Positions 1 to 64,000 of a stretch of DNA of 64,000 nucleotides are shown here, piece by piece. The notes under the pieces were generated by a model. The model was not told the origin of the DNA. It did not search any database and worked only from the letters and a program-made list of their open reading frames with translations. The stretch lies in contig NZ_SDVA01000003.1 of NCBI RefSeq assembly GCF_004153545.1, positions 177,954-241,953 on the forward strand. Reading direction: 5' to 3'. Positions within the stretch are counted from its first letter, which is position 1; each line of letters starts with the position of its first letter. The translations under genes were made by a program, and so were the position numbers. The DNA comes from Serinicoccus sediminis (GTDB lineage Bacteria; Actinomycetota; Actinomycetes; Actinomycetales; Dermatophilaceae).

Positions 1-299
1 GACTGCGCGAGCTCGCGCAGTCGTCCGAGGTCGGCGACCGGTGCGTCGCGGTCGCCGAGGCGGGCATGTCCTACGCCGAGTCGATCTCCCCGGTCCTCAC
101 GGGCAACTACCGGGGCGGTTTCCGGGTCCGTCGCACGTCGGTGACCGTGCCGGGGCTGGGGCGGGTCGCTGGCGCCGAGCTCGTCAACGTCTCCCCGCAC
201 GCGCACCTCGTCGAAGACCACAACGGGGATCACGTGCTCAAGCGCACCGCGGCGTGGCTCGAGCAGGCCGACGGGTCCGGGGTGCGCGTCCGGTTCTGA
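1..299 (+). CDS. HK97 gp10-like head-tail joining protein (5' end outside window)
   Basis: The frame is open from base 3, so the gene begins left of the window. About 98 residues are visible, ending in a basic stretch (VLKRTAAWLEQ). The HPHAHLVED-like central segment and the position just before a tail terminator and a major tail protein fit the HK97 gp10 family, which seals the head-tail connector. The family call rests mainly on gene order and C-terminal style. The internal ATG at 66 is inside the reading frame and is not preferred as the start. Confidence 0.6.
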   Translation, partial: LRELAQSSEVGDRCVAVAEAGMSYAESISPVLTGNYRGGFRVRRTSVTVPGLGRVAGAELVNVSPHAHLVEDHNGDHVLKRTAAWLEQADGSGVRVRF

Positions 300-343
300 C
301 CCACCTCCCGACCCGATGCACGACCCGACGAGAGGCACCACCA

Positions 344-787
344 ATGGCTGACTATCTGGACGGCGAAGCCGCCCTCTACACCCTGCTGAACGGTCTGCAG
401 CTGACCGACGACGAGGGCAACCCGCTCGAGCACGATGGGCAGCCGCTCGAGCCGACGACGACGTTCCTCGAGCTGCCGGCGGACACCTCGGAGCGGGCGG
501 CCGCCGGCAAGGTACTGATCTACGTCTACCGCGCCGGCTGGTCCGATGACCAGAAGGAGACCGAGGGGCACGACCGGATCGGCGTCGACGTCCACGGGCC
601 GTCGCGTGACGTGGTCGTCGCGGTGTCGCAGGGCATCGAGGTGATGCTCGTCGACAACTACTTCGACGTGCCGGGGGTCGGGTTCATCGACGACGTGCGG
701 CGCGACTCGAGGTGGCGGCGGGTGCCAGCGCCGGGCCGCCACCAGCAGACGCAGGCGATCTTCCGGCTGATCTCACGGCCGGACTGA
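344..787 (+). CDS. Putative phage tail terminator / tail completion protein
   Basis: A 147-residue protein with an acidic N-terminal half and a basic C-terminus. The ATG at 344 follows a purine-rich AGAGGCACC ribosome site. Size and location, directly between the gp10-like gene and the major tail protein, match tail terminators that cap the tail tube at the head end in siphoviruses. No catalytic motif is visible and none is expected. The assignment is by synteny. Confidence 0.5.
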   Translation: MADYLDGEAALYTLLNGLQLTDDEGNPLEHDGQPLEPTTTFLELPADTSERAAAGKVLIYVYRAGWSDDQKETEGHDRIGVDVHGPSRDVVVAVSQGIEVMLVDNYFDVPGVGFIDDVRRDSRWRRVPAPGRHQQTQAIFRLISRPD

Positions 788-867
788 CCTGCCGGCCACC
801 CGGTCGGCGGGCAACCCACCACTGCCCCGTGTGGGGCGAACCAACGCCCTGAAAGGGGAGATTCATC

Positions 868-1713
868 ATGCCCACCATCGACGAGCTGCGGTCGGCGTCG
901 GAGACGACCCGACTGATCCTCAAGATGCGCACGGTTCTGATCTTCGCCGCCGTCGTGCGGCCGGGTCAGCCGGCACCGCCCATGATCGAGGCGCTGACCG
1001 ACGAGTCGGGGCAGTTCCTGCCGCTGCCGCTCGCCTACCAGCGCGGCGCGATCGGCCACATCGACAAGGGCGCCGGCATCGAGTTCCCGCGCGAGGTCTC
1101 CCAGCAGGAGGCCGAGAGCCACAACTCGGGGTCGCCGACCCGCAAGGACACCGACAACGACGTCAAGTCGGTGACGTTCACCGCGCAGGAGACGCGCCGC
1201 AGCGTGCTCGAGCTCGCACTCGGCATCGACCTGTCGAACGTGCTGCGCGGCGAGAACGGCGAGGTCGTGATCGACCACCCGGACCTGCCGGACGACCTGC
1301 AGGTGCGGCTGCTCGTGATCGGCTACGACCCGAAGTACCGGGTCGCCGCCGGCAAGTTCTTCCCCAACTTCTCCCCGAAGGACTTCCCGACCCTGGCGTG
1401 GAAGCGCGACGAGGTCCTGTCCTACGCGATCGCCGGCGACGCGCTGCCCGACGACCAGCTCGGCACCGCGGTCCGGGACTTCCCGATCGCCGGTCCCGGC
1501 GCGGTGGAGTTCCGTCACCTGTTCGGCTTCGCGGCCGCGCCGGTGCCGTGGGCCGCCGACACCGACTTCGTCATGACCGACCGGGTCACCCTCGCCGGCG
1601 GGCAGGTGCTCGAGGCCACCGAGGGCGGCACCTCGGACGCTGTCGAGCCGGCCGCGCCGGAGGTCGGCGCGACCGTCGAGGACGGCACCGTCACCTGGGT
1701 GCGCGTCAGCTGA
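868..1713 (+). CDS. Major tail (tube) protein
   Basis: A 281-residue protein preceded by a strong AAAGGGGAG ribosome site. It is mostly beta-rich and ends in a short beta module (TVEDGTVTWVRV) like the add-on domains found at the C-terminus of actinophage tail tube proteins. It would polymerise into the tail tube around the tape measure. It sits between the tail terminator and the tail assembly chaperones, the standard place for this gene. A different tail structural role is possible. Confidence 0.6.
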   Translation: MPTIDELRSASETTRLILKMRTVLIFAAVVRPGQPAPPMIEALTDESGQFLPLPLAYQRGAIGHIDKGAGIEFPREVSQQEAESHNSGSPTRKDTDNDVKSVTFTAQETRRSVLELALGIDLSNVLRGENGEVVIDHPDLPDDLQVRLLVIGYDPKYRVAAGKFFPNFSPKDFPTLAWKRDEVLSYAIAGDALPDDQLGTAVRDFPIAGPGAVEFRHLFGFAAAPVPWAADTDFVMTDRVTLAGGQVLEATEGGTSDAVEPAAPEVGATVEDGTVTWVRVS

Positions 1714-1838
1714 CGCACCCCTACTGAGCCGCCGGTGGGCGGCGGCACCTCGTCGGGTGGTGCCGTCGCCCACCGGCCATGACCAACGGCTACCCGACAC
1801 CCCCGACCCGACACGCCCCCGAGGAGGGACCGCACGTC

Positions 1839-2207
1839 ATGGCACGCAAGCACTACACCCGAGGCGAGAGCCTGATCAGCACCACCGCCCCGCACGAGCA
1901 GACGCGTCTGCGCTCGCGCGGGTACACCGAGCACGCCGACCTGCAGGACGCGCTCGCCGCGTTCGAGCTGGCCAAGGAGACCGCGCGCCTCGAGAGGGTC
2001 GCCGCCCGCGACGCCGCCCTCGGTCGTCTCGCCCCGGCGGTCGACGACGACGAGCCGGCCGACGACCGTCCCGCCCGCTCGGCGTCGAAGGTCGAGTGGC
2101 GCGACTACGCGACCGGCCACGGCATCGACGTGGCCGCCGCCGAGAGCGCGACCCGCGACCAGCTCGCCGCGTTCTACCACGACGGCACCCCGCTCGCCGC
2201 CGACTGA
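1839..2207 (+). CDS. Hypothetical phage protein between tail tube and chaperone
   Basis: A 122-residue protein starting MARKHYTRGE. The ATG at 1839 is chosen over 1779 because a GAGGAGGGA ribosome site lies just upstream. The middle is alanine- and arginine-rich and probably helical; the last 45 residues (SKVEWRDYATGHG onward) resemble a small SAP/Lsr2-like or peptidoglycan-style helical module found at the end of many phage structural proteins. No function is recognised. Confidence 0.55.
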   Translation: MARKHYTRGESLISTTAPHEQTRLRSRGYTEHADLQDALAAFELAKETARLERVAARDAALGRLAPAVDDDEPADDRPARSASKVEWRDYATGHGIDVAAAESATRDQLAAFYHDGTPLAAD

Positions 2208-2253
2208 CCCAACCCGACCCCCGCACCACCTCACACAGAAGGACTAACCCGAC

Positions 2254-2622
2254 ATGGCGAAGACCAGCGACAAGCCCGGCTACCGCACCTCGACCGGCGC
2301 CCTGATCAAGAAGGCCGAGCAGCGGCGCAAGGAGCCGTTCGTGCTCGACCTCGGCGACGACGGGAAGGTGACGTGGCCGGACCCGATGCAGATGCGTCCC
2401 CGGGCCGCCGAGAAGTTCCTGATCGATATGTTCACGACCTCGGTCATCGAGGGACTGACGTCGTGGCTCAAGGGTGAGGACCTCGAGCGGTTCGAGAAGG
2501 CGCTCGACGATGACAAGCACTTCCCGGACTACGCCTCGCTCGTGCAGCTGCAGACCGACCTGCAGGAGCACTACGAGTCGGTCTTCGGCCGCGTGGGGGA
2601 AGGGAACGCCTCGCGCAGCTGA
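2254..2622 (+). CDS. Tail assembly chaperone, short form (gpG-like)
   Basis: A 122-residue protein with AGAAGGACT upstream. It lies immediately before the tape measure region and its 3' end overlaps a second frame through a slippery heptamer, the hallmark of the gpG/gpGT tail assembly chaperones of siphoviruses. The chaperones keep the tape measure soluble and guide tail-tube polymerisation; they are not in the virion. The TGA stop at 2620-2622 terminates the unshifted product. Confidence 0.8.
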   Translation: MAKTSDKPGYRTSTGALIKKAEQRRKEPFVLDLGDDGKVTWPDPMQMRPRAAEKFLIDMFTTSVIEGLTSWLKGEDLERFEKALDDDKHFPDYASLVQLQTDLQEHYESVFGRVGEGNASRS

Positions 2623-3143
2623 TCGACCGCTTCGAGGCGCCGCTCGCCGCTGATCTGCTGCAGGTCTACGGCGTGGTGCTGTCGAAGTGGGTCAGCCGCC
2701 CGCACCGCTGGCGGGAGCTCGTCGACCTGATCGACGAACTCCCGTCGGCGTGCCGGCTGCGCGGGGCGATCCTCAACGACCCGGAGGAGGCCGCGGCGAT
2801 CGTCGCGGAGGAGGAGAGCCGGCAGCAGGACGACATGGCTGCAGCGCTCGGGCTCGTCGACGACGAGGACGGCGACCCTGACCGCGCTTCCCCGACGGTC
2901 AAGGCGCCCTCGTGGCGGCCGCGTGACAGTGAGTGGGACGTGCACGCGATCGCGCTCGCGAAGATCGACGCGACGCTGCTCAACCTGTCGTCGAAGATCC
3001 TCAAGCCGAAGGGGCACCGCGCCCCGCCGGCCGAGGCGTACCTGCCGGCGCCGCGCACGCTCGTCGACGATCTGCGGGATCTGGCTGACCGGTCGGCATA
3101 CGAGCAGGGCATGTCTGTCTTCGCGCCGGACGTCGCCGCCTGA
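2254..3143 (+). CDS. Tail assembly chaperone, frameshifted long form (gpGT-like)
   Basis: A -1 shift at GGGGGAA (2595-2601) would continue translation into the second frame and give about 296 residues. In that frame the codons after the slip read RLAQLIDRFEAPLAADLL and run without interruption into the protein whose first ATG would be at 2673. No good ribosome site precedes that ATG, and convincing coding sequence lies upstream of it, so fusion is far more likely than independent initiation. The acidic middle (EEAAAIVAEEES) and position before the tape measure fit gpT. Confidence 0.75.
2595..2601 (+). promoter_or_regulatory. Predicted -1 programmed ribosomal frameshift site
   Basis: The heptamer GGGGGAA is read as G GGG GAA in the short chaperone frame, six codons before its stop. 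Slipping back one base joins the two chaperone frames. A second G-rich run (AGGGAAC) follows directly and could contribute. Confidence 0.7.
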
Positions 3144-3149
3144 CCCCAC

Positions 3150-3195
3150 CCCGTGACCACCTCTCGTTCTGAGCGGAAGGGGAGGTGGTCACGGG
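3150..3195 (+). other. 14-bp hairpin at the start of the tape measure gene
   Basis: CCCGTGACCACCTC at 3150-3163 is the exact reverse complement of GAGGTGGTCACGGG at 3182-3195, leaving an 18-base loop. The right arm covers the probable ribosome site and the first base of the GTG start at 3195. There is no U-tract, so a role in translation or mRNA processing fits better than termination. Confidence 0.7.
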
Positions 3196-6100
3196 TGGCG
3201 ATCGTTGGGGCTGCAGGTATCGAGGTCCGGCCGGACATGCGGACGTGGAACCGGGACGTCCGTAAGGAGGTCACCGGCCCGCATATGTCCCGGATCGGGC
3301 ACGAGGGCGGCAGCGCGGTCGCCGGCGGGTTCCAGCGGGGCGCCGCCCGGATCACCGGGTTCCTCGGCAACGTCGCGAAGGCCGGCGTCGCGACCCTCGT
3401 CGGCGCGACCGCGGCGTCCGGGGCGGTCGGGATCCGCACCGCTGCGCAGCTCGAGACCGCGCAGATCGCCTTCGAGACGATGCTCGGGTCGGGGGAGAAG
3501 GCTCGCGCGTTCCTGGGGGAGCTGCAGACCTTCGCGGCGAAGACGCCGTTCGACCTGCCCGGGCTGCAGAAGTCCGCGCAGTCGCTGATCTCGATCGGCA
3601 TCGAGTCCGACAAGGTCATCCCGATCATGACGACCCTCGGCAACGTCACGTCGGGCATGGGCACCGGGGCCGAGGGCGTGCAGCGGGCGACCGTCGCGAT
3701 CCAGCAGATGAACGCCGCCGGCCGGATCGGCGCGGAGGACCTCAACCAGCTGCGCGACGCCGGCATCCCCGTCTTCGACCTGCTGACCGCTGCCACGGGC
3801 AAGACGACCGCGCAGATCGCGGAAATGGCCGGCAAGGGCGAGCTCGGACGCAAGGAGCTCGAGCAGCTCATGTCCGCCCTCGAGAGCGGCAAGGGCCTCG
3901 AGCGCTTCGACGGCATGATGGAGAAGCAGTCGGCGTCGCTCGCCGGGCTGTGGAGCACCCTCAAGGACACGTTCTCGGTCGGCATGGCGCAGGCTGTGCA
4001 GCCGGCGCTGCCGCTGATCAAGCAGGGGCTCGGCGGGGCGATCACCTTCCTGAGCGACCGGGTCGTCCCCGCAGCAACGATGGCCATGTCCGAGCTCGTC
4101 GGCGGGGTGAAGGCGTTCGCTGCCGCGTGGCGCTACAACGACGGCGAGGTCACCTCGAGTGGCTTCCCCGGGTTCATGGAGCGGCTCGCCTACGTCGCCC
4201 GGCAGACCTTCGACGAGATCCGCGGCGGGATCCGCGCCTTCGGCGCCGCGTGGCGCTACAACGACGGCGAGGTCACCTCGAGTGGCTTCCCCGGGTTCAT
4301 GGAGCGGGCAGGGTATGCCGCCCGGCAGGTCTTCGACTACCTGCGCAGCGACGGGATCCCCGCGGCTCGTGAGCTGTGGGCGCAGATCAAGCAGCTCGAC
4401 TTCTCGGGGCTCGCGGCCGCGCTGTCTGGCTTCGCCGGCAGCGCTCGCGAGACCGCCCCTTCGCTCAAGCAGATCGCCGCGGAGGCAGGGCCGCAGCTGC
4501 AGTCGGTCCTCGACCGGACGCAGCAGGTCCTCGGCTTCGTCGCCGACAACATCGGGCTCGTCACGAAGGCGATCCCTGGGCTACTGGTGGCATTCGCCGG
4601 GTGGAAGACCCTGCAGGCCGCCAACAACCTGCTCGGCCGGCAGTCGGCTATCGGGATGGGTCTGCAGGTCACCTCGACCCTGTCCCTCGCAGCGAGCAAC
4701 CGGGCGCTCGCGGCGAGTCAGAAGTCGGTCGCGGCGTCGCAGACAACCGCGAACGTGGCGAGCAACGCGGGCACCGCGACCCGGTCCCGGATGACCGTCG
4801 CGACGATCGCCTCGACGGTCGCGGAGAAGGCGAAGACCGCCGCGCTGAAGGCCGGCGCGATCGCGCAGCGTGCCCTCAACCTCGTGATGCGGGCGAACCC
4901 GCTCGGGATCGTCCTCACCGCGGTGACCGCGCTCGTCGGCGGGCTCGTCCTCCTCTACAACAAGAACGAGACCGTCCGCCGGATCGTGAACCGCGTATGG
5001 TCCTCGGTCCGGTCCGCGATCAGCGGGGTCGTCTCGTGGTGGACTGACAAGGCGTGGCCGTCGCTGCGCTCGAGCCTCGGCTCGTTCGGGTCGAAGGTGA
5101 CCTCGGTCTACCGCGACCACGTGAAGCCGGGCTTCGACAAGGTGAAGTCGGTCATCGCCGGCACCTGGGACTCGGCGCGCGGCAAGCTCAACGCCTTCAA
5201 GGACGGGCTCTCGTCGCTCGGCCGCCGGTTCCGGTCGGTCAAGGACGGGATCTCTGACACGTGGTCGGGCATCGTCCGCTCGGTCGCCGGCCCGATCGCG
5301 TCGGTCGTCCGCTTCGTGAACGACCGCTTCCTCGGTCCCCTCGAGCGGGCGATCAACAAGATCCCCGGCGTCAACGTCAAGCTGCCGACGATCCCGGTCC
5401 CGAGCGTGCCCTCGTCGGGCTCGGGAGGGTCCGGCGGTGGCCGTCCCCGGCAGGCGCTCGCCGGTGGCGGCGTCATCCTCCCGGGGTGGTCGCCGGGCGT
5501 CGACAACATGCAGTTCTACTCGCCGCAGTTCGGTCGACTCGACCTGTCCGGCGGCGAGGGGATCATGGTCCCCGAGTGGGTGCGCGCGGTCGGTCCGAAG
5601 GCGATCGCCGCGATGAACGCGGCCGCTCGGGCTGGCCGGCTCAACGGGGTGCGCGGCGCGATGGGCTTCGCCCGGGGCGGTGTGTTCCCGGGCCGGTCCG
5701 GCGGGTCTGTCGGCGACACGTTGTCGTCGGCGGGCCGCTTCGTGCTCGACATGCTGACGAACCCGGGCCGGGCGCTCAAGAGGCTCGCGGACCGGCTGCT
5801 GTCGGGCATCGGCGGGTCGTGGCCGGCGAAGGGCATCGTCGGGCTGGCCAAGCACGCCATGTCCGGGCTCGCGTCGCACGTCAAGGGTCTGTTCTCGTCC
5901 GGTGGTAGCGGCGGTGGCTCGCGCCCCGCGAAGGGTCTGCCGTGGCAGACGCTGTGGCAGATGGTCAAGGCGGCCGCGCCCGAGGCGATCCTGACCTCGG
6001 CGTTCCGCCCGGGCGCCCGCACCGCGGGCTACGGCAACACGTCGATGCACGCTCTTGGGCGCGCGATCGACGTCGCCAGCAGCAACATGCGGGCGACGTT

Positions 6101-6536
6101 CATGCGGATCAAGGGTCTGCTGCCGTGGACCGAGCTGATCCACACCCCGATGCGCGGGCTGCAGATGCACAACGGCCGCAACTACCTCGAGACGAACCCG
6201 ACCACGATGCGGATGCACAACGACCACATTCACGCCGCGTTCCGGCGTGGTGGTGTGGTGCCTCTCGCGCCGCGGCTCGCGGACTCGGGTGCGGTGCTGT
6301 CCCCGGGCGACCACTGGATCCGCAACCGCACCAACCACGCGGAGATCATCAACCCGCGGGTGCACGACGTCGGACCCTCGGCGAGCGACCTGCGGGACCT
6401 GATCGCCGAGCTCGAGGAGGTCCTCGAGGACGCCGTCGAGAAGGGCGCCTATCGGGGCACCAAGGACGGCGTCGAGGGACGCCGGCGGGCAGCGGCACGA
6501 GCCGCTCGAGCAGCTGCGGGCGGGGGTGGTCGCTGA
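3195..6536 (+). CDS. Tape measure protein with C-terminal M15-like peptidase domain
   Basis: A 1,113-residue protein that sets tail length and is ejected with the DNA. The GTG at 3195 is preferred over the one at 3153 because AGGGGAGG lies about nine bases before it. The N-terminal quarter has the usual tape measure segment (AAQLETAQIAFETML, GTGAEGVQRATVAIQQ). Hydrophobic helices sit near residues 460-480 and 560-590. Near residues 913-1015 there is a metallopeptidase-like domain with SMHALGRAID and HNDHIHAAF, the Zn-ligand pattern of VanY/M15 enzymes, likely to open peptidoglycan during injection. A 41-codon tandem repeat lies near residues 307-388. Confidence 0.9.
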   Translation: MAIVGAAGIEVRPDMRTWNRDVRKEVTGPHMSRIGHEGGSAVAGGFQRGAARITGFLGNVAKAGVATLVGATAASGAVGIRTAAQLETAQIAFETMLGSGEKARAFLGELQTFAAKTPFDLPGLQKSAQSLISIGIESDKVIPIMTTLGNVTSGMGTGAEGVQRATVAIQQMNAAGRIGAEDLNQLRDAGIPVFDLLTAATGKTTAQIAEMAGKGELGRKELEQLMSALESGKGLERFDGMMEKQSASLAGLWSTLKDTFSVGMAQAVQPALPLIKQGLGGAITFLSDRVVPAATMAMSELVGGVKAFAAAWRYNDGEVTSSGFPGFMERLAYVARQTFDEIRGGIRAFGAAWRYNDGEVTSSGFPGFMERAGYAARQVFDYLRSDGIPAARELWAQIKQLDFSGLAAALSGFAGSARETAPSLKQIAAEAGPQLQSVLDRTQQVLGFVADNIGLVTKAIPGLLVAFAGWKTLQAANNLLGRQSAIGMGLQVTSTLSLAASNRALAASQKSVAASQTTANVASNAGTATRSRMTVATIASTVAEKAKTAALKAGAIAQRALNLVMRANPLGIVLTAVTALVGGLVLLYNKNETVRRIVNRVWSSVRSAISGVVSWWTDKAWPSLRSSLGSFGSKVTSVYRDHVKPGFDKVKSVIAGTWDSARGKLNAFKDGLSSLGRRFRSVKDGISDTWSGIVRSVAGPIASVVRFVNDRFLGPLERAINKIPGVNVKLPTIPVPSVPSSGSGGSGGGRPRQALAGGGVILPGWSPGVDNMQFYSPQFGRLDLSGGEGIMVPEWVRAVGPKAIAAMNAAARAGRLNGVRGAMGFARGGVFPGRSGGSVGDTLSSAGRFVLDMLTNPGRALKRLADRLLSGIGGSWPAKGIVGLAKHAMSGLASHVKGLFSSGGSGGGSRPAKGLPWQTLWQMVKAAAPEAILTSAFRPGARTAGYGNTSMHALGRAIDVASSNMRATFMRIKGLLPWTELIHTPMRGLQMHNGRNYLETNPTTMRMHNDHIHAAFRRGGVVPLAPRLADSGAVLSPGDHWIRNRTNHAEIINPRVHDVGPSASDLRDLIAELEEVLEDAVEKGAYRGTKDGVEGRRRAAARAARAAAGGGGR
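4113..4358 (+). repeat. 123-bp in-frame tandem duplication in the tape measure gene
   Basis: Two adjacent copies offset by 123 bases (41 codons). The first 63 bases from GCCGCGTGGCGCTACAAC are identical at 4122-4184 and 4245-4307; the rest has diverged moderately. Both encode AAWRYNDGEVTSSGFPGF followed by a helical segment. The identity suggests a recent duplication. Confidence 0.9.
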
Positions 6537-6537
6537 C

Positions 6538-8808
6538 ATGGTCACGAAGACCGAGACCGGGTCGTTCCAGACGATCGCGTCCTACAATCGGGTAGCGGCA
6601 CGCCTCACGCTCGAGGTCCGCTTCCCGGGCGGCGCGCTCGACCCGACCGACACGCAGTGCACGGTGTCGTGGGAGCTGCGGGCCGTCAAGCACGGGCAGG
6701 ACGTCAACGGCTCGTCGGTCTCGGGCAGCGACGACTGGTTCGTCTCGGGCGGCGCTTCGGCGTCGGGGAACCGGTCGTGGTCGCTGAGCTCGCCGGGCGC
6801 GAACACGCTCATCGCGTCCGGCTCGACGACGGTCTCGCTCGGGACCTCGTCGAAGTCGTTCAGCATGGCCGGCCGGATCCGCGACGCCGGCCCGTCGGGC
6901 AAGGACCTGACGGTGTCGGTGTCGGTCACGATCCCGCGTCGGGTGTATGCCAAGCCGGCCACCCCGACCGGGCTCGCCGCGACCCGGGTGTCGGACTCCC
7001 GGGCGAACCTGACCGCCGACTTCTCCCCCACGTCGACGGCACCGATCACCCGCGTGGAGTGGGGACGGTCGTCGCTGACCTCGGGCGGGTGGGAGCCGCT
7101 GCGGTCGCTGTCGGGCAGCTCGGAGTCCTACGCCGACACCACCCTCGAGCCGAGCTCGTTCTACCGCTACCGGGTGCGCGTCGGCAACGCCGACCACTGG
7201 TCGGATTGGGAGTACGACGACGCCGGCTCGTCGATCTGGACGACCCCGGCACGGTCGACGTCCGCGCCGACCGCTCGACGTGACTCGCAGCAGCGGGTGG
7301 TGCTGACCTTGCCCCCCGTCGCGGCGATCGCCGACCGGGTCGCGATCTGGCACATCGAGGATGACGTGCTCGACACGTCGGCGCCGATCCGCACGGTCAA
7401 CGCAGGCACCAGCACGACGACCTTCTCGGACCTCAACAACACGGCGACGCACGCCTTCTCGGTCTCGGCGATCGCACCGAACGACCTGCAGTCGTCGCGC
7501 TCGCCGGTGTCGAACACGGTGCAGCTGCTGGCGCCGCCGCTCGCGCCGGTGTGGTTGGGCCCGGAGTACGGGGCCGGCCGCGCCGTGGACGCCGACGAGG
7601 ACACGGTCGTGCAGTTCGAGCACCTGCCGGTCGACTCGTCGGTGCAGACCGCCTACGAGTGGGAGTGGAAGCAGGGCGCGGGTCTCTACGTCTCATCGGG
7701 CAAGGTCGCCTCGACCGAGTCCTCGTTCGTGGTGCCCGCGGGGACGTGGGACAACGCGGCCGGCTCGGTCACGGTCCGGCTGTTCACATGGGGCGCTCAC
7801 GCGGACCGGTCGCAGGTGCGGCAGGTGACGCTCAACCTCTCGTCGCGGCCGTCGGTGCTGATCGACTACGACGGTTCGCCGTGGCCGTCGTCGCTGCTCG
7901 AGCTGCCGGTGACCTTCGCCGACCCCGAGGGGTCCGGCATGTCCGCGTGGCGGGCGTGGCTCATGCGCGACGAGGACGTCGTCGACGAGGTCTCGGGCCT
8001 CGGCCACACGGACTCGGTCGCCTTCGGCGAGGTCGTGCACGACGGCGCGCAGTACGTGGTGCGGTTCACCGCCCGGGACGGCGCCGGGCTGTGGGCACCC
8101 GAGACCTCGCAGGTCGTGCCGGTGCAGTACGCGCTGCCGCCGACGTCGGTCCTCGAGGCAGTGTGGGACCCCGTCGAGGGTGTCACCACGCTGTCGTGGT
8201 CGACGCCAGCGCCCGAGGAGGGGCAGGCCGAGCCGGTGGCGGTGCTCGTGCAGCGCGCCGAGCTGGGCCGGTGGGTGACGTTGGGTGGTGGCCAGCTGCC
8301 GACCGAGGGCGTCGTGACGGACACGATCACCCCGACCGGCACGGTCGTCGCGTTCCGGGCGGTGACGGTCTCGAGCCTGCCGTCCGAGGCGGTCGCCGAA
8401 CCGGTCGAGGTGGACACCCCGACGAAGTTCGTCTTCCTCAACTACGGGCCGGGGTTCTCCCGCATGGCGCGCTTCTGGGCGGACCTGTCCGTCGCGCAGG
8501 GATACGGCCGGCAGAAGGAGCTCAAGGACGCCGCCGGCCGCCCCGACCCGGTCGAGTTCGCCGGCAGCCGACGGCGACGCACCGCGGCGCTGTCGACGAA
8601 GGTGTTCGCCCCGAACCGCCGCCCCGACCTGTCGTCGAGCTTCGAGGAGCTGATCGCGGTCTCGGACGCGGCGGCGCCGGTCTGCTACCGCGACCCCGAG
8701 GGGCTGCGCATGTTCGTGTCGACCGGCGACGTCGACGAGGCGGACCACCTGCGCAAGCCGCAGCGGCCGGTGACGCTGCCGATGACCCGCGTCGGGTGGA
8801 GGGAGTGA
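6538..8808 (+). CDS. Minor tail protein with fibronectin-III-like modules
   Basis: A 756-residue protein; the ATG at 6538 follows GCGGGGGTGG and lies one base past the tape measure stop. Residues 1-140 look like a beta-sandwich with many Ser/Gly. From about residue 140 (KPATPTGLAATRVSDS) there are FN3-type modules typical of actinophage minor tail proteins. The C-terminal 120 residues (FVFLNYGPGFSRMARFW) resemble a distal tail domain. It probably forms the tail tip or a fibre. Exact role is not determinable from sequence alone. Confidence 0.7.
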   Translation: MVTKTETGSFQTIASYNRVAARLTLEVRFPGGALDPTDTQCTVSWELRAVKHGQDVNGSSVSGSDDWFVSGGASASGNRSWSLSSPGANTLIASGSTTVSLGTSSKSFSMAGRIRDAGPSGKDLTVSVSVTIPRRVYAKPATPTGLAATRVSDSRANLTADFSPTSTAPITRVEWGRSSLTSGGWEPLRSLSGSSESYADTTLEPSSFYRYRVRVGNADHWSDWEYDDAGSSIWTTPARSTSAPTARRDSQQRVVLTLPPVAAIADRVAIWHIEDDVLDTSAPIRTVNAGTSTTTFSDLNNTATHAFSVSAIAPNDLQSSRSPVSNTVQLLAPPLAPVWLGPEYGAGRAVDADEDTVVQFEHLPVDSSVQTAYEWEWKQGAGLYVSSGKVASTESSFVVPAGTWDNAAGSVTVRLFTWGAHADRSQVRQVTLNLSSRPSVLIDYDGSPWPSSLLELPVTFADPEGSGMSAWRAWLMRDEDVVDEVSGLGHTDSVAFGEVVHDGAQYVVRFTARDGAGLWAPETSQVVPVQYALPPTSVLEAVWDPVEGVTTLSWSTPAPEEGQAEPVAVLVQRAELGRWVTLGGGQLPTEGVVTDTITPTGTVVAFRAVTVSSLPSEAVAEPVEVDTPTKFVFLNYGPGFSRMARFWADLSVAQGYGRQKELKDAAGRPDPVEFAGSRRRRTAALSTKVFAPNRRPDLSSSFEELIAVSDAAAPVCYRDPEGLRMFVSTGDVDEADHLRKPQRPVTLPMTRVGWRE

Positions 8809-8814
8809 GGTCGC

Positions 8815-10017
8815 ATGAAGGGGTTGTCGTGGTTCATCCCGGAGCAGCGCCAGCACCCCCCGTCGCTCGAGGCGTTCGCCGGGTCCCGTGAGGACTGGTG
8901 GACGTGGGAGCAGCTGTCGTGGTCCGAGCGGACGGTCGGCGAGCTCGGCAGCGTCGAGGCCGGGCTCGGCGTCGTCGCGGACGGCGCCGGCGAGCTGTCG
9001 TTCGTCGTGGGTCGGGAGATCCGCGGCGAAGGTTCCCTCGAGTGGCACGGGCCCGCCGGCGAGCAGCCGGACTGGTCACGGATCAAGGTGCGGCCGTGGT
9101 ATCACGCGGTCTTCCCGGACGGGTCGGTATGGGCTACCCCGATGGGGGTCTTCCTCACCGCGACCCCGTCGGCGACGCACGACTCGGGGTGGGTGACCGT
9201 CCCCGTCGACCTCTACGACAAGACGCTGCTGCTCGCCCGCGACCGCATGGACCGGGTCGAGTCGCTGCCCGCCGGCACGGACGCCGTCGCGGCGATCGAG
9301 GCGATCGTCGCGGCGTCGACCGGCGACCCTGTCAACATCGACCCGGGCGAGCACACCCTGCGCTCGCAGATGACGTGGGATCAGGGCACGTCGCGGCTGC
9401 GGCAGGTCAACGACCTGCTCGACGCGATCGGCTACTTCTCCCTCTACGCCGACATGATGGGCGCGTTCACCGCGACCCGCTACGTGCGGACCGAGGATCG
9501 GCCGGTCGTCGACCGCTACGTCGACGGCGAGGGGTGCACCTACGCCGACGGGTTCACGATCACCGCGGACGACTTCGACGTCCCGAACAAGGTCATCGTC
9601 AACTCTCGCCCGGAGGAGGGCAGCGACGAGGTTCTGACCGCGGTCGCGACGGTCGACGAGATATTCGGCACGCAGCACCGTCTGTCGTTCGCGCAGCGCG
9701 GCTTCTGGGTCGTCGACCCGGAGGTCGAGGAGGTCGACGCGACCGACCAGGACGCGCTCGAGGTCATCGCCCGCCGGCGGCTCGAGGCGGGCCTCGAGGT
9801 GGCGACGTCGCTTCCGCTCGACCACTTCCCCTCGCCGGCGTCCCTCAACGACGTGGTGCGGTTCTCCAACGGTCCGGGCGGCGTCAACTTCCTGGGCGTC
9901 CGGCAGGGGCTGCAGGTGCCGACCACCTCGGGCGCGTGGTGGACCTCGACGATCCGGCGGATCGCCTCGGAGGACCTCGCCACGACGAACGGGCCGCAGC
10001 CGGTGATGTTCACGTGA
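8815..10017 (+). CDS. Minor tail protein, baseplate hub-like
   Basis: A 400-residue protein starting six bases after the previous gene. It begins with a Trp-rich segment (MKGLSWFIPEQRQ, REDWWTWEQLSW) and contains RIKVRPWYHAVFPDG and DQGTSRLRQVNDLLDAIGY, features of the tail-hub proteins that follow the distal tail protein in actinophages. It probably forms part of the adsorption apparatus. The next gene overlaps its stop by four bases (GTGA), so the two are translationally coupled. Confidence 0.6.
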   Translation: MKGLSWFIPEQRQHPPSLEAFAGSREDWWTWEQLSWSERTVGELGSVEAGLGVVADGAGELSFVVGREIRGEGSLEWHGPAGEQPDWSRIKVRPWYHAVFPDGSVWATPMGVFLTATPSATHDSGWVTVPVDLYDKTLLLARDRMDRVESLPAGTDAVAAIEAIVAASTGDPVNIDPGEHTLRSQMTWDQGTSRLRQVNDLLDAIGYFSLYADMMGAFTATRYVRTEDRPVVDRYVDGEGCTYADGFTITADDFDVPNKVIVNSRPEEGSDEVLTAVATVDEIFGTQHRLSFAQRGFWVVDPEVEEVDATDQDALEVIARRRLEAGLEVATSLPLDHFPSPASLNDVVRFSNGPGGVNFLGVRQGLQVPTTSGAWWTSTIRRIASEDLATTNGPQPVMFT

Positions 10018-10265
10018 GCGGCATCGACGACATGGGCGCTGAGGAGCTGCGACAGCTCGTCCGGCAGCTGGTGCGCGCCGCGACGCCGTCCCGGTGGTGG
10101 GCGAAGGTCGCGAGCACCTCCCCCCTGGAGATCACTCGCGCAGGCCAGCCGGCGCCGGTGCCCGTGGCGCGCTGCCTCGTGGCCGGGCTGCAGGTGGGCG
10201 ACCTCGTCCTCGCCGAGATCGACGGCACCGAGCTGCGCGTGATCGGCAAGCACCACACCTACTGA
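10014..10265 (+). CDS. Small hypothetical tail-region protein
   Basis: An 83-residue protein that starts at a GTG overlapping the previous stop. The N-terminus is a charged helix (MGAEELRQLVRQLVRAA); the C-terminal half is a small beta fold (CLVAGLQVGDLVLAEIDGTELRVIG), like the short OB-like modules beside tail hub genes. Function unknown. Confidence 0.6.
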   Translation: MSGIDDMGAEELRQLVRQLVRAATPSRWWAKVASTSPLEITRAGQPAPVPVARCLVAGLQVGDLVLAEIDGTELRVIGKHHTY

Positions 10266-10278
10266 GGAGGTCACCTAC

Positions 10279-12081
10279 GTGAGCACGTTCCAGGGCGGCA
10301 CCGCCTATGACACCTACACGCTGGCGCCGGCCGGGGTCGGGATCCCCGCGAAGATCACCGACTACTTCACGGGCGCGGTGCTCACCCCGGACGAGCCGGT
10401 GAAGACGACCAAGAACGGCGCCTACCGGACGTTCCGGATCAGCACCACCTCGGGCTACGAGGTGCACGTCGTATGGGTCGAGTTCCCGGGTGTCGAGCCG
10501 CAGCTGCAGGTCTCGGTCGAGCAGCAGGCATCCGCTGGTCTGTCCGGCCGGCTGACCGGCAGCGTGCCCACCGAGGCCGAGCTGCCGGACGTGGGCACCC
10601 TCGGCGACGCCTACGTCACCGAGGACGACCTCGACCTCTACGTGTGGACGCAGAACGGCGGTTTCGTGCGCGTCGGGTCGATGCGGGGACCGGGCGCCAC
10701 CGACGCCGATATCGCGAGCATCCTCGCCGCCGAGGAGTCGCAGGCGAACGCTGCCGCCCGCACCCTCGCGCAGCAGGTCGTCGGTCTCATCGCGCCGGAG
10801 AACGACGCCCGCGCGGTCGGCAAGGACGAGATCGCCCGCAACATGCTCGACCACGGGGTCAAGGGCGACGGGGTGACCGACGACACTGCCGCGATCAACG
10901 ACAACCTCGCCCAAGGCGGCCACTGGCTGTTCCCTGGGGATCGCACGTACAAGATCACGGGTCCCATCCGGGGCACCAAGTCGCAGACGGTCGTGGAGAC
11001 GCGAGCGGGCACCGTGTTCGAGGTCTTCGTCGGCTACGCGGGCGACGTCCTGCTGATCGGCGACACCCTGACGCAGATCATCAAGCTCAAGTTCCTCGGT
11101 CCGGCGCAGGTGCGCGAGCCGGGCAAGTCCGGCGGTGCGTCGACCGTGCCGGGCAGCTGGACGTTCGTCCACTTCTTCGGCAACCAGACCGGTGTCACGG
11201 ACGTGGAGGTCGAGTGGGAGGCGTTCTGGCCACACCGCCGCGCCTACTACGAGACCACCGGTCTCGGGTGGGTCAACGGGACCCGGATCACGGGGAACTC
11301 GTGGTATCCGCGGGTCATGCTCGAGTGCAACAAGAACGGGTCGTCTGCGGTCGGCTTCGCCGGCAACACGTGGACCGACATCGTCTCGCAGTGCGGGCAG
11401 CACACGACGCACGTCACGAAGGGGCTCACGGGCCGCGGGTGGACGTTTAAGGACGTCTCCCCGTGGGATATCGGCCACAACCCGGCTGCGGTCTCGCTCG
11501 ACGTCGACGCCGACGCGAAGTCGATCGTCATCATCGGCGGTCTCATGACGACGCAGAACGTGCAGAACCGCGCCGCGTCCGGCGAGGTGACGATCATCGA
11601 CCAGTCGACGCTACCCCCGTGGTCGACGCGCGCGGTCGTCGGAGCGTCCGGCATGATCGCGGACACCACGCACCCCGCGTCACCGACGCTGGTCCGTCGC
11701 ACGCAGGTGCTGTGCTGGCAGCTCGCCGACGGGGTGATCTCGGGCAACGCCTTCTCGCTGCAGGTCCCGCCGCGCGCGACCAAGGCGACGGTCGTGCTGC
11801 ACATGGCGGGGGTCGGCGGCGTGAGCGGCAGCGTTCGTATGGCCGTCGTCCTCGCGTCGGCCGCCGGCGCCGGGACGTCGCTCACCGCACCGTTCACGAC
11901 GACGTTGGTCACCGCACCGATGGGAGCCGACGACGTGATCGTGGAGGTCCCGCTCCCGGAGCGGGTCACCGTTCCCGGGCAGGTGCTGTCCGTGCGGCCG
12001 TACCGGATCGGGACCGACGCGGCCGACACCTACGCCGGCCCGGTCGTGCTCACCGCAGTGACGACCAACTACCGGACGTGA
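10279..12081 (+). CDS. Tail spike with pectate-lyase-like beta-helix
   Basis: A 600-residue protein starting at GTG 10279 behind GAGGAGGTCACC. Residues 1-95 form a tail-attachment domain. Around residue 190 is HGVKGDGVTDDTAAIN, the signature at the start of pectate-lyase-superfamily beta-helices in phage spikes. The following 250 residues are the repeating beta-helix; the last 100 (VPPRATKATVVLHMAG) look like a beta-sandwich trimer cap. It would bind and possibly cleave a cell-surface polysaccharide, setting host range. Catalytic residues cannot be identified by eye. Confidence 0.75.
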   Translation: MSTFQGGTAYDTYTLAPAGVGIPAKITDYFTGAVLTPDEPVKTTKNGAYRTFRISTTSGYEVHVVWVEFPGVEPQLQVSVEQQASAGLSGRLTGSVPTEAELPDVGTLGDAYVTEDDLDLYVWTQNGGFVRVGSMRGPGATDADIASILAAEESQANAAARTLAQQVVGLIAPENDARAVGKDEIARNMLDHGVKGDGVTDDTAAINDNLAQGGHWLFPGDRTYKITGPIRGTKSQTVVETRAGTVFEVFVGYAGDVLLIGDTLTQIIKLKFLGPAQVREPGKSGGASTVPGSWTFVHFFGNQTGVTDVEVEWEAFWPHRRAYYETTGLGWVNGTRITGNSWYPRVMLECNKNGSSAVGFAGNTWTDIVSQCGQHTTHVTKGLTGRGWTFKDVSPWDIGHNPAAVSLDVDADAKSIVIIGGLMTTQNVQNRAASGEVTIIDQSTLPPWSTRAVVGASGMIADTTHPASPTLVRRTQVLCWQLADGVISGNAFSLQVPPRATKATVVLHMAGVGGVSGSVRMAVVLASAAGAGTSLTAPFTTTLVTAPMGADDVIVEVPLPERVTVPGQVLSVRPYRIGTDAADTYAGPVVLTAVTTNYRT

Positions 12082-12130
12082 CCGTGCGCCCGGACTTCGC
12101 CCCCACCGAACGACCTTGAGGAGACCCCGC

Positions 12131-12580
12131 ATGTCCCGTGCCCGCAGCACCTTCGTCACCCTCGAGACCCGAGCCGCCCGCGCGTGGCGGTGGGTTGAGC
12201 GTGACAGCTTCCGGGAGACGATCGCGCTTGTCCTCGCGGCGGGTTCGGTCGTCCTCGGGGTCGTCATGATCACGGACCCGGGGCCGTTCGAGCGGCCGAC
12301 GTTCGCGGTCGCGATGCAGTGGATGCCGGCGCAGACGTGGGGGACGTTCTTCGTCCTCACCGCGGCCGCGATGGGTCTGACGGTCCTCACCAGCCGCCGC
12401 GACGCCTATTGGCCGGCGGTGTTCCTGACGGGTCTCTACTGCGGATGGTCCGCCGCGGCGCTCGGATCCACCACCGACCCGACCGTCGTGCTGTCCGCGG
12501 TGGTGGTCTACTCGCTGGTCTCGGTGCTGTGCATGATTACCGCGCTGTCCTACTGGCGAGAGTCGAGGCCGTCGCCATGA
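12131..12580 (+). CDS. Small phage membrane protein
   Basis: A 149-residue protein with four predicted membrane helices (IALVLAAGSVVLGVVMI, TWGTFFVLTAAAMGLTV, VFLTGLYCGWSAAAL, VLSAVVVYSLVSVLCMI). The ATG at 12131 follows TTGAGGAGACC. It begins a run of three small genes between the spike and the lysis cassette. Such genes may be auxiliary holin or antiholin components, but no family is recognised. Confidence 0.6.
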   Translation: MSRARSTFVTLETRAARAWRWVERDSFRETIALVLAAGSVVLGVVMITDPGPFERPTFAVAMQWMPAQTWGTFFVLTAAAMGLTVLTSRRDAYWPAVFLTGLYCGWSAAALGSTTDPTVVLSAVVVYSLVSVLCMITALSYWRESRPSP

Positions 12581-13071
12581 CGAAGCCGCTGACCGTGACC
12601 TCACCGGGGCACGCTGTCGCCCGCGCCGGCTACAGCATGGCGTGGCTGCTGGGGATCGCCTACCTGTCCGGGTGGGCCGAGGCGTCGTCCCTCGAGGAGC
12701 TGACGGGCAAGGTGTTCGTCGGGGTGTGGGCGATCGGGCTCGGCGCCGCCGGCGCGTGGGGCGTGCTGTCGATCCGCGCCGCGACCTACTCGCGAGGGTC
12801 GGCCGTGCCGCTGCTCGCAGCGATGCGCGACGAGGCGTGGTCGGCGACCGGTATCGCGGTCGCGCTGCTGAGCTACGAGGTGGTCATCCTCATGAACATC
12901 GGTCTCTTCGACGGCGCTGCGACGCAGATCCTCGTGACCGGGCTCGGTGTCGGTTCCGCATTCCGGGTGCGGCAGATCCGCCGGGAGATCCGCACCGTGC
13001 GCGAGTCGCTCGAGCACCCCGTGACCGCCGATCCCGCCCCGCTCGGGAGACCTGACACAGACGAGGGGTGA
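12577..13071 (+). CDS. Small phage membrane protein
   Basis: A 164-residue protein coupled to the previous gene by an ATGA overlap. It has about four hydrophobic segments (YSMAWLLGIAYLSGW, VFVGVWAIGLGAAGAWGVL, GIAVALLSYEVVILMNIGL, ILVTGLGVGSAF) and a charged cytoplasmic tail (RQIRREIRTVRESLE). Topology is similar to its neighbour, so the two may act together in the membrane. Function unknown. Confidence 0.6.
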   Translation: MTKPLTVTSPGHAVARAGYSMAWLLGIAYLSGWAEASSLEELTGKVFVGVWAIGLGAAGAWGVLSIRAATYSRGSAVPLLAAMRDEAWSATGIAVALLSYEVVILMNIGLFDGAATQILVTGLGVGSAFRVRQIRREIRTVRESLEHPVTADPAPLGRPDTDEG

Positions 13072-13075
13072 GGCG

Positions 13076-13345
13076 GTGGACTGGTGGCAAGTCGTCCTCA
13101 TCCCTGTAGGTCTCGCACTGGTGCCGCTGGTGTGGAAGGACTTCGTCTCGCCGAGGGTCAACCCGGCGAAGGACACCCCGCCGAAGTCGGCCGAGCCGGT
13201 CGTCGTGGGACAACCCGTCGAGGCCGTCGACTACGCGCCGGCGCTCGTCCGGTCCCTGACCGAGCAGCTCACTGACGAACGCGCGCAGCACGACCGGTGC
13301 GACGCCCTGCTCGCCGAGCACGGGCTCGACGTGCCGCACGACTGA
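13076..13345 (+). CDS. Small single-span phage protein
   Basis: An 89-residue protein starting at GTG 13076 behind GAGGGGTGAGGCG. One N-terminal membrane helix (WWQVVLIPVGLALVPLVW) is followed by a short soluble tail with a charged helix (LTEQLTDERAQHDRCDALL). This resembles phage spanin-like or Rz-like proteins, but the host wall has no outer membrane, so a holin accessory role is more plausible. Last gene before a pair of hairpins. Confidence 0.55.
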   Translation: MDWWQVVLIPVGLALVPLVWKDFVSPRVNPAKDTPPKSAEPVVVGQPVEAVDYAPALVRSLTEQLTDERAQHDRCDALLAEHGLDVPHD

Positions 13346-13379
13346 CCCCGTCACCGCCTGCCGTCTGCAGGCGCACCAA

Positions 13380-13404
13380 GGCCGCTAGGGGACCCCTGGC
13401 GGCC
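13380..13404 (+). terminator. Hairpin after small phage genes
   Basis: GGCCGCTAGGGG (13380-13391) pairs with CCCCTGGCGGCC (13393-13404) apart from one T-G wobble. It lies 35 bases after a stop codon in a gene-free gap. Confidence 0.55.
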
Positions 13405-13428
13405 GTTCACCCGATGTAACACCCCGAG

Positions 13429-13465
13429 GACCCCCACCGTGCCCTGTCGGGCCGCGCTGGGGGTC
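13429..13465 (+). terminator. Hairpin before the lysis genes
   Basis: GACCCCCA (13429-13436) pairs with TGGGGGTC (13458-13465); an inner GCCC/GGGC stem lies at 13441-13452. It is followed by CTTCTCG. It ends just before the ribosome site of the next gene and could terminate upstream transcripts or shape the leader. Confidence 0.5.
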
Positions 13466-13488
13466 TTCTCGTGCCCCGAGGAGGGCTC

Positions 13489-14565
13489 ATGCAACACACC
13501 TACGACAGTGCGCGCGAGGCAGCCGAGGAGCTGCTGCGCAACGCATGGAACGACGCCACGACGGCCGCCCGCGCCGAGGGGCTCACCGAGGGTCACGCTG
13601 CGGGCTACGCGGCCGGTCACGAGGTCGGGTATGCCGAGGGGTATGCCGCCGGCCGGGCCGACTGTCCCACCCCGGATCCCGACCCCGAGCAGCCGGCGCC
13701 CGAGCGGGTGCAGCTGGGCATCTACCGTGGCAACCCGCACGAGCGCCCGCTCGAGGTGCACCTCGAGGCGACGGGCGTGCTGCCCGACTTCGCGTCACTG
13801 TACGTGCAGGCGTGGGGCCGACCCGGCGGCACGATCAACGTCCAGGCGGTCGACGACTACCTGAGCCGGGGCGTCGGCGCCCTCATCACCGTGACCCTGA
13901 CCGGCGGGACGATCACGCACCGGAACATCGTCGACCGCACGCCGGCGGCGATGCAGCAGCTCGACCACGTGATCGACGCCCTCAACGCGCTCGGGTCCCC
14001 CGACGTGTGGGTGAAGATCACCCTCGACCACGAGCACGACGTGAAGTCGAACCCGCGGCACCCGGCGTACTCGTGGTCCCCGACGGCCGAGGACTACATC
14101 GGGGCCTTCAACGTGTGGCATGCCGAGATCAAGCGCCGCGTCACCCGCCCGAACGTGCAGTTCGTCTACTGGTATGGGTACGCCCGCCGGGACTACATCG
14201 CGCAGATCCTCGCCGGGATCGACCGCCCCGACGCGATCATGCTCGACCCCTACGTCTTCTCCCACCACGACCCGGGGACGACCTTCGAGCAGATGGCCAC
14301 CCCGCAGCTCGAGTGGCTGCGCTCGCAGCCTGCCTACGACGGGCAGCCGATCTGGTTCGCGGAGTACGCCAAGGACCTGACGCACGGCGAGGACGCCGTC
14401 GCCGAGTTCCTGACCGACCTTCGCCCGACGCTCGCCCGGCTCGGGGTCGCTGGCGCGTGCTACTTCTCCCGCACCAAGGACGGCGACATCGACGCGGACA
14501 TCTTCGACGCCCGCAACCCGCGCCCGAAGGCGCTCGCCGCCTACACCGCCTCGCTCAAGGGCTGA
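13489..14565 (+). CDS. TIM-barrel glycoside hydrolase, putative phage lysin (GH26-like)
   Basis: A 358-residue protein. Residues 38-58 contain a Gly-Tyr-Ala repeat (GYAAGHEVGYAEGYAAG) followed by a Pro/Asp linker. Residues 75-358 look like a TIM barrel: VQLGIYRGNPHE at the first strand, DVWVKITLDHEHD with acidic residues mid-barrel, and PIWFAEYAKD late in the barrel, where GH26-type enzymes place a catalytic Glu. It precedes the amidase endolysin with the same leader (CCCCGAGGAGGGCTC). It may cut a glycan in the wall or on the surface. Family assignment is by eye. Confidence 0.6.
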   Translation: MQHTYDSAREAAEELLRNAWNDATTAARAEGLTEGHAAGYAAGHEVGYAEGYAAGRADCPTPDPDPEQPAPERVQLGIYRGNPHERPLEVHLEATGVLPDFASLYVQAWGRPGGTINVQAVDDYLSRGVGALITVTLTGGTITHRNIVDRTPAAMQQLDHVIDALNALGSPDVWVKITLDHEHDVKSNPRHPAYSWSPTAEDYIGAFNVWHAEIKRRVTRPNVQFVYWYGYARRDYIAQILAGIDRPDAIMLDPYVFSHHDPGTTFEQMATPQLEWLRSQPAYDGQPIWFAEYAKDLTHGEDAVAEFLTDLRPTLARLGVAGACYFSRTKDGDIDADIFDARNPRPKALAAYTASLKG

Positions 14566-14636
14566 GGCACCCCCACCCGATCCCGCGACCCCCGCACCGC
14601 TGCGGGGCGCTCGCTGCTGCCCCGAGGAGGGCTCTC

Positions 14637-16514
14637 ATGATGTTGACGGATCTCGCGGACGCTGTGCGCCGCGCTGGCGTGCTCACGGTCGAGGAGGTGG
14701 CCGGGTGGCGCACCCGGTCGGCCGCCCCTGCTGGTGGGCCGTATGGCGGTCCCGGACTCGACTCGGTCGAGTGCCTGATCGCTCACCACACGGGCTCGTC
14801 GCCGGCGGCGACGGGTGACTACCCGACGCGCCGCACGATCCTCGAGGGCAACGGGTCGACCCCGGGGCCGCTGTCGCAGCTCGGGCTCGGTCGGTCGGGT
14901 CGCACGGTGCTCGTCTTCGCGGCGGGGATCTGCTGGCACGCCGGCCCGGTGCACGAGGACTGGCAGCGGAACCGGTCGGCGCTCGGCATCGAGGCCGAGC
15001 ACTCGGGGTCGCTGTGGGAGCCCTGGCTGCCCTCGAGGTATGGCGGCTACGTGCTGCTCACGGCCGCGGCCGCGGAGCACTACGACGTGCCGACCTCGCG
15101 GGTCCGCTCGCACGCCGAGGTGTCGACGGCCGGCAAGATCGACCCGGTCTTCGACATGGCCACGTTCCGCCGGCACGTCGACGAGGCACGCGCCGGCGGG
15201 CAGGGACCGTGGGTCGCGGACATGCCGCTGCCGAGCACCCGGCTGCAGCTCGGGTCGCGTGGCGTCGACGTCGCCGCCCACCAGCGCTCGCTGGTCATGG
15301 CCGGGCACGAGCTCGTCGTCGACGGCGATTGGGGCCCGGCGACGGACACCGAGCACCGGTCGTGGCAGGAGTCGCGCGCGCTCGAGGTCGACGGCATCGC
15401 CGGCCCGAAGTCGGCGCTCGAGATCCGGGAGCAGCTGACCGAGCTCGACCTGCAGCGCTCACTGCCGGACCCGACCCCGATCCCGGCACCGGATCCGGTC
15501 GACCCGACGCCGGCGCCGGCGCCCGCCCCGGAGGAGTCGCGGCCGGTGACGGTCGCGCCGAAGTACCCCCGTGCCTACCCGAGCATGTCCCGGGTCCGCA
15601 CCGACGGCTTCTGGCGTGACCTCGAGGCGGTGCTGCGCGAGGAGGGCGTGCCGATCACGTGCGGGCCTTCGCACCACCGCTCGGGGGCGTGCAGGCCGGG
15701 CAAGCACGGCCACGGGTCGACGTCGCGGCATTGGGACGGCCGCGCGATCGACGTCAGCATGGATCCGCCCTCGGGCGCCCCGGTGTCGGATCACGAGCGT
15801 GGCCACCTCGACGCGAAGACGCTGTGCCTGTCGACGCTGCTGCCCGGTCTGCCGATGGTGTGGAACCGGGGCACTGGCGACCACGTCGACCACGCGCACC
15901 TGCAGGACGTGCCGCTGACGCCGCTGTCGGTCCGTCACGTCCGCCGCACCGGTGTCCCGGTGCGCGGGGTGCTCGTCTTCGGTCAGCAGGGCGACGCCGT
16001 CACGGCGTGGCAGCGGCAGCTGCGCGCGAAGGGTCTGCCGGTGCACGTCGACGGCGACTTCGGGCCGCAGGTGTTCCTCGCGACGAAGCTCGCGCAGAAG
16101 ACGTGGGGGATCACCCCCGACGGCATCGTCGGTCCCGCGTCGCTGCGCACCGCGGCGTCCGCGCCGAGCATCGACCTCGACGGGGGGACCCTGACCGGTC
16201 CCGCCCCGAAGGTCCAGGATCCCGACCCGGCACCTCGCCCGACCCCGGCGAAGCCTGCCCCCTCGACGCCGGCGCTGCCCGTGCTCGAGCAGGGCTCGCG
16301 CGGACCCGCGGTGAAGGCGCTGCAGGCCGGCGCGCTGCGGGTGTTCCCCGCCTACGCGGGCGCGATCAAGCGCTCGGGCGGCGCTGACGGCGTCTTCGGA
16401 CCCGGCACGAAGGCGTGGGTGCTCGAGTTCCAGCGCCGCTCGGGTCTCACCCGCGACGGCGTCGTCGGGCCGCGCACGTGGGCCGCGCTCGGCAAGCACG
16501 GCATCCGCCCCTGA
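14637..16514 (+). CDS. Modular endolysin: amidase, M15-like peptidase, three peptidoglycan-binding domains
   Basis: A 625-residue protein; the ATG at 14637 (a second at 14640) follows CCCGAGGAGGG. Residues ~40-175 are an amidase_2/PGRP domain (LIAHHTGSSP, GIEAEHSGS, RSHAEVSTAGKIDP), cutting MurNAc-L-Ala. Residues ~200-268 are a PG_binding_1 fold (DGDWGPATDTE). After a Pro linker (~278-302) comes an M15-like peptidase (HWDGRAIDVS, DHVDHAHLQ; ~320-425). Two more PG_binding_1 domains follow (~440-508 and ~550-625), separated by another Pro-rich linker. It lyses the host at the end of infection with the holin downstream. Confidence 0.88.
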   Translation: MMLTDLADAVRRAGVLTVEEVAGWRTRSAAPAGGPYGGPGLDSVECLIAHHTGSSPAATGDYPTRRTILEGNGSTPGPLSQLGLGRSGRTVLVFAAGICWHAGPVHEDWQRNRSALGIEAEHSGSLWEPWLPSRYGGYVLLTAAAAEHYDVPTSRVRSHAEVSTAGKIDPVFDMATFRRHVDEARAGGQGPWVADMPLPSTRLQLGSRGVDVAAHQRSLVMAGHELVVDGDWGPATDTEHRSWQESRALEVDGIAGPKSALEIREQLTELDLQRSLPDPTPIPAPDPVDPTPAPAPAPEESRPVTVAPKYPRAYPSMSRVRTDGFWRDLEAVLREEGVPITCGPSHHRSGACRPGKHGHGSTSRHWDGRAIDVSMDPPSGAPVSDHERGHLDAKTLCLSTLLPGLPMVWNRGTGDHVDHAHLQDVPLTPLSVRHVRRTGVPVRGVLVFGQQGDAVTAWQRQLRAKGLPVHVDGDFGPQVFLATKLAQKTWGITPDGIVGPASLRTAASAPSIDLDGGTLTGPAPKVQDPDPAPRPTPAKPAPSTPALPVLEQGSRGPAVKALQAGALRVFPAYAGAIKRSGGADGVFGPGTKAWVLEFQRRSGLTRDGVVGPRTWAALGKHGIRP

Positions 16515-16618
16515 TCGCCCACCCGGCGACGGGAGCCGGGCGGGGGTGCGTGACCCGCGCCCCCGCCTGCGCTCCCGGCAACCACCACCCGCACCACCCG
16601 GCAAGGAAGGAACCTCGC

Positions 16619-16951
16619 ATGTCCACCACCCCCCACACCCCCGCCCCGGAGCCGACGACCCCGACGCAGACCGCGCACCCGTGGCGCGCGGCCGTCCGCA
16701 CCTTCGTGCAGACGTGGGTCCCGTTCGTGCTGCTGATCGTCCTTGCGCTGCCCGAGGTGATGCCCCTGCTCGACGACGAGCTCGGGCAGTACCTGCCCGA
16801 CCACGTCCGCGGGTGGCTGCTCGGCATCGGCACCTTCGCGGCCGCGCTCGCCGCGCTCGCAACTCGCCTCATGGCGCTGCAGTCGGTCACCCGCGTGCTC
16901 GAGCGGTTCCGTGCCCTCGGGTGGCTCGCGCCCACCCCGCCCCGGCGCTGA
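16619..16951 (+). CDS. Holin
   Basis: A 110-residue protein with a Pro/Thr-rich N-terminus, two membrane helices (FVQTWVPFVLLIVLALPEVM; WLLGIGTFAAALAALATRL) and a basic C-terminus (LERFRALGWLAPTPPRR). The ATG at 16619 is preceded by AAGGAAGGAAC. Location directly after the endolysin and this topology fit an actinophage holin, which forms the membrane lesion that releases the endolysin. Confidence 0.75.
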   Translation: MSTTPHTPAPEPTTPTQTAHPWRAAVRTFVQTWVPFVLLIVLALPEVMPLLDDELGQYLPDHVRGWLLGIGTFAAALAALATRLMALQSVTRVLERFRALGWLAPTPPRR

Positions 16952-16965
16952 CGCACCTCGAGCTC

Positions 16966-17223
16966 GTGAGCACCCGCAGAGGGCACCTCATCGCGCTCGC
17001 GGCGGGCGCGTTCACCGCGACCGGCGGCACGTGGTGCCTCGCAGCTTTCGCCTACTCGTGGTGGATCCACCCCGAGCACCGCCCCACCGTGAGAGGGGGT
17101 GAACCCATCGTGAAGACCCGTCGACTCATCGCCGGTCTGCTCATCGCCCTCGCCGGCGGTGCCGTGACCGCCGCCGCCGCCCCCGCGCAGGAGGCCGGTG
17201 CCGTCGTGCAGTGGAACGGCTGA
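16966..17223 (+). CDS. Small membrane/exported phage protein
   Basis: An 85-residue reading frame from GTG 16966. It has one membrane segment (LIALAAGAFTATGGTWCLAA) and then, after a GTG at 17110 with GAGAGGGGG upstream, a signal-peptide-like segment (RRLIAGLLIALAGGAVTAAA) ending AAPAQ. It may therefore be two overlapping products: a two-span protein, and a secreted peptide of about 20 residues started at 17110. It lies directly before a strong terminator. Function unknown. Confidence 0.45.
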   Translation: MSTRRGHLIALAAGAFTATGGTWCLAAFAYSWWIHPEHRPTVRGGEPIVKTRRLIAGLLIALAGGAVTAAAAPAQEAGAVVQWNG

Positions 17224-17250
17224 CCGCCGCACCCCCACATGACACTGAAC

Positions 17251-17291
17251 GCGCCCCTCGCGCGCCCCTGTTCGGGGCGTGCGAGGGGCGC
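17251..17291 (+). terminator. Rho-independent terminator ending the late operon
   Basis: An 18-bp GC-rich stem (17251-17268 with 17274-17291, one G-T wobble) with a five-base loop, followed by TTTCGT. It closes the lysis region. Confidence 0.8.
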
Positions 17292-17308
17292 TTTCGTGCG
17301 TCCCGGGC

Positions 17309-17314
17309 TACCCT
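17309..17314 (+). promoter_or_regulatory. -10 box (TACCCT), leaderless lipoprotein gene
   Basis: TACCCT ends seven bases before the ATG at 17322, with no Shine-Dalgarno between. Being directly after the late terminator, it gives the lipoprotein its own promoter. Confidence 0.55.
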
Positions 17315-17321
17315 CGTTCGG

Positions 17322-17906
17322 ATGATGAGCACACGAGGGGCACTGCTGGTCGGGGCGCTGCTGGTGGGAGGTTGCTCGTCGACGTCGACGAGCGAACCGG
17401 CTGACACCGAGGCGTCGACGTCGCCGGCCGCGGCCGCGGACGCTGCCCCGACGACGACCGAGCCGGACCTCACCACCGAGCCGGCCGAGGAGACGACCGA
17501 GGACCTCGAGACGACCGAGCCCGAGCCGTCGACCGCACCCGAGACCGAGCCGGAACCGTCCGCGCCCGAACCCGCTGCGGCGCCGGCTGACCGCGCCGCC
17601 GAGCTGCGGGCGCAGTTCCGTGAGACGCACCCCGACCTGACGACCGACCTGCCCGAAGGTGGCTCGTGCGACGACGAGGTCGAGCTCGTCGAGGGGACGG
17701 CGCTCGCGGGCTGCGCGACGTCGACGGTCGGGCTCGTGATGTTCCTCGTTCCGGCGGATCCCGCAGGGGTCGACGCGGCATGGCAGCTGGCGTCCTCGGA
17801 GCTGCTGCTCAACGCGTGCACCGGCGAGGACTACGTCGCCGGCGCGTTCACCTTCGAGGGCGCGAACGTGCTCGCCGAGACGTTCCCCGACTGCACCTTC
17901 CCCTAG
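17322..17906 (+). CDS. Prophage-encoded lipoprotein (probable cargo gene)
   Basis: A 194-residue protein with a signal peptide and lipobox LLVGGC, so it should be lipidated and held on the outside of the membrane. Residues 20-80 are a Thr/Glu/Pro-rich spacer; the last 100 hold a small domain with four cysteines (GGSCDD, LAGCAT, LNACTG, FPDCTFP), likely two disulfides. It has its own promoter and sits between the lysis genes and the integrase, the usual position of lysogenic-conversion genes. It may block superinfection or alter the surface. Its stop shares CTAG with the convergent integrase stop. Confidence 0.7.
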   Translation: MMSTRGALLVGALLVGGCSSTSTSEPADTEASTSPAAAADAAPTTTEPDLTTEPAEETTEDLETTEPEPSTAPETEPEPSAPEPAAAPADRAAELRAQFRETHPDLTTDLPEGGSCDDEVELVEGTALAGCATSTVGLVMFLVPADPAGVDAAWQLASSELLLNACTGEDYVAGAFTFEGANVLAETFPDCTFP

Positions 17907-18739
17907 GCCGCGGACAGCGCAACGACGGTGCGTCGCTTCGCCGCGTCGGGGATCCGGGTGTAGATCATCGTCGTCTCGGGCTTCGCGTGCCCGAGCAGCT
18001 GCTGCACGGTGAGCAGGTCGTGGTCGACCGCGTAGGCGCGGGTCGCGAACCGGTGCCGCAGCTGGTGGCTCGTGAGACCAGGGCCGAGCGCGGCCGAGAT
18101 CAACTTCCCGACGTGCGCTGCGGTGAGGTGCTGGCCAGCGAGCACGGGGGAGGGGAACGCCCACCCGGGCGGCAGCTCGAGCAGGGCGCGCGCGAGGTCG
18201 TCGACCAGCGGCACCTGCCTGTTCCGGCGCCCCTTCCCGTGCACGCGCAGAGACCACCCCTCGAGGTCGCGGACAACGTCGCGCGAGTGGACCTGCGCGA
18301 TCTCGCCACGGCGCAGACCTGCCTGCGCGCCGAGCAGGATCATGAGCCGCACCCTCGGCTCGGCGGCGAGCATGGCATCGACGATCCGGTCCTCGCCGGC
18401 CGGCCGTGGCACCCCGGGCCGTGGCCGGATGGGCGGCAGCGCGGCCGCCGGGTCCTGATGGATCCTCCCGGTCGCGTGCGCCCACCGGAAGTAGCCGGTG
18501 AGGCTCGCGCGGTAGGACCGGCGGGTCTCGGTCGACCAGTCGTGCGCTGCCAGCCACGCGATCAGCTCTGGCGTGGTGAGGCTGTGGATCCGCGCGTGGT
18601 CACGGGCGAGGCGGGTCACGTGATAGATGCGTAAATCAATGGTCGTCTTCGGTCGATCTGCCGCTCGCAACCAGGCGCGGTAGTCGCGCAGGTGAGCCTG
18701 CAACGGCTGAGACTCGACGTCATCTTCGGCGTCGCTCAT
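17903..18739 (-). CDS. int: Phage tyrosine integrase
   Basis: A 278-residue site-specific recombinase. Residues 1-95 form the SAM-like core-binding domain; the catalytic domain shows GLRRGE (first Arg), GKGRRNR (Lys hairpin), HQLRHRFAT (His-x-x-Arg), LLGHAKPETT (second His) and MIYTR (nucleophilic Tyr). All catalytic residues are present. The ATG at 18739 follows CAGGGG. It lies 175 bp from a tRNA-Lys fragment, as expected for an integrase that uses a tRNA 3' end as its attachment site. No directionality factor or repressor is visible in the window. Confidence 0.92.
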   Translation of the reverse strand: MSDAEDDVESQPLQAHLRDYRAWLRAADRPKTTIDLRIYHVTRLARDHARIHSLTTPELIAWLAAHDWSTETRRSYRASLTGYFRWAHATGRIHQDPAAALPPIRPRPGVPRPAGEDRIVDAMLAAEPRVRLMILLGAQAGLRRGEIAQVHSRDVVRDLEGWSLRVHGKGRRNRQVPLVDDLARALLELPPGWAFPSPVLAGQHLTAAHVGKLISAALGPGLTSHQLRHRFATRAYAVDHDLLTVQQLLGHAKPETTMIYTRIPDAAKRRTVVALSAA

Positions 18740-18913
18740 CCCCTGAACGTTGCACCAAGAATCGGCAAAGTGCACCCCGAAGCGCGCCCCCCTCGCACTG
18801 CTCACAGTGACTTCCCCCGACCCGGTGTCTAGGACGCCGCGGCGAGGTCGTCGCGGCTCGGAAGGGGCATCACGACGCCTTCGGCGAGCTCCTGACCAGC
18901 GGACACCCCAAAC
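18740..18913. other. Integrase upstream region / right prophage arm
   Basis: About 170 bases between integrase and attachment core. Reading toward the integrase, GGTGCA occurs twice (GGTGCACTTTGCC and TTGGTGCAACG, within 18741-18776), possible arm-type integrase sites. No gene is supported here. Confidence 0.35.
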
Positions 18914-18950
18914 CAGCGGGTTCGGGGTTCGAGTCCCTGTGGGCGCACCA
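18914..18950 (+). other. attR: Prophage attachment site: 3' end of tRNA-Lys(CUU)
   Basis: These 37 bases read as the 3' end of a tRNA: end of the anticodon stem, variable loop, T-arm (CGGGGTTCGAGTCCCTG) and acceptor strand TGGGCGCA followed by CCA. The sequence matches the 3' half of actinobacterial tRNA-Lys(CUU) as I remember it. No 5' half precedes it (a matching acceptor GCGCCCA is absent), so it is a remnant left by integration. Confidence 0.8.
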
Positions 18951-18956
18951 CATCGC

Positions 18957-18986
18957 ACGGCGTCCTGGCCCAGGCCAGGGCGCCGT
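18957..18986 (+). terminator. Hairpin downstream of the attachment site
   Basis: ACGGCGTCCTGGCC (18957-18970) pairs with GGCCAGGGCGCCGT (18973-18986) with one wobble. Seven bases after the tRNA fragment, it is probably the original terminator of the host tRNA-Lys gene. Confidence 0.6.
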
Positions 18987-19091
18987 TCGCGTCCCCCGGG
19001 GAGGTGGGGACGATCCGCGCGGCATGCAGCCGCGCCGCCCACGAGGTCCGGACGCCGGCGGCTCCGCCCTGCCCCTGTCGCACCCGCGTGC

Positions 19092-19097
19092 CAGACT
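19092..19097 (+). promoter_or_regulatory. -10-like box (CAGACT), leaderless yihY-like gene
   Basis: CAGACT lies six bases before the GTG at 19104; no ribosome site intervenes. Confidence 0.4.
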
Positions 19098-19103
19098 GAC
19101 GCC

Positions 19104-20168
19104 GTGAGCACAGACGAGGGGAAGTCGACCGTGGCGACGATGGACTGGAAGGCCGTCGCCAAGCGGACCGTGTCCGAGTTCGTCGACGACGGGGGCCCGG
19201 ACCTCGCGGCGGCGCTGACCTACTTCGCCATCCTGTCGCTGGCACCGATGGTGCTGGCCCTCTCGACGCTGCTGAGCTTCCTCGGTCAGGGCGGGGGCAC
19301 CCAGCAGGTGGTGGAGGAGCTGGGCGGGCAGCTGGGGATGGAGGAGCAGACCATCACGACGGTCAACGGCTACCTCAGCTCCATGGCGGAGTCCAGCGGC
19401 AGCGGCATCATCCTGGTCGTCGGTCTGCTGGGCTCCCTGTGGTCGGCCTCCAACTACGTCAACGCGTTCAGCCGGATGATGAACAAGGTCTACGAGATCG
19501 ACGAGGGGCGCCCGGTCTGGAAGCTGCGCCCCTGGCTCCTGGCCCTGACGCTGCTCCTGATCGCCGGCCTCATGCTCATCATCTTCTCCGTGACCCTGTC
19601 AGGAACCGTCTCCGAGGCCATCTTCGGGGTCATCGGGCTCTCCGGGACTTTCACGACGGTGTGGAACATCGCCAAGTGGCCGGTGATCCTGCTCATCCTC
19701 GTCACCATCGTGGGGCTGCTCTACTGGGGGACCCCGAACGTCCGCCACCCCTCCTTCCGCTGGCTGTCGCCGGGTGCCGCGCTGGCCGTGCTCACCGCGA
19801 TCCTCGCCGCGGCCGGCTTCTACGTCTACCTCACCGGCTTCGGCGGGCAGGACAGCTACAACGGCACCTACGGCGCCATCGGTGGTGTCATCATCCTGCT
19901 GCTGCTCATCTACATCATCAACAACGTGCTGGTGCTCGGCGCCGAGCTGGACGCGGAGATCGAGCGGGGCCGGGAGCTCGCCGCCGGGATGGCCGCCGAG
20001 CAGGAGATCCTCCTCCCGCCGCGCGACGTCGCCGGCACGGAGAAGAAGGAGGCCAAGCAGGCCGAGGCCGTCCGCGAGGCCCGCGAGGTGCGGATGCAGG
20101 CGGCGGCCGAGCTGCGCGCCAACGGCCAGGAGACCGGGCTCGAGGGTCGCGAGACGGCGCGCCGCTGA
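19104..20168 (+). CDS. YihY/BrkB family membrane protein
   Basis: A 354-residue inner-membrane protein of the YihY/virulence factor BrkB family, whose role is not firmly established. The GTG at 19104 begins VSTDEGKST. It has about six membrane segments, family landmarks AALTYFAILSLAPM and GLLGSLWSASNYVNAFSRMMN, and a last membrane helix VIILLLLIYIINNVLVLGAE. The final 60 residues are a charged helical tail (KKEAKQAEAVREAREVRMQ), cytoplasmic. It is the first host gene right of the prophage. Confidence 0.88.
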   Translation: MSTDEGKSTVATMDWKAVAKRTVSEFVDDGGPDLAAALTYFAILSLAPMVLALSTLLSFLGQGGGTQQVVEELGGQLGMEEQTITTVNGYLSSMAESSGSGIILVVGLLGSLWSASNYVNAFSRMMNKVYEIDEGRPVWKLRPWLLALTLLLIAGLMLIIFSVTLSGTVSEAIFGVIGLSGTFTTVWNIAKWPVILLILVTIVGLLYWGTPNVRHPSFRWLSPGAALAVLTAILAAAGFYVYLTGFGGQDSYNGTYGAIGGVIILLLLIYIINNVLVLGAELDAEIERGRELAAGMAAEQEILLPPRDVAGTEKKEAKQAEAVREAREVRMQAAAELRANGQETGLEGRETARR

Positions 20169-20303
20169 GCGCCGCGGCCCCGGCATACCCGGGCTGGCCG
20201 ACATCGGCCCGCCGACGTCCCGACGCTCGGAGCCAGCGGTTTCGGAGCACCGGGTGGGAGGCGCTACGATGGACGGCGTTGCTCGGAGGTCTCCGGGCGG
20301 CAT

Positions 20304-20377
20304 GGTGGGCGTAGCTCAGCAGGTAGAGCATCGCGTTGTGGTCGCGAGGGTCGCGGGTTCAAACCCCGTCGCTCACC
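20304..20377 (+). tRNA. tRNA-His (anticodon GTG)
   Basis: Full cloverleaf: acceptor GTGGGCG/CGCTCAC, D-arm GCTC...GAGC, anticodon stem TCGCG/CGCGA around TTGTGGT (GTG at 20338-20340), T-arm CGGGTTCAAACCCCG. The extra G at 20304 faces the discriminator C at 20377, the G-1 identity element specific to tRNA-His. CCA is not encoded in full. Confidence 0.97.
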
Positions 20378-20386
20378 CCGAGGTAG

Positions 20387-20423
20387 GACGAAGGGCCCCG
20401 GCATCGTGCCGGGGCCCTTCGTC
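20387..20423 (+). terminator. Terminator of tRNA-His
   Basis: A perfect 17-bp stem (20387-20403 with 20407-20423) around a TCG loop, ten bases after the tRNA. Confidence 0.85.
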
Positions 20424-20434
20424 GTGCTCGTCAC

Positions 20435-20534
20435 GCGTCCGGTGGTGCCTGAGCACGCGTCCGGTGCGTCCCCGCCGCGCGTCCGGTGGTGCCTGAGCAC
20501 GCGTCCGGTGCGGCCCTACGTCGCGTCCGGTGCG
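20435..20534. repeat. Intergenic GCGTCCGGTG repeats
   Basis: A 34-base unit (GCGTCCGGTG, GTGCCTGAGC, ACGCGTCCGGTGCG) occurs at 20435-20468 and exactly again at 20479-20512; a half unit follows at 20523-20534 and runs into the 3' end of the oligoribonuclease gene. The core CACGCGTCCGGTG recurs at 41.5 kb. Confidence 0.85.
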
Positions 20535-21139
20535 CCGGGCGCGGTGGCGGTGTGCCGGGCGGCGATCTCCTTGAGGGTGTCGCTGTCCAGGCCGGGGAGC
20601 TCGCGGAAGACCGCCTCGCGGTAGTAGCGCAGCTCGGCGATGCTGTCCTTGATGTCGCCGAGCGCGCGGTGGCCGCCGGTCTTCCTCGGCGCCATGTAGT
20701 ACGCCCGGGGGAACCACCGCTTGGCGAGCTCCTTGATCGACGACACGTCGACGATCCGGTAGTGCAGGTGCGCGTCCAGCTCCGGCATGTCCCGCGCGAG
20801 GAACGCCCGGTCGGTGCTCACCGTGTTGCCGCCGAGCGGCGCCTTGCGGCCGTCCGGGACGTGCTCGCGGACGTAGTCGAGCACCCGGCGCTGCGCCTCC
20901 TCCAGGGTGACCCCGGAGTCCAGCAGCGGCAGCAGGCCCGACTCGGTGTGCATCCCCCGGACGAAGTCGCCCATCTGCTCGACCGCCTCGGCAGGCGGAC
21001 GGACGACGACGTCGACCCCCTCGCCCAGCACGGTCAGCTCGGAGTCGGTGACCAGGCAGGCCACCTCCACGAGCGCGTCGGCGACGAGGTCCAGGCCCGT
21101 CATCTCGCAGTCGATCCAGACGATGCGTTCTCCACTCAC
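20516..21139 (-). CDS. orn: Oligoribonuclease
   Basis: A 207-residue DEDDh 3'-5' exonuclease that degrades 2-5 nt RNA and pGpG to mononucleotides. Motifs: WIDCEMTGL (Exo I, Asp and Glu), LGGNTVSTDRAFLARDMP (Exo II), and HRALGDIKDSIAELRYYR (Exo III His and Asp). The GTG at 21139 is chosen because a TACCCT box lies eight bases upstream; a TTG at 21148 would fall inside that box. The C-terminal 15 residues (APGAPDAT end) extend into the intergenic repeat family. Confidence 0.95.
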   Translation of the reverse strand: MSGERIVWIDCEMTGLDLVADALVEVACLVTDSELTVLGEGVDVVVRPPAEAVEQMGDFVRGMHTESGLLPLLDSGVTLEEAQRRVLDYVREHVPDGRKAPLGGNTVSTDRAFLARDMPELDAHLHYRIVDVSSIKELAKRWFPRAYYMAPRKTGGHRALGDIKDSIAELRYYREAVFRELPGLDSDTLKEIAARHTATAPGAPDAT

Positions 21140-21147
21140 GGCAGTCA

Positions 21148-21153
21148 AGGGTA
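21148..21153 (-). promoter_or_regulatory. -10 box (TACCCT) of orn, leaderless
   Basis: TACCCT on the minus strand ends eight bases before the GTG at 21139. Confidence 0.5.
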
Positions 21154-21170
21154 TGCCCCCGGGTCCCCGG

Positions 21171-21176
21171 TACTCT
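21171..21176 (+). promoter_or_regulatory. -10 box (TACTCT) of prsW-like gene, leaderless
   Basis: TACTCT ends seven bases before the ATG at 21184; divergent from the orn promoter 20 bases away. Confidence 0.55.
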
Positions 21177-21183
21177 TCGCCCC

Positions 21184-22422
21184 ATGGTCTCCCCGCCGCG
21201 GACGCCCGCGAGCCCGCCGCCCGACACCGCAGGTCAGCGGGCTCCGCACGGCCCGGCAGGGGGTGGCGACTGGCACCAGGTCATGACCTTCCCGCCGACC
21301 TCGCCCGTGCCCGCGACACCCAACGCCACCCGGCGCCCGGTGATCCGCCGGATCCTGCTGTGGAGCGCCGTCGTGACCGTCTTCGGCCTGGCCGCGCTGG
21401 TCATGACGTTCGTCGTCACGACCGCGGTCGGTCTGCAGGCGGCGATCCTCGGGATGGTGAGCGCCTCGCTCGCCCTGGGGATCGTCATCCCCCTGTTCCT
21501 CTGGGTCGACCGGCTGGAGGCGGAGCCCGCGCGGCTGCTGTGGTTCGCCTTCCTGTGGGGGGCGCTCATCTCCACGCTCGGGGCGCTGGTGCTCAACGAG
21601 CTGGGCGTCGCCTTCTTCGCCGGGATGCACGCCGACCCCCTCGTCCTGGGCGCGGTCGTCGTGGCACCGCTCACCGAGGAGTTCTTCAAGGGCCTGGGCG
21701 TGCTGCTGATCTTCCTCGTGGCGCGACGCGAGTTCAACGGCGTCATCGACGGCATCGTGTATGCCGGGATCGTCGCCGCCGGTTTCGCCTTCGTCGAGAA
21801 CATCATCTACCTGGGGCAGATGTACCTCGAGTCCGGCACCGTCGGTCTGGTCGGGATCTTCGTCATGCGCTGCCTGGTCAGCCCGTTCGCCCACCCGATG
21901 TTCACCGTCTGCATCGGTGTGGCCCTGGGCCTCGTCGCGCACCGCCGCCGGGCCAGCTCGGTCGGGGTGGTGCTGGTGGGGTTCGCCTGCGCGGTGTTCC
22001 TGCACGCCCTGTTCAACTACAGCGCGGTGGCCTCCACCCAGAACTACCTCGTGCTCTTCGCGCTGGTGCAGGTCCCGCTGTTCGTCGGCTTCCTCCTGCT
22101 GCTGCACTGGGCCCGCAACCGCGAGTCGCGGATCGTGCGGGACACGCTGACGGGCTACGGCATGGCGGGCTGGTTCACCCCGGCCGAGGTCGCGATGCTC
22201 GCCAGCCCGGCCGAGCGTCGGCGGGCCCGGCGCTGGGCGCGTGGTGTGGGTGGGCGGCAGGCCGAGCGGGCCATGGAGGCCTTCCAGGACGAGAGCGGGG
22301 AGCTGGCGATGGTGCGCAAGCACCTCGTCCACGACGGCCCGGACGCCGTGTGGCTCGCCCGCGAGCAACGGATCCTGCAGGCCGTGACAGCCCACCGGAG
22401 GGTGTTCGTGCCGCAGGCCTGA
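21184..22422 (+). CDS. PrsW family intramembrane metalloprotease
   Basis: A 412-residue polytopic membrane protein of the PrsW/CAAX-like protease superfamily. The key motif APLTEEFFKGLG lies near residue 163 (Glu-Glu-x-x-Lys), FAFVENIIYLGQM near 201, and a third conserved His in FLHALFNYSA near residue 273. These form the membrane-embedded metal site. Members cleave anti-sigma factors in Bacillus, but most actinobacterial members have unknown substrates. About nine membrane helices; the 35-residue N-terminus and the 90-residue C-terminal tail are soluble. Confidence 0.88.
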   Translation: MVSPPRTPASPPPDTAGQRAPHGPAGGGDWHQVMTFPPTSPVPATPNATRRPVIRRILLWSAVVTVFGLAALVMTFVVTTAVGLQAAILGMVSASLALGIVIPLFLWVDRLEAEPARLLWFAFLWGALISTLGALVLNELGVAFFAGMHADPLVLGAVVVAPLTEEFFKGLGVLLIFLVARREFNGVIDGIVYAGIVAAGFAFVENIIYLGQMYLESGTVGLVGIFVMRCLVSPFAHPMFTVCIGVALGLVAHRRRASSVGVVLVGFACAVFLHALFNYSAVASTQNYLVLFALVQVPLFVGFLLLLHWARNRESRIVRDTLTGYGMAGWFTPAEVAMLASPAERRRARRWARGVGGRQAERAMEAFQDESGELAMVRKHLVHDGPDAVWLAREQRILQAVTAHRRVFVPQA

Positions 22423-22436
22423 GCCTGCCTGCGACC

Positions 22437-22667
22437 TCAGGCGTCCCGGGCCTCGACCTTGGGCTGGCTGATCTCGACGCCGGGGACCGACAGGTCCTTG
22501 AGGGCCTTGGAGACGCCGGCCACCAGGCTGGAGGCGGCGCGCTCCTCCTCGCGGATGTCGTGGGGGGACAGGGAGTCCTCGGGGGTGTCCTGCTCGACCG
22601 ACTCGACGAGGGCGTCCTCGTCGGTGATGTCGGCGTCCAGGGTGATGGTCAGGGTGTGCTTGCTCAT
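22437..22667 (-). CDS. Small acidic conserved protein
   Basis: A 76-residue acidic protein (MSKHTLTITLDADITDED). A beta-like N-terminus is followed by an acidic linker and an amphipathic helix (EERAASSLVAGVSKALKDL). It lies downstream of nuoN on the same strand, 70 bases away, so it may be cotranscribed. The ATG at 22667 is the first credible start. I do not recognise the family. Confidence 0.55.
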   Translation of the reverse strand: MSKHTLTITLDADITDEDALVESVEQDTPEDSLSPHDIREEERAASSLVAGVSKALKDLSVPGVEISQPKVEARDA

Positions 22668-22738
22668 GGCACCAGACTCCCCGATGACGTCGCCGGGGGC
22701 GACTCGGGCCTGCAGGTCACGACCGGACCCCCGGCCGC

Positions 22739-24139
22739 TCAGGCCGAGAAGACCGCCCACAGCACTCCGGCACCCAGGCCCAGCAGCACGCTCAGGCCGG
22801 CGGTCGCGACGGCGGTCCACCGTGACCAGGGCGCGGGCGGATCGCCGTCCTCCGGGTGCTCGGCCGTCGGGCGGGCGTAGAGCGGGGCGATCCACCGCAG
22901 GTAGTAGAAGAGGCTGGCCAGGGTGTTGAGCAGCACGAGCACGGCGAGCCACGCGTCACCGGCGTCCCAGGCGGCGGCCGTGGTGGTGAGCTTGCCGACG
23001 AAGACCGCGGTGGGCGGGGTCCCGACCAGCCCGAGCAGCGCCACGACCAGCGCCGCGGCGAGCCACGGGAAGCGCCTGCCCACCCCACGGTAGGCGGACA
23101 GCTCGCGGCGCCGCGGGAACGCGGTGGTGACGGCGAAGGCCGCCAGGTTGGTGACCGTGTAGCCGGCGAGGTAGAGCAGCAGGGACGGCAGCGCCAGGTC
23201 GCTGCGGCCCGCCACCGCGACGGGCACGAGCAGGTAGCCCACCTGGCTGACGGTGGACCAGCCGAGCAGGCGCCGCGGGTCGGTCTGGGCGTAGGCGGCG
23301 AGGTTGCCCACCGTCATGCTGGCGACGGCCAGCACGCCGACGAGCAGCGGCCACGCCAGGGTGTCGGGCAGGGCGCCCACGAGTCGGTATGCGGCCACGA
23401 CCGCCCCGATCTTCGGCACCGTCGTGAGGAACGCCGCGACGGCGCCGCCGGCGCCCTGCGCGGCGTCGGGGACCCAGAAGTGCGCAGGGACGCCACCGGC
23501 CTTGAACAGCAACCCGCCCAGGACCCCCACGACACCGGCGGCGACCACCGCACGAGGCGCGGCGGCGAGCGGGTCGGCCAGCCCGACGTACGACGTCGTG
23601 CCGGACACGCCGTAGAGCAGCGTGACCCCGGCCAGCAGCAGGATGCCGAAAAGGGCACCGAGCAGGTAGGTCTTCATCGCCGCCTCGGCCGCCACGGCGG
23701 TCCCGCTGATCCCGATGAGGCCGTAGAGGGGGACGCTGGTCAGCAGGAACCCGACAGCGACGACGAGCAGGTCGTCGGCGCCGGCGAGGACCAGCGTGCC
23801 GGTCGTGGACAGGAGCAGCAGCGCGTAGGTCTCGCTCTCCCGCGGGCTGCCGTCGATCTCGTCCGCCGCCAGCGCCAGCACCACCAGGGCGCCCAGGGTG
23901 GCGACCAGGCGGGCCACCCCGGTGGTCGGGTCCACGGTGAAGCTGCCCTCCATGGCCACCGCCGTCGGGCCGGCCAGGGCGACGGCGGCCATCGCAGCGG
24001 CGAGCACCAGGGCGGCCGCGGCGACGACCCGGGTGACCCACTGCCGCGTGCGGGGCAGGAACGACCCACCGAGCAGGGCGGCGAGGGCGCCGAGGAAGAG
24101 CACGATCTCCGGCAGGAGCAGGGCCGGTCGCATCGCCAT
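22739..24139 (-). CDS. nuoN: NADH-quinone oxidoreductase subunit N (antiporter-like)
   Basis: A 466-residue Proton_antipo_M subunit with about 14 membrane helices. The ATG at 24139 is chosen because GGAGG lies eight bases before it. Family motifs: AAMKTYLLGALFGILLL (conserved Lys), LLFKAGGVPAHFWVPDAAQG and FLTTVPKIGA. In the fifth-helix region where NuoN normally has Gly-Leu-Glu, this protein reads GFLLTSVPLYG, so the channel Glu appears replaced by Leu (alignment by eye). Last gene of the operon. Confidence 0.92.
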   Translation of the reverse strand: MAMRPALLLPEIVLFLGALAALLGGSFLPRTRQWVTRVVAAAALVLAAAMAAVALAGPTAVAMEGSFTVDPTTGVARLVATLGALVVLALAADEIDGSPRESETYALLLLSTTGTLVLAGADDLLVVAVGFLLTSVPLYGLIGISGTAVAAEAAMKTYLLGALFGILLLAGVTLLYGVSGTTSYVGLADPLAAAPRAVVAAGVVGVLGGLLFKAGGVPAHFWVPDAAQGAGGAVAAFLTTVPKIGAVVAAYRLVGALPDTLAWPLLVGVLAVASMTVGNLAAYAQTDPRRLLGWSTVSQVGYLLVPVAVAGRSDLALPSLLLYLAGYTVTNLAAFAVTTAFPRRRELSAYRGVGRRFPWLAAALVVALLGLVGTPPTAVFVGKLTTTAAAWDAGDAWLAVLVLLNTLASLFYYLRWIAPLYARPTAEHPEDGDPPAPWSRWTAVATAGLSVLLGLGAGVLWAVFSA

Positions 24140-24154
24140 GGAGTCCACCTCCGC

Positions 24155-25645
24155 CTACCTCCCGACGAGCTGCACGACGACCTCCGCGGCGGGCTCGACC
24201 ACTCCGAGCAGCGGGCGGGGCAGCACCCCGATGAGCAGCGAGAGGCCGAGCAGCGGCGCGACCGCCCAGAGCTCGGCGGCACGCAGGTCGCCGAAGCCCC
24301 GCGAGGCGCCACGGGTGGGTCCGGTGAAGAGACGCTGCAGCGCCCGCAGGAACAGCGCCGCGGTGATGAGGATGCCGACCAGCGCGACCGCCGTCACCGG
24401 GGCGACAGCGATGCTGCCGGCGAAGATCTGGAACTCGGCGATGAAGCCGGACAGGCCGGGCAGCCCGAGCGAGGCGAACGCACCGACGGCGAAGAGCGTG
24501 GCCAGGCGCGGTGCGGTGCCGGCCAGCCCGCCGAAGGAGCCCAGGTCGTAGGTGCCTGCGCGGTCCCAGACCACCCCCGCCATGAGGAACAGGGCGGCGG
24601 TGACGATGCCGTGGCTCACCATCTGGGTCACGGCGCCGGTGACCGCCACCGACCGCGCCTGCTCGCTGCCCTCGGCGACGATCCCGGCGGCACCGACGGC
24701 CAGGACGACATACCCCATGTGGTTGACCGAGGTGTAGGCGATCATCCGCTTGAGGTCGGTCTGGGCGAGCGCGACGAGCGCGCCGTAGACGACCGAGACG
24801 ACGCCGACCACGACGACCACCCAGGCCCAGGCGCGCCAGGCCTCGGGGAGCATCGGCATCGCGATCCGGACGAAGCCGTAGGTGCCCATCTTGAGCAGCA
24901 CACCGGCCAGGACGGCCGACCCGACCGCGGGGGCGTCGGTGTGCGCGGGGGGCAGCCAGGTGTGGAACGGCACCGTCGGCGTCTTGACCGCCAGCCCCAG
25001 CAGGATGGCCGCGAGCACCAGGCCACCGGCCGTGGGCGACCCGTCGAGCGGGGTCTGCCGGGCCAGCTCCACCATGTCGAAGGTGTGCGGCTCGGCCGCG
25101 ACGTAGAGACCGATGAAGCCGGCGAGCAGGGCCAGCGAGCCCAGGAAGGTGTAGAGGAAGAACTTCAGCGCCGACCGGCCCCGGTCCCCGTGGCCCCACC
25201 CGGCGATGACGAAGTACATCCCGACGATGGACAGGTCGAAGAAGAGGAAGAACAGGATGAGGTCGGCGGCGGCGAACAGCCCCAGGCTGACGCTCTGCAG
25301 GAAGAGGAAGAGCGCCGCCCGGGTCCGGGGCCGGTCCTCGTCGCGGAGGGCGAAGACGGCACAGGCCAGGAACACCACCGTCGTCATCGCCATGAGCGGC
25401 AGCGACAGCCCGTCGACCCCCACGTGGTAGCTGCTGTCGACCCCCGGGATCCACGGCACCTGCTCCTCGAAGGCCAGCCGGCCCGGCCCCGGTGGCTCGT
25501 AGGCCAGCCACAGGGCGGCCACGAGGGCCAGGTCGACGGCCGTGACCACGACCCAGACCCACCGCGCGGCACCGTCACCCAGCCGCGGGACCGCGACCAG
25601 GGCCACCGCGGCGAGCAGGGGCAGGACGATGATCAGACTGAGCAC
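24155..25645 (-). CDS. nuoM: NADH-quinone oxidoreductase subunit M (antiporter-like)
   Basis: A 496-residue antiporter-like membrane subunit. The GTG at 25645 follows GAGG with a five-base gap; the GTG at 25651 would overlap the nuoL stop but lacks a usable site. Landmarks: AVKTPTVPFHTWLPPAHTDAP (Lys and His of the channel), LLKMGTYGFVRI, AQTDLKRMIAYTSVNHMGY and LGLPGLSGFIAEF. The essential helix-5 Glu of canonical NuoM (FFE followed by MYF) reads FFDLSIVGMYF here, Glu to Asp. Confidence 0.94.
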   Translation of the reverse strand: MLSLIIVLPLLAAVALVAVPRLGDGAARWVWVVVTAVDLALVAALWLAYEPPGPGRLAFEEQVPWIPGVDSSYHVGVDGLSLPLMAMTTVVFLACAVFALRDEDRPRTRAALFLFLQSVSLGLFAAADLILFFLFFDLSIVGMYFVIAGWGHGDRGRSALKFFLYTFLGSLALLAGFIGLYVAAEPHTFDMVELARQTPLDGSPTAGGLVLAAILLGLAVKTPTVPFHTWLPPAHTDAPAVGSAVLAGVLLKMGTYGFVRIAMPMLPEAWRAWAWVVVVVGVVSVVYGALVALAQTDLKRMIAYTSVNHMGYVVLAVGAAGIVAEGSEQARSVAVTGAVTQMVSHGIVTAALFLMAGVVWDRAGTYDLGSFGGLAGTAPRLATLFAVGAFASLGLPGLSGFIAEFQIFAGSIAVAPVTAVALVGILITAALFLRALQRLFTGPTRGASRGFGDLRAAELWAVAPLLGLSLLIGVLPRPLLGVVEPAAEVVVQLVGR

Positions 25646-25647
25646 GG

Positions 25648-27585
25648 TCACCTCACCGAGAGCAGGAGCAGGACGCCGACCGCGAGGACCGCGACGGCCT
25701 GGACGTAGTAGTGGTGCAGCTGTCCGCTCTGGGGACGCCGCGCCACCTGACCGAGCCGGCGGACGCGGGCGGCGAGTCCCTCGACCGCGCCGTCGACCCC
25801 TCGCTCGTCGGCCCGGGCGGCGACCCGGGCGAGCCGCGCGGTCGCGCGGGAGCCGGACCCGACGGCGCCGTCGAGCACCCGGTCGTCGAACGTCGCCGCC
25901 CTGCGTGCCACGCCGACGGCACCGGCCGCGGCCGCCCCCACGGCACGGTCCAGCACCCGGTCGTCGAAGGACGCCAGGGCCCGGGCCAGCGCCAGCGTGG
26001 GGCCGACGACCACGGCCCGGACGGCCGTCTCCAGACCCAGCCAGTGCCGAACCCACCCGGGACGGGGAGCGGGACGCCACCGGACGAGCGCGAGCACCGC
26101 GAGGGCGAGGGCCGCCGACACCCCCATCTCCGCCAGACCGGGGTGCCCGGGCTGCTCCAAGAGGGACCGGGCGAGGACGTCACCCACCGGGGGCAGCGCG
26201 AGCAGGCCCAGGGTCAGCGCCCCGAGAGCGAGCGGCAGCAGCGGCAGGGTCTCCAGCCGGCCGACGTGCCGGGTGCCCTCCTGCTCCTCGTCCAGATGCT
26301 GGACCACCCGTGCACGGTCCGCCGCGGGCACCCGTGCCCAGACGGTGAGCAGGATCCGGCCCGAGTAGGCGGCGGACAGGGCTGCCGCGGCCAGGCCCAC
26401 GGCATACAGCCACGGCGACCGGGCCAGCGCCACGGCCAGCACCGCGTCCTTGGTCGCCCACAGGGCCAGGGGAGCCACGCCCGCGAGGGAGAGGGCCCCC
26501 ACGGCGCTCGCCACGCCCACCAGCGGCCAGCGCCGGGCGGCCCCGCGCAGCCCGGTCAGCTGCTTGGTGCCCAGGGCGCTCAGCCAGGCCCCGGCGGCGA
26601 GGAAGAGCAGCGCCTTGGTCGAGGCGTGCGCCACGAGGTGCGCCGCCCCACCGCCGACGGCGCCCAGCCCCGCGCCCATGACGACGAAGCCCAGCTGGGC
26701 CGCGGTGGAGGCCGCCAGGAGCTGCTTGAGGTCCTGCTGGGCCAGCGCCACGGCGCCCAGCAGCAGCGCGGTCGTGGCTCCGACCCAGGCGGCGGTCGGA
26801 CCGGCCCACCCCGTGGCGGCGAGCAGCGGCTCGGTGCGCAACAGCAGGTAGCCGCCCATGGCCACCATGGCGGCCGAGTGCAGCAGCGCGCTGACCGGGC
26901 TGGGGCCCTCCATCGCCCGGGACAGCCAGAACGAGAACGGCAGCTGGGCGGCCTTGCCGAGGGCGGCGACGAGCACCCCGGCCGCCAGCACGTGCCGCCA
27001 CCCCTCGCTCGCGGCGGGCAGGTCGGCCAGCGCCAGTCCACCGCCCCCGGCGAGGGCCGCCCCGGCGGCCAGGTAGAGGCCGACGTCCGCGGCCCGGGTC
27101 ACGAGGAACGCCGTCGTGCCGGCGGAGACCCGGTGCTGCTCGCGCCACCAGAAGCCGATGAGCGCGAACGACGTGGCGCCCATGACCTCCCAGGCCAGGA
27201 GGAGGCCCGGCAGGGTCTGCGCGGTGGCGGTCAGCAGGGCGCCCGAGGCGAACAGCAGCATGAGCCCGTAGAAGCGCGCCCGCGACTGCCCGATCTCGCC
27301 GGCCGAGAAGACCAGCACGAGCAGGGTGACGACCGCGACGGTCGGGACGACCAGCGCCGACAGGGCGTCGACGCCGAGGGCGAGGTCGGTGCCGGCCATG
27401 AACGGCACCGACACCTGCGGCCCGCTGATCGCCACGAGGAGAGCCAGGACGGCGGTCAGCGCCGCGGTGATCAGGGAGACGGGCACGGCGACCCGCTCCG
27501 GGCGCATGACGACCAGGAGCGCTCCGACGAGCGCGGGGAGCAGGACGAGGAGCCACAGGGCGGTCTGGGCGCTGCCGTGGCTCAT
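25648..27585 (-). CDS. nuoL: NADH-quinone oxidoreductase subunit L with extended lateral helix
   Basis: A 645-residue antiporter-like subunit. The ATG at 27585 overlaps the nuoK stop (ATGA). Channel residues look intact: LLLAWEVMGATSFALIGF (Glu), LGKAAQLPFSFWLSRAMEGP (Lys), SALLHSAAMVAMGGY (His) and AHASTKALLFLAAG (Lys). The C-terminal segment before the last membrane helix, which in complex I is the horizontal helix running along the membrane arm, contains three copies of a motif like FDDRVLDGAVG (near residues 535-600). Canonical actinobacterial NuoL has one. Confidence 0.94.
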   Translation of the reverse strand: MSHGSAQTALWLLVLLPALVGALLVVMRPERVAVPVSLITAALTAVLALLVAISGPQVSVPFMAGTDLALGVDALSALVVPTVAVVTLLVLVFSAGEIGQSRARFYGLMLLFASGALLTATAQTLPGLLLAWEVMGATSFALIGFWWREQHRVSAGTTAFLVTRAADVGLYLAAGAALAGGGGLALADLPAASEGWRHVLAAGVLVAALGKAAQLPFSFWLSRAMEGPSPVSALLHSAAMVAMGGYLLLRTEPLLAATGWAGPTAAWVGATTALLLGAVALAQQDLKQLLAASTAAQLGFVVMGAGLGAVGGGAAHLVAHASTKALLFLAAGAWLSALGTKQLTGLRGAARRWPLVGVASAVGALSLAGVAPLALWATKDAVLAVALARSPWLYAVGLAAAALSAAYSGRILLTVWARVPAADRARVVQHLDEEQEGTRHVGRLETLPLLPLALGALTLGLLALPPVGDVLARSLLEQPGHPGLAEMGVSAALALAVLALVRWRPAPRPGWVRHWLGLETAVRAVVVGPTLALARALASFDDRVLDRAVGAAAAGAVGVARRAATFDDRVLDGAVGSGSRATARLARVAARADERGVDGAVEGLAARVRRLGQVARRPQSGQLHHYYVQAVAVLAVGVLLLLSVR

Positions 27586-27884
27586 CGGGACAGGTCCGTC
27601 GCCATGTCGGTCATGTCGGTCTGCCGGGCCCGGTGCAGCAGCACGGCGACGGCGAACCCCATGGCCATCTCCAGGGTCATGGCGGCGATGACGACCATGA
27701 GCAGGACCTGCCCGGTGGGGCCGGGGGCCAGGAACCACCAGCACGCGGCCGCCGCCAGGATCACGGCGTTGATCATCAGCTCCAGGCCCATCATGACCAT
27801 GACCACCACCTGCTGGGAGATCGCGCCGTAGAGCCCGACGGAGAAGATCGCCGCGCTGATGAGCAGCGCCGCCTCGAGGGTCAT
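27582..27884 (-). CDS. nuoK: NADH-quinone oxidoreductase subunit K
   Basis: A 100-residue, three-helix membrane subunit. The ATG at 27884 follows GGAGGAG and overlaps the nuoJ stop (ATGA). Both membrane glutamates required for proton transfer are kept, in MMGLELMINAV and AMTLEMAMGFAVAV. The C-terminal tail (HRARQTDMTDMATDLSR) is slightly longer than usual. Confidence 0.94.
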   Translation of the reverse strand: MTLEAALLISAAIFSVGLYGAISQQVVVMVMMGLELMINAVILAAAACWWFLAPGPTGQVLLMVVIAAMTLEMAMGFAVAVLLHRARQTDMTDMATDLSR

Positions 27885-28459
27885 CGGCCCACTCCTCCGG
27901 GCTGCGGGTCGTCCGGGGGGCGCTGCCGCAGGTCGTCGCCGAACCGGTCGTAGCGCGTGCGCGGCGCGGCCAGCACCACCCCGGCCACGATGGTGGCCAC
28001 CATGACCGGGCTGATGACGGCCATGACGAGCATCTGCGGGCCCATGAGGGCCTCGCCGAGGGCTTCCGTGACCTCGGGTGGGGGGCTGCCCCGGCGGGCG
28101 GGCCAGTCCACGACGAGGATGCCGGCCGCCAGGAGGAGGAAGGTGAGGACCGCGGTCGCCACGGCGGTCCGGTTGCTGTGGACCATGCTCATCGGCATGA
28201 GGGCCGGGTTCATCCCCATGAACATCACCATGTAGACGGCCATGACCGCCATCTCCATGACCATCATGAGGATGACGACCACCCCGACGTAGCTCTGCTG
28301 CAGGAAGAGCACCTGCACACCGACCGCGACGAAGGACACGGCGAGGGCGTAGGTGGCGCGGGCCATCGAGTCCACGACGAAGACGGCGGCGCCGCTGAGG
28401 ACCGCCACGACCCCGAGCGCCACGAAGGCGATGTCGACGAGCACGGTCAGGACCTCCAT
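27881..28459 (-). CDS. nuoJ: NADH-quinone oxidoreductase subunit J
   Basis: A 192-residue membrane subunit with five predicted helices. The ATG at 28459 lies inside the end of nuoH (13-base overlap). The third-helix region reads VGVQVLFLQQSYVGVVVILMM, which fits NuoJ but is divergent from the usual VYAGAIMVLFLFV pattern. The following segment is remarkably methionine-rich (MEMAVMAVYMVMFMGM). The C-terminal 40 residues (TRYDRFGDDLRQRP) are soluble. Confidence 0.88.
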   Translation of the reverse strand: MEVLTVLVDIAFVALGVVAVLSGAAVFVVDSMARATYALAVSFVAVGVQVLFLQQSYVGVVVILMMVMEMAVMAVYMVMFMGMNPALMPMSMVHSNRTAVATAVLTFLLLAAGILVVDWPARRGSPPPEVTEALGEALMGPQMLVMAVISPVMVATIVAGVVLAAPRTRYDRFGDDLRQRPPDDPQPGGVGR

Positions 28460-29424
28460 ACCGTGACGACGGCGACGAGCAGGTCCTGCACCAGCGCCGC
28501 GGGGAGCAGCACGAGCCAGCCGATCTCCATGAACAGGTCGGGGCGCAGGGCGGGGAGCCGCCGACGCGCCCAGACCAGCAGCGCCAGCACGGCCAGGGTC
28601 TTGACCAGCGTCCAGGCCCAGTCGGGGAGCAGCGGCCCAGCCCCGCCGCCGAGGAACATCGGCACGGCGAAGGCCGCGCCGGCCGCGAGCAGGGCGTACC
28701 GCCCCGTCTCGAGCACCAGGCGGTCCACCCCCGACAGCTCGGCCCGCACGCCACCGGCGACGTCGGTGCCCAGCGCCGGGGCGAACGGGCCCCACACCGA
28801 GAAGCCCGCCACGCCCAGCAGGTAGACGAGGAACGCGACCGGCATCCAGGCCGCGAACCACAGCCCGTCCTGGGCGGCGGCGACGGCGCCCACGTTCAGG
28901 CTGCCCGCGGCGATCGCCGGGGCGACGAGGGCGAACATCAGCGGCAGCTCGTAGCCCAGGCCGTGGGCCAGGAACCGGTAGCCGCCGACCAGCGCGTGCG
29001 CCGAGTTGGCGCCCCAGCCGACCAGCCACACCAGGGCCCAGACCATGACGTCCATGGCGTTGAACCACACGACGCCCACGGCCAGGTCGGCGACCGTCCA
29101 CCGCCCCAGCGGCACCACGGCGAGCATGAGGGCCGCCGCGACGAGCAGCCCCGCCCCGCCGGTGCGCCAGAGCAGGGTGTCGGCCTGCACGGTGGTGCGG
29201 CGACGCTGCCGCAGCAGCCGGGACGCCTCACCCAGGGGCCGGCCGGCTGCGCCCAGGGCACCACCCGCTGATGCGGAGCGCGCGGACAGCACCCCGTCGA
29301 GGGCGGCTGCGGCCAGGGCCAGGGCTCCGAGCACGGCGACCACGGCGACCGCCCAGGCGGGCGCCACGGTGACGACCGCCGGGCCTGCGGCTGCAGGGAG
29401 CGAGGTCAGGAGCGGCTCACCCAC
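28447..29424 (-). CDS. nuoH: NuoH-like membrane subunit lacking the quinone-channel signature
   Basis: A 325-residue, eight-helix protein. It is recognisably NuoH (GRPLGEASRLLRQ, TVQADTLLWR, VWFNAMDVMVWALVWLVGWG). It starts at GTG 29424, eight bases inside the previous gene. The first loop lacks GPNRxGP. The cytoplasmic loop that in canonical NuoH carries ETNRAPFDLPE and ELV, lining the quinone tunnel, reads GVAGFSVWGPFAPALGTD here, with only AELSG left of the following TEYSG. It may no longer admit quinone. Confidence 0.85.
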   Translation of the reverse strand: MGEPLLTSLPAAAGPAVVTVAPAWAVAVVAVLGALALAAAALDGVLSARSASAGGALGAAGRPLGEASRLLRQRRRTTVQADTLLWRTGGAGLLVAAALMLAVVPLGRWTVADLAVGVVWFNAMDVMVWALVWLVGWGANSAHALVGGYRFLAHGLGYELPLMFALVAPAIAAGSLNVGAVAAAQDGLWFAAWMPVAFLVYLLGVAGFSVWGPFAPALGTDVAGGVRAELSGVDRLVLETGRYALLAAGAAFAVPMFLGGGAGPLLPDWAWTLVKTLAVLALLVWARRRLPALRPDLFMEIGWLVLLPAALVQDLLVAVVTVWRS

Positions 29425-30559
29425 GGGTCGCCTCCGGGCGCGGTGCCGGTGCGGCGCTCAGCCCGCCGAGGTCGAGACCGGCCAGCACCAGCCGCGCGGC
29501 CGCGAGGTCGAGACCGACGACCGGGTCCGCCAGGGCGTCGACCGGCACGGCCTGGCGACCTCCGGGCGGCGCCGGCTCGTCGACGTCGTCCAGCAGGTGC
29601 AGCAGCCGGTCGTAGGCGTCGCCCCCGGCATCCTCCGGGAGCCCGAGACGGCGGACGTCGTCGGCGGTCAGCGGCCCCAGCCCTCGCAACGACCAGCGCA
29701 GCATCCGGGAGCGGCGCACCCGTCGCCGCAGCCGCGCCAGCCCGGGGGAGGCCGTCGGGTGGTCGGCGGTGGTCGGGCGGGCGTCGCCGGTCGCCGGCGC
29801 GTCGCGGACGCGCCGTGCGCGCTCCGCGGCGTCGTCCCAGCCGGCGAGCGCCAGCACGGACACCACCCGGTCCAGCGCCCGCGTCCGCGGGTCGGCCGCG
29901 TCCCCGTCCTCGTGCTCCGCACCGAGGAGCTCCGCGCGGGCGCCGGTGAGGACGTCACCCTGGAGGGAGCAGTGCAGCACCAGACCTGCCGGCCAGTGCG
30001 GCAGCACGGGGCCGAGCCGGACCGCCAGGACGTCCATCTCCAGCCCGTCCCGGTCATCGCCACCCTCGGCGAGTGGGATGCCCCCGGGGGACATCTCCAT
30101 GTCGTGTCCGCCGTGGTCATCGGAGCTGTCGTGGTCGCCGTGGTGCTCGGAGCCTGCGTGGCCGTCGTGGCCGTCGTGGTCCTCGGGACCGTCGTGGCCG
30201 CCGTGGTCCTGCGCCCCGTGGCGCGCGCGTGGGTCGCGCCGGTGGTGGTCGTCGTCGAGCAGCCCCGCGCAGGCGCCGGCGAGGGCGTCCGGCAGGTCCC
30301 TGCGGTCGAGCACGTCCACCCGCACCCGGGGGCCCGGCAGCTGCTCCCACACGAGGTCCACCGCCGCGGCGAGCCGCGGACCAGGCGGCCCGCAGACGAG
30401 CAGGACGTCCGCGTCCGCCGGCGACCACGCGAGCCGCCACCCCCGCTCGAGCACCGCCCGCTCGGTCGCCATGCGGAGCCCGTCCCACCCGGGCACCTCG
30501 ACGACGAGGACGTGCGCGTGCCGGGCCGCCGACCGGGCCAGGACCTCCCTCAGACCCAC
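29417..30559 (-). CDS. NuoB-NuoD-like fusion without cofactor ligands, His-rich linker
   Basis: A 380-residue protein in the nuoB-nuoD slot. GTG 30559 follows GAGGGGG and overlaps the nuoA stop by ten bases. Residues ~1-95 align by eye with NuoB, notably SPADADVLLVCGPPGPR and DLVWEQLPGPRVR, but the Cys-Cys pair and the other N2 cluster ligands are missing. Residues ~110-155 are a His/Asp/Gly-rich linker (DHGGHDGPEDHDGHDGHAG). After it, LGPVLPHWPAGLVLHCSLQ resembles the NuoD start (GPQHPSTHG) without its histidines, and LRGLGPLTADDVRRLGLPE matches a later NuoD segment. No NuoC domain. Probably a structural cap on the membrane arm or a metal-binding protein. Homology is inferred, function unknown. 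Confidence 0.65.
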   Translation of the reverse strand: MGLREVLARSAARHAHVLVVEVPGWDGLRMATERAVLERGWRLAWSPADADVLLVCGPPGPRLAAAVDLVWEQLPGPRVRVDVLDRRDLPDALAGACAGLLDDDHHRRDPRARHGAQDHGGHDGPEDHDGHDGHAGSEHHGDHDSSDDHGGHDMEMSPGGIPLAEGGDDRDGLEMDVLAVRLGPVLPHWPAGLVLHCSLQGDVLTGARAELLGAEHEDGDAADPRTRALDRVVSVLALAGWDDAAERARRVRDAPATGDARPTTADHPTASPGLARLRRRVRRSRMLRWSLRGLGPLTADDVRRLGLPEDAGGDAYDRLLHLLDDVDEPAPPGGRQAVPVDALADPVVGLDLAAARLVLAGLDLGGLSAAPAPRPEATRG

Positions 30560-30894
30560 CGGAACGCCCCCTCGCGCCAGGCCCAGACGACCGCGACGAG
30601 CAGGGCCCCGAGGAAGAGGAACATCTCGACCACGGCGGACCACCCGACCTGGGCCACGACGACCGCCCAGGGGTACATGAACAGCATCTCGACGTCGAAG
30701 GCGAGGAAGACCAGCGACGCGAGGTACCACCGCACGTGGTAGCGGGACAGGGCGTGCTGCTGGGGGACCCAGCCGGACTCGAACGGCAGCGTGTGCAGCG
30801 GGTCGGCGACCACCGCGGTGGCCCGGTGCAGCGCATACATGCCGAGGATGCTCAGGACGGCGACGACGGCCACCAGGGCCACACCGGCATACAT
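30550..30894 (-). CDS. nuoA: NADH-quinone oxidoreductase subunit A
   Basis: A 114-residue, three-helix membrane subunit and first gene of the operon. The ATG at 30894 has a good GGAAGGAGCC site. FLAFDVEMLFMYPWAV and VEMFLFLGALLVAVVWAWREGA are typical NuoA. The loop motif YECGF, whose Cys becomes exposed in the deactive state of complex I, reads FESGW here, so the Cys is lost. Seven further genes follow with overlaps or very short gaps. Confidence 0.94.
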   Translation of the reverse strand: MYAGVALVAVVAVLSILGMYALHRATAVVADPLHTLPFESGWVPQQHALSRYHVRWYLASLVFLAFDVEMLFMYPWAVVVAQVGWSAVVEMFLFLGALLVAVVWAWREGAFRWV

Positions 30895-30986
30895 GGGGCT
30901 CCTTCCGGTCGCGACGACCGGCCCATGGTGGCAGCAACGTCCGCCCGGCGCAGCCCCACCGGCCCCACCCGTCCCGGGCCACGAGG

Positions 30987-31059
<73 letters not shown>

Positions 31060-31090
31060 CACGGCCTCCCAGTCTAGGTGCTGGCTCCTC

Positions 31091-31096
31091 TAGGAT
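31091..31096 (+). promoter_or_regulatory. -10 box (TAGGAT) of tyrA, leaderless
   Basis: TAGGAT ends eight bases before the ATG at 31105. Confidence 0.55.
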
Positions 31097-31104
31097 CGGG
31101 CGCC

Positions 31105-32247
31105 ATGACCACACCCTCGGGGGCGCAGGGACCCCTGGCCCGGTTGCGGACCGAGATCGACGACGTCGACGCCCAGGTCATGGAGCTCCTGGCGCGCCGC
31201 CTCGACCTCGTCTCCCAGGTGGGTGAGGTCAAGGGCCGCCACGGCCTGCCCATCTACGACCCCGAGCGCGAGCGCGCGATGATCGCCGCCAAGCGCGAGC
31301 GCGCGGCCGAGGTCGGGCTGCCGCCCGACCTCGTCGAGGACGTCCTGCGCCGCTGCATGCGCGAGGCATACACCCACGAGAAGAACATGGGCTTCACCCG
31401 CCAGGCGCCGGACCTCGGCCCGGTCGTGGTCGTCGGCGGCGGGGGGCGCATGGGTGCGCTGTGGGGCCGGATGTTCGCGCTGTCCGGGTATGACGTGCGC
31501 GTCGTCGAGCGCGAGGACACCCCCGAGCAGGTGGCCGCGGCGGTCGAGGGTGCCGGGATGGTGCTCGTGTCCGTCCCCATCCACGACACGGTGCAGGTCG
31601 TGCGCGACCTGCCGACCCTCCCGGCGGACTGTCTGCTGGTGGACCTGACCTCGACCAAGCGGGCCGTGATGCAGGCCATGATGGCCGCGCACGACGGCCC
31701 GGTCCTCGGGCTGCACCCGATGTTCGGGCCCGACGTCGACAGCTTCGCCAAGCAGGTGGTCGCCGCGGTCCCGGGCCGTGACGCGGGGGCCAGCACCTGG
31801 CTGGTGGAGCAGATCCGGCTGTGGGGGGCGCGGGTCCACGAGGTCGACGCCGACGAGCACGACCACGCGATGGGGCTCATCCAGGCGCTGCGGCACTTCT
31901 CGACCTTCGCCTACGGCTGGCACCTGGCCCACGAGGACCGCAACCTCGACACCCTCCTGGCGCTGTCCTCACCGATCTACCGGCTCGAGCTCATCATGGT
32001 CGGCCGGCTCTTCGCCCAGGACGCCGAGCTCTACTTCGACATCATCACCGGCTCCTCCGACGCGCTGGAGCTCATCGAGCGCTACCACGAGCGCTACTCC
32101 ACCGCGATCGAGCTGCTGCGCACCGGCGACCGGGAAGCCTTCGTGCGGCAGTTCGGGGAGGTCGAGGCGTGGTTCGGCGAGCACGCCGACCGCTTCCTCG
32201 GCGAGTCCAAGGCGCTGCTCGCGCACGCGGACGCCTCGCGCGCCTGA
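31105..32247 (+). CDS. tyrA: Bifunctional chorismate mutase / prephenate dehydrogenase (T-protein)
   Basis: A 380-residue bifunctional enzyme of tyrosine synthesis. Residues 8-90 are an AroQ-type chorismate mutase ([36 protein letters not shown]). Residues 105-375 are prephenate dehydrogenase: [18 protein letters not shown] binds [14 protein letters not shown] and [11 protein letters not shown] form the active site. The arrangement and the LHPMFGP/QALRHF signatures are those of the E. coli T-protein, which I associate with Gammaproteobacteria; most actinobacteria have separate enzymes. The upstream ATG at 31078 is rejected because the promoter lies after it. Confidence 0.93.
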
Positions 32248-32288
32248 GCCCGGCGGCGGTTCGTGTTGGTCCTCGGCCCCCCGCGGTC

Positions 32289-32294
32289 CACACT
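32289..32294 (+). promoter_or_regulatory. -10-like box (CACACT) of GTPase pair, leaderless
   Basis: CACACT ends six bases before the GTG at 32301. Confidence 0.4.
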
Positions 32295-32300
32295 GGGGCC

Positions 32301-34001
32301 GTGACCACCGACCCCGACGTGCTGCTCCGCGCCGTCGAGCGGCTGCGGGCCTCGGCGGGGGAGGTCCGGCTGCCGCTCGACCTCGACCGTGCGCCCGAGG
32401 CGCGGACCGCCCGGCGCGAGCTCGAGCAGCAGCTCGACGACTACGTCCTGCCCCGGCTGCGCGCGCTCGACGCGCCCCTGCTGGCGGTGGTGGGCGGGTC
32501 GACCGGCGCCGGCAAGTCCACCCTCGTCAACTCCGTCGTCGGCGAGGAGGTCAGCCGGCCCGGCATCCTGCGGCCGACCACCCGCGCGTCCGTGCTCGTC
32601 CACCACCCGGACGACGCCCGGTGGTTCACCGGCACCCGGGTGCTCCCCGGCCTCGCCCGGGTGGGCGGGCACGCCACCGACGTCGAGGACCCGGGGGCGG
32701 TCCGGCTGGTCCCGTCGCCCGCGCTCCCGGCCGGACTGGCGCTGCTGGACGCCCCCGACATCGACTCGGTGGTGCAGGCCAACCGCCAGCTGTCGCGCCA
32801 GCTCCTCTCGGCCGCCGACCTCTGGGTCTTCGTGACCACCGCGGCCCGCTACGCCGACGCCGTGCCGTGGGAGCTGCTCCACGAGGCGGCCGACCGCGGC
32901 ACCTCGGTGGCGGTCGTGCTCAACCGGGTGCCCCCGGAGGCCATGGAGCAGGTCCGGGTCCACCTGGCGACCATGCTCCGCGACCAGGGGCTGGGGAGCT
33001 CACCGATCTTCACCGTGCCCGAGGACGAGCTCGACGACGGCCGGGTCCCCGAGCGGCACGGCTCACGGCTGCGGGGCTGGCTGCACTCCCTGGCCGTGGA
33101 CGCGCGCGCCCGCTCGGTCGTCATCCGGCGAACCCTCGACGGCACCCTGGGGTCCCTCGGCAGCCGGGCCGAGGCGCTCGCCGCCGCCGGCCGCCAGCAG
33201 GTCGACGCCTGGCGCGTGCTGGAGCGGGGGCCGCGGACGGCATACCAGGACGCGCTGGAGTCGGTCGGGCAGGGCGTGCAGGACGGCTCCCTGCTGCGCG
33301 GCGAGGTGCTCGCCCGGTGGCACGAGCTCGTCGGCACCGGTGAGTTCCTCCGCTCGGTCGAGGTGGGCGTCGGCCGCGTCCGCGACCGGGTGACCGCGTT
33401 CTTCACCGGCAGGGAGGTCTCCTCCGAGCCGCTGGGCGAGGCGCTGCAGACCGGCGCCGCGGCCCTCATCACCTCGCACGGTCAGGTGGCCGCGAGCACG
33501 GCGGCCCGCTCCTGGCGGCAGTCACCGGGCGGACGCCCGCTCGTCGAGGCGCACCCCGAGCTGGGCCGGGCCACCCCGGGCTTCACCGAGCAGGTGGAGC
33601 GCCTCATCCGGGACTGGCAGCGGGACATCCTGGAGATGGTCACCGAGGAGGCCGGGTCGCGGCGCACCACCGCCCGCTACCTCGCCTTCGGCGTCAACGG
33701 TCTGGGCGTGCTGCTCATGGTCGTCGTCTTCAGCGCGACCGCGTTCATCCCCACCGGTGCGGAGGTCGCGGTCGGCGCCGGCTCGGCGGTGCTCGCCCAG
33801 CGGCTCCTCGAGGCGGTCTTCGGCGACCAGGCGGTGCGGGCCATGGCCATCAGGGCGCGCGAGTCGCTGCTGGGGCGGGTGGAGGAGCTGTATGCCGCGG
33901 AGCGCGCCCGCTTCGACGCCACCCTGGGAGAGGTCGACGTGTCCGAGGACGCGCTGGCCGAGCTGGAGGCCGCCGCGGCGGCGGTGGAGGCCGACCGGTG
34001 A
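32301..34001 (+). CDS. Dynamin-like membrane GTPase, first of a pair
   Basis: A 566-residue protein with an N-terminal GTPase domain: P-loop AVVGGSTGAGKSTLVNS (residues ~61-77), switch LLDAPDIDS (~150) and a degenerate G4 VLNRVPPEA (~205) in place of N/TKxD. A long helical stalk follows. Two membrane helices near residues 458-505 (GLGVLLMVVVFSATAF; GAGSAVLAQRLLEAV), then a terminal coiled coil. This is the layout of bacterial dynamin-like proteins such as the DynA/DynB pairs of Streptomyces. Its stop overlaps the start of the second GTPase (GTGA). Confidence 0.8.
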   Translation: MTTDPDVLLRAVERLRASAGEVRLPLDLDRAPEARTARRELEQQLDDYVLPRLRALDAPLLAVVGGSTGAGKSTLVNSVVGEEVSRPGILRPTTRASVLVHHPDDARWFTGTRVLPGLARVGGHATDVEDPGAVRLVPSPALPAGLALLDAPDIDSVVQANRQLSRQLLSAADLWVFVTTAARYADAVPWELLHEAADRGTSVAVVLNRVPPEAMEQVRVHLATMLRDQGLGSSPIFTVPEDELDDGRVPERHGSRLRGWLHSLAVDARARSVVIRRTLDGTLGSLGSRAEALAAAGRQQVDAWRVLERGPRTAYQDALESVGQGVQDGSLLRGEVLARWHELVGTGEFLRSVEVGVGRVRDRVTAFFTGREVSSEPLGEALQTGAAALITSHGQVAASTAARSWRQSPGGRPLVEAHPELGRATPGFTEQVERLIRDWQRDILEMVTEEAGSRRTTARYLAFGVNGLGVLLMVVVFSATAFIPTGAEVAVGAGSAVLAQRLLEAVFGDQAVRAMAIRARESLLGRVEELYAAERARFDATLGEVDVSEDALAELEAAAAAVEADR

Positions 34002-35635
34002 GCCGCCGGCGCACCCGGCCGAGCCTGGGCATCGGCGAGCGCTCGGAGCTGCTGGCCACGGCGCTGCAGGTCGGCGGCGAGGAGCTGGACCCGACGAGCA
34101 CCGGCGCGGCCCGCGAGGTGCTGGGCCGGGTCGGGGAGCGCTGGGCGATCGCCGGTGGCCGCACCGTGGTCGCGCTCGCCGGGGCCACGGGTTCGGGCAA
34201 GTCGAGCCTCTTCAACGCGCTGGTGGGAGAGGACGTGTCCGCCATCAGCCCCCGCCGGCCGACGACCGCGGAGTCGGGTGCGGCGGTCTGGGGCGACGAG
34301 GACGCCGGTGAGCTGCTCGACTGGCTGGGGATCGCGAACCGCCACCACGTCGCGCTCACCGAGGCGAACGGCGGGCTGGACGGGCTCGTGCTCGTTGACC
34401 TGCCCGACGTCGACTCCCGCGAGCTGCGGCACCGGGTGGAGGCCGACCGCATCCTGGAGCGCGCCGACGTCTTCGTCTGGGTCGCCGACCCGCAGAAGTA
34501 CGCCGACGCCCGCCTGCACGAGGACTACCTGCGCCCGCTGCGGCACCACGACGCGGTCATGCTCGTCGTGCTCAATCAGGTGGACCGCATCCGGGAGGAG
34601 GGCGGGGTCGAGAAGGTGGCGGCCGACCTGCGGCGGCTCGTGCGGGAGGACGGTGCCGGCGACCACGAGGTGATCACCACGTCCGTCCGCACCCAGCGCG
34701 GCCTGGGCGACCTGGCCTCCCGCATCGGCGCCGTGGTGGGGGCACGCAACGCGGCCGAGGCCCGCCTGGCGGCCGACCTGCGCGCCACCGCGTCCGGCGT
34801 GCGGTCCGCGGGGGTGGGGGAGCGCACCCCCGACTTCGGTGAGCAGGCCGACCGGCGGCTGCACGAGGCCCTCACCGTCGCCTCCGGCGTGCCGGTCGTG
34901 CTCGACGCCGTGGACCGTGACTACCGACGCCGGGCCCACGCCCGGACGGGTTGGCCGTTCACCCGGTGGCTCTCCGGGCTGCGGCCCGACCCCCTGCGAC
35001 GGCTGCGGCTGGGGGACGACAGCCCCGGCCCGGCCGGCATCGCCCCCTCCGACGTGCGGGCCGTGCTTGGTCGCTCCTCGCTGCCCCGCCCCACGCCGGC
35101 CGCGCGGGCCAACGTGCAGCTCGCGACCCGGCGGCTGGGTGAGGGGGTGGGCGGTGACCTCCCGCCCCGGTGGGCCGACGCGGTGCTGGAGGCCGCGAGC
35201 CCGGCGGAGGACACCCTCTCCGACGCCCTCGACCAGGCCGTCGTGGGCGTGCCGCTGCGCGCCCGCACGCCGGTGTGGTGGTCGGTGCTGGGCGCCCTGC
35301 AGCTGGTCCTGGCGGCCACCGCGGTCGGCGGGCTGCTGTGGCTGGCGGCGCTCGTCGTGCTGGGGTGGCTGCAGCTGCCGGTCGAGGCGCCGTTCTGGGG
35401 ACCGGTGCCGGTGCCCCTCGCGCTCCTCGTCGGCGGGGCGCTGGGCGGACTCCTGCTGGCGGTCGTGGGCCGCGCGGCGGCCGGTGTCGGTGCGGCGCGG
35501 CGACGGCGGCAGGTCCAGCACCTGCTCCACGACGCCGTCGACGAGGTGTCCTTCCGGCACGTCCGCAAGCCGGTCATGACCGTCCTGGACCGGCACGAGA
35601 AGACCCGCTCGCTGCTGGAGCAGGCGGCCGCCTGA
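33998..35635 (+). CDS. Dynamin-like membrane GTPase, second of a pair
   Basis: A 545-residue partner. GTPase motifs are complete: P-loop LAGATGSGKSSLFNALVG (residues ~61-78), switch threonine PRRPTTAES, DLPDVDS (G3, ~134) and VVLNQVDRI (G4, ~190). Two to three membrane helices near residues 425-490 (VLGALQLVLAATAVGGLLW; ALLVGGALGGLLLAVVG), then a basic tail. The GTGA overlap implies coupled translation and a hetero-oligomer. Likely roles are membrane remodelling, septation or phage defence, all unproven here. Confidence 0.8.
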   Translation: MSRRRTRPSLGIGERSELLATALQVGGEELDPTSTGAAREVLGRVGERWAIAGGRTVVALAGATGSGKSSLFNALVGEDVSAISPRRPTTAESGAAVWGDEDAGELLDWLGIANRHHVALTEANGGLDGLVLVDLPDVDSRELRHRVEADRILERADVFVWVADPQKYADARLHEDYLRPLRHHDAVMLVVLNQVDRIREEGGVEKVAADLRRLVREDGAGDHEVITTSVRTQRGLGDLASRIGAVVGARNAAEARLAADLRATASGVRSAGVGERTPDFGEQADRRLHEALTVASGVPVVLDAVDRDYRRRAHARTGWPFTRWLSGLRPDPLRRLRLGDDSPGPAGIAPSDVRAVLGRSSLPRPTPAARANVQLATRRLGEGVGGDLPPRWADAVLEAASPAEDTLSDALDQAVVGVPLRARTPVWWSVLGALQLVLAATAVGGLLWLAALVVLGWLQLPVEAPFWGPVPVPLALLVGGALGGLLLAVVGRAAAGVGAARRRRQVQHLLHDAVDEVSFRHVRKPVMTVLDRHEKTRSLLEQAAA

Positions 35636-35859
35636 CGGTCGGGGTCGGCCGCCCCGGGGTGGTGGTCGTCACGCTCCTCACCGTCCTGGCCGCCTCACCC
35701 ACGTCGACGCGTCGTGGCCGCGTCGTCCACATCCTCCTGTTGACGGCGACGTCGTCCACAGATGCCGGCGGACCGCTGGTCGGTGACGGCGCTGCCGCCC
35801 ATCCTGGTGGCACGTCCACGAGCCCGTGGGCGCCCATACGTCCAGGAGGGGGACGCACC
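35636..35859. other. Gap between GTPase operon and ssb
   Basis: A 224-base gap. TTGACG at 35740-35745 could be a -35 box but I see no convincing -10 partner. No gene is supported. Confidence 0.3.
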
Positions 35860-36468
35860 ATGATGAACGAACCCACGATCACCCTGACCGGCAATCTGAC
35901 CCGGGACCCGGAGCGCAAGACCAGCACCGCGAGCGGCAAGGACTTCGCGGTCGTGCCGATCGCGGTCAACCGCCGGCGCTTCGACGCGGCCCAGGGTGGC
36001 TGGATCACCTCGGACACGATGTTCATCGACCTGCTGTGCTTCCGGCACATCGGAGCCCTCGCGCTCGCGAGCTTCCGCAAGGGTGACCCGGTCGTGGCGC
36101 ACGGCCGCCTGTCGCTGCGCGACTGGAAGACCGACACCGCCGCGGGCACGACGGCGGTGGTCGACGTGGACACCATCGGCCACGACGCCACCCGTGGGGT
36201 GAGCCGGTTCACCAAGGGCCGGGTCGGTTACGACGGCGACCGGCTCGACGAGCACGACCCGACGCCACCGGGTGCCCGGGCCGGCGGCCTGGTCGGGGCC
36301 GCCGAGGAGCGGACCGGGGCGGGCCGGGAGGGTGACCACGGCGCCGGGGGTGAGGAGGCAGCTGTGCCCGAGGGGGCGACCGCGCCCGGTCCCGACATCG
36401 AGGTCGACGGCGACGGCGTGGTGGTGGACGACGCGCAGGCGGACGGGGTGCTGGCCCGCAGCGCCTGA
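35860..36468 (+). CDS. ssb: Single-stranded DNA-binding protein paralogue
   Basis: A 202-residue SSB. The ATG at 35860 follows AGGAGGGGG. Residues 1-110 form the OB fold (TITLTGNLTRDPERK, WITSDTMFIDLLCFRHIG, FRKGDPVVAHGRLSLRDW). The tail is Gly/Glu-rich and ends DDAQADGVLARSA, without the acidic-hydrophobic tip (DDDIPF type) that recruits replication partners. It is therefore probably the accessory SsbB-like form, often linked to competence, development or stress, and not the replicative one. Confidence 0.85.
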   Translation: MMNEPTITLTGNLTRDPERKTSTASGKDFAVVPIAVNRRRFDAAQGGWITSDTMFIDLLCFRHIGALALASFRKGDPVVAHGRLSLRDWKTDTAAGTTAVVDVDTIGHDATRGVSRFTKGRVGYDGDRLDEHDPTPPGARAGGLVGAAEERTGAGREGDHGAGGEEAAVPEGATAPGPDIEVDGDGVVVDDAQADGVLARSA

Positions 36469-36517
36469 GCCGGGGCGGGGCGGGGAGAAAGATTCGGAGT
36501 CGGCCCGCCCGCCCCGA

Positions 36518-36523
36518 TACCCT
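36518..36523 (+). promoter_or_regulatory. -10 box (TACCCT) of ettA, leaderless
   Basis: TACCCT ends six bases before the ATG at 36530. Confidence 0.55.
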
Positions 36524-36529
36524 GGCGGC

Positions 36530-38212
<1,683 letters not shown>

Positions 38213-38217
38213 GGGGT

Positions 38218-39171
38218 ATGCCGCGTCGTCCCCGCCCCCGACCGCCGCTGCCGCCGCGGGACGGGCTGGGGGCGGCCCGGGTGCGCATGCCCGTCGGCGC
38301 CGACGGGCCGGACGGGCGGTCGTGGCCGACCGTCGCCGCCTTCCTCGAGCACCTCACAGGTGACCCCGACGGCATCGCCCGTCGCCTCGCCGACCAGGAG
38401 ATCCGCCTGGCCGACGGGACGGTGGTGACCCGGGCGACGGCATACCGACCGGGCGCGGTGGTCCATCTCTACCGCGACCTGCCCGACGAGGTGCGCGTGC
38501 CGTTCGAGGTCGAGGTCCTGGAGCACGACGAGCGCACCGGGCTGCTCGTCGTCGACAAGCCACCGTTCCTCGCCACCATGCCGCGCGGCGCCCACGTCGT
38601 CGAGACGGTGGTCGTCCGGCTGCGGCGGTCGCTGCAGCTGCCGGACATCACCCCGGTGCACCGGTTGGACCGGCTGACCAGCGGCGTCCTGCTGCTCACC
38701 ACCCGGCCGGAGGCGCGGGCGGCATACCAGCAGATGGTGCAGTCCGGCGGCCTGGCCAAGACCTACGAGGCGCTGGCCCCCGACGCCGACCACCTCGGCC
38801 TCCCGCTGACCGTCAGCAACCGCCTGGTCAAGGAGCGCGGGGAGCTGCAGGCCCGCGCCGTGCCCGGCGAGCCCAACGCCACGACCCGGGTGGAGCGGCT
38901 GGGCGTGGCCGCGGACCGCGGACACTACCGGCTGACCCCGACGACCGGCCGCACCCACCAGCTGCGGCTGCACCTGGCCGACCTGGGCATCCCCATCGAC
39001 GGCGACCCGCTCTATCCCACGGTGCGGCACGTCGACCCCACCGATTTCGCGAGCCCGCTGCAGCTGCTCGCCCGGCAGGTCGGGTTCGAGGATCCCGTGA
39101 CCGCCAGACCGCGGGTCTTCACCTCCCGACGGACGCTACCCCTTTCCGGGGCGGACGCCGACGCAGGCTGA
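38218..39171 (+). CDS. RluA-family pseudouridine synthase
   Basis: A 317-residue RNA pseudouridine synthase. The active-site motif HRLDRLTSGVLLLTT holds the catalytic Asp; LLVVDKPPFLATMP and TGRTHQLRLHLADLGIP are the other RluA landmarks. The ATG at 38218 follows GAGGGG and is six bases after ettA, so the two are likely cotranscribed. The first 70 residues are an N-terminal extension and there is no S4 domain. Target site (23S rRNA or tRNA) cannot be assigned. Confidence 0.9.
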   Translation: MPRRPRPRPPLPPRDGLGAARVRMPVGADGPDGRSWPTVAAFLEHLTGDPDGIARRLADQEIRLADGTVVTRATAYRPGAVVHLYRDLPDEVRVPFEVEVLEHDERTGLLVVDKPPFLATMPRGAHVVETVVVRLRRSLQLPDITPVHRLDRLTSGVLLLTTRPEARAAYQQMVQSGGLAKTYEALAPDADHLGLPLTVSNRLVKERGELQARAVPGEPNATTRVERLGVAADRGHYRLTPTTGRTHQLRLHLADLGIPIDGDPLYPTVRHVDPTDFASPLQLLARQVGFEDPVTARPRVFTSRRTLPLSGADADAG

Positions 39172-39208
39172 CCAGGGCGGGGAGGCGGCTCGACGGCCGG
39201 CCCGCCGG

Positions 39209-39400
39209 TCAGCCGCGGCGGCCCAGGAGACCCAGCAGGGGCGATCCCGCGCCGAGCAGGAAGCCCAGGTCGTACCAGTTGCCCGCCCGGTCGGTGTCGT
39301 AGAAAGGGAACTGCTCCCAGGCCCCGAAGACGTGCGCGATGAGGACCACCCAGGCGGTCAGCCCGTTCCACATCCCCCACAGCAGGTCGCTCCACCACAT
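39209..39400 (-). CDS. Small membrane protein
   Basis: A 63-residue protein (MWWSDLLWGMWNGLTAW). One or two hydrophobic segments (GLTAWVVLIAHVFGAWEQF; DLGFLLGAGSPLLGLLG) around an aromatic NWYDLGF motif. The ATG at 39400 follows GGAGAGG. This pattern is common among short actinobacterial membrane proteins of unknown function that may sit next to enzymes by chance. Confidence 0.6.
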   Translation of the reverse strand: MWWSDLLWGMWNGLTAWVVLIAHVFGAWEQFPFYDTDRAGNWYDLGFLLGAGSPLLGLLGRRG

Positions 39401-39557
39401 GCCGGTGATCCTCTCCGTCCTCCGTCGCCGCGGGCGGGTGCTGCCCGTCGGTCCGTCCCCTCCATGGTGCACCGCGGACCTGGGTCCGCCATGGGTGCGC
39501 GCGGACGGGCGGACCGGGCGTGCGGGCGCCGGCCGGTCCCGCTCGCACCACGCCTGG

Positions 39558-39563
39558 GAGACT
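39558..39563 (+). promoter_or_regulatory. -10-like box (GAGACT) of the GH15 gene, leaderless
   Basis: GAGACT ends seven bases before the ATG at 39571. Confidence 0.35.
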
Positions 39564-39570
39564 GGGGCGC

Positions 39571-41397
39571 ATGACTGACGCCGACGACCCCACCGAGGAC
39601 GTGCCCATCGGCCAGTACGCCGTGGTGGGGGACATGCGCACCGCCGCGCTCATCTCGCCGGAGGGCAGCGTCGACTGGCTGTGCCTGCCCCGCTTCGACT
39701 CGCCCTCGGTCTTCGCCTCGCTGCTCGGCACCGAGCAGGACGGGCGGTGGCTGGTCCGGGTGTGCGACGCCGAGGTGGAGTCGCGCGACTACGTCGACGG
39801 CACCTTCGTCTTCCGCACGGTGTGGCGGTCCGCCGAGGGCACGGCCGAGGTGCTGACCTTCATGCCGCCGGGCGACGGCCGGTCCGACATCGTGCGTCAC
39901 GTGCGCTGCCTCTCCGGCACGGTCGAGGTGGAGCACGAGCTCATCATGCGTTTCGACTACGCCACCCTGCGGCCCTGGGTGCACCGCACGCGCGTCGAGG
40001 AGGACGGTGACGAGGAGGTCCTCACGGCGGTGGGCGGGCCGTCGCGGCTGGTCCTGCACGGCCCGCTGCCCGATCCGGTCCCGGAGGAGGACGCCCACCG
40101 GGGGCGCCACCGGCTGCAGGAGGGGGACGAGCTGTGCTGGGTGCTGACCGGTCAGGAGTCCTGGCGGCCGCTCCCGACGCGCATCGACCCCAAGGTGCTG
40201 CTGCAGGAGACCGTCGACGGCTGGCGGGCGTGGACCGACCGCATCCACGCGGAGGGGCCGTGGGCGCGCCAGATCACGCGGTCGCTCACCGTGCTGCGGG
40301 CGCTCACCCACGCCGACACCGGCGGCATCGTCGCCGCCGCCACGACCTCGCTGCCGGAGGACCCGGGAGGGGAGCGGAACTGGGACTACCGCTACACCTG
40401 GTTGCGGGACTCGGCGCTGACGCTGCAGGCGATGATGACGCACGGGCTGGACGGCGGCGCCGAGGCCTGGCGCGAGTGGCTGCTGCGGGCGATCGCAGGC
40501 CACTCCAACCAGCTGCGCATCATGTACGGGCTCGGTGGGGAGCGTGATCTCACCGAGCGCGAGCTGCCCCACCTGCGTGGGTATGCCGGGTCCCGCCCGG
40601 TCCGCATCGGCAACGGGGCGGCGGACCAGTACCAGGCCGACGTCATCGGCGAGGTCATGCTCGCCCTCGCCCAGCTGCGCGACAGCGACATCGCCGAGGA
40701 CCGGTACAGCTGGGGCATCCAGCGGATGATGCTGGCCACCCAGGCCGAGCGGCTGACCGAGCCCGACCACGGCATCTGGGAGATGCGGGGGGACAAGCAC
40801 TTCTTCACGCACGGCCGGGTGATGATCTGGGCGGCCTTCGACCAGGGCGTGCGCGCCGTGGAGGAGTACGGGCTCCCCGGCGACGTGGACCACTGGCGCG
40901 CGCTGCGGGACCGGGTGCGGGCCGAGATCGAGGAGCGCGGCGTGGGTCCCGACGGCGCGTTCCGCCAGAGCTACAGCAACGACGAGGTCGACGCCTCGCT
41001 GCTGCAGATCCCGCACACCGGCTTCTGCGCCTACGACGACCCCCGCATGCTCGCGACGGTGCGCCGGCTGGAGGAGGAGCTCGTCGACGGGGCCGGCTTC
41101 CTGCACCGCTACCGGATGCACGAGAGCGACAACATGGACGGCCTGCAGGGTGACGAGGCGACCTTCTTCATCTGCACGTTCTGGCTGGTGGAGCAGTATG
41201 CCCGCACCGGTCGGCTGGAGGAGGCGGAGCGGCTCATGGAGGCCTGCGTCGAGGCCGGCCGGCCGCTGGACCTGCTCGCGGAGGAGTACGCCCCGGCCAC
41301 CCGCCGCATGCTCGGCAACTACCCGCAGGCCTTCAGCCACCTGGGTCTGGTCCGGGCCGCCGACGCCATCGCCGACGTGCACAAGACCGCTAGCTGA
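39571..41397 (+). CDS. GH15 family glucosidase / trehalase
   Basis: A 608-residue cytoplasmic glycoside hydrolase family 15 protein. Start motif PIGQYAVVGDMRTAALISPEG and VDWLCLPRFDSPSVFASLLG are typical of bacterial GH15. The (alpha/alpha)6 barrel contains WDYRYTWLRDSAL, the substrate-binding signature, GIWEMRGDKHFFTHGRVM with the general acid Glu, and FICTFWLVEQYAR. Actinobacterial members act as glucoamylases or as alpha,alpha-trehalases; the sequence alone does not decide. No signal peptide. Confidence 0.9.
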   Translation: MTDADDPTEDVPIGQYAVVGDMRTAALISPEGSVDWLCLPRFDSPSVFASLLGTEQDGRWLVRVCDAEVESRDYVDGTFVFRTVWRSAEGTAEVLTFMPPGDGRSDIVRHVRCLSGTVEVEHELIMRFDYATLRPWVHRTRVEEDGDEEVLTAVGGPSRLVLHGPLPDPVPEEDAHRGRHRLQEGDELCWVLTGQESWRPLPTRIDPKVLLQETVDGWRAWTDRIHAEGPWARQITRSLTVLRALTHADTGGIVAAATTSLPEDPGGERNWDYRYTWLRDSALTLQAMMTHGLDGGAEAWREWLLRAIAGHSNQLRIMYGLGGERDLTERELPHLRGYAGSRPVRIGNGAADQYQADVIGEVMLALAQLRDSDIAEDRYSWGIQRMMLATQAERLTEPDHGIWEMRGDKHFFTHGRVMIWAAFDQGVRAVEEYGLPGDVDHWRALRDRVRAEIEERGVGPDGAFRQSYSNDEVDASLLQIPHTGFCAYDDPRMLATVRRLEEELVDGAGFLHRYRMHESDNMDGLQGDEATFFICTFWLVEQYARTGRLEEAERLMEACVEAGRPLDLLAEEYAPATRRMLGNYPQAFSHLGLVRAADAIADVHKTAS

Positions 41398-41494
41398 GCG
41401 ACGCCCGCGGCGACCGCCGGGCGACGGCGAGGGCCGGGGCGACTGCCAGGCGACGGCGGTGAGGTCTGCTTCCCCCGGGGCCGCACCCCTCGCA

Positions 41495-41592
41495 CAGGAC
41501 GCGTGGTCAGCCTGCACAGGACGCGTGGCCAGACGGCGCGTCCGGTGTCGTCTGGCCACGCGTCTGGTGTCGTCTGGCCACGCGTCCGGTGC
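41495..41592. repeat. Intergenic CACGCGTCCGGTG repeats with inverted copies
   Basis: Contains GGACGCGTGG twice (41498 and 41519 regions) and a 22-base unit TGTCGTCTGGCCACGCGTCTGG / TGTCGTCTGGCCACGCGTCCGG in tandem (41546-41591). GGACGCGTGGCCAGACG (41519-41535) is the exact reverse complement of CGTCTGGCCACGCGTCC (41571-41587), so long hairpins can form. It shares its core with the repeats at 20.4 kb. Confidence 0.8.
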
Positions 41593-41660
41593 AGGGGGAG
41601 GGGAGCGGAGGAGCGGGGGAGTGGAGGAGCGGAGAGAGGGGCAGGGAGAGGGGGTATGCG

Positions 41661-41696
41661 TCGGGCCCGTCCCCTCCGTGGAGGGGACGGGCCCGA
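41661..41696. terminator. Bidirectional terminator
   Basis: A perfect 16-bp stem (41661-41676 with 41681-41696) around CGTG, between convergent GH15 and subtilase genes. Confidence 0.85.
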
Positions 41697-41736
41697 GGCT
41701 CAGGACCGGCCGGGCCTCAGCCCGGCCGACCTGGGG

Positions 41737-44700
41737 TCACGGCGTGTTGACCGAGACCAGGGTGTAGGCGACCTCCTCGGTGCCGTTGCTGTAGCCGATC
41801 GCACCCATGTAGCGGGTGGCGGCGTCGAGCCCGGTCCAGGCGGCCGTCAAGTCGATCGGCGTGCCCGCGGTCACCGCGACCGGGGACGGCGTGACCGACA
41901 TGTTGCCCTCGTCCGCAGACGGCATGAAGACGTGCAGCGGACCGCTGGCGGTGGCGCCGGCAGCGGCGTCCCAGTTGTCGATCGCGACGGTGTAGTCACC
42001 CGGGGCGGGCGCCATCATGGTGATGACCTCGTCCGAACCGCCGGCGGCGGACTGGCCGACGACGTTGCCGTCGCTGTCCTCCAGGTAGAGGTCGAGGTCC
42101 AGACCTGCCGGCGTCCACTCCGACTCCACGACCTCGACCCGGATGGCCGTGGTGCCCTCGGGCACCGTGACGGTCTGGGTGTAGTCGTCGTAGTCGGCGC
42201 CACCGCTCGGGCCGTCGGAGGTGACGTCCACGTCGGTGACCTGCGAGGCCATGAGGCCGTGCACGACCGAGGTGAGCTCTCCGGTGAAGCCCGGGGTGAC
42301 CTCGAAGGTCTCCGAGCCCTCGCTGGAGGTCCCGCGGATCTCCTCCGGCGCACCCATGGCGACCGGCCGGATGGCCAGCGGGCTGCGCACGTCGGCGCCA
42401 GGACCGGTCCAGGTGAGCGACCCGAAGGTCCATTCGTCCAGCGGGGCACCGGCCGTGGTGAACGAGACCGTGAAGGTCGCCGTGCCACCAGGCTCCACGG
42501 TGATCGTCGAGGGCTCGACGACCGCATCGACCCCCGGGGGAGCCTCGACCTCGGCGGTGAACGTGCCACCCGCGCCGGTCGCGTCGGTCACCGTGCGGGT
42601 GACGGTCTGCGCGCCACCCAGGTCACCGATCGAGATGCTCGGGTAGTTGAGGTCGCTCGGGTCGGTCGTCCCGATCTGGTCGCAGATGCTCGTCCCGCCG
42701 ATCAGCTGCAGCTGACCGATGGCGCAGGCGTAGGCGTACCAGTCGACGATGCCGGAGTCGTAGACCAGCGGCGTGTCGTAGGCCGCAGCCGGCTCGACCT
42801 CGCCCGAACCGTAGTGGAGCGGGCTGGCGGGGGCGCCACCGTAGTTGATGAGCTCGCCCTCGGAGTTGGTCGGGTCGGCCGTGGTCATCATCGCGGACTT
42901 GACGCCCATCGGGCCCCACTCCGGGTTGTCCTGCATCATCAGCGCGGCCAGGCCGGCGATGTGCGGGGCGGACATGGAGGTGCCGGAGAGGCTGTCGAAG
43001 TTGGTGCCACCGGTGGAACCGGCCGGGGAGACCGCGGCGATGACGTCGACACCGGGGGCGGTGATGTCCGGCTTGAGCAGGTCCCCGCCACCGGCGATCG
43101 CCGGGCCGTAGGAGCTGAAGCCGGCCATCTCCGGGTAGGTGATCTCCGGGCCCTCGCCGGAGGCCGAGATGGTGGCCACCGGGTTGGGGTCGGAGGCCTC
43201 GTAGGCCTTGATCGCGTCACCGGCGGTGCCGTTGACGTGGATCGTGGGCACCGAGTGGAAGTCGCCGTTGAGCGACTCGTTGTCGTTGTTGTTGGCCAGG
43301 ATCATGCCCACACCACCGGCAGCCTCGACCGTCTCGCTCTTCTCCGTCCGGGCGTTGGTGCCCCGGGTGCAGATGACGACGTGGTCGGCGGCGGCAGCAG
43401 CGTCGAGCGAGCCGGGCAGGCACAGCAGCGCCTGGTCGGCGGTCGCGCCCGCAGCGGGGATGTCGACCGAGTTGACCAGCGGGGCCGGGCCGACGCCGTC
43501 ACCGGCGCTGATGCCGGCGAAGGTCTCGGTGCTGTCCGGGAACAGCGTCTTGATCTGGTCCATGACGTTCTTGGCCAGCGCACCCTCGCCACCGAGGACG
43601 ACCGCGGACTCGGGGGCCAGCGCCTCCATGCCCTCGAGGACCACCTCGGGGACGTCGGTGGGACGGCTCAGCATGACCGGGACACCCTGGTAGCCGGCCA
43701 GGGCCGACCCCGCGAGAGCGTCCGGGTAGTCGCGCCCGGTGGCGGTGTGCACCACGGGAGCCGGGTCGTCCGCGCTGAAGCCGAACTGCTCGGCGACGGC
43801 GACCGACGTCCCGTACCGGTCGGTGCCGGCGATGCGCTCGGAGGCGCCGAGCTCGGTGAAGACATCACCGGTGACGGCCTTCGGCCCACCGATGACGTGA
43901 ACCTCGGGGTCACCCATCGCGGCCAGCGCCTCACGGACCGAGTTGGGCACCCGGTCGGTCTTGGTGAGGAGCACGGGCACGCCCTCGCTGCCGGCGAGCG
44001 CCGAGCCGGACAGCGCGTCCGGGAAGGCTTCGTCCTGGCCGGTGGCGATGTAGACGTGGTCCGCGTCGCCGTACTGCTGGGCGACGAGGGCGGCGGTCTC
44101 GTAGCGGTCGTCGCCGGCGACGCGGGTCACCGTGCCGTACGCCTCGAGGGCGTCGCTCACCGTGGTGGAGACGGCGTTCTCGCCGCCGAGCACGACGATG
44201 TTGTCGGGGTCGATCGCCTCGAGCGCGTCGATGGTGGCTCCCGGGAGCTGGCCGACCTTCGTCAGCAGGACCGGGGCCGGGGAGCCGTCGGGGGCGACGG
44301 CCGGCTGGTCGAGACCGGTCGCAGGGACGAGGCCCTGCGAGGCGGCCGCGGCGCCGGAGAGGGCGTCGGCGAACTGGTTGCCGGTGGCGATGTAGACCGT
44401 GTCCACGCCCTCCGGGTAGGCCGCCGCGATGAGGGCTGCGGTCTCGTAGCGGTTGTTCCCGGCGATGCGGGCGACGGGAGCCTCGCCCACCTCGACCTCG
44501 GCCGAGTTGGTCCGGCTGTGGGTGGAGGCCGCGACGGTCATGGTCCACGGCGAGTTGTGCGCGACCGAGCCCGGACCGAGGTCAGCGCCCGAGTTGCCCG
44601 CGGAGGCCGACACGAAGACGCCGGCGTCGGCCGCGTTGAGGAAGGCGATCTCGTCGGCGGACACGACGAACTGGGAGGAGCCGGAGACCGAGTAGTTGAT

Positions 44701-45678
44701 GACGTCGACACCGTCGGCGACCGCGTCGTCGATGGCTGCGACGAGACCGGCCGACGAGCCGGAGCCGCCGCCGGACTCGGTCTGCCAGAGCGCCTTGTAG
44801 AACGCGAGGTGGGCGGCCGGGGCCATACCGCTGCCGGTGCCCAGCTCGGTCCCGTTGAAGTCCATCTCGACGCCGTTGTTGCCGGCCGAGGTGCCACCGA
44901 CGTGGCTGCCGTGCCCGTTGGTGTCACGGGGAGACAGGAAGTCGAAGGCGGTGTTGTTGCCCGCGGCGTAGTAGCGGGCGCCGATGACCTTGCTGTTGCA
45001 GGTGACGTTGTCGGCGGGGTCCGCCTCGGCGCCGTTCACGCACTCGCCCTGCCAGCCCTCGGGCGCGGCCGGGTCGCCCGGGAGCGCGGCGAAGCTGGGG
45101 TTCTCCGGCCAGAAGCCGGAGTCGATGATGCCGACGACGATGCCGGCACCCGCGTCGGCGTCGCCGCCGAACTGGGTGTTCCAGACGCCGTCCTCGCCGG
45201 TCAGACCCAGGTAGTCGGGGGTGGTGACGGTGTCGGCGGTGCGGACCTCGTCCTCCCACACCGCGGCGACGTCCGGGTCCTTGCGCAGCGCTGCGACCTG
45301 CGAACCGGTGAGCTCGGCGGTGAAGCCGTTGAACGAGGTCGCGTAGGTGTAGACCGCGTCCGAGCGGTCCAGGCCGACCGAGTCGAGCACGGCGTTCTGC
45401 TGCCGGTCCAGGTATGCGGTGTACTCCTCGGCGGCGGCGCTCGTGGTGTTGAGCTTCTCCCCCTCGGCGGGCTTGGTGGCCGGGATGCCCTTGACGCCGC
45501 CGTCGTAGGCGGCCAGCGCGCTGTCCGCGAGCATGACGATGTAGGTGCCGTCCTCGTTGACCGTCAGGTCCGGGTTCGCCCATGCTGCGGGGGCGACCAG
45601 GGCCAACGGTGCGACGACGGCCCCTGCGCCGGCGAGCGCCAGCAGGCGCGTCCTCCGGCGAGCAGATGGCTGATGCAC
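41737..45678 (-). CDS. Secreted subtilisin-like protease with inserted cell-wall-binding (CWB2) repeats
   Basis: A 1,313-residue exported protease. GTG 45678 follows AGGAC. Signal peptide 1-34 (RLLALAGAGAVVAPLALV, cut after AWA), I9 propeptide ~40-140, then an S8 domain: Asp in GIIDSG (~184), His in NGHGSHVGGT (~258), Asn in SASAGNSG (~350) and Ser in SGTSMSAPHIAG (~900). Between Asn and Ser lie three CWB2 repeats (~400-715: ARIAGNNRYETA, TRVAGDDRYETA, ERIAGTDRYGTS, each followed by a LLTK or MLSR turn) and a PA domain (~735-835). FN3-like and PPC-like domains end the protein. Probably held on the wall. Confidence 0.9.
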   Translation of the reverse strand: MHQPSARRRTRLLALAGAGAVVAPLALVAPAAWANPDLTVNEDGTYIVMLADSALAAYDGGVKGIPATKPAEGEKLNTTSAAAEEYTAYLDRQQNAVLDSVGLDRSDAVYTYATSFNGFTAELTGSQVAALRKDPDVAAVWEDEVRTADTVTTPDYLGLTGEDGVWNTQFGGDADAGAGIVVGIIDSGFWPENPSFAALPGDPAAPEGWQGECVNGAEADPADNVTCNSKVIGARYYAAGNNTAFDFLSPRDTNGHGSHVGGTSAGNNGVEMDFNGTELGTGSGMAPAAHLAFYKALWQTESGGGSGSSAGLVAAIDDAVADGVDVINYSVSGSSQFVVSADEIAFLNAADAGVFVSASAGNSGADLGPGSVAHNSPWTMTVAASTHSRTNSAEVEVGEAPVARIAGNNRYETAALIAAAYPEGVDTVYIATGNQFADALSGAAAASQGLVPATGLDQPAVAPDGSPAPVLLTKVGQLPGATIDALEAIDPDNIVVLGGENAVSTTVSDALEAYGTVTRVAGDDRYETAALVAQQYGDADHVYIATGQDEAFPDALSGSALAGSEGVPVLLTKTDRVPNSVREALAAMGDPEVHVIGGPKAVTGDVFTELGASERIAGTDRYGTSVAVAEQFGFSADDPAPVVHTATGRDYPDALAGSALAGYQGVPVMLSRPTDVPEVVLEGMEALAPESAVVLGGEGALAKNVMDQIKTLFPDSTETFAGISAGDGVGPAPLVNSVDIPAAGATADQALLCLPGSLDAAAAADHVVICTRGTNARTEKSETVEAAGGVGMILANNNDNESLNGDFHSVPTIHVNGTAGDAIKAYEASDPNPVATISASGEGPEITYPEMAGFSSYGPAIAGGGDLLKPDITAPGVDVIAAVSPAGSTGGTNFDSLSGTSMSAPHIAGLAALMMQDNPEWGPMGVKSAMMTTADPTNSEGELINYGGAPASPLHYGSGEVEPAAAYDTPLVYDSGIVDWYAYACAIGQLQLIGGTSICDQIGTTDPSDLNYPSISIGDLGGAQTVTRTVTDATGAGGTFTAEVEAPPGVDAVVEPSTITVEPGGTATFTVSFTTAGAPLDEWTFGSLTWTGPGADVRSPLAIRPVAMGAPEEIRGTSSEGSETFEVTPGFTGELTSVVHGLMASQVTDVDVTSDGPSGGADYDDYTQTVTVPEGTTAIRVEVVESEWTPAGLDLDLYLEDSDGNVVGQSAAGGSDEVITMMAPAPGDYTVAIDNWDAAAGATASGPLHVFMPSADEGNMSVTPSPVAVTAGTPIDLTAAWTGLDAATRYMGAIGYSNGTEEVAYTLVSVNTP

Positions 45679-45857
45679 AGTCAGTGTCCTTTGCTTGGAA
45701 CGGTGGACGTCGCCGCTGGACAGCCCCTCGCCGTCGAGAAGCCGAAAAGTTCCCCAGGGTGACCTCTGGAAGTATCGTCCGGCCCACTCAGGGTGTCTAC
45801 AGGGAGGCCGGAAAGACCCCCCGTCTTGACTGAATCGTTACCCTTCCGCCACGTCAC
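45679..45857. other. Upstream region of the subtilase gene
   Basis: A 179-base gap between two same-strand genes. It carries the AGGAC ribosome site of the protease (45686-45690) and is less GC-rich than its surroundings (TGACTGAATCGTTA at 45828-45841), as expected of a promoter region, but I cannot fix -35 and -10 boxes. Confidence 0.4.
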
Positions 45858-46826
45858 TCAGGACGGGTCGGGAGTGGGCTTCAGCCGCACCATCCCCTCC
45901 TGCCCGACCGTGGCCAGCAAGGTGCCGTCGGCGGCGAACATGTGGCCGGTACCGAGCCCCCGGCCGGACTGCGCGGACGGGGAGCTCTGCGTGTAGAGCA
46001 CCCAGTCGTCCACCCGGGCAGGGCGGTGGAACCACATGGAGTGGTCGAGGCTGGCCGGGCGCAGCCGGGGGTCGCCCCACCCGATCCCGTGGCGACGCAG
46101 GATCGGCTCCAGCAGCGTGTAGTCCGAGGCGTAGGCGAGGATCGCCGCGTGCAGCAGCGGGTCCTCCGGCAGCTCGCGGGCGATCCGCAGCCAGACCGAC
46201 TGCTCGCTGGCCCCCGGCTCCCCGGGGCCGAGCAGCAGCGGGTCGACGTGCCGCAGCTCGACGGGTCGCCGTCGGGCCGTCTCCTGGGCCACCGGGTGGG
46301 GCACCTGCTCGAGGATCTGCCGGTCCGAGCGCAGCGTGTCCGGGTCCGGTGCCGGGGGCATGGGGATCTGGTGCTCGAGCCCCTCCGACACCTCCTGGAA
46401 GGACATGATGATCGACATGAGGATGCGGCCGTCCTGCACCGCGTGCACCCGGCGGGCGCTGAAGCTGCGCCCGTCGCGCATCCGCTCGACGAGGAAGCGC
46501 AGCGGCCGGTTGGCGTCGCCCGCGCGCAGGAAGTAGCCGTGCATCGAGTGGATGGGCCGGTCCAGCGGCTCGGCGTCCGACCCGTCCTCGACCGGCGCCA
46601 CCGTCCGGCCCGCCGCGACCAGGCACTGCGCGAGCACCTGGCCGCCGAACACCCGGCCGTGCGGCATGGGCTGGCTGCGGCCTGCGAAGACGTCGCCCTG
46701 CGAGTCGGCCAGGTCCTCCCCGGTGCCCTCGGGCGAGGCCACCCGGATGGTGGTGGACCCCTCCCGGCGCAGGTCGAGCACCTCGAGCAGGTCGTCGATC
46801 GGGTAGTCCAGCGGCGTCTCGGTCAC
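45858..46826 (-). CDS. tesB: Acyl-CoA thioesterase II
   Basis: A 322-residue double-hotdog thioesterase that hydrolyses fatty acyl-CoA. Landmarks: RVFGGQVLAQCLVAAGRTV in the first hotdog, SMHGYFLRAGD, GRSFSARRVHAVQDG with the family's conserved segment, DYTLLEPILRRHGIGW and SLDHSMWFHRPARVDDWVLY in the second hotdog, which carries the Asp-Thr/Gln site. GTG 46826 is preferred to 46832 since a TAGGCT box lies eight bases upstream of it. Confidence 0.92.
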   Translation of the reverse strand: MTETPLDYPIDDLLEVLDLRREGSTTIRVASPEGTGEDLADSQGDVFAGRSQPMPHGRVFGGQVLAQCLVAAGRTVAPVEDGSDAEPLDRPIHSMHGYFLRAGDANRPLRFLVERMRDGRSFSARRVHAVQDGRILMSIIMSFQEVSEGLEHQIPMPPAPDPDTLRSDRQILEQVPHPVAQETARRRPVELRHVDPLLLGPGEPGASEQSVWLRIARELPEDPLLHAAILAYASDYTLLEPILRRHGIGWGDPRLRPASLDHSMWFHRPARVDDWVLYTQSSPSAQSGRGLGTGHMFAADGTLLATVGQEGMVRLKPTPDPS

Positions 46827-46834
46827 GACCACGC

Positions 46835-46840
46835 AGCCTA
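46835..46840 (-). promoter_or_regulatory. -10 box (TAGGCT) of tesB, leaderless
   Basis: TAGGCT ends eight bases before GTG 46826 and only two before GTG 46832, so it decides the start. Confidence 0.5.
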
Positions 46841-46845
46841 GTGAG

Positions 46846-47916
46846 TCACTCGATCTGCGCGGAGGGCGCCCAGATGTCCACGCCCTCGGTGTGGCCGGAG
46901 AGCCGGTCGATCTCGGTCAGCTCCTCGTCGGTGAAGTCGGTGCGGCGCGCGGCGGCCAGGTTGTCCTCCAGCTGCTCGATGCTCGACACCCCGATGAGGG
47001 TTGACGTCACCCCGCCCGGCCGGATGGCCCACGACAGCGCCATCTGCGCCAGGCTCTGCCCCCGGCCCTCCGCGATCTTCGCCAGCCCGCGCAGCCGCTC
47101 CCGGTTGCTGTCGGTGAGCACGCTGCTGTCGAAGGAGGGCCGCTCGGTCGCCCGCTCGGCGTCGTCCCGGTCGAGGTACTTGTCGGTGAGCAGCCCCTGG
47201 GCCAGCGCGGTGAAGCCGATCGAGCCCAGGCCGTGCCCGGGCAGGGCCTCCAGCAGGCCGTCCTCGACCCACCGGTTGAGCATGTTGTAGGACGGCTGGT
47301 GGATGACGAGCGGGGTGCCGAGCTCCCGGGCGACGGCGACCGCCTCGGCGGTGCGCTCGGGGGAGTAGCTGGAGATGCCGGCATACAGCGCCTTGCCCTG
47401 GCGGACCGCGGTGTCGAGCGCCCCGACCGTCTCGGCGACCGGCGTGTCCTCGTCCGCGCGGTGGGAGTAGAAGATGTCGACGTGGTCGACGCACATGCGG
47501 CCCAGCGACTCGTCGAGGCTGGCGAGGAGGTACTTGCGCGAGCCGAGCATCCCGTAGGGGCCGGGCCACATGTCCCAGCCCGCCTTGGTGGAGAGCACCA
47601 TCTCGTGGCGGTAGGGGGCGAAGTCGGTCCGCATCATCCGGCCGAAGTTCTCCTCGGCGGAGCCGTAGGGCGGGCCGTAGTTGTTGGCCAGGTCGAAGTG
47701 GGTGATGCCCTCGTCGAAGGCGCGGCGGAGGATGGCGCGCTGGGTGTCGAAGGGGCGGTTGTCGCCGAAGTTGTACCAGAGGCCGAGCGAGAGCGGCGGC
47801 AGCAGCAGGCCGCTGTCCCCGACCCGGCGGTAGTCCAGCTTCTGGTGCCGGTCGGGCGCCGCGACGTAGGGCCGGTGGGTGTCGGGGACGTCCTGGGCGT
47901 AGTAGGCATCGGTCAT
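46846..47916 (-). CDS. Aldo/keto reductase, YghZ-type (L-glyceraldehyde 3-phosphate reductase)
   Basis: A 356-residue NADPH-dependent aldo/keto reductase. The N-terminal segment (YRRVGDSGLLLPPLSLGLW) and HFDLANNYGPPYGSAEENFG are typical of YghZ/GAP reductases; catalytic Asp and Tyr lie in DLANNYG, the Lys in VLSTKAGWDMWPGPYG, and His in DIFYSHRAD. NADPH-binding end: GVSSIEQLEDNLAA. YghZ detoxifies methylglyoxal and L-glyceraldehyde 3-phosphate. The ATG at 47916 follows a TAGCGT box by seven bases; an upstream GTG at 47925 lies within that box. Confidence 0.92.
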   Translation of the reverse strand: MTDAYYAQDVPDTHRPYVAAPDRHQKLDYRRVGDSGLLLPPLSLGLWYNFGDNRPFDTQRAILRRAFDEGITHFDLANNYGPPYGSAEENFGRMMRTDFAPYRHEMVLSTKAGWDMWPGPYGMLGSRKYLLASLDESLGRMCVDHVDIFYSHRADEDTPVAETVGALDTAVRQGKALYAGISSYSPERTAEAVAVARELGTPLVIHQPSYNMLNRWVEDGLLEALPGHGLGSIGFTALAQGLLTDKYLDRDDAERATERPSFDSSVLTDSNRERLRGLAKIAEGRGQSLAQMALSWAIRPGGVTSTLIGVSSIEQLEDNLAAARRTDFTDEELTEIDRLSGHTEGVDIWAPSAQIE

Positions 47917-47923
47917 GGGCCTC

Positions 47924-47929
47924 ACGCTA
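47924..47929 (-). promoter_or_regulatory. -10 box (TAGCGT) of the aldo/keto reductase gene, leaderless
   Basis: TAGCGT ends seven bases before the ATG at 47916. Confidence 0.5.
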
Positions 47930-48001
47930 CGCGCGTCCGGGTGGGGCGCCGCCGTCGGCCCGCGCCCAGGTCGGGGTCAGCGACGGCTGGGACCATGGGG
48001 T

Positions 48002-48781
48002 ATGCCGCAGCGCACCTCCTCCGCACCCGTGACCGGCGCGCGGGGTCGGCCTGGGGTGGGTGTGCTGGTCCTGGTCGTCGCGCTGGTGGGGGCGACGGTG
48101 GTGGCGTGGCGGCCGGTCGGTGACTGGGTGAGGGCGGCGGGCGCGCCGTGCGCGGTCGTCGTCGACGGGGCGCCGGTGCCGCTGTCCCACGACCAGGCGC
48201 GCGCGGCGACCGCGGAGGCGGCCCGGGGGCTGCGCGGCCAGGACGCGGGCCCGGCGGAGGGCGAGAGCCCGGGCGACGGGGGTGAGGCGCCGGAGGTGGA
48301 GCTGGCCGCGGGGGTGGTCGAGGCCGTCCGGTCCGCCCGCGCGGACACCGCGCTGACCTGCCGGGTGTCGGCGGCCGAGCCCGCCCCCGAGGAGACGACC
48401 GGGTCCGGGCTGACCCCTCGCGCGCAGGAGGTGCTCGACGCGGTGCGGGCCGAGTTCGGCGAGGTGCCGGTGGGCGGGTTCGCCCCCGGCGGCGTGGGCT
48501 CCGGGCACGGCGAGGAGTCCACCCACTACGACGGCCGGGCGGTCGACGTCTTTTTCCGGCCGGTGACCGAGGAGAACCTCGACGACGGGTGGGTGCTCAG
48601 CCAGTGGCTGGTCGCCCGCGCCGACGTGCTCACCGTGCAGTACGTCATCTTCGACGACCACTTCTGGGGCGTGCGCGGCTCCGGGCGGGGGTGGCAGGAC
48701 TACCGCGCCCCGGGCGGGTCTGACGACCCCGTCCTGCGCCACCGCGACCACGTCCACGTCGACGTGCTGCGAGGCGAGTGA
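48002..48781 (+). CDS. Membrane-anchored M15-like (VanY-type) peptidase-fold protein
   Basis: A 259-residue protein with one N-terminal membrane helix (VGVLVLVVALVGATVVAW) and an extracellular part. The C-terminal 110 residues form a D-Ala-D-Ala carboxypeptidase-like fold with HYDGRAVDVFF (~174) and HRDHVHVDVL (~249), the two Zn-binding motifs of the M15 clan. The intermediate spacer is Gly/Glu-rich. Homologues are widespread in actinobacteria and mostly unstudied; the motifs suggest a wall-related peptidase, but activity is unproven. A GACCAT box lies five bases before the ATG. Confidence 0.75.
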   Translation: MPQRTSSAPVTGARGRPGVGVLVLVVALVGATVVAWRPVGDWVRAAGAPCAVVVDGAPVPLSHDQARAATAEAARGLRGQDAGPAEGESPGDGGEAPEVELAAGVVEAVRSARADTALTCRVSAAEPAPEETTGSGLTPRAQEVLDAVRAEFGEVPVGGFAPGGVGSGHGEESTHYDGRAVDVFFRPVTEENLDDGWVLSQWLVARADVLTVQYVIFDDHFWGVRGSGRGWQDYRAPGGSDDPVLRHRDHVHVDVLRGE

Positions 48782-48809
48782 CGGCGCCGCAGCGACCTCC
48801 CCACGCCGA

Positions 48810-48877
48810 CCTGAGCAGAGAAACGTCGCCCACGCAGGCCCTGCAACCCCTGCTTGGGCAACCTTTCGTTGCTCAGG
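48810..48877. terminator. Imperfect 23-bp inverted repeat between convergent genes
   Basis: 48810-48832 and 48855-48877 are complementary at about 18 of 23 positions (CCTGAGCA at one end, TGCTCAGG at the other). It lies between convergent genes, so a bidirectional terminator is the simplest reading. Confidence 0.5.
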
Positions 48878-48913
48878 GTCGCTGGTGGGGCTTGTCCGCT
48901 GGCCGGGGCCGGG

Positions 48914-49561
48914 TCAGTCGACCACCACGACGTCGAGCGTGCGGGGGCCGTGGACGCCCTCGACGCGGTTGAGCTCGATGTCGCTGGTGGCGCTGGGGCC
49001 GCTGATCCAGGTCAGCGGACGGGCGGGGTCGAGCAGCGCGACGGCGTCGGGCACGTCGTGCACGACCTGCTCGGCCCGGACCACGCAGACGTGGTGGTCG
49101 GGCACCAGGGTGAGCGCGCGGCGCCCCTGGTCCGGAGCATGGTCCAGGACGATCGTGCCGGTCGTGGCGACCGCCACCCGCGCCGCGGTGACGACGGCGT
49201 CGATGCCGTCGAGCTGGTCGGCGGAGAGCGGCCTGCCCTCGTCGTCCTCGTCGGGGCGCACCCGCAGGCCGGCGTCCCGTGCCCTCTCGACCCACGCGGG
49301 GTCGAGCCCGGAAGGCACCAGCACGGTGTGGGCCCGGCCGCGCACCAGGGCCGCGGCCACCTCCGCGCCGACCTGCTCCGGCCGGCACCGGACGACGCTG
49401 GCGCGGTAGTCGGTCACCGTCTCCACGAACAGCGTCAGCGTGGCCTGGGCGGACTCGCTGGTGGCGGCGATGATCGGGACGGGGCCGCGCTCGCCGGGTC
49501 GCGTCGTGACGTCGGCGGTCGCCGCGCGCAGCCGGGCCAGGATCTCGTCGCGGCTGCTCAT
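48914..49561 (-). CDS. lutC: Lactate utilization protein C (LUD domain)
   Basis: A 215-residue LUD-domain protein (MSSRDEILARLRAAT). Landmarks: VLVPSGLDPAWVERA, VTAARVAVATTGTIVLDHA, LTLVPDHHVCVV and PRPLTWISGPSATSDIELN with the terminal GPSATSDIE signature. Together with LutA and LutB it oxidises L-lactate to pyruvate. The ATG at 49561 overlaps the lutB stop (ATGA). Confidence 0.95.
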   Translation of the reverse strand: MSSRDEILARLRAATADVTTRPGERGPVPIIAATSESAQATLTLFVETVTDYRASVVRCRPEQVGAEVAAALVRGRAHTVLVPSGLDPAWVERARDAGLRVRPDEDDEGRPLSADQLDGIDAVVTAARVAVATTGTIVLDHAPDQGRRALTLVPDHHVCVVRAEQVVHDVPDAVALLDPARPLTWISGPSATSDIELNRVEGVHGPRTLDVVVVD

Positions 49562-51099
49562 GGCCCCTCCTCCGGGGTATGCGGCTCGCCGCCGCTCGCG
49601 GGTCGGTCGCCATGGCCCGCGGGTCGGTCGCCGCCGGTCGCGGGTCCGTCGCCGCGGGTGCGGGCCCACCACTGCCGGAAGGTCTCCGTGGGCGGGGTGG
49701 GGAGGTCGCGGGCCTGGGTCCAGGCGCCGAGCCCGGGCAGCGAGCGGAGGGTCCGGCCGCCGAGCAGGCGGCCGCCGAGGGTCGCCGCACGCTGGGACGC
49801 CTCCAGCCGGCGGTGGTCGCCGAACACCCACGCCGCCGCCTTCATCGACGCGGCCTCGGCCGAGCGCCCGTTCGCCTCGTCGACCACCTGGCTCCGCAGC
49901 CGCACGAGCAGGGAGGGGATGTCGATGCGGACCGGGCAGGCCTCGAAGCAGGCACCGCACAGGCTGCTGGCGAAGGGCAGGCTCTGGTCGACCTCCGAGG
50001 AGGTGCCGCGCAGCAGCGGGTTGAGCACGGCGCCGATGGGACCCGGGTAGACCGAGCCGTAGGCGTGCCCGCCCGTCCGCTCGTAGACGGGGCAGACGTT
50101 GAGGCAGGCCGAGCAGCGGATGCACCGCAGCGCCTCCCGCCCCACCTCGTCGGCGAGCACCCGGCTGCGGCCGTTGTCGAGCAGCACGACGTGGACCTCC
50201 TGCGGACCGTCACTGGGGGTCACCCCGGTCCACATCGAGGTGTAGGGGTTCATCCGCTCGCCGGTGCTGGACCGGGGCAGCAGCTGCAGCATGGTGGCGA
50301 GGTCGGCGAAGGTCGGCAGCACCTTCTCGATCCCGACCACGGTGATGAGCGTCTCGGGGAGGGTGAGGCACATGCGCCCGTTGCCCTCGGACTCCACGAC
50401 CACCAGGGTCCCGGTGTCGGCCACGGCGAAGTTGGCCCCGCTGACCGCGACCCTGGCCCGCAGGAACTTCTCCCGCAGGTGCAGTCGCGCGGCCTCGGCG
50501 AGCCGCTCCGGCTCGTCGGTGAGGTCCGCCGGAGCCGCCCGCCCCACCGCGCCCATGCGGCGGGCGAAGATCTCCCGGATCTCGGCCCGGTTGCGGTGGA
50601 TGGCCGGCACGAGGATGTGGCTCGGCCGGTCCTCGCCGAGCTGCACGATGAGCTCGGCCAGGTCGGTCTCCCAGGCGGCGATCCCGGCCGCCTCGAGTGC
50701 CTCGTTGAGCTCGATCTCCTGGGTGGCCATGGACTTGACCTTGACCACCTCGTCGGCGCCCTTCGCCCGCGCGAGGTCGACGACGACCTGGTTGGCCTCG
50801 GCGGCGTCGCGCGCCCAGTGGACCGTCGCGCCGCGGGCCGTGAGGTTGGCCTCCAGCTGCTCCAGGTAGTCGGGCAGGTGGTGCAGGGCCTCGTCCTTGG
50901 CCGCCGCCCCGGCCAGACGCAGGTCCTCCCAGCCCTCCACCTCCCCGACGGCGGCTGCCCGCTTGGCGCGGATGGTCGCCGTGGCGTGGGCCAGGTTGCG
51001 CCGTTGCTGGGTGTCGGCCAGGGCGCCCGCGGCCGCGCGCTGGAACGACGGCATACCGAGGAAGGTGGGGGAGGTGTCCTGCACCGGGAGCTCGGTCAT
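49558..51099 (-). CDS. lutB: Lactate utilization iron-sulfur protein B
   Basis: A 513-residue protein: LUD domain (~60-300: KVKSMATQEIELNEALE, ANFAVADTGTLVVVESEGN), then a two-cluster ferredoxin module CIRCSACLNVCPVYE and CGACFEACPVRIDIPSLL that binds two 4Fe-4S clusters. It is the electron-transfer subunit of the Lut complex. The last 35 residues are a low-complexity tail of three 7-residue repeats (GDRPAG-type) that is not part of the family. The ATG at 51099 overlaps the lutA stop. Confidence 0.95.
   Translation of the reverse strand: MTELPVQDTSPTFLGMPSFQRAAAGALADTQQRRNLAHATATIRAKRAAAVGEVEGWEDLRLAGAAAKDEALHHLPDYLEQLEANLTARGATVHWARDAAEANQVVVDLARAKGADEVVKVKSMATQEIELNEALEAAGIAAWETDLAELIVQLGEDRPSHILVPAIHRNRAEIREIFARRMGAVGRAAPADLTDEPERLAEAARLHLREKFLRARVAVSGANFAVADTGTLVVVESEGNGRMCLTLPETLITVVGIEKVLPTFADLATMLQLLPRSSTGERMNPYTSMWTGVTPSDGPQEVHVVLLDNGRSRVLADEVGREALRCIRCSACLNVCPVYERTGGHAYGSVYPGPIGAVLNPLLRGTSSEVDQSLPFASSLCGACFEACPVRIDIPSLLVRLRSQVVDEANGRSAEAASMKAAAWVFGDHRRLEASQRAATLGGRLLGGRTLRSLPGLGAWTQARDLPTPPTETFRQWWARTRGDGPATGGDRPAGHGDRPASGGEPHTPEEGP
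49586..49665 (-). repeat. 21-bp tandem repeats at the 3' end of lutB
   Basis: About 3.5 copies of a 21-base unit (variants of GCGGGTCGGTCGCC) keep frame and encode the variable Gly-Asp-Arg-Pro tail of LutB. Confidence 0.75.
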
Positions 51100-51869
51100 A
51101 CCGGAGCCTCCTGCGTCGAGGCGAGCACCTGCGCCAGGTGCACGGTGCGGACCCCCGAGCGCTGCCGGTCCAGCACCCCACCGATGTGCGCGAGGCAGGA
51201 GTTGTCGCCGGCCACCACGACCTCGGCCCCGGTCTCCCGCACGTGCCGCGCCTTGTCCGCGCCCATGGCGATGGAGGTGTCGGCGTTCTTCATCGCGAAG
51301 GTGCCGCCGAAGCCGCAGCACTCCTCCGCGGCCGGCAGGTCGACCAGGTCGATGCCGCGGACCGCGCGCAGCAGCCGCAGCGGCTTGTCGCCGACCCCGA
51401 GCATGCGCAGGCTGTGGCAGGTGGGGTGGTAGGTCACGCGGTGCGGGTAGTACGCCCCGACGTCGGTGACGCCGAGCACGTCGACGAGCAGCTCGGAGAG
51501 CTCGAGCACGCGCGGGGCGAGCGAGCGCACCTCGCGCTCCAGCCCGGCGTCGCCGGCGCGGCGGGCCAGCACCGCGTGCTGCTCGCGGACCGACCCGACG
51601 CACGAACCGCTCGGCGAGACGACGTGGTCCGCCCCGGCGAAGACGTCGACGAAGCGGCGGACCAGAGGGGTGGCCTCGTCGGCATACCCGGTGTTGGTGA
51701 ACATCTGCCCGCAGCAGGTCTGCTCGCGCGGGAAGACCACCCGGCAGCCCAGCCGCTCGAGCAGGGTGACGACCGCGCGGGGAGCCTGCGGCCACAGGGT
51801 GTCGTTGAAGCAGGTCGCGAAGAGCGCCACCGTGGGGCTCGCCACCTGCGGGCCGGCCGGGCCGGTCAC
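51096..51869 (-). CDS. lutA: Lactate utilization protein A (CCG-domain oxidoreductase)
   Basis: A 257-residue protein with two cysteine-rich CCG domains: TCCGQMFTNTG in the first and EECCGFGGTFAMKN in the second, which together bind a non-cubane cluster in related heterodisulfide reductases. GTG 51869 follows GGAGGAGGCACC. First gene of lutABC; all three overlap by ATGA-type junctions. No GntR-type LutR regulator is adjacent. Confidence 0.95.
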   Translation of the reverse strand: MTGPAGPQVASPTVALFATCFNDTLWPQAPRAVVTLLERLGCRVVFPREQTCCGQMFTNTGYADEATPLVRRFVDVFAGADHVVSPSGSCVGSVREQHAVLARRAGDAGLEREVRSLAPRVLELSELLVDVLGVTDVGAYYPHRVTYHPTCHSLRMLGVGDKPLRLLRAVRGIDLVDLPAAEECCGFGGTFAMKNADTSIAMGADKARHVRETGAEVVVAGDNSCLAHIGGVLDRQRSGVRTVHLAQVLASTQEAPV

Positions 51870-51954
51870 GGTGCCTCCTCCCGCTGCGTGGTGCTGGTGT
51901 CGAGCCCAACCTACCGCTGCCGGCGGGGCTTCGCCCGGGCGGCGCGGCGGCAGA

Positions 51955-51960
51955 CACAAT
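51955..51960 (+). promoter_or_regulatory. -10 box (CACAAT) of the thioesterase gene, leaderless
   Basis: CACAAT ends six bases before the ATG at 51967. Confidence 0.45.
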
Positions 51961-51966
51961 GGCGGC

Positions 51967-52449
51967 ATGAGCACCTCCCTGCCCGACGTCCCCGAGGTCG
52001 CCTCGGTCTTCGACATCACCGTCCGCTGGTCCGACCTCGACGCCTACGCGCACGTCAACAACGTGCAGTACCTCCGACTCTTCGAGGAGGCCCGCGTCTA
52101 CGCCTTCAAGGCGTGGTTCGGGCAGGGCCGCGACCTCATCGACGAGGGCATGCTCGTCGTGTCGCAGGCGATCGACTACCTCCTGCCGATGGGCTTCGCC
52201 TACGCGCCGGCGCGGGTGGCGGTGTGGTGCGGCGGGGTCGGCGGCGCCTCCTTCGACCTGGGGTATGCCGTCGCCGGACCGGTCGGCGACGACACCGTGT
52301 ATGCGCGGGGCCGGGTCAGCCTCGTCGCCTACGACCTGCGCGACCAGCGGCCGCGGCGGCTGGGCCCGGAGGAGCGCGACGCGCTCGCGGCGGTCACCGG
52401 GCCGGCGCCGGTGCTCCGCGGGGACGCCGGCCGCCGGGCGGCGCGGTGA
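51967..52449 (+). CDS. Acyl-CoA thioesterase (4HBT hotdog)
   Basis: A 160-residue single-hotdog protein. WSDLDAYAHVNNVQYLRLFEEAR is the 4-hydroxybenzoyl-CoA thioesterase motif with the catalytic Asp; VSQAIDYLLPMGFAYAPARVAVW follows. Its substrate is likely an acyl- or aryl-CoA. Coupled to the next gene by a GTGA overlap. Confidence 0.9.
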   Translation: MSTSLPDVPEVASVFDITVRWSDLDAYAHVNNVQYLRLFEEARVYAFKAWFGQGRDLIDEGMLVVSQAIDYLLPMGFAYAPARVAVWCGGVGGASFDLGYAVAGPVGDDTVYARGRVSLVAYDLRDQRPRRLGPEERDALAAVTGPAPVLRGDAGRRAAR

Positions 52450-53108
52450 CCCAGCCGGCGACGCTCTCGCTCGCCGACGGCGAGTCGGTCGCCGACCTGG
52501 CCACGCTGGTGCGCCGGGCCGCACGGCTCGACGAGGACGGGGCGATCCGGCTGCAGGCGACCGGTGCCGGAGGGGTGCTGGCCGCGTGGGTGTGCGTGCT
52601 GCCCGGGGCCGGGCTGCTGCGCAGCGGGCTGACCCTCGGGCTGCGCACCATGGCGCTGGCGGCGGACGCCGAGGCGCTGGACGTCACGGTGCCGCTCGGC
52701 GGGCTGACCGACCGCTTCGCCCGCCGGGCGGCCACCGGGGACAGCTCGACGACGCTCGCCGTCCCCCCGACGACGCTCGCCCCGCCCTGGGCCGCGCAGT
52801 CCCCGCCGCGCGGAGGCTGGGAGCCGCTCGGCGGCATACCGGCGGAGGAGCTGCTGGCGGCCGCGCGGGCAGGGATCGCCGAGGTCGCCACCGGGTCCCC
52901 GGAGGGGTCGGGGGCCGCGGCCGTCGAGGCCCTGCGCGCACGGGTGTGGGGCCGGCCGGTCGCGGACACCGAGGTGCCGGCCGCGGCCGGGCTCGCGGTG
53001 CACGCCCTCGGCTTCCTCCGACCCGGGGACGGACCCGCCGCCGTGCACCGCAGCGGCGCGTGGCTGCGGGTCTCCACGGCCGTCGGCCACGTGGTGCTGC
53101 GACCCTGA
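52446..53108 (+). CDS. Conserved hypothetical protein coupled to thioesterase
   Basis: A 220-residue Ala-, Gly- and Arg-rich protein starting at GTG 52446. No signal peptide, membrane helix or catalytic motif is visible. GLRTMALAADAEALDVTVPLGGLTDR and GLAVHALGFLRPGDG are the better-structured parts; the middle is a flexible Pro/Ser linker. The overlap with the thioesterase implies a shared process. Not recognised. Confidence 0.65.
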   Translation: MTQPATLSLADGESVADLATLVRRAARLDEDGAIRLQATGAGGVLAAWVCVLPGAGLLRSGLTLGLRTMALAADAEALDVTVPLGGLTDRFARRAATGDSSTTLAVPPTTLAPPWAAQSPPRGGWEPLGGIPAEELLAAARAGIAEVATGSPEGSGAAAVEALRARVWGRPVADTEVPAAAGLAVHALGFLRPGDGPAAVHRSGAWLRVSTAVGHVVLRP

Positions 53109-53318
53109 GGGGGCGGCCGGGCAGTCGCCGGTGACGTGGTGCCGTGGTGCTGCACCGCCCAGGCGCCGGTGCGAGCACGCCTGTGCGCCGTCTCGTGCGT
53201 TTCCTTGCGACACGCGCGTGCCTGGGGCGACGGGTGTGTCACCAGGAGAGGCACAGGCATGCGCACTGGGGTCCTCAGGCCCGCCCCGACGAGTCACGGA
53301 GGTCCGCCGTCGCCAGCC
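53109..53318. other. 210-base gap between convergent genes
   Basis: GC-rich with several CACGC/GCGTG runs (for example CGACACGCGCGTGCC) that can pair locally, but no clean terminator and no supported gene. Confidence 0.3.
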
Positions 53319-53924
53319 CTACGTGCCGGCGCCCTCCGGACTGGCCCGGTCCTCCCGCGCCGACCCGGGCAGGGCACTCCTGTCCGGGTGCAGCGCGAGG
53401 AAGAGCGACCACGGCTCCGCGGTGGGGTCGCGGGCCCGGTCGTGGAACTCGTCGACGAGCTCGGCCAGCCGGGTCCGGAACTCCTCGAGCTGCTCCGGGG
53501 GCAGACGCAGCCCGAGCCGGGTCATGGTGACGTCGGTGCGGTCGGCCGGCACCTCGGCGATCTCCGCGACGAACGCGTCCAGCATGCCCTTGGTGGTGAC
53601 GGGGGTGCGGGCGTACCAGGAGCGGCCGGTGGCCCGGTAGGGGATCTCCCGAGCCCCCCGGCGTCCCCGACGCGGCTCGAGCGCCTCGAGGAACCCGGTG
53701 TCGACCAGGGTGCGCACGTGGTGCAGGACCGTCGCCGGGTTCAGGCCCAGGGCGTCGGCGAGCTCCCGGTTGGTCAGCGGCTCGTCGAGGGCCAGCCGCA
53801 GGATCCGCAGCCGCACCCCCGAGGCCAGCGCCCGCGCCTCGGCGTCGCTGGCCTCGAACCCGCCGTCGTGCTGGGCAGGCGCTCCGCCCGGCTCGGGCCG
53901 GGGCGATGACGGATCCGGCTGCAT
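53319..53924 (-). CDS. Winged-helix (ArsR-like) transcriptional regulator
   Basis: A 201-residue regulator. After a disordered N-terminus, residues ~35-95 form a winged helix (RLRILRLALDEPLTNRELADALGLNPATVLHHVRTLVDTG: the HTH is NRELADALGLNPATVLHH). The C-terminal helices (LPPEQLEEFRTRLAELVDEFHDRA) probably dimerise. The ATG at 53924 is chosen because it follows a CAGGAT box by seven bases; starts further upstream would fall inside the operator. It is divergent from an MFS transporter and probably represses it and itself. Confidence 0.85.
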   Translation of the reverse strand: MQPDPSSPRPEPGGAPAQHDGGFEASDAEARALASGVRLRILRLALDEPLTNRELADALGLNPATVLHHVRTLVDTGFLEALEPRRGRRGAREIPYRATGRSWYARTPVTTKGMLDAFVAEIAEVPADRTDVTMTRLGLRLPPEQLEEFRTRLAELVDEFHDRARDPTAEPWSLFLALHPDRSALPGSAREDRASPEGAGT

Positions 53925-53931
53925 ACCCGCC

Positions 53932-53937
53932 ATCCTG
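53932..53937 (-). promoter_or_regulatory. -10 box (CAGGAT) of the regulator gene, leaderless
   Basis: CAGGAT ends seven bases before ATG 53924 and lies 17 bases from TTGAGT (53955-53960) inside the operator. Confidence 0.6.
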
Positions 53938-53940
53938 GCA

Positions 53941-53966
53941 AAGTGATTGACAGAACTCAATCACTT
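53941..53966. promoter_or_regulatory. Palindromic operator AAGTGATTGA-N6-TCAATCACTT
   Basis: Perfect 10-bp inverted repeats with a six-base centre (CAGAAC). It covers the -35 boxes of both divergent promoters (TTGACA 53947-53952 rightward, TTGAGT 53960-53955 leftward). AT content is far above the local average. Confidence 0.9.
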
Positions 53967-53970
53967 GGCG

Positions 53971-53976
53971 CAGGAT
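53971..53976 (+). promoter_or_regulatory. -10 box (CAGGAT) of the MFS gene, leaderless
   Basis: CAGGAT ends seven bases before GTG 53984 and is 18 bases from TTGACA in the operator. Confidence 0.6.
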
Positions 53977-53983
53977 CGTCGGC

Positions 53984-55267
53984 GTGACCACTCCGCGACC
54001 GGCCGGCCTCTGGCGCCACCACGACTTCCGTCAGCTCTGGATGGGCGACACCGTGTCGGTCTTCGGTGCGCAGTTCGTCGGGTTCGCGATGCCGCTCATG
54101 GCCGTGCAGCTGCTCGGCGCCGACGCCTTCCAGATGGGCCTGCTGGCGACCCTGGAGTCCCTGGCCTTCCTGCTCATCGGGCTGCCGGCGGGCGCCTGGG
54201 TGGACCGCTGGCGCAAGAGGACGGTGCTCGTCCTCGGCGACATCGGGCGAGCGCTGCTCCTGCTCACCCTGCCGGCCGCGTGGCTGCTCGACGTCCTGAC
54301 GATGGGCCAGCTCTACGTCGTCGCCGTGGGGGTCGGCGTCATCACCGTCTTCTTCGACGTGGCCAACCAGTCCTACCTGCCCGAGCTCGTCGAGGGCGAG
54401 CAGATCGCCGACGGCAACGGCAAGCTGCAGGCCAGCCAGCAGACCGCCATGGTGGTCGGGCCCGCGGCGGCCGCCGCCATGGTGCGGCTGCTCGGCTCCC
54501 CGCTGACCATCGCGGTGACCAGCCTCTGCATGGGCCTGTCCTCGCTCTTCGTGAGCCGCATCCGGCACCGGGAGCAGGCGCCCGACCCCGCCGCCCGCCG
54601 TCCCCTGGTCACCGAGATCCGCGAGGGGCTGTCCTTCGTGCTCTCCCACCCGTTGCTGCGCCGCATCGTGGCCTGCACCGGCCTGAGCAACCTCGCCTCC
54701 TCGGGCGTCTTCGCCCTCTTCGTCCTGTACGCCCTCACCACCCTCGACCTCGCCGAGACCACCCTGGGGCTGGTCCTGTCGCTGGGGGCGGTCGGCGGTC
54801 TGCTCGGTGCGGTCACCTCCGGCTGGTTCGGCCGGTGGGTGGGCGAGGGCCGCGCCATCCCCATCGCCGCCGTGCTCTCCGGCCTGGCGATGCTCACCGT
54901 GCCGCTCGCCTCGGTCCTGCCGCCCGTGCCGACGCTGCTGGTCGGCAACCTGCTCATCTCCTGGGGCGTCGTGGTCTACAACATCGCCCAGGTGAGCTTC
55001 CGCCAGCGGCTGTGCCCCAAGCCGCTGCTGGGCCGGATGAACGCCTCCATCCGGTTCCTCGTCTGGGGGCCCATGCCGATCGGGGCCTTCCTCGGTGGCG
55101 TGGCCGGCCAGCAGCTCGGCCTGGTGCCGACCCTCTGGGGCCTGGCCACGCTGTCCGTCCTCGCGGCCCTCCCGGTCCTGCTCTCGCCGCTCGTCCGCAT
55201 GCGCGAGCTGCCCCGCGAGCTCGACGCGCTGGCCGAGGGCGCGACGCGGGCCCCGTCGGCGGAGTGA
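53984..55267 (+). CDS. MFS transporter (drug efflux type)
   Basis: A 427-residue, 12-helix major facilitator. FRQLWMGDTVSVFGAQFVGFA and AGAWVDRWRKRTVLV (the helix 2-3 loop signature, G-x-x-x-D-R-x-x-R/K-R) are typical of the enterobactin exporter/DHA3 group. VITVFFDVANQSYLPELV and QTAMVVGPAAAA fit DHA3 members. GTG 53984 lies just after the operator, so the divergent winged-helix protein probably controls its expression. Substrate unknown. Confidence 0.9.
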   Translation: MTTPRPAGLWRHHDFRQLWMGDTVSVFGAQFVGFAMPLMAVQLLGADAFQMGLLATLESLAFLLIGLPAGAWVDRWRKRTVLVLGDIGRALLLLTLPAAWLLDVLTMGQLYVVAVGVGVITVFFDVANQSYLPELVEGEQIADGNGKLQASQQTAMVVGPAAAAAMVRLLGSPLTIAVTSLCMGLSSLFVSRIRHREQAPDPAARRPLVTEIREGLSFVLSHPLLRRIVACTGLSNLASSGVFALFVLYALTTLDLAETTLGLVLSLGAVGGLLGAVTSGWFGRWVGEGRAIPIAAVLSGLAMLTVPLASVLPPVPTLLVGNLLISWGVVVYNIAQVSFRQRLCPKPLLGRMNASIRFLVWGPMPIGAFLGGVAGQQLGLVPTLWGLATLSVLAALPVLLSPLVRMRELPRELDALAEGATRAPSAE

Positions 55268-55329
55268 CCTCGACGTCCACGCCGAGGGCGCGCGGGACGC
55301 GGCGGCGCCCGCCCGGGGGAGCACCGGCA

Positions 55330-55335
55330 TACCCT
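55330..55335 (+). promoter_or_regulatory. -10 box (TACCCT) of the CNNM/CBS gene, leaderless
   Basis: TACCCT ends seven bases before the ATG at 55343. Confidence 0.55.
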
Positions 55336-55342
55336 GTGCCGC

Positions 55343-56659
55343 ATGGACGCCGCCCTGCTCACCAACATCGCGCTGGTCCTGCTCTTCGTCCTCGTCGGCG
55401 GCGTCTTCGCGGCGACCGAGATGGCGATCGTGTCGCTGCGACCCTCCCAGGTCGACGAGATCGAGCGCTCCGGGCCGCGAGGCAGGCGGATCGCCACGCT
55501 CGTCCGCGACCCCAACACCTTCCTCTCCGCGGTGCAGGTCGGGGTCACGGTCGCCGGCTTCTTCTCGTCCGCCTTCGGCGGCGCGACCATCGCGCCGTCG
55601 GTGTCGACGTGGCTGCAGGGCCTGGGTATGCCGTCCTCGGTCGCCGACCCGGTGGCGCTGGTGGCCATGACGCTGGTCATCGCCTACCTGTCGCTCGTCC
55701 TCGGCGAGCTCACCCCCAAGCGGCTGGCGATGCAGCGCTCGGCCGGCTTCACCAAGGTGCTGGCCCCGCCGCTGGGCATCTTCGCGACCCTGCTGCGCCC
55801 GGTCATCTTCTTCCTGTCCGTCTCCACCAACCTCATGGTCCGGCTGCTGGGCGGCGACCCCGGCGCGACCCAGGAGGAGATGACGATCGAGGAGCTGCGG
55901 CGGACCGTGGAGGACAACCGCGACCTGAGGCCCTACAGCCGGGAGATCCTCTCCGACGTCTTCCGGGCCAGCGAGCGCACCCTGGGCGACGTGCTGCGAC
56001 CCCGCCCGGACGTCGAGTTCCTCGCCGCGGACGCCCGCGTCGAGGACGTCATCGGTGAGATCCGGCGCAGCGGCCACAGCCGCTACCCGGTGACCGGCCA
56101 GGGTGTCGACGACATCCTCGGCTTCGTCCACATCCGGGACCTCTTCACCCTGCCCGAGGCGCAGCGCGCCCGCACCCGGGTGCACGAGGTCACCCGCGAG
56201 ATCACCGCGCTGCCGGTGACCAAGCCGGTGCTCGCGACGCTCGCCCTGCTGCGCGCCGAGCAGCAGCACATGGCACTGGTGGTCGACGAGCACGGCGGCA
56301 CCGAGGGCGTCGTCACCATCGAGGACCTCGTCGAGGAGGTGGTGGGGGAGATCTACGACGAGTACGACACCGAGCGCGACCCGGAGGACTCGCTGGTCCG
56401 GGCCGGAGGTCGCACGGTGGTCTCGGGCAGCCTCATCGTGGAAGAGCTCGAGGACGTCCTCGGCGTGGCCCTGCCGCACGGGTCCTACGAGACGGTCGCC
56501 GGCCTGGTGCTGGACCGCCTCGGCCGGGTCGCCGAAGAGGGCGACTGCGTGGTGGTCGGCGACGTGCGGCTCACGGTGGTGGCGCTGGAGGGGCTGCGGA
56601 TCACCGAGGTCGAGGTGGCCCGGGAGCCGGCGGCCGGGGACGAGGGGCAGCCGGGCTAG
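55343..56659 (+). CDS. CNNM/CorC-type membrane protein with CBS pair (hemolysin family)
   Basis: A 438-residue protein: a CNNM (DUF21) membrane domain (~1-190; FVLVGGVFAATEMAIVSLR, VTVAGFFSSAFGG, LVLGELTPKRLAMQ), a CBS pair (~215-340; VLRPRPDVEFLAAD, MALVVDEHGGTEGVVTIEDLVEEVVGEI) and a CorC_HlyC transporter-associated domain (~355-430). Homologues include the CorC/MpfA Mg2+ exporters. Three to four membrane helices anchor it. Convergent with the racemase; the two stops share CTAG. Confidence 0.92.
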   Translation: MDAALLTNIALVLLFVLVGGVFAATEMAIVSLRPSQVDEIERSGPRGRRIATLVRDPNTFLSAVQVGVTVAGFFSSAFGGATIAPSVSTWLQGLGMPSSVADPVALVAMTLVIAYLSLVLGELTPKRLAMQRSAGFTKVLAPPLGIFATLLRPVIFFLSVSTNLMVRLLGGDPGATQEEMTIEELRRTVEDNRDLRPYSREILSDVFRASERTLGDVLRPRPDVEFLAADARVEDVIGEIRRSGHSRYPVTGQGVDDILGFVHIRDLFTLPEAQRARTRVHEVTREITALPVTKPVLATLALLRAEQQHMALVVDEHGGTEGVVTIEDLVEEVVGEIYDEYDTERDPEDSLVRAGGRTVVSGSLIVEELEDVLGVALPHGSYETVAGLVLDRLGRVAEEGDCVVVGDVRLTVVALEGLRITEVEVAREPAAGDEGQPG

Positions 56660-57402
56660 GAGGTCGACCCGTCGGGGCCGGCGTCCCGCGAGCCCACCGC
56701 CGGCCGGTCGCGCCCGCCCAGCGCCGCCTCCAGGGCGGCCTCGACGTGCAGCCTCGTGGTCGGGAAGGTCGGGACGTCGACGTCCTCCGGCCGCAGGAGC
56801 AGCTCGATCTCGGTGCAGCCGAGGACGACGCCCTGCGCGCCCCGCTCCACCAGGTCGTCGACGACGCGCCGGTACGCCTCCCGCGACTCCTCGCGCACGA
56901 CGCCTCGGCACAGCTCGTCGTAGATGACCCGGTGCACCAGCTCGCGGCCGGGCGCGTCGGGCACGAGCACCTCCAGGCCGTGGTCGGCCAGCCGGCCGGT
57001 GTAGAACGACTGCTCCATGGTGAAGGCCGTGCCGAGCAGCCCGACCCGGCCCAGCCCGGCCGTCCGCACCGCCGCGGCGGTGGCGTCGGCCAGGTGCAGC
57101 AGCGGTATGCCGAGCGCCGCCTCGACCTCGTCCGCCACCCTGTGCATCGTGTTGGTGCAGAGGAGCACCAGGTCGGCGCCGGCCGCCTCCAGCCCGCGCG
57201 CGTGCCGGGCGAGCAACCGCCCGGCCGCCTCCCAGTCGCCGGCGACCTGCAGGGCCTCCACCTCGGCGAAGTCCAGGGAGGCGAGGACGACGCGCGCGGA
57301 GTGCAGGCCGCCGAGCCGCTCGCGGACCCCCTCGTTGAGGAGGCGGTAGTACTCCGCGCTGGACTCCCAGCTCATCCCGCCGAGCAGGCCGATCGTGCGC
57401 AT
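56656..57402 (-). CDS. Aspartate/glutamate racemase family protein
   Basis: A 248-residue Asp/Glu racemase (YgeA/RacX type). The start motif TIGLLGGMSWESSAEYY and the two catalytic cysteines in LLCTNTMHR and LGCTEIELL are present. It likely racemises an amino acid for wall or signalling D-amino acids. The ATG at 57402 follows a TAGGGT box by six bases. Confidence 0.92.
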   Translation of the reverse strand: MRTIGLLGGMSWESSAEYYRLLNEGVRERLGGLHSARVVLASLDFAEVEALQVAGDWEAAGRLLARHARGLEAAGADLVLLCTNTMHRVADEVEAALGIPLLHLADATAAAVRTAGLGRVGLLGTAFTMEQSFYTGRLADHGLEVLVPDAPGRELVHRVIYDELCRGVVREESREAYRRVVDDLVERGAQGVVLGCTEIELLLRPEDVDVPTFPTTRLHVEAALEAALGGRDRPAVGSRDAGPDGSTS

Positions 57403-57408
57403 GGCCCG

Positions 57409-57414
57409 ACCCTA
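57409..57414 (-). promoter_or_regulatory. -10 box (TAGGGT) of the racemase gene, leaderless
   Basis: TAGGGT ends six bases before the ATG at 57402. Confidence 0.5.
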
Positions 57415-57422
57415 GCCGCGGG

Positions 57423-59150
57423 TCAGCCGAGCCAGACCGTGCAGTCCTGGTGCAGCGTGCGCCGCCCCTCGGCGTCGCGGTGCAGGCGGCCGCTGGTCAC
57501 CAGCACCTCGCGCTCCTCGGGCAGCACCACCGGCTCCTCGCCGAAGTTCGTCAGCACCGTGACCACCGGGCCGTCCTCACGGGCGTTGGTGAACGCGACG
57601 ACGCCCTCGGGCAGCGGCATACCCTCCAGGTCGGTGAGCCACTCCAGCCCGCCGACGCCGAGGTCGTGCTCGCGGCGCAGCCGGAGCAGGGTGCGGTAGA
57701 GCTCCAGCGTCGAGCCCGCCACCCCCTCCTGCCGGTCCACCGACAGGGAGCCGTAGAGCAGCGGCTGCGGCAGCCAGGTGTCGACGTCGTCCGGCGCGCC
57801 GAACCCGTAGGACGGCTCGCCGGCGACCCACGGCATCGGGACCCGGCAGCCGTCGCGCCCGGTCTCCTCGCCCTGGGTGCGGTGGAAGGCCGGGTCCTCG
57901 CGTACGTGGGCGGGCAGCGCCGTGTGGTCGGGGAGCCCGAGCTCCTCGCCGTTGTAGAGGTAGGCCGAGCCGGGCAGCGCCAGCATCATCGCGGTGGCCG
58001 CCCGCGCCCGCCGCAGCCCGAGGACGGCGTTGGGCTGGGGGTCGCCGGCGGCGATCCCGTTGGGCCGCGGCTGCCCCACCGGCAGCCCGAGCCGCGAGGC
58101 GTGGCGGACCACGTCGTGGTTGGACAGCACCCACGTGGTGGGCGCGCCCACCGCCTCGGCCGCCTCGAGCGAGGTCTCGACGATGCGCTGCTGGTCGGCG
58201 GCCCGCCAGGGTGCCTGCAGGTAGTGGAAGTTGAACGCCTGGTGCATCTCGTCCGGGCGGACGTAGGCCATCGTCCGCTCCTGCGTCGGGAGCCACGCCT
58301 CGGCGCACAGGATCCGGTCGCGCTGCGGGTCGCCCTCGGGGTTGTAGGAGTCCAGCACCTCCCGCCAGCCGCGGTAGACCTCGTGCACCTCCTCCTGGTC
58401 CCACATCGGGCCGAGGTGGCTCTGCTCGAGCCGCTCGTCGTCCGCGCCGGCCATGACCGCCCGCTCCTCCCAGTCCGGCAGGTCGGCGTCCTTGACGAGC
58501 GAGTGGGCGACGTCGACCCGGAAACCGTCGACGCCCCGGTCCAGCCAGAAGCGCAGGATGTCGTGGAACTCCTCGACGACCTCGGGGTTGCGCCAGTTGA
58601 GGTCGGGCTGCTTGCTGTCGAAGAGGTGGAGGTACCACTGGCCGGGGGTCCCGTCGGGCTCGGTGACCCGGGTCCAGGCCATGCCCCCGAAGATGCTCTT
58701 CCAGTTGTTCGGCGGCTCGCTGCCGTCGCCGCGGCCGTCCCGGAAGACGTAGCGCTCCCGCTCGGGGCTGCCCGGCGCCGCGGCCAGCGCCTGCTCGAAC
58801 CACGCGTGCTCGTCGCTGGTGTGGTTGGGCACGAGGTCGACGATGACCCGGACGCCGAGCTCGTGGGCGCGCTCCACGAGCGCGTCGGCGTCCTCCAGGG
58901 TGCCGAAGACCGGGTCGACGTCGCGGTAGTCGGCCACGTCATACCCCGCGTCGGCCATGGGGGAGCGGTAGAACGGGCTGATCCAGACCGCGTCCACCCC
59001 CAGCGCGGCGAGGTAGGGCAGCCGGGAGGTGATGCCGGGGAGGTCGCCCACCCCGTCACCGCTCGCGTCGGCGAAGCTGCGGGGGTAGACCTGGTAGATG
59101 ACGGCGTGGCGCCACCAGGGCGCGTCGTGCGCGGACGGGGGGTGAGTCAC
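57423..59150 (-). CDS. GH13 alpha-glucosidase
   Basis: A 575-residue cytoplasmic GH13 enzyme. WWRHAVIYQVYPRSFADASGD is the usual start of oligo-1,6-glucosidases/alpha-glucosidases; VIVDLVPNHTSDEHAWF is region I, GFRVDVAHSL holds the nucleophilic Asp, ILCAEAWLP the acid/base Glu and VLSNHDVVRHASR the third acid. The region II residue after the nucleophile (Val-Ala-His) points to alpha-1,4 over alpha-1,6 specificity; this is family knowledge, not a test. GTG 59150 lies eight bases from a TACCGT box. Confidence 0.93.
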   Translation of the reverse strand: MTHPPSAHDAPWWRHAVIYQVYPRSFADASGDGVGDLPGITSRLPYLAALGVDAVWISPFYRSPMADAGYDVADYRDVDPVFGTLEDADALVERAHELGVRVIVDLVPNHTSDEHAWFEQALAAAPGSPERERYVFRDGRGDGSEPPNNWKSIFGGMAWTRVTEPDGTPGQWYLHLFDSKQPDLNWRNPEVVEEFHDILRFWLDRGVDGFRVDVAHSLVKDADLPDWEERAVMAGADDERLEQSHLGPMWDQEEVHEVYRGWREVLDSYNPEGDPQRDRILCAEAWLPTQERTMAYVRPDEMHQAFNFHYLQAPWRAADQQRIVETSLEAAEAVGAPTTWVLSNHDVVRHASRLGLPVGQPRPNGIAAGDPQPNAVLGLRRARAATAMMLALPGSAYLYNGEELGLPDHTALPAHVREDPAFHRTQGEETGRDGCRVPMPWVAGEPSYGFGAPDDVDTWLPQPLLYGSLSVDRQEGVAGSTLELYRTLLRLRREHDLGVGGLEWLTDLEGMPLPEGVVAFTNAREDGPVVTVLTNFGEEPVVLPEEREVLVTSGRLHRDAEGRRTLHQDCTVWLG

Positions 59151-59158
59151 GAGGGGCT

Positions 59159-59164
59159 ACGGTA
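59159..59164 (-). promoter_or_regulatory. -10 box (TACCGT) of the alpha-glucosidase gene, leaderless
   Basis: TACCGT ends eight bases before GTG 59150. Confidence 0.45.
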
Positions 59165-59199
59165 TGCCGCGGCTCCCTGGTGCGCGCAAATCGCGCCGG

Positions 59200-59610
59200 T
59201 CAGTCCTCCTCGAGGGTGTTGACCATGGCCTGCGCGGCGTGCGCCATGTAGGCCCGCATCTGCTGCTCGTCCAGGCCGTCCATCCGGTCGGCCACGGTGT
59301 CCAGGGCGGCGTTCATGTGGTGCAGCCAGCGGTCCCGCTGGGCGGGGGTGACCCGGAAGGGGTGGTGGCGCATCCGCAGCCGGGGGTGGCCGCGCTGGTC
59401 GGAGTAGGTCGTGGGGCCGCCCCAGTACTGCTCGAGGAACATCCGCAGCCGCACCTCGGCGGGCCCGAGGTCCTCCTCGGGGTAGAGGTCGCGCAGCGGC
59501 GGGTCCTGCCGCACGCCCTGGTAGAAGGCGTGCACGAGGTCGACGAAGGTCTGGTGCCCGCCGACGCGCTCGTAGACGGTGGTGGGGGTGTCGGGGGAGG
59601 GCTGGGTCAC
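59200..59610 (-). CDS. glbO: Group II truncated haemoglobin (HbO)
   Basis: A 136-residue 2-on-2 globin. YERVGGHQTFVDLVHAFYQ and LRDLYPEEDLGPAEVRLRMFLEQYWGGPTTYSDQRGHPRLRMRH-type landmarks: EQYWGGP in helix E, HPRLRMRHHPF with proximal His F8, and RDRWLHHM with Trp G8. It binds O2 or NO and probably protects respiration or aids O2 use. GTG 59610 has a CACCAT box six bases upstream. Confidence 0.95.
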   Translation of the reverse strand: MTQPSPDTPTTVYERVGGHQTFVDLVHAFYQGVRQDPPLRDLYPEEDLGPAEVRLRMFLEQYWGGPTTYSDQRGHPRLRMRHHPFRVTPAQRDRWLHHMNAALDTVADRMDGLDEQQMRAYMAHAAQAMVNTLEED

Positions 59611-59616
59611 CTCTCC

Positions 59617-59622
59617 ATGGTG
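59617..59622 (-). promoter_or_regulatory. -10-like box (CACCAT) of glbO, leaderless
   Basis: CACCAT ends six bases before GTG 59610. Confidence 0.35.
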
Positions 59623-59692
59623 CCAAACCCGCGCGGTGGCCCGGGACGTGCCGCCCCACCTCGGCGATTGGGGCGCCGTCGGCCCCGACCCC

Positions 59693-59698
59693 TACGCT
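59693..59698 (+). promoter_or_regulatory. -10 box (TACGCT) of the GH13 gene, leaderless
   Basis: TACGCT ends seven bases before GTG 59706. Confidence 0.5.
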
Positions 59699-59705
59699 CG
59701 GGGCC

Positions 59706-61511
59706 GTGCCAGCCAGGTCCTCGTCCCACCCCGGTATGGGTGCGGTGCCCCACGACGACGGCGTCACCTTCCGCGTCTGGGCGCCGCAGGCCCGCCAGGT
59801 CGCGGTGGTGGGGGACTTCTGCGGCTGGGACGCGCGACGCCGCACCGTCCTGGCGAAGGACCACCACCGCTCCGGCACCTGGTCGGCCTTCGTGCCGGGC
59901 GCGGGCCCGGGCACGCACTACCGCTTCCTCGTGCGCCGCGGCGGCCCCTACCTCTCCCGGCAGGACCCGTGCGCGCGGCAGGTCACCGGCGCGCGCGGTG
60001 CGTCCGTCGTCTTCGACCCGCGGCACCTCGACTGGGGCGACGAGCCCTTCCGGGCCCCGGGGTGGGACGACCTCGTCGTCTACGAGATGCACGTGCCGAC
60101 CTTCGCCGCGACGGCGGAGGGGCCGGGCACCTTCGACACCGCCGTGGGGCGTCTGGACCACCTGGCGTGGCTCGGGGTGAGCGCCGTCGAGGTGATGCCG
60201 CCCTTCGAGTTCGCCTCCGCGACGAGCTGGGGCTACAACCCCTCCCAGCTGTACGCCGTCGAGTCCAGCTACGGCGGTCCGCACGCCTTCGCGCGGTTCG
60301 TCCGGGAGGCGCACGCCCGGGGGATCGCGGTGATCCTCGACGTGGTGCACAACCACCTGGGGCCGGACGGCCCGCACCTGTGGCGCTTCGACGGCGCGGC
60401 CGGGCGGCGCCGCTACGGCGGGGCCTACTTCTACAACGACCGCCGGGCGCTGACCCCGTGGGGGGCGACGAGGCCGAACTACGACCGCAAGGCGGTCCGC
60501 AACTTCCTGCGCGACTCCGCCGTCATGTGGCTGGAGGACTTCCGGGTCGACGGGCTGCGCTTCGACGGCACCAACTTCGTGCGGTCGCGGTGGGGCGACG
60601 TGCGCGACCCGGCGCACCACATCGGGGCTGGAGACCGCTACCTCGCCTCGCTCACCAGCGACCTGCGCTCGCGGCAGCCGTGGAAGCTGCTGGTCGCCGA
60701 GGACATGCAGCGCGACCCGGCGGTCACCCGGTCGCCGCAGGAGGGGGGACTCGGCTTCCACAGCCAGTGGGACGCCGGCTTCGTGCACACGGTCCGGGCC
60801 GCGCTGGAGGCCGCCGACGACGCGCACCGGGACGTGCGGGCGGTGGCGGCCGCGGTGCTCGGCGGAGGGGGCGAGCTGCACGAGCGGGTCGTCTACACCG
60901 AGTCCCACGACGAGGTCGCCAACGGCCGGGCCCGGGTGCCGGAGCAGATCACCCCCGGGCACGCCGACTCCTGGCACGCCCGCACCCGGTCCGCCCTCGG
61001 GCTGGTGCTCACGCTGACCGCACCCGGCATCCCGATGCTCTTCCAGGGCCAGGACGTGCTGGAGGACGGCTGGTTCACCGACACCCGCCCGGTCGACTGG
61101 TCCAAGGCCCACCACCGCGCCGGCTTCCTGCACCTGGTCCGGCAGCTCGTCCTGCTGCGCCGCGACGCGTCCGGCACGACGCGGGGGCTGCGCGGACGGC
61201 ATACCGACGTCCTGCGCGCCGACGACGGCGTGCTCGCCTATCACCGGTGGGACCACGGTGGCCCGGGCGACGACGTCGTGGTCGTCGTCAACCTCTCCAC
61301 CCACCCGCGGCACGACCTGCGCCTCGGTATGCCGCGCGCCGGCCGGTGGAGGGTGCGCTGCAACACCGACGCCCCGGGTTTCGGGCCGGGGCTCGGCGCG
61401 GTGCACGCCCACGACACCGACACCGAGCCACGCCCGTGGGACGGTCGCGCGGACAGCGCGCTGGTCACCGTGGGTCCCTACGCCGCCCTGGTGCTGTCGC
61501 AGGACGACTGA
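59706..61511 (+). CDS. GH13 enzyme with N-terminal CBM48 (branching- or TreZ-like)
   Basis: A 601-residue protein: CBM48-like beta domain (~1-105; VTFRVWAPQARQVAVVGDF), then a GH13 barrel. SSYGGPHAFARFVREAHARG, VILDVVHNHLGPDG (region I), VDGLRFDGTNF (nucleophile Asp), LLVAEDMQRD (acid/base Glu) and VVYTESHDEVANG (region IV). The GYNPSQLYAV site resembles malto-oligosyltrehalose trehalohydrolase; IPMLFQGQDVLEDGWF resembles glycogen branching enzymes. Either is possible. No treY or treS lies nearby, which weakens TreZ. Convergent with the last gene. Confidence 0.82.
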   Translation: MPARSSSHPGMGAVPHDDGVTFRVWAPQARQVAVVGDFCGWDARRRTVLAKDHHRSGTWSAFVPGAGPGTHYRFLVRRGGPYLSRQDPCARQVTGARGASVVFDPRHLDWGDEPFRAPGWDDLVVYEMHVPTFAATAEGPGTFDTAVGRLDHLAWLGVSAVEVMPPFEFASATSWGYNPSQLYAVESSYGGPHAFARFVREAHARGIAVILDVVHNHLGPDGPHLWRFDGAAGRRRYGGAYFYNDRRALTPWGATRPNYDRKAVRNFLRDSAVMWLEDFRVDGLRFDGTNFVRSRWGDVRDPAHHIGAGDRYLASLTSDLRSRQPWKLLVAEDMQRDPAVTRSPQEGGLGFHSQWDAGFVHTVRAALEAADDAHRDVRAVAAAVLGGGGELHERVVYTESHDEVANGRARVPEQITPGHADSWHARTRSALGLVLTLTAPGIPMLFQGQDVLEDGWFTDTRPVDWSKAHHRAGFLHLVRQLVLLRRDASGTTRGLRGRHTDVLRADDGVLAYHRWDHGGPGDDVVVVVNLSTHPRHDLRLGMPRAGRWRVRCNTDAPGFGPGLGAVHAHDTDTEPRPWDGRADSALVTVGPYAALVLSQDD

Positions 61512-61522
61512 GGCGAGGCGAC

Positions 61523-63781
61523 TCAGCCCCGCAGCAGCTCGATGCGGACGTCGTCGTCCTCGTAGTCCTCGACGGTGATGGTCAGCTCGACGTCGCCGGT
61601 GCGGCTGTAGGACCCCCAGGACAGCTGTGCCTCGGAGACCACGTCCTGGTCGGTCCAGCTGGACCACCAGCCGTCGGTCCTGGTCAGGAGCTCGACCGGC
61701 TCCCCGTCGACCTGGAAGCGGATGCGTCCCCGGCCCTCGGTCGCGATGCGGGCCCCGAGGCCCCCGGTCGGGACCTCGACGGTGGTCCGCCCGTCCTCGT
61801 CGAGATCGTCGCCGGTCACCGTCGCCAGGACCGTCGAGGAGTCGAGCCGGGACGCCGTCGGCTCCTCGCCCGCCGGCCAGCTGGTGCCGGGGACCTGCGC
61901 CGCGGCGACGTCGAAGTCCTCGTAGGGCACGGGCTCGTAGGCCAGCAGCAGGCTCGACGGGTGGCCTGGTGCGGCCGGCGCGCTCACCCGCAGGGCACCG
62001 GTCGCCGTGGAAGCCGCAGGACCGGCGCGGTCCGGGTCCCGGGCCCACGAACCGTCCCACCACCGGGACTCCTCGATGGCGCGGGAGATGTCGGAGGGGT
62101 CCGGGACCGACCAGAAGGTGGACCACTCACCGTCGTGCCGGAGGACGCCCTGCCCGCCGAGGGGTGACACCGGGCCGGTCGATCCGCGAGGGTCCTCGGG
62201 GACGAGCAGCGCCCAGGTGAGGTCCGCGTCCTCCGGGGGGTCGACCAGCTCGCGCTCCAGCCCGTCCAGCGGCAGCTCCCAGGCGCCGGCCAGGCGGTGC
62301 CCGGAGACCAGCTCCGGTGCCTCGCCCCCGTCCGTCCGTGGCAGCGGGTCGTGGTCGGCGTCGCCCGGCGCGGCACGGGTGGCCACGACCTGGACGTGCT
62401 CGGTGCTCTCCGTGAGGACCTCGACGACGGCGGAGCGCTGCTCACCGTCCTCGGGGACGAGGTCGGCGGGCAGGGTGAACTCGCGGACCGACCCGGGGAC
62501 GTAGACCATCCACCGGCCCTCGCGCACGTCGGGCTGCTGCTCGCGCCAGTCGGCCCGGCCGCCCGTCCACCACTGCAGGTCGCCGTCGTCGGTGACGGGG
62601 ACGCCGTCGACCAGCACCATGACGGCGCCGGTGCGCCCGGCCCACACCCGCAGGGCGCTGCCCGACGAGAGCTCGACGGGCTGCACGAGCCGTCCGTCCG
62701 GGCCGTAGGGCATCTCCGGGCCGGCCTGGTCGACGACGACCGCGTCCTGCGGGACGGGCGGCCCCGCGGTCAGGTCCCCGCTCGGCATCGGCTCGACCAC
62801 CACGTCGTCGGTCTGCGCGTAGAGGCCCAGGACCGCTCCGCCGTCCGGTGGCAGGTCCCCGGTCACCCGGACCTGCGCCTCACCGACGGCGGGCAGGGCG
62901 ACGACGTGGTCCAGCCCCACCGCGGGCTCTCCTCCCGAGCCGGCGCAGGGCAGGGTGAGCGTCGACCCGTCCACCGTGACCTCGCCGACGGGGCGGTCCA
63001 GGGCGGGGTCGTCGGCGGGCGGCATGTCGCACCACAGCACGGCGAAGGAGGCCACGTGGCCGCCGAACCGGGCGTCGACGGTGTTGAGGCTGAGGTCGGC
63101 GCGGCGGCCGGGGACGAGCTCGAGGGTCCCCATGCGGGTCAGCCCCGCGGCGCCGCGCGGTGGCTCGCCGTCCTCGTCCAGCTCGAAGCCCGCCTCCCCG
63201 AGGTCCACCGCACCGACCTGGACGGCACCCTGGCCCGTCGGTGCCGCACCGTCCGACCCGGCGGGCTCCTCGCGGTCCAGGGAGAGCGCATACCCGCCCA
63301 GGGCGACGAGCGGCACGGCCGCGGCGGCGACCCACCACCGCCGGTCCCGGGCAGATGGCTGCGGCGGCGCCTGGGCGACGGCCGGGCCGAGCTCGGTCGC
63401 CAGGTCCGAGCCCCGCAGGGCGTGACGGTCGCCGACCGCCTCGAGCGCGGTGGCCAGCCCCGGGGTGGTGGGCAGCAGCGAGGCGACCTTCTCGGCCGGG
63501 AGCCGCAGCGCCTCGGCGGTGTCGGCCGTGCTGGCGCCCTCGACGAGGCGCAGCACGGCGACCGCGCGCTCGCGCGGGCGCAGCCGCTGCAGCACGTCGC
63601 CGGCGTCCCTGGCCTCGCCCGGGAGGGCGCGCTCGGGCCGGCGGGGCGCGGCGCGCAGGTAGGCCCCGACCAGGGCCGTCCTCACCCCGCCCCCCCCGCC
63701 GCCCCGGCCGACCGCGGCCAGGGTGCCCCCCGTCCGGCGCGCCGCGCGGCCGGTGTCCCCCCGGCTCTCCGCCGCCCGCAC
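61523..63781 (-). CDS. Sigma-region-4-like protein with membrane anchor and large ectodomain (5' end damaged)
   Basis: An open frame of up to 752 residues; the beginning (before about 63,660) is in corrupted sequence and not trustworthy. A sigma-70 region-4-like segment (VLQRLRPRERAVAVLRLVEGASTADTAEAL) lies at ~63-95. Then one membrane helix (WWVAAAAVPLVALGGYAL) and a 580-residue extracellular part with beta-rich modules (VELSSGSALRVWAGRTG, DLELTITVEDYED at the end). It resembles actinobacterial fusions of an ECF-like DNA-binding part to a secreted domain, or a truncated sigma factor whose region 2 lies in the damaged end. Function unknown. Confidence 0.6.
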   Translation of the reverse strand: MRAAESRGDTGRAARRTGGTLAAVGRGGGGGGVRTALVGAYLRAAPRRPERALPGEARDAGDVLQRLRPRERAVAVLRLVEGASTADTAEALRLPAEKVASLLPTTPGLATALEAVGDRHALRGSDLATELGPAVAQAPPQPSARDRRWWVAAAAVPLVALGGYALSLDREEPAGSDGAAPTGQGAVQVGAVDLGEAGFELDEDGEPPRGAAGLTRMGTLELVPGRRADLSLNTVDARFGGHVASFAVLWCDMPPADDPALDRPVGEVTVDGSTLTLPCAGSGGEPAVGLDHVVALPAVGEAQVRVTGDLPPDGGAVLGLYAQTDDVVVEPMPSGDLTAGPPVPQDAVVVDQAGPEMPYGPDGRLVQPVELSSGSALRVWAGRTGAVMVLVDGVPVTDDGDLQWWTGGRADWREQQPDVREGRWMVYVPGSVREFTLPADLVPEDGEQRSAVVEVLTESTEHVQVVATRAAPGDADHDPLPRTDGGEAPELVSGHRLAGAWELPLDGLERELVDPPEDADLTWALLVPEDPRGSTGPVSPLGGQGVLRHDGEWSTFWSVPDPSDISRAIEESRWWDGSWARDPDRAGPAASTATGALRVSAPAAPGHPSSLLLAYEPVPYEDFDVAAAQVPGTSWPAGEEPTASRLDSSTVLATVTGDDLDEDGRTTVEVPTGGLGARIATEGRGRIRFQVDGEPVELLTRTDGWWSSWTDQDVVSEAQLSWGSYSRTGDVELTITVEDYEDDDVRIELLRG

Positions 63782-64000
63782 GCCCAGGCCCGCCCCCCCC
63801 CCCCCCCCGCGCCCCCCCCCCGCCCCCCCCCCCCCCCCCCTCCCCCCCTCCCCCGCCCCCCCCCCCCCCCCCCCCCCCCCCGCCCCCCCCCCCCCCCCCC
63901 CCCCGCCCCCCCCCCCGCCCCCCGCCCCCCCCCCCCCCCCGCCCGCCCCCCCCCGCCCCCCCGCCCCCCGCCCCCCCCCCCCCCCCCCCCCCCCCCCCCC
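63660..64000. other. Poly-C degraded end of sequence
   Basis: From about 63,660 C-runs lengthen; from 63,790 the sequence is almost only C with scattered G and a few T. No gene or structure can be read. This looks like a contig edge made of low-quality homopolymer reads and not like biology. Confidence 0.85.

Follow-up and report, generated by a model that had tools for sequence, protein, structure and literature searches.

A mobile complex I-like gene set without redox sites and its possible role in copper export

In the stretch of Serinicoccus sediminis DNA analysed here (64 kb, hereafter the window), the gene between nuoA and nuoH encodes a fusion of NuoB and NuoD, called BD below, that carries neither iron-sulphur nor quinone-site residues. 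It is part of an eight-gene set, nuoA-BD-H-J-K-L-M-N, which spans at least two phyla and is mobile. The strongest signal of this cassette lies outside the BD gene (29417..30559), in invariant methionines of NuoJ, NuoK and NuoA. Judging from these sequences, we give about an even chance that the eight products form a redox-free complex I-like membrane complex that would export Cu(I) by means of the proton motive force.

The BD fusion and the loss of redox sites

Both halves of BD were identified by profile and by fold, NuoB and NuoD each being matched separately as the original prediction had anticipated (Table 1). The NuoB-like half gave a PDB match over residues 29-81 (phmmer) and an hhalign E value of 5.5e-9, and its structure model is confident. 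The top PDB match of the window BD is 6cfw_J, while a model of the Rubrobacter-type BD has 7z0s_E and 6u8y_L as top matches. Chance resemblance to NuoB or NuoD was rejected because hhalign controls gave probabilities of at most 2.8.

Table 1. Features of the cassette in the window
Feature	Position	Strand	Basis
nuoN-like antiporter subunit	22739..24148	-	PF00361 E 8.6e-47
nuoM-like antiporter subunit	24155..25651	-	TIGR01972 E 1.6e-146
nuoL-like antiporter subunit	25648..27585	-	PF00361 E 2.8e-47
nuoK-like	27582..27884	-	PF00420 E 1.1e-11
nuoJ-like, with methionine ladder	27881..28453	-	PF00499 E 3e-10
NuoJ ladder, residues 63-90	28184..28267	-	column counts in 101 cassette sequences
nuoH-like	28447..29424	-	PF00146 E 4.9e-40
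BD gene, NuoB-NuoD fusion without cofactor residues, 380 aa	29417..30559	-	profile and fold matches
NuoD-like half of BD, shortened (about residues 166-370)	29450..30064	-	
BD linker (about residues 113-165), His/Asp/Gly-rich, predicted disordered	30065..30223	-	composition, pLDDT
NuoB-like half of BD (about residues 1-112)	30224..30559	-	phmmer, hhalign, model
nuoA-like	30550..30894	-	PF00507 E 7.6e-26
tRNA-Arg (TCT), next to cassette boundary, some 90 bp upstream of nuoA	30985..31059	-	

The residues that we take to be key sites of E. coli complex I are the N2 cysteines, the His and Tyr of the quinone site and the Lys, Glu and His of the proton paths. In alignments of the first 110 or 145 residues of BD homologues, the columns of the N2 ligands Cys63, Cys64 and Cys129 (E. 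coli numbering) contain Cys in 0/240, 0/240 and 1/240 sequences respectively, and at column 158 every one of the 240 N-terminal pieces shows a gap. No CPP motif occurs among 120 close BD homologues. The only cysteines of the window BD, at 56, 97 and 197, are isolated, and CxxC is absent. All 25 canonical NuoD sequences compared share the His pair of GPxHPxxHG and the Tyr. Among 121 BD sequences, the His220 column is occupied by Phe (103), Leu (14) or Ser (2), that of His224 by Pro (120) or Ala (1), while the Tyr273 column contains Pro in 110 and a gap in 8. These column counts extend to the homologues the loss of N2 cysteines and of quinone-site histidines initially claimed for the window protein. 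Moreover, the 64-kb window gave no tblastn match to E. coli NuoC, E, F, G or I.

The two halves are joined by a linker of 45 residues in the window protein, 31 of which are His, Asp or Gly (69%), in agreement with the His-rich linker of about this length described at first. In the predicted model, pLDDT is below 50 over most of residues 119-163. The linker of close homologues measures 33-120 residues and contains 2-25 His with a median of 11 (74/120 with parsable ends). More distantly, the Pfam domain PF19335 (HMBD, 'heavy metal binding domain') scores above the cut-off in 5/10 BD homologues and takes the place of the linker in the BD of Rubrobacter and Proteobacteria; at the same cut-off it is absent from the window BD. 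This is the same domain as the HMBD of copper-efflux proteins, and many plasmid matches to the HMBD part alone carry a copper P-type ATPase annotation. Its CxMHP motif is present in 1-10 copies in each of 120 proteins among the matches listed (P0122-P0241), a copy number range that resembles an expandable metal-binding array. His106, His149 and Met154 of the window protein are each kept in at least 90% of 78 sequences, 13 of them of the HMBD type. No link between HMBD (PF19335) and NuoD or complex I was found in the literature covered. The metal role proposed for the linker at the outset gains support from PF19335 in the linkers of relatives and from the copper genes adjoining many copies of the cassette (see below). 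Linker type is not universal, since both HMBD and His richness are missing from three distant members (L122, L123, L130). These display a third linker type with a conserved GxGGxGMxGGxPxGRP stretch. Among aligned homologues, the cysteine loss is conserved and the type of linker varies.

Methionines and ion-path residues of the membrane arm

Most residues of the ion path are retained in the membrane-arm subunits. NuoA keeps Asp79/Glu81 (E. coli numbering), NuoK keeps Glu36 (98/98) and Glu72 (97/98), and NuoH keeps Glu157 (90/99) and Glu228 (99/99). In the antiporter subunits, E144, K229, H254, H338, K342 and K399 of NuoL (E. coli) are found in 90/90 cassettes, K234, K265 and E407 of NuoM in 95/95, and K247 of NuoN in 94/94. 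NuoL has Gln at the position of E. coli His334 in 30/90 cassettes. In NuoM, E144 is replaced by Asp in 88/95, and in NuoN, K217 is Lys in 68/94 and K395 in 93/94. On the other hand, Glu133 of NuoN is lost in 94/94 (Leu in 85) and Asp213/Glu216/Glu218 of NuoH are mostly gone; consequently, coupling may be altered.

The methionine pattern is most pronounced in NuoJ. Met 63, 64, 68, 71, 75, 79, 81, 88 and 90 (E. coli V58, Y59, I63, L66, V70, L74, L76, Q83 and R85, respectively) are invariant in 101 cassettes, and Met77 is conserved at 0.98. The window sequence in the Tyr59 region is MMVMEMAVMAVYMVMFMGMNPALMPMSMVH. Met reaches at least 85% at 14 columns of NuoJ, 11 of them at 101/101, compared with a single column in 30 canonical sequences. 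NuoK displays 6 such Met columns against 1 in canonical NuoK (104 and 32 sequences, respectively), with conserved Met at window positions 31, 33, 71 and 75 that are nearly always missing from the canonical protein. Total Met does not tell the two groups of NuoK apart, as it overlaps (up to 0.108 in a canonical protein, 0.097 on average in the cassettes); what distinguishes them is the column pattern alone. In NuoA, Met occupies E. coli positions 82 and 85 in 95/95 cassettes and neither position in the three canonical NuoA compared. NuoM likewise gains Met and His. The NuoJ and NuoK pattern is present in the deepest actinobacterial lineages and on alphaproteobacterial plasmids, and in a NuoJ+NuoK tree the 44 cassette sequences stand apart from the 30 canonical ones (support 1.0, branch 1.25).

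Distribution, mobility and copper-gene neighbourhood

Searches with BD returned 1107 matches at E <=1 and 1025 at E <=1e-5. The eight-gene set recurs across Actinomycetota as well as on alphaproteobacterial and Rubrobacter plasmids, and the BD fusion is present in Gammaproteobacteria too. Within the family, BD was found in 24/149 genomes and 13/53 genera; across the phylum, in 14/198 genomes, some of these matches being weak. Besides the cassette, the host genome carries two nuo operons: a canonical complex I operon on another contig (L117), complete from NuoA to NuoN, and a second one (L116). The cassette is therefore an extra set, and the idea that it is the canonical complex I of this genome was rejected on account of the full operon. 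The second operon (G000:C8:65001-84000) includes NuoA, B, H, I, J-N and a NuoC-like frame, with no NuoD match, and a lone intact NuoD with GPQHPATHG lies on contig C66 (L118, G000:C66:50001-62000).

The cassette DNA of the window is 96-97% identical to that of three sister genomes (G007, G029, G021). For the canonical nuo operon, compared in G029 and G007, identity over alignable parts is 89.8% and 86.8%, respectively. Alignment with the sisters ends at the cassette ends, save for the variable linker inside and one 120-base piece, and the tRNA-Arg gene at the boundary may be the integration site of the window copy. Sixteen plasmid records match the window BD, three of them over 17-19% only, and 12 plasmid records among the matches listed carry an HMBD-type BD. 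Some plasmid copies are flanked by insertion sequences (ISMav6, IS3, ISKra4, IS5), as in L148 (Mycobacterium avium pHP17a), L149 (Rhodococcus), L186 (Sulfitobacter) and L191 (Thioclava). The plasmid of Streptomyces sp. NBC_00080 (L154) has a lone nuoA-like annotated gene and only the start of BD was matched. In L027 (G009) and L010 (G021), BD or nuoH is split over frames or contains an internal stop; such copies look broken, or like assembly errors.

For the analysis of flanking genes, 93 loci were taken (the window, 80 and 12 others), 86 of which show both cassette ends. A copper or soft-metal gene lies within 6 kb in 61/86 loci, with two or more classes in 31, compared with 0/60 control stretches of 6 kb. 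The Pfams encountered are heavy-metal P-type ATPase, multicopper oxidase (near 19/86 loci), CsoR-type repressor, DUF305 and the Cys-rich DUF326; YHS in flank representatives was slightly under the Pfam cut-off. At least one copper-positive locus exists for 24/35 labels (14/23 for genus or MAG labels, 10/12 for other genome loci), with 4/8 positive loci in Arthrobacter and 0/3 in Salinispora. No copper gene was present in the flank examined in 25/86 loci, and in the window copper queries matched nothing in the whole 64 kb. In its three sister genomes, an HMA (CopZ-like) gene is located immediately upstream of nuoA (3/3) and a DUF305 gene downstream of nuoN. Copper or heavy-metal genes also stand beside the set in 10/16 plasmid stretches examined (Arthrobacter FB24, M. 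avium, Pseudonocardia, Curtobacterium, M. paragordonae, Rubrobacter, Sulfitobacter SK025, Sulfitobacter OXR-159, Roseovarius and Nitratireductor). The Ornithinimicrobium stretch carries a more distant DUF305 gene, and neither copper nor heavy-metal genes were seen in the Streptomyces fragment or in the stretches of Rhodococcus, Gordonia, Paracoccus and Thioclava. The cassette family is genetically linked to copper genes, though the window copy lacks them.

Relation to known systems and possible function

The cassette shares with complex I (NDH-1) NuoA, H, J, K, L, M and N, all matched in Pfam or NCBIfam, the NuoB and NuoD folds and most proton-path residues. It differs by the absence of NuoC, E, F, G and I, the fusion of B and D, the lack of N2 and quinone residues, the Met-rich J, K and A subunits and, in relatives, the metal-binding linker. 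The Mrp antiporter is a redox-free relative of complex I with antiporter subunits and without NuoH or NuoB/NuoD. While the first two properties are shared by the cassette, NuoH (PF00146) and the NuoB and NuoD halves distinguish it from Mrp as so defined. In group 4 [NiFe] hydrogenases, CxxC pairs of the large subunit hold NiFe and the small subunit has Fe-S cysteines. These enzymes and their relatives (Mbh, formate hydrogenlyase, MBS) provide the top PDB matches of BD, yet BD has neither the NuoB-type cluster cysteines nor CxxC. We rate the cassette as a member of the complex I-related complexes; its function, if confirmed, would be a new one. Searches of the literature covered, which mostly excludes subscription journals, brought up no account of the BD fusion, its HMBD or the Met ladder.

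Members of the family have nevertheless been encountered before, as far as the available portions of these papers tell. Penn and Jensen (2012, PMC3314556) described in Salinispora a 'second partial NDH-1 operon' of seven nuo genes, horizontally acquired and associated with marine adaptation, and the partial NDH-1 operon of Kocuria flava (2018, PMC6002675), with nuo A, H, J, K, L, M and N, was given a marine adaptation reading as well; relatives of these operons were reported from Actinobacteria and Proteobacteria. In the available text of both reports the BD gene is unnamed and the operon is not connected to copper, a word not found in that of PMC3314556. Three Salinispora loci (L084, L091, L093) belong to the BD-cassette family and presumably correspond to the published operon. 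According to the accessible part of Eddie and others (2021, PMC8233155), nuoADHJKL lie inside the copper operon of Marinobacter atlanticus and are co-expressed with it. That part deals with one genus, states that NuoM/N are missing and suggests a copper-redox-driven pump; the fusion, the ligand loss and the methionine ladder are unmentioned in it. The family includes a protein from Marinobacter sp. (P0292) with HMBD and NuoD domains. The available text of PMC8478169 mentions neither nuo nor NADH.

How could such a complex export copper? NuoB and NuoD lie on the cytoplasmic face of complex I. The BD cap would be similarly placed, and its linker, His-rich here and HMBD-bearing in relatives, would pick up cytosolic Cu(I), perhaps delivered by the CopZ-like HMA protein encoded beside nuoA in the sister genomes. 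Cu(I) would then move along the methionines of NuoA/H/J/K, at the position of the quinone cavity and E-channel of complex I, and inward proton flow through NuoL/M/N would pay for its export. Export is preferred to import because of the cytoplasmic location of NuoB/NuoD and the resistance context; we infer transport, metal and direction alike. A broader scenario, slightly below even chance in our estimation, is that complex I has been converted from an electron-driven proton pump to a proton-driven Cu(I) exporter: the redox core would now serve as a cap that loads metal, a Met-lined metal path would have arisen from the quinone cavity and E-channel, and the antiporter subunits would run in reverse at the expense of the proton gradient, the whole spreading between phyla on copper-resistance plasmids.

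The export reading is favoured by the lost redox ligands, the retained ion-path residues, the thioether ladder, HMBD, the copper-gene context and the co-expression with copper genes reported for Marinobacter atlanticus in the available text of PMC8233155. Against it count the 25/86 loci without a nearby copper gene, including the window and 3/3 Salinispora loci, the distant members devoid of both HMBD and His-rich linker, and the losses of NuoN Glu133 and NuoH D213/E216/E218. In addition, helices rich in Met can have a role in packing or redox protection, and P-type ATPases already export Cu(I), which leaves the benefit of a second exporter unexplained.

Several of these observations have other possible explanations. 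The 3 Salinispora and 22 other loci without a close copper gene, together with the conserved antiporter residues and the published marine association (PMC3314556, PMC6002675, as available), would suit an Mrp-type Na+ or K+/H+ antiporter for marine or pH adaptation in which metal features are secondary, a view close to the Salinispora and Kocuria interpretations in those texts. Such an antiporter is unlikely, since it leaves unexplained the invariant Met of J, K and A, the HMBD repeats and the copper-gene neighbourhoods. The metal-binding linker belongs to a cap that governs the membrane arm in complex I and the proton residues are kept; Cu(I) on the cap might thus open or close the membrane arm without copper being moved, and the complex would act as a copper sensor or as a valve for protons or ions that is gated by metal. 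We doubt this also, as gating by a soluble cap needs no Met ladder through membrane helices.

The same linker, the multicopper oxidases near 19/86 loci and the Marinobacter co-expression could argue for the pump proposed for Marinobacter atlanticus (PMC8233155, available text), where Cu(I) oxidation or reduction would power outward ion pumping by the membrane arm. No Fe-S ligand and no quinone-site His or Tyr remains to accept electrons in a set that has no cofactor-binding subunit, and we consider this pump improbable. The loss of redox ligands and the few copies that look broken, e.g. that of G009, whose nuoH piece is interrupted by a TGA, might finally suggest that the set is what remains, without function, of a duplicated nuo operon. 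This is hardly credible in view of the invariant columns, the conservation in two phyla and the plasmid-borne copies recently transferred whole. For the same reasons of conservation pattern and wide spread a decayed relic was rejected, and the term 'relic' in the original prediction does not suit a protein that is conserved, widespread and accompanied by seven membrane-arm genes.

If the export reading holds, it would add an unrecognised mobile copper-handling complex, parts of which currently go under the labels NADH dehydrogenase, hypothetical protein or hydrogenase subunit. A long-standing question about complex I concerns the way in which electron transfer at the quinone site drives remote proton channels. 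In this cassette the electron part has been removed and the membrane machine kept, so that coupling between NuoA/H/J/K and NuoL/M/N could become testable without redox chemistry.
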